Assembly (NCBI GenBank): GCA_030594665.1
Contig: JAUVET010000038.1
Span: 1-9,649 of the forward strand
Source: Methanosarcinaceae archaeon
Lineage (GTDB): Archaea; Halobacteriota; Methanosarcinia; Methanosarcinales; Methanosarcinaceae
Reading direction: 5' to 3'
DNA length: 9,649 bases
Within the stretch, counting starts at the first letter, position 1; every line of letters starts with the position of its first letter. The notes under the pieces were generated by a model. It saw only the letters and a program-made list of their open reading frames with translations, had not been told where the DNA came from and ran no database searches. A program made the position numbers and the translations under genes. This document shows, in pieces, positions 1 to 9,649 of this stretch.

Positions 1-3
1 AAT

Positions 4-190
4 AGCAACAGTAAAACAATAACAACAGTAAAACAATAACAACAGTAAAACAATAACAACAGTAAAACAATAACAACAGTAAAACAATAACAATAGTAAA
101 ACAATAACAATAGTAAAACAGTAACAACAGTAAAACAATGACAACAGTAAAACACTAACAACAGTAAAACAATGACAACTATAAAACATT
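4..190. repeat. 17-bp tandem repeat array, 11 copies, overlapping the ipk start
   Basis: The unit is AACAACAGTAAAACAAT. Eleven head-to-tail 17-bp copies run from 4 to 190, and four of them (21-88) are identical. Variation rises to the right: C to T in copies at 89 and 106, A to G at the first base of copies at 140 and 174, and a more decayed copy at 174-190. Degenerate CAACAATA-like sequence continues to about 213. The array probably extends beyond the left edge. The unit is not a multiple of three and has recurrent TAA codons, so it is not itself coding until the ipk ATG at 172. There are no spacers, so this is not CRISPR. The strand-biased composition (almost no G, few T) is striking. Confidence 0.95.
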
Positions 191-957
191 ACAACAATAC
201 AACAATAACAATTTTGAAGATAGGCGGCAGTATCATCACAGATAAGGATGCAAATGATGGCGCTGCAAATGATGATGAGATCAAGCGGATCGCAGGCGAG
301 ATATCCAAACATCATGGTAGGTTGATAATTGTTCACGGTGCGGGTTCATTCGGACATCCGCAGGCAAAGAGGTATGCATTAACTGAAAAGTTCGATGCTG
401 AGGGTGCGCTTATCACACATGTATCCGTTAAAACGCTCAATCGCATTGTCGTGGAATCCCTGAAGAATGCAGGAGTGAATGCTGTTGGGGTACACCCGAT
501 GGGCAGCACCGTGTGTGAAAATGGAAGGATTACGCAGATGTTTCTTGACAATATTCACCTGATGCTTGACAATGGGTTTGTACCTGTGCTGCATGGTGAT
601 GTGGTTATGGACACAAAACTCGGAACATCCGTCCTGTCGGGCGACCAGATAGTTCCGTATCTTGCAGTGCAACTCGGTGGTGCAAGGATTGGTATAGGAA
701 GTGCTAAAGATGGTGTGCTTGATGACAAAGGTGTCACTATTCCAACGATAACATCCACGAATTTCAAGGACATTAAAAAATACATTGGTGGTTCAGAAAG
801 CACTGATGTTACCGGTGGGATGCTCGGAAAGGTTGGTGAACTGTTAAAACTTTGCGAAACATCAAGTATCACTTCATACATATTCAATGCAGGAAAGTCC
901 GGTAATGTGTCAAGCTTTTTAGGCGGCGAGGACATTGGAACCGCGATAACAAAATGA
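172..957 (+). CDS. ipk: isopentenyl phosphate kinase (amino acid kinase superfamily)
   Basis: This is a cytosolic kinase that phosphorylates isopentenyl phosphate with ATP to give IPP, the last phosphorylation of the archaeal alternative mevalonate pathway. At 261 aa it has normal family length. Visible motifs are the nucleotide-binding Lys and Gly-rich start KIGGSIITDK (16-25), HGAGSFGH (55-62) whose last His matches the family catalytic histidine, HGDVV (141-145), SGDQIVPYL (156-164), and TDVTGGMLGKV (211-221) near the ATP site. The first 13 or so residues (MTTIKHYNNTTIT) precede the conserved beta strand and come from decayed 17-bp repeats. ATG 172 is the only ATG before the conserved core; an in-frame stop lies at 148-150. 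No Shine-Dalgarno is visible, so the start is the uncertain part. A DVDG-like segment expected in many relatives reads SAKDG (177-181). It is followed by fni, rnj and idsA on the same strand. The stop is TGA. Confidence 0.93.
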   Translation: MTTIKHYNNTTITILKIGGSIITDKDANDGAANDDEIKRIAGEISKHHGRLIIVHGAGSFGHPQAKRYALTEKFDAEGALITHVSVKTLNRIVVESLKNAGVNAVGVHPMGSTVCENGRITQMFLDNIHLMLDNGFVPVLHGDVVMDTKLGTSVLSGDQIVPYLAVQLGGARIGIGSAKDGVLDDKGVTIPTITSTNFKDIKKYIGGSESTDVTGGMLGKVGELLKLCETSSITSYIFNAGKSGNVSSFLGGEDIGTAITK

Positions 958-984
958 CAAGTATGTGATTTATAATTAATTCAG

Positions 985-1061
985 AATTGTAGTTTAGAAT
1001 TGTAGTTTAAAATTGTAATTTATAATTGTAATTAAAAGTGTACTTTAAAATTGTAGATAGA
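985..1061. repeat. 13-bp degenerate tandem repeat upstream of fni
   Basis: About six copies of a unit close to AATTGTAGTTTAA occupy most of the ipk-fni gap: 985-997, 998-1010, 1011-1023, 1024-1035 (one base short), 1036-1048 and 1049-1061. The first two copies differ at one base and later ones drift (for example AAGTGTACTTTAA). The rest of the 142-bp gap is AT-rich, with TATA-like TTTATAATT at 969-977 and 1019-1027, so an fni promoter could lie in or beside the repeat. I see no gene in it. Confidence 0.85.
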
Positions 1062-1099
1062 ATTAGAATCATGAATAATCACATTAAGGAGAATCGATC

Positions 1100-2188
1100 A
1101 TGACCACATCCCAGAGAAAGATTGAGCATCTTAATCTATGCGCAACAAGTCAGGTTGAGTCACGGAAGGTTAGTGCAGGGTTTGATGATGTCATTCTGGT
1201 GCACCGTGCACTGCCTGAAGTCAGTATGGATGCAATAGACCTATCTGTTGATCTTATGGGCAAACGCCTGAATGCACCGTTTATGATCGCATCTATTACA
1301 GGAGGACATCCTGACACTGTGGGCATAAATGCATCGCTTGCAAAGGCAGCCGAAGAGGTCGGCATAGGAATGGGTGTCGGAAGCCAGAGAGCGGCGATAG
1401 AGGACCCGAAACAGGAAGATTCATTCAGGGTGGTTCGCGATGAGGCACCAAATGCATTTATCTATGGTAATGTGGGCGCCGCACAGATCAGGGAATATGG
1501 TATCGAAGGCATTGAAAAAATGATGGATATGATCGATGCCGATGCAATAGCAGTGCACCTGAATTTCCTTCAGGAGGCTGTCCAGCCGGAAGGGGATCGG
1601 GATGCATCGGGTACACTTGATGCGATTGAAGAGATATGTTCCATGAAAATACCTGTTATCGTCAAAGAAACAGGTGCCGGAATATCAAACGAGGATGCCC
1701 TGCTTTTGAAAAAGGCTGGCGTGTCTGCGATCGATGTTGGCGGTGTCGGGGGTACAAGCTGGGCAGGTGTTGAGGTTTACCGGGCAAGTGCCCGCAATGA
1801 CATTTTGTCGCAGCTTCTCGGTGAATTGTTCTGGGACTTTGGAATTCCTACCGTGGCAAGTATTGTTGAATGCAGCAGATCACTTCCGGTCATTGGTACC
1901 GGTGGCATAAGGACAGGTCTTGACATAGCAAAGTCAATTGCTGTCGGGGCGGATGTTGCAAGTGCAGCACTGCCGTTTGTCGGACCTGCAATGAAAGGCA
2001 AAGATGAGGTCGTTAACGTTTTGACAAGTATGTTGAATGAATTGAAAGTAACAATGTTCCTTTGCGGATGTGACAATATTGACAGATTGCACACGACTCC
2101 GGCTGTTGTAACTGGGTGGACACTTGAATACCTGACACAGCGTGGGTTTGATGTAAAGGATCTTGCTGTACGTTCAAACGTTGCATGA
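1100..2188 (+). CDS. fni: type 2 isopentenyl-diphosphate delta-isomerase (FMN-dependent)
   Basis: This cytosolic flavoenzyme interconverts IPP and DMAPP using reduced FMN and Mg2+, supplying the allylic primer for prenyl chain growth. At 362 aa it is full length. Motifs of the family are RKIEH near the N-terminus (6-10, substrate phosphate binding), ASITGGH (64-70), GSQRAA (94-99, FMN site), the HLNFLQEAVQPEGDR block (153-167) containing the conserved Asn and the catalytic Gln158, VKETGAGIS (188-196), the glycine-rich flavin loop DVGGVGGTSWAG (212-223), and GTGGIRTGLD (266-275), the phosphate-binding end of the TIM barrel. The start at 1100 has a good Shine-Dalgarno AAGGAGA at 1086-1092, seven bases away. 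It sits 142 bp after ipk and acts directly on its product. The stop is TGA. It is unrelated to the type 1 (Nudix) isomerase. Confidence 0.97.
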   Translation: MTTSQRKIEHLNLCATSQVESRKVSAGFDDVILVHRALPEVSMDAIDLSVDLMGKRLNAPFMIASITGGHPDTVGINASLAKAAEEVGIGMGVGSQRAAIEDPKQEDSFRVVRDEAPNAFIYGNVGAAQIREYGIEGIEKMMDMIDADAIAVHLNFLQEAVQPEGDRDASGTLDAIEEICSMKIPVIVKETGAGISNEDALLLKKAGVSAIDVGGVGGTSWAGVEVYRASARNDILSQLLGELFWDFGIPTVASIVECSRSLPVIGTGGIRTGLDIAKSIAVGADVASAALPFVGPAMKGKDEVVNVLTSMLNELKVTMFLCGCDNIDRLHTTPAVVTGWTLEYLTQRGFDVKDLAVRSNVA

Positions 2189-2211
2189 GTTCAGTTCAGC
2201 GCTCATCACAA

Positions 2212-2238
2212 AAAATTCACAAAATTCACAAAATTCAC
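2212..2238. repeat. three perfect copies of a 9-bp repeat after fni
   Basis: AAAATTCAC occurs three times in direct tandem (2212-2220, 2221-2229, 2230-2238), 24 bp after the fni stop. The rest of the 172-bp fni-rnj gap is A-rich and contains looser echoes of the motif (AAAATTGAAATTAAATT near 2333-2347). No gene is visible in this gap. Confidence 0.85.
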
Positions 2239-2285
2239 AGTCATTTGTTCAAAAATAATTGGACATTAAACAAATTAGAAAAAAA

Positions 2286-2316
2286 TTCAAAATTGGAACT
2301 AAGGTTCGAATTTGAA
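2286..2316 (+). promoter_or_regulatory. imperfect hairpin in the presumed rnj leader
   Basis: The left arm TTCAAAATTGGAAC (2286-2299) and right arm GTTCGAATTTGAA (2304-2316) pair with one bulged base and one mismatch around a four-base TAAG loop. It ends 44 bp before the RNase J start. There is no T-run after it, so it does not look like a terminator of fni. A role as an mRNA leader structure or operator is inference only; an AT-rich palindrome could also arise by chance. Confidence 0.4.
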
Positions 2317-2360
2317 ATAGAAATGTAGTTAAAATTGAAATTAAATTAAGAGGTTAATCA

Positions 2361-3704
2361 ATGACAGAAATAGGAATAATCGCAGTCGGCGGATATAATG
2401 AAATGGGCCGCAACATGACTGCCGTAAGAGTTGATGAGGATATTATTATCCTTGATATGGGTTTGAGGTTAGATCGTGTACAGATCCATGAAGATGTTGA
2501 GATCGACAAGATGCACTCCCTTGAATTGATCGAGATGGGTGCGATCCCTGACGATACTATCATGAAACAGATCGATGGTACTGTACGTGCGATCGTATGT
2601 ACTCATGGACACCTTGATCACATTGGTGCAATACCAAAGTTGGCGCACAGGTATAACGCCCCGATCCTTGGTACTCCTTATACTGCTGCCCTTATAAAGC
2701 AGCAGATCGCATCCGAACGTAAATTTGGCGTTAAGAATAAGATAATCTCACTTAATGCAGGCGGGATCTATCAGGTCACAGAAGATGTATCGATCGAATT
2801 CATCAGGATGCAGCACAGCATAGTTGATTCGATCTTTGCCGTAATACACACACCGGCAGGCGCGATTCTTTATGCATGTGATTTCAAACTTGACCGGACG
2901 CCCACAATTGGTGAGGCACCGGACATTGATCGCCTGAGAGAACTTGGCCAGGAAGGTGTGATCGCTATGATCACGGAAAGTACCAATGCAGGTATTGCAG
3001 GCAAGACCCCATCAGAGAAAATTGCACATGATATGGTTCGGGATGTGCTACTTGGCACAGAAGAATCTGATGTCGGTATGATCATCACAACTTTTGCATC
3101 ACACATTTCACGTATCAATTCGATAATCCAGGCAGCAGAAGAGATGGGAAGAATTCCTGTTCTGATGGGACGCTCAATGGACAAATATGTGGTGACTGCC
3201 AGTAAACTGGGATACATAGATTTACCTAAAAATATCGAGATATACGGAAAACGAAATGAGATCGATAAGGCATTTAAGAAAATTATGCGTGAAGGTAAAC
3301 AGAAATACCTGCCTATTGTTACAGGTCATCAGGGTGAGCCGGGTGCGATACTTGGCAGGATCGCAAAAGGCGAGACTGCATATGAGATCGAGACTGGTGA
3401 TCGTATAATTTTCTCTGCAAATGTGATCCCGACTCCAATGACACAGGCAAACCGCTATGCTCTGGAGACTAAACTTCGAATGCGCGGAGCAAGGATCTAT
3501 GACAATGTACATGTATCCGGTCATGCATACCGTGAAGACCATTGGGAACTCCTGCGGTTGGTAAACCCTGAGCATGTAATTCCTGCCCATGGATTTATTT
3601 CGATGCACGCTTCATATATTGAGATGGCAGAAGATGCCGGATATGAGCTGGGCGATACTTTACATCTGTTACGGAATGGTGAAGAGTTATATATAGAAGA
3701 ATAA
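2361..3704 (+). CDS. rnj: ribonuclease J (archaeal metallo-beta-lactamase / beta-CASP RNase)
   Basis: This is a zinc-dependent beta-CASP nuclease; archaeal relatives are 5'-3' exoribonucleases acting in mRNA decay and RNA 5'-end surveillance. Its 447 aa fit the short archaeal form, which lacks most of the bacterial C-terminal domain. Visible motifs are VGGYNEMGRNM (9-19), the metal-binding THGHLDHIG (81-89), the next metal ligand His152 in QHSIVDS, Asp174 in YACDFKLD, the beta-CASP segment from about 205 to 355 with TGHQGEPGA (321-329), SGHA (386-389), and the final His410 in PAHG. The start ATG at 2361 has AAGAGG at 2348-2353, spacing seven. It lies between fni and idsA, an arrangement I recall as widely conserved in euryarchaea although the enzyme is not part of isoprenoid synthesis. 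idsA starts only 44 bp after its TAA stop, so the two are probably co-transcribed. Confidence 0.94.
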   Translation: MTEIGIIAVGGYNEMGRNMTAVRVDEDIIILDMGLRLDRVQIHEDVEIDKMHSLELIEMGAIPDDTIMKQIDGTVRAIVCTHGHLDHIGAIPKLAHRYNAPILGTPYTAALIKQQIASERKFGVKNKIISLNAGGIYQVTEDVSIEFIRMQHSIVDSIFAVIHTPAGAILYACDFKLDRTPTIGEAPDIDRLRELGQEGVIAMITESTNAGIAGKTPSEKIAHDMVRDVLLGTEESDVGMIITTFASHISRINSIIQAAEEMGRIPVLMGRSMDKYVVTASKLGYIDLPKNIEIYGKRNEIDKAFKKIMREGKQKYLPIVTGHQGEPGAILGRIAKGETAYEIETGDRIIFSANVIPTPMTQANRYALETKLRMRGARIYDNVHVSGHAYREDHWELLRLVNPEHVIPAHGFISMHASYIEMAEDAGYELGDTLHLLRNGEELYIEE

Positions 3705-3733
3705 TATAGAAATGAAACCAGTATATATCAATC

Positions 3734-3745
3734 CGATCGTGATCG
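3734..3745 (+). promoter_or_regulatory. CGATC-GT-GATCG palindrome containing the likely idsA ribosome-binding site
   Basis: In the 44-bp rnj-idsA gap there is no GGAGG. GTGATC at 3739-3744 can pair with the GATCAC portion of the archaeal 16S rRNA 3' end (complement GGAGGTGATCC), so it may serve as a downstream-shifted Shine-Dalgarno. The same bases form a short perfect palindrome (CGATC, two-base centre, GATCG) ending three bases before the ATG at 3749. In RNA a two-base loop is too tight, so any hairpin would need to open its inner pair. Confidence 0.35.
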
Positions 3746-3748
3746 AAC

Positions 3749-4714
3749 ATGAATGTAATTGATGAAATTAAAAAACGAAGTGTGCCTGTTGATAAGGCCA
3801 TAGGGGAGATGCTCCCCATCATCCAGCCTGAAGAACTCTACAAGGCAGCACGGTATTTGCCTGATGCCGGCGGTAAACGCCTGCGTCCTGCTACTGTGAT
3901 CCTTGCGGCAGAGGCTGTAGGCTCAGATGTCGATACTGTACTTCCGGCAGCTGTTGCCGTTGAGCTCATTCATAATTTCACATTGATCCATGATGATATC
4001 ATGGATAAGGATGATATTCGACGTGGTATGCCTGCCGTTCATATAAAATGGAGCAAGGCAGGTGCTATTCTTGCAGGTGATACGTTATACTCAAAGTCTT
4101 TTGAGATCATTTCACGTATAAAGACTGATCCTGTGCGTATTGTCAAATCCATTGAACTTTTGTCCCGAACGTGTACTGAAATATGTGAAGGGCAATGGAT
4201 GGATATTGATTTTGAGAACCGTGATGATGTTGGGGAAGATGAATACCTTGAGATGGTCGAGAAGAAGACCTCTGTCCTCTATGCTGCATCTGCAAAGATC
4301 GGTGCATTGCTTGGTGGTGCACCGGATGAAGTTGCTGATGCATTATTCGAGTATGGACGTTTGATAGGCATTGGGTTCCAGATATATGATGATGTGCTTG
4401 ACCTGATAACCCCGGAGAATGTTCTGGGGAAAGTGCGTGGCAGTGATCTTATGGAAGGTAAGAAGACTGTCATTGCTATTCATGCACTTGATCATGGTGT
4501 ATATCTTGATATATTCGGAAGCGGCAGTGCTACAGCTTCGCAGATCGATGAAGCTGTAAAGACCCTGGATGATTCCGGTTCGATTGGTTATGCAACTGAT
4601 CTTGCGATATCATATATACAGCAAGGTAAAGCAAAACTTGATATTTTAGAGGATTCAAAAGCAAAGGATGTGCTTTTGGCAATCGCTGATTATATGATAG
4701 AGCGATCATTTTGA
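3749..4714 (+). CDS. idsA: geranylgeranyl diphosphate synthase (trans-prenyltransferase)
   Basis: This Mg2+-dependent prenyltransferase adds IPP units to DMAPP/GPP/FPP to make GGPP (C20), the precursor of archaeal phytanyl ether lipids. At 321 aa it is normal length. It shows GGKRLRP (41-47) for IPP binding, the first aspartate-rich motif DDIMDKDDIRRG (82-93), EGQWMDI (147-153), KKTSVLY (172-178), and the second aspartate-rich motif QIYDDVLDL (211-219) followed by GSDLMEGKKT (231-240). Phe77 is the fifth residue before the first aspartate motif. In Sulfolobus GGPP synthase a Phe at the same relative place limits chain length, which supports a C20 product. The start is ATG 3749 with only a weak GTGATC ribosome site. 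It closes the isoprenoid cluster and probably shares the rnj transcript. The stop is TGA. Confidence 0.95.
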   Translation: MNVIDEIKKRSVPVDKAIGEMLPIIQPEELYKAARYLPDAGGKRLRPATVILAAEAVGSDVDTVLPAAVAVELIHNFTLIHDDIMDKDDIRRGMPAVHIKWSKAGAILAGDTLYSKSFEIISRIKTDPVRIVKSIELLSRTCTEICEGQWMDIDFENRDDVGEDEYLEMVEKKTSVLYAASAKIGALLGGAPDEVADALFEYGRLIGIGFQIYDDVLDLITPENVLGKVRGSDLMEGKKTVIAIHALDHGVYLDIFGSGSATASQIDEAVKTLDDSGSIGYATDLAISYIQQGKAKLDILEDSKAKDVLLAIADYMIERSF

Positions 4715-4718
4715 ACGG

Positions 4719-4723
4719 TTTTT
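4719..4723 (+). terminator. possible oligo-T terminator after idsA
   Basis: A run of five T (within GGTTTTTAAAATT) begins four bases after the idsA stop. Short oligo-T tracts are the usual archaeal termination signal, but this one is short and has no distinctive context, so support is weak. Confidence 0.25.
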
Positions 4724-4804
4724 AAAATTGAATAAATTTAGATTTCGTATTTATAAAGCTGGTTACGATGAAATGTCGATGCACAGCCTATATTGCCAGA
4801 CCAT

Positions 4805-4850
4805 GTGCAACAACCCCGTACAGCAACCCTGTGCAGCAAAGCTGCGGGGT
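4805..4850. repeat. three 13-bp repeats forming a GC-rich hairpin between convergent idsA and ppdK
   Basis: Three related 13-bp units lie in tandem: GTGCAACAACCCC (4805-4817), GTACAGCAACCCT (4818-4830) and GTGCAGCAAAGCT (4831-4843). The end folds well: ACCCCG (4813-4818) pairs with CGGGGT (4845-4850). Inside it either CAGC (4821-4824) pairs with GCTG (4841-4844), or GCAGC (4833-4837) pairs with GCTGC (4841-4845) across an AAA loop. It is clearly more GC-rich than the surrounding gap and is followed by an AT-rich tract on the plus side. Its place between convergent genes suits a bidirectional transcription boundary, but no strong T-run follows on either strand. The rest of the 224-bp gap (4715-4938) shows no convincing gene. 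Confidence 0.6.
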
Positions 4851-4938
4851 ATAGTGATTAAAATTAAAATCTGGCGGCTGGATTTTACGAGGCACTGCCA
4901 ATCCTCATTGTTAATTTTGTATTTCCCGTTTTAACTAT

Positions 4939-7593
4939 TCACTTATTATTTTCCAAAACAGCCTGCGCCGCCGCCAGTCTTGCGATTGGCACACGGTATG
5001 GGGAACAACTTACATAGTTGAGTCCGATCTTGTGCCCGAATTTGATCGATTGTGGATCTCCACCATGTTCCCCACAGATCCCGATCTTGAGATTCTTACG
5101 TGTGGATCGTCCCTTCTCAATTCCGATCTTGATAAGCTGCCCTACTCCTTCCTGGTCAAGTACTGCGAATGGGTCATTGTCAAGTATTCCGTGATCAACA
5201 TAATATGGCAGGAATTTGCCTGCATCATCCCTGCTGAACCCGAAAGCTGTCTGAGTCAGGTCATTTGTACCAAATGAGAAGAATTCAGCTTCTTCTGCAA
5301 TCTGGTCAGCAGTAATGGCAGCTCTTGGAAGTTCGATCATTGTACCGACAAGGTATTCCAGATCCACATTTCTTTTCTCGATCACAGATTCAGCCATGCG
5401 TATTGCATTTTTCCTTGTGGTTTTAAGTTCTTTAACATGACTTATAAGGGGTATCATTATTTCAGGGACAATGTTCATGCCCTCTGATTTGAGTTCACAT
5501 GCAGCTTCAATGATCGCTTCAACTTGCATATCATAGATCTCCGGATATGTGATCCCAAGGCGACATCCCCTGTGTCCGAGCATTGGATTGATCTCATGTA
5601 ACGCTTCTACACGTGCGATCACTTTCTTTACTTGTTCAATCTCTTTTCGATTCCCGCCTGCGGATTTGAGTTCCCTTAGTTTATTGGTAAGTTCTTCATG
5701 GTCCGGGAGAAATTCATGCAGTGGTGGGTCAAGAAGCCGGATGGTCACAGGGTATCCTTCCATTGCACGGAATATCCCTAAGAAATCACCTTTTTGCATT
5801 GGCAGGAGCTTTAATAGTGCTTTTTTTCTTGAAATTTCATTCTCTGCCATGATCATCTCGCGAACAGCAGGAATCCTGTCATCTCCAAAGAACATGTGTT
5901 CAGTTCTGCAAAGTCCAATACCCTCTGCACCGAAATCGCGTGCTACTGATGCATCGTTGGGCGTGTCTGCATTTGTTCTTACGCCAAGTGTGCGAACCTC
6001 ATCTGCCCATTCGAGTATTGTGGTAAGGTCATCGTTAACACCGGCTGTGATGAGTTCGACCTGCCCGATTATGACATTTCCGGTAGTTCCGTCAAGGGTA
6101 AGGTACTCGCCTTCGTTAATGGTGTATCCATTAACTGACAAAATACCTTTTTTCATGTTAATTGAAATATCGCCACATCCGGCAACGCATGGTTTACCCA
6201 TTCCTCTTGCAACAACGGCTGCATGTGAGGTCATGCCTCCACGGACTGTAAGTATACCTTCTGCCGCATTCATGCCGCCAATGTCCTCGGGGGATGTTTC
6301 AGTACGTACAAGTATTGTTTTCTCTCCGTCTTTTGCCATCTCTTCAGCATGTTCCGCGGTGAATACGACCTTGCCGACAGCCGCACCAGGTGAGGCAGGC
6401 AATCCATTTACGATAACTTCCAACTCTGCATCAGTGTCTATCATCGGATGCAACAATTGGTCGATCTGTTCAGGTTCGATCCGCAAAAGTGCAGTCTTTT
6501 TATCGATCAGTTTTTCATTCACCATATCAGTCGCGATCTTAACCGCAGCAGCTGCAGTTCGTTTTCCGTTTCTTGTCTGGAGCATGAAAAGTTTACCATT
6601 CTCGATAGTGAATTCAATATCCTGCATGTCCCTGAAATGATCCTCAAGTTTTTGATATATTTGAACTAATTTTTCATAATTTTCAGGCATCTTCTCTTTC
6701 AGGGTTTCAATAGGCTGTGGTGTCCTGATCCCGGCAACCACGTCTTCGCCCTGCGCATTGATAAGATATTCGCCAAAGAAGCGTTTTTCACCGTTTGCAG
6801 GGTCCCTGGTAAATGCTACGCCTGTGCCTGAATTGTTGTTCATATTTCCGTACACCATGGTCTGGACATTGACAGCAGTTCCCCAGTCACCCGGAATGTT
6901 GTTCAGACGCCTGTATGTGTTGGCACGCTGGTTGTTCCATGAACCGAAAACAGCATCAATGGACATCTGAAGTTGTTTTCTTGGATCTTGTGGGAAATCT
7001 TCACCTGTTCTTTTCTTGATCAAAACCTTGAACTTTTCAACCAGTTCTTTGAGTGCATCAATATCAAGCTCGGTATCAAGTTTGACTCCCTTCTCTTTTT
7101 TCACTTCATCTATTATGGATTCGAAATTTTCATATTCGATGCTAAGAACAACATCACCAAACATTGTGAGGAATCTGCGATAACTGTCATAGGCAAATCT
7201 CTCATTGTTGCTTTTGTGGACAAGTCCCATGACGGATCTATCGTTTAAACCTAAATTTAATACCGTGTCCATCATCCCGGGCATGGATACACGTGCACCT
7301 GAACGAACCGATAAAAGTAGCGGGTTTTCCGGATCTCCGAATTTTTTATTATTTAGTTTTTCAAGTTTGCCAATTGCTTCATTCATCTGTTTCATTAACC
7401 CATTCGGATACTGTTTATTTTCAAGATATAATAAACATACTTCAGTTGTTATTGTAAATCCGGATGGTACCGGAATTCCCAGATTTGCCATTTCAGCAAG
7501 ATTTGCACCTTTTCCACCAAGCAAGTTCTTCATGCTGTTTTTACCTTCAGTTTCACTATTTCCAAAAAAGTATACAAATTTTTGAGCTACCAC
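4939..7593 (-). CDS. ppdK: pyruvate, phosphate dikinase
   Basis: This cytosolic enzyme interconverts pyruvate + ATP + Pi with phosphoenolpyruvate + AMP + PPi, linking pyruvate to gluconeogenesis. I place the start at GTG 7593, seven bases after GGAGG (7605-7601). That gives 884 aa, the usual family length, and the conserved N-terminus KFVYFFGNSETEGK. The frame stays open to an ATG at 7887, but those 98 extra codons lie in a repeat-rich element and have no family counterpart. In order: the ATP-grasp domain with GGKGANLAEM (26-35) and SVRSGARVSMPGMMDT (95-110); the phosphohistidine domain with GGMTSHAAVVARG (452-464), where His457 carries the phosphate; the PEP/pyruvate TIM barrel with CRTEHMFF (562-569), IRLLDPPLHEFLP (618-630), GTNDLTQTAFGFSRDD (775-790) and the catalytic Cys840 in GICGEHGG. 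All key residues are present. It is transcribed towards idsA and stops with TGA. No partner regulatory kinase gene is in the window. Confidence 0.97.
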   Translation of the reverse strand: MVAQKFVYFFGNSETEGKNSMKNLLGGKGANLAEMANLGIPVPSGFTITTEVCLLYLENKQYPNGLMKQMNEAIGKLEKLNNKKFGDPENPLLLSVRSGARVSMPGMMDTVLNLGLNDRSVMGLVHKSNNERFAYDSYRRFLTMFGDVVLSIEYENFESIIDEVKKEKGVKLDTELDIDALKELVEKFKVLIKKRTGEDFPQDPRKQLQMSIDAVFGSWNNQRANTYRRLNNIPGDWGTAVNVQTMVYGNMNNNSGTGVAFTRDPANGEKRFFGEYLINAQGEDVVAGIRTPQPIETLKEKMPENYEKLVQIYQKLEDHFRDMQDIEFTIENGKLFMLQTRNGKRTAAAAVKIATDMVNEKLIDKKTALLRIEPEQIDQLLHPMIDTDAELEVIVNGLPASPGAAVGKVVFTAEHAEEMAKDGEKTILVRTETSPEDIGGMNAAEGILTVRGGMTSHAAVVARGMGKPCVAGCGDISINMKKGILSVNGYTINEGEYLTLDGTTGNVIIGQVELITAGVNDDLTTILEWADEVRTLGVRTNADTPNDASVARDFGAEGIGLCRTEHMFFGDDRIPAVREMIMAENEISRKKALLKLLPMQKGDFLGIFRAMEGYPVTIRLLDPPLHEFLPDHEELTNKLRELKSAGGNRKEIEQVKKVIARVEALHEINPMLGHRGCRLGITYPEIYDMQVEAIIEAACELKSEGMNIVPEIMIPLISHVKELKTTRKNAIRMAESVIEKRNVDLEYLVGTMIELPRAAITADQIAEEAEFFSFGTNDLTQTAFGFSRDDAGKFLPYYVDHGILDNDPFAVLDQEGVGQLIKIGIEKGRSTRKNLKIGICGEHGGDPQSIKFGHKIGLNYVSCSPYRVPIARLAAAQAVLENNK

Positions 7594-7600
7594 CAAATTT

Positions 7601-7605
7601 CCTCC
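7601..7605 (-). promoter_or_regulatory. Shine-Dalgarno GGAGG that fixes the ppdK start
   Basis: On the minus strand GGAGG is followed by seven bases and then GTG (7593-7591), the optimal spacing. The in-frame TTG at 7596-7594 would be only four bases away. The ATG at 7887 has no comparable site. This is the main reason for starting ppdK at 7593. Confidence 0.85.
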
Positions 7606-7697
7606 ACGGAGTGTTATTATATCATTAATGATAATTTTTCTGAGACTTTTTATTATCTTCCGGAATGGTTTGGAAAACCATGGGGAGCACACATGGG

Positions 7698-7741
7698 GAG
7701 CACAGAGGGACACAGAGAAAAAAGCAATGCCCTCTGTGCTC
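7698..7741. repeat. 12-bp perfect inverted repeat (central hairpin of the element)
   Basis: GAGCACAGAGGG (7698-7709) and CCCTCTGTGCTC (7730-7741) are perfect reverse complements around a 20-base loop. The loop contains another CACAGAG (7711-7717). A third compatible strand, CCTCTGTG at 7800-7807, could replace the right arm, so two mutually exclusive stems are possible. Confidence 0.8.
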
Positions 7742-7775
7742 TTTGTGTCCTGCACGCTTTGCGGGCGTAGCAGAT

Positions 7776-7798
7776 ACTCACCTACTACGTAGTTGAGT
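7776..7798. repeat. ACTACGTAGT palindrome with flanking ACTCA/TGAGT arms
   Basis: A perfect 10-bp palindrome ACTACGTAGT (7784-7793) is extended by ACTCA (7776-7780) and TGAGT (7794-7798), with a three-base CCT bulge at 7781-7783. It forms the middle hairpin or cruciform of the element. Confidence 0.6.
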
Positions 7799-7823
7799 GC
7801 CTCTGTGGTTGATTTTCTTTGCT

Positions 7824-7882
7824 GTACATAATCTATGAGATCATGTACTCCAGGTAAATGCGACCGGAAAGTGCATTTACTT
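7824..7882. repeat. two adjacent hairpins near the right end of the element
   Basis: The first is GTACATAATC (7824-7833) against GATCATGTAC (7839-7848), nine of ten pairs, with a TATGA loop. The second is GTAAATGC (7854-7861) against GCATTTAC (7873-7880), eight perfect pairs, extendable by two weaker pairs to 7852-7882, with an 11-base loop. On the minus strand both would be the first structures in any long ppdK leader. Confidence 0.65.
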
Positions 7883-7904
7883 ACCATGATTTATTTCATT
7901 CAGA

Positions 7905-7937
7905 ATATATAAAAAGTCTCATTTTTTTATATATATT
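7905..7937 (-). promoter_or_regulatory. ppdK: candidate ppdK promoter region with two TATA boxes
   Basis: Read on the minus strand there are two archaeal TATA-like stretches: TATATATAAAA around 7935-7925, outside the inverted-repeat element, and TTTTTATATAT at 7915-7905, inside its right terminal repeat. With the usual spacing of about 26 bases, transcripts would begin near 7905 or 7883. Either gives a 5' leader of roughly 290-310 nt covering the whole element. No stronger TATA box is visible between the element and the ppdK start. The AT tract is nearly symmetrical, so it could also fire rightward. Confidence 0.4.
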
Positions 7938-7980
7938 GACAATAAATTGTTAGCCTCAAAAGGTGTTATTTCATATTTAA

Positions 7981-8005
7981 GGTTGTGGTTTGAGTGAACT
8001 ACACC
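7981..8005. repeat. hairpin in the ppdK-gar1 divergent region
   Basis: GGT (7981-7983), one bulged T, and GTGGTT (7985-7990) pair with AACTAC (7997-8002) and ACC (8003-8005) around a six-base TGAGTG loop, including one G-U pair. It lies in the 7922-8186 stretch, which otherwise is AT-rich, without a supported gene, and carries the two opposing promoter regions. Function unknown; it could be an operator or part of an untranslated RNA. Confidence 0.4.
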
Positions 8006-8108
8006 GTCTGATAATAATTCTACAAATTATGAACATCGGTCGTCGTATTTTTCAGATATATTTTATATAATTCTTTGGATGTATGAAATATACATTTTAA
8101 AGAGATTG

Positions 8109-8123
8109 CGAAATGTTTATATA
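8109..8123 (+). promoter_or_regulatory. gar1: gar1 promoter (BRE-like CGAAATG + TATA box)
   Basis: TTTATATA at 8116-8123 is a textbook archaeal TATA box, preceded by the purine-rich CGAAATG (8109-8115) that resembles a TFB-recognition element. Initiation would be expected near 8146, giving a leader of about 40 nt that includes the ribosome site. A second TTTATAT at 8158-8164 would start transcription at about the ATG, giving a leaderless mRNA. The presence of a Shine-Dalgarno favours the first. Confidence 0.6.
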
Positions 8124-8186
8124 GGATAATCCCATCATATATGTACCACCATATCCATTTATATGTGATTAATTCGAGAGGGATGA

Positions 8187-8450
8187 ATGAAAAGACTTGG
8201 AACTGTTTTAAACGTGTCAGCACCTCGGGGTTTGATTGTTCGGGGTGATAAACCAGAATTGTCCGGATCCAAACCTGCGAATAAAGTACCTAAACTAAAT
8301 TCGGGTGTATTGAACAAATCTGTTAAGCAAATTGGAAAAGTAAGTGGTATAATCGGACCTGTGGATCACCCATACATCTACGTTAAATTGTCAAATGGTG
8401 CAGATCCAAAACAACATATCCACGTAGGTGAGCGTGTTTATGTTCTATGA
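8187..8450 (+). CDS. gar1: H/ACA ribonucleoprotein protein Gar1
   Basis: Gar1 binds the catalytic Cbf5 subunit of H/ACA guide RNPs and helps substrate RNA loading and turnover during rRNA pseudouridylation. The 87-aa product is typical of archaeal Gar1, which is only the core domain without the RGG tails of eukaryotes. The signature is GKVSGIIGPVDHPYIYVK (50-67), with the N-terminal strand RLGTVLNVSAPRGLIVRG (3-20) and a C-terminal GERVYVL forming the small beta barrel. A Lys/Ser/Asn-rich linker (about 22-48) sits between the strands. ATG 8187 follows GAGAGG (8176-8181). An overlapping ATG at 8183 is in another frame and soon stops. It is followed 178 bp downstream by tfb, a pairing I recall as conserved in euryarchaea. 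The stop is TGA. Confidence 0.92.
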   Translation: MKRLGTVLNVSAPRGLIVRGDKPELSGSKPANKVPKLNSGVLNKSVKQIGKVSGIIGPVDHPYIYVKLSNGADPKQHIHVGERVYVL

Positions 8451-8540
8451 TATAGTTTAGTGATGAAATTTGCCTGATCTATTTATCTTATGTAGAATCA
8501 CATGATCAAGAATACAATTTGTGTAATTCCAACATAGACA

Positions 8541-8548
8541 TTTATATT
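8541..8548 (+). promoter_or_regulatory. tfb: candidate tfb TATA box
   Basis: TTTATATT at 8541-8548 fits an archaeal TATA box. A start point near 8571 would put the 12-bp repeats in the leader. Further TTTATA motifs inside those repeats (8575, 8587 and 8605) are equally plausible by sequence, so the exact promoter is unresolved. Confidence 0.4.
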
Positions 8549-8568
8549 AAAATGTGTATTTAAATTGA

Positions 8569-8610
8569 TTACATTTATATTTACATTTATACTTACATTT
8601 ACATTTATAA
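8569..8610. repeat. 12/6-bp tandem repeat upstream of tfb
   Basis: Unit TTACATTTATAT: full copies at 8569-8580 and 8581-8592 (last base C), a half copy TTACAT at 8593-8598, and a full copy at 8599-8610 (TTACATTTATAA). Each full copy brings a TATA-box-like TTTATA. It ends five bases before the tfb ribosome site (GAAGGTGAT, 8615-8623). Confidence 0.8.
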
Positions 8611-8628
8611 ATTGAAGGTGATGATAAA

Positions 8629-9642
8629 ATGGTTGAAGTTGAGAAAGTACGATCTATTGAAATTTCTGAGCGTGAAAAAAAACGTGCATTGATCAAAGCA
8701 CGTAAAGAGCAAGAGAAAAGTGCAGAGGTTGTAAAAGCAAAGGTTGAATGTCCTGAATGTGGAAGCCGCAATCTTGAACATGACTACGGGCGTGCTGAAC
8801 TTGTTTGTGCGGATTGTGGTCTTGTTGTAGATGCCGAGTTTGTTGACCAGGGACCGGAATGGCGTGCATTTGACCATGACCAGCGCATGAAGCGTTCCCG
8901 TGTTGGTGCACCAATGACGTATACTATTCACGATAAAGGCCTATCCACAATGATCGACTGGCGGAACCGTGATTCATACGGCAAGTCAATATCATCAAAG
9001 AACCGTGCGCAGTTGTACCGTTTGAGAAAATGGCAGCGCAGGATACGAGTTAGCAATGCAACAGAGCGGAACCTGGCTTTTGCGCTTTCGGAACTCGACC
9101 GAATGGCATCCGCGCTTGGTCTTCCAAGAACTGTTCGTGAAACTGCGGCTGTCGTTTATCGAAAAGCCGTTGACAAAAACCTTATCCGTGGCCGGAGCAT
9201 TGAAGGAGTTGCCGCAGCAGCGTTGTATGCGGCATGTCGCCAGTGCAGTGTTCCTAGAACGCTTGACGAGATCGGAGAGGTTTCAAGGGTCAGCAGGAAA
9301 GAGATCGGCAGGACATACCGTTTTATCTCAAGGGAATTGTCCCTTAAGCTTATGCCTACATCCCCGATCGATTACGTGCCAAGGTTCTGCTCAGGACTTA
9401 CATTGAAGGGCGAGGTACAGTCAAAGAGTGTTGATATCCTGCGACAGGCATCTGAAAAGGAACTGACAAGCGGACGCGGACCAACCGGTGTTGCGGCTGC
9501 TGCGATATATATCGCATCAATTCTCTGCGGGGAACGCAGGACACAGCGCGAGGTTGCAGACGTTGCCGGCGTTACGGAAGTTACTATCAGGAACAGGTAT
9601 AAGGAACTGGCAGAAGAACTTGATATTGAGATCATTCTGTGA
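8629..9642 (+). CDS. tfb: archaeal transcription initiation factor TFB
   Basis: TFB, the archaeal TFIIB, binds the TBP-TATA complex and the BRE and recruits RNA polymerase. The 337-aa protein has a charged Lys/Glu-rich N-terminus (1-40), a zinc ribbon with CPEC (41-44) and CADC (60-63), the B-reader/linker [21 protein letters not shown] (75-95), a first cyclin fold (about 146-235) and a second (about 240-335) that ends in the BRE-binding helix-turn-helix [20 protein letters not shown] (305-324). The start ATG 8629 has GAAGGTGAT at 8615-8623, close to the full GGAGGTGAT consensus; ATG 8621 is out of frame. The whole core reads like the Methanosarcina protein as I remember it, the best lineage clue in the window. 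The stop is TGA at 9640-9642, seven bases from the window end. Confidence 0.97.
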
Positions 9643-9649
9643 GTGTAAG

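Follow-up and report, generated by a model that had tools for sequence, protein, structure and literature searches.

The hairpin-rich segment upstream of ppdK in the window (the whole stretch of 9,649 nucleotides that was analyzed, from a Methanosarcinaceae archaeon) is very probably a 279-bp composite MITE, which a Mutator-superfamily (IS256-like) DDE transposase acting in trans brought into the ppdK 5' leader. Based on the copies, autonomous elements, duplications and empty sites described below, the transposase would be encoded by an archaeal insertion sequence that is about 1.6 kb long and has the terminal repeats of the MITE, and the insertion duplicated 8 bp of the target. The main reading of the initial annotation, a non-autonomous MITE-like element, was supported by dispersed copies, empty ppdK sites and a matching autonomous element.

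The repeat search of the window returned the 13-bp perfect terminal inverted repeat reported initially (pair I5, 7641-7653 / 7909-7921). Since copies elsewhere start with GAGAC, the outermost T/A pair of this repeat was assigned to the flanking duplication, and the borders, at first placed at 7641 and 7921, each move in by one base. The MITE thus occupies positions 7642..7920, with a 12-bp perfect end repeat, GAGACTTTTTAT, on the plus strand at 7642..7653 (left) and on the minus strand at 7909..7920 (right); these ends are common to dispersed copies in related genomes. Among the open reading frames of the window no transposase-like frame was found within 7642-7920, in agreement with the absence of a transposase noted before, and no Rfam family reached its gathering score anywhere in the window. 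The base composition is unlike that of the flanks, as had been claimed: GC is 0.48-0.52 in the centre of the element (windows starting at 7650 and 7700) versus 0.25-0.29 in the nearest flanking windows, and is back up to 0.45 deeper inside ppdK. With a predicted free energy of -104.6 kcal/mol (z -8.35), the segment folds as RNA more stably than any of 200 shuffles.

The element is flanked by ATTTTTCT (7634..7641) and ATTTTTTT (7921..7928), which are identical at seven of eight positions. This pair had been proposed as a possible 8-bp target duplication with one mismatch, and its length is backed by the family. Pairs of ends separated by 35-330 bp in the fetched loci were taken as candidate copies; with overlaps and identical elements removed they numbered 60, a set which contains some chance pairs and may include related insertions at one ancestral site. 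The copy in the window stands outside this set, its right end having seven mismatches to the search pattern (limit six). Flank matches of exactly 8 bp, with one mismatch or none, were found in 33 of the 60 candidates (25 perfect and eight with one mismatch), as compared with a mean of 0.78 and a maximum of 4 in 300 when the pairing of flanks was shuffled. Duplications of 7 bp and 9 bp were seen in 5/60 and 1/60, respectively, and no 8-bp duplication was found in 27/60, chance pairs being among the 60. The duplicated 8-mers are AT-rich (0.75 versus 0.62-0.63 in the adjoining 12-mers). Because its duplication and ends are imperfect, the insertion in the window is not fresh. Thirteen sites had enough flank and a duplication of 7/8 or better, and 12 of them were located outside crude gene calls (open frames of at least 100 codons), while random positions fell inside in 70% and outside in 30% of cases; the ppdK insert fits this intergenic insertion habit of the MITE family.

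The sequence of ppdK places the window among Methanosarcinaceae/ANME-3 MAGs, with loci L001-L007 being 86-92% identical; L004 carries the label HMMV ANME3_9, while L005 and L006 are labelled Methanoperedenaceae. Dispersed copies were sought in relatives, as the initial annotation had suggested, and many with the same ends were found in related genomes. The 281-bp query matched seven of the ten genomes behind L001-L010, G003 and G008 being matched in the middle part only and not at the ends. The end pattern GAGACTTTTTATTATCTTCC, allowing three mismatches, gave 112 matches in five of the seven genomes, and its reversed control gave one each in G002 and G006. A basal copy of 154 bp matched 81 of the 185 genomes of one whole order, a figure which is not the number of genomes with the MITE, as scoring covered the best four candidates of each genome and some matches are to the core (33-115) without ends. 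At L097, L152, L154, L177 and L178 the same MITE ends enclose another core, which is made of CGCGGATGAACGCAGAT-type units, so that two or more types of palindrome are found between these ends.

An autonomous partner was identified, as two halves in G004 and as complete elements elsewhere in the order. In G004, which has transposase fragments only, locus L143 lies at a contig edge and shows the end GAGACTTTTTATTATTTTCAGGT and then residues 1-277 of a transposase; the last 185 residues are encoded at L142, on another contig, bordered by the same end. The two loci are two halves of one transposase type, each adjoining the same 23-bp end. A protein search with this transposase gave 225 homologues, many of those among the best 120 of the 225 being 428-442 amino acids long, and matches, several of them weak or fragmentary, were present in 47 of the 185 genomes of the order. 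Both ends were examined in eight autonomous elements (L188-L194 and L197), three of which have perfect 8-bp duplications (TGATTCAA in L191, TACATTTG in L192 and TGAAATAA in L194) and five none. Past the first 15-18 bases, the ends of the MITE and of the autonomous elements resemble each other without being identical. Because these ends recur in insertion sequences elsewhere in the order, together with 8-bp duplications and a Mutator-superfamily transposase, the element is assigned as a MITE that would be moved in trans by the partner transposase. The full transposase had no match in G001, G002, G003, G006 and G007 (the closest relatives besides G004 and G005; fragmentary assemblies), and in G002 one end runs into ATGGCAAAAGGTAAT, with a transposase-like start codon, at a contig edge. 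As to viral carriers, four viral-contig stretches matched a pattern and none of the four encoded a relative of the partner transposase.

The signature of the Mutator superfamily is a DDE catalytic triad with C/D-x2-H. Residues D176, D256, E373 and the C277-x2-H280 motif were invariant in all 28 aligned homologues (28 of the best 120 of 225), and D176, D256, E373, C277 and H280 are probably catalytic. An AlphaFold2 model of the transposase (mean pLDDT 74.6) had its best solved-structure match in the transposase chains of ISCth4, an IS256-family element (6xgx, 6xg8 and 6xgw; E 3.5e-10, TM 0.38-0.50), yet the identity is 14-16%. Four partner proteins scored 21-28 bits with NCBIfam IS256 (cut-off 150), and three of the four scored 15-23 bits with NCBIfam ISH6 (cut-off 240), P0002 giving no score. 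With Pfam MULE (cut-off 27.6 bits) the four gave 22.8, 23.4, 32.1 and 31.9 bits, two below and two above. Because the scores are far below the NCBIfam cut-offs, the partner is set apart from IS256 and ISH6 proper, and it most likely belongs to the Mutator superfamily but to none of the curated IS families tested. IS256-type elements move by copy-out/paste-in through a circle and, by analogy, the element may have moved in the same manner. Circles of IS256 and other Mutator-like elements have been described (PMC3942029, section 11). The passages of that paper on p-MULT 1-5, which include IS256 and ISH6, describe features like those of the partner, namely DDE with C-x2-H, ends of the same kind and a terminal C; they also report duplications of 8 or 9 bp for Mutator-like prokaryotic transposases (8 bp for the partner here) and AT-rich targets for ISH6, as seen for the MITE family here (PMC3942029).

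On one side of the segment is ppdK, on the minus strand, and on the other a divergent reading frame that begins at 8187. The gene, presumably for pyruvate phosphate dikinase (a name taken from the initial annotation and from knowledge of the family), was placed at 4939..7593 on the minus strand, with its start at GTG 7593 or TTG 7596, based upon the open frame, protein matches of relatives and the leader alignment. Upstream of it are the ribosome-binding site GGAGG (7601..7605, minus strand) and a promoter-like BRE/TATA sequence, AACCACAACCTTAAATATG (7972..7990, minus strand), which is conserved upstream of ppdK. The initial annotation had suggested comparing the upstream regions of ppdK in relatives. 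With the element and one duplication copy taken out, the leader aligned with those of all ten relatives (L001-L010) and the insert was present in none of them; the alignment is loose at the insertion site for L008-L010, and L005 begins inside the promoter region. Conserved in the aligned leaders are the promoter-like CCACAACCTTAAATA region and GGAGG, the latter in 10/10 relatives. The insert stands between the two, with the TATA-like box about 50 nt upstream and GGAGG 36 nt downstream of it, which upholds the proposed insertion between a putative promoter and the ribosome site.

On the minus strand, the ppdK frame (4939-7887) runs without a stop codon across the whole insert as far as ATG 7887. 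The close relatives L001-L007 match from residue 1 or 4 of the protein starting at 7593, and the ribosome site and start of the relatives align at the 7593 start. Automatic annotation could wrongly extend the ppdK protein by about 98 residues, up to ATG 7887. At the other end of the window (1-211), a tandem array of the 17-bp unit AATAACAACAGTAAAAC (12.5 copies, 90% matches) reaches the start of a kinase-like frame at 172-957, and it may carry the start region of this kinase-like gene.

Given transcription into the leader, the insert would add 287 nt to the ppdK transcript. For the added RNA the prediction is a long stem that bears side hairpins and is closed by pairing of the terminal repeats, and in the predicted leader fold the element is its own closed domain. 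Because the promoter-like box and the ribosome site are outside the element, the longer leader would likely be tolerated, and any effect on mRNA stability or translation would be moderate at most; this appears to be the likeliest status of the insert. The strong predicted fold and the position in the leader would also suit a native structured regulatory RNA of ppdK, the alternative put forward in the initial annotation. That alternative is refuted, because no aligned relative has the segment at ppdK; there is no Rfam match, copies stand at other genes, and its probability is close to nil. Covariation among 25 basal copies was weak, with double changes in 3 of 30 predicted pairs (term -0.62 kcal/mol), and because the iterated units make the alignment uncertain, this result is weak either way. 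A MITE which arrived by transposition and was later adopted as a regulatory leader of ppdK, for instance through mRNA protection or translation tuning by the hairpin, is also quite improbable. Such adoption would be consistent with an insert downstream of a promoter-like box, with a fold far more stable than its shuffles and with the tendency of MITEs of this set to land mostly between genes. However, the insert is found in one sequence only, the ten relatives being without it, and such stability is expected of any palindromic MITE copy.

The interior of the element is composite. In the basal MITE, of about 150 bp, two ends enclose an iterated CACAGAG palindrome. Alignment of the copy in the window with a basal one, L083, shows that it has gained two long blocks and a duplication of 13 bp. 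The palindrome core was placed at 7672..7810, with approximate borders. Its strongest stem is 7698-7709 / 7730-7741, the 13-bp tandem duplication (two copies of CATGGGGAGCACA, 7679..7704) is absent from the basal copies aligned, and its second arm is interrupted by repeat A, a twin hairpin at 7751..7799. Repeat B (7823..7884, borders within a few bases) is one unit with two hairpins. The internal hairpins reported initially stand as far as the strong fold is concerned, but they belong to other palindromic repeats, themselves dispersed, that are nested within the MITE.

Each of these modules was also found apart from the MITE ends. The core palindrome was without them in 16 of the 17 loci L226-L242, as judged by eye (L239 has an end), these loci having been picked mostly for matches without ends. 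The pattern of repeat A occurred in 10 of 21 genomes and its reversed control in none of the 21. A CRCAGAG/CRCAGAT-type unit was present in the flank of 17 of 20 A copies, versus 6% of random positions, and the other three showed CGCAAAG by eye; the 20 copies were chosen before the flanks were examined, and some were already matches of the 281-bp query. A MITE end lay within the fetched stretch in one of the 20. Tandem runs of three and four A copies are present at L258 and L260, respectively; by eye, these two loci, which are in two genomes, have the same flanks and a similar gene start downstream, so that copy number appears to change at one site. Repeat B is in tandem at several G004 loci (L246-L252, by eye). 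At L251 an inverted pair, AGACTGTCGGAAAAGT / ACTTTTCCGACAGTCT, adjoins a repeat-B unit and perhaps belongs to a second MITE family (by eye).

The separate occurrence of core, A and B would fit a stepwise history, in which a MITE came first to ppdK, A and B were then inserted locally, and the composite never moved. This is unlikely, since the same modules are in the same places at a second G004 site, L161, with ends, core, A and B (one end decayed). At a third site, L102 (G004), ends, core and B are accompanied by a 7/8 duplication, and L089 has core and A with a perfect 8-bp duplication. These sites suggest that the composites move as one unit, as expected for the composite MITE proposed here. 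At L166 (340-560), a MITE copy has a core arm grown to about eight CACAGAGGG-type units, resembling a minisatellite. A minisatellite-bearing MITE of Porphyromonas gingivalis is said to contain iterated short units in the same way, a likeness of description.

The core reaches beyond the archaea. A 17-bp piece of it, allowing one mismatch, was found in 9 of 28 bacterial genomes hand-picked from those behind L019-L080, and its reversed control in none of the 28. A clear second arm was seen in about five of the ten bacterial contexts viewed (L266, L267, L268, L270 and L275), the rest being without one. Four records of a plasmid collection matched the stand-alone core, namely two Gemmatirosa plasmids, in which most of it is matched (77-78%), and two Bacteroides plasmids, in which a short part is. 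The core-like copies which bear on a cross-domain reading are those of Methanosarcinales, Trichlorobacter, Brocadia-type planctomycetes and the Gemmatirosa plasmids. RAYT (Y1) transposases mobilize REP elements, which are small palindromes that occur many times between genes. Core, A and B are likewise many-copy palindromes, and A is a twin hairpin; however, none of the three was found in the fetched flank of any of 26 Y1 loci (nine of ten genomes with Y1 matches), and a Y1 transposase was rejected as their mover. A palindrome of Geobacter metallireducens, GRCGTAGCGCTGCTACGCC, given in a passage of PMC2700814, faintly resembles one hairpin of A. Tentatively, and with the balance somewhat against it, the CRCAGAG/CRCAGAT palindrome and its inner A may be an undescribed, cross-domain class of dispersing repeat, for which neither terminal repeats nor a linked transposase were found, with A nested between units by rule, a variable number of units and Mutator-type MITEs as one vehicle.

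Like the prokaryotic MITEs reviewed in the passages of PMC10969869 devoted to them, the element is short and non-coding, has terminal inverted repeats and target duplications, belongs to a family of numerous, mainly intergenic copies and has ends common to an autonomous element; it differs in that its interior is a nest of other dispersed palindromes. Those passages name no methanogen or ANME example (PMC10969869). In the open-access papers searched, which leave out most subscription papers, no description was found of the MITE and its ends or of the repeats core, A and B. MITEs and Mutator-type insertion sequences are known kinds of element, to which the family described here adds unusual nested palindromes. 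These pose the question of how iterated-unit hairpins spread without visible ends or enzymes. For ppdK, a striking leader structure is explained as a transposon insertion, an ordinary kind of genome parasite. For ANME-3 and the Methanosarcinales, a MITE family is defined together with its matching autonomous element, target size and insertion habit, which helps to annotate the genomes of uncultured methanotrophs, where such inserts could pass for riboswitch-like RNAs.
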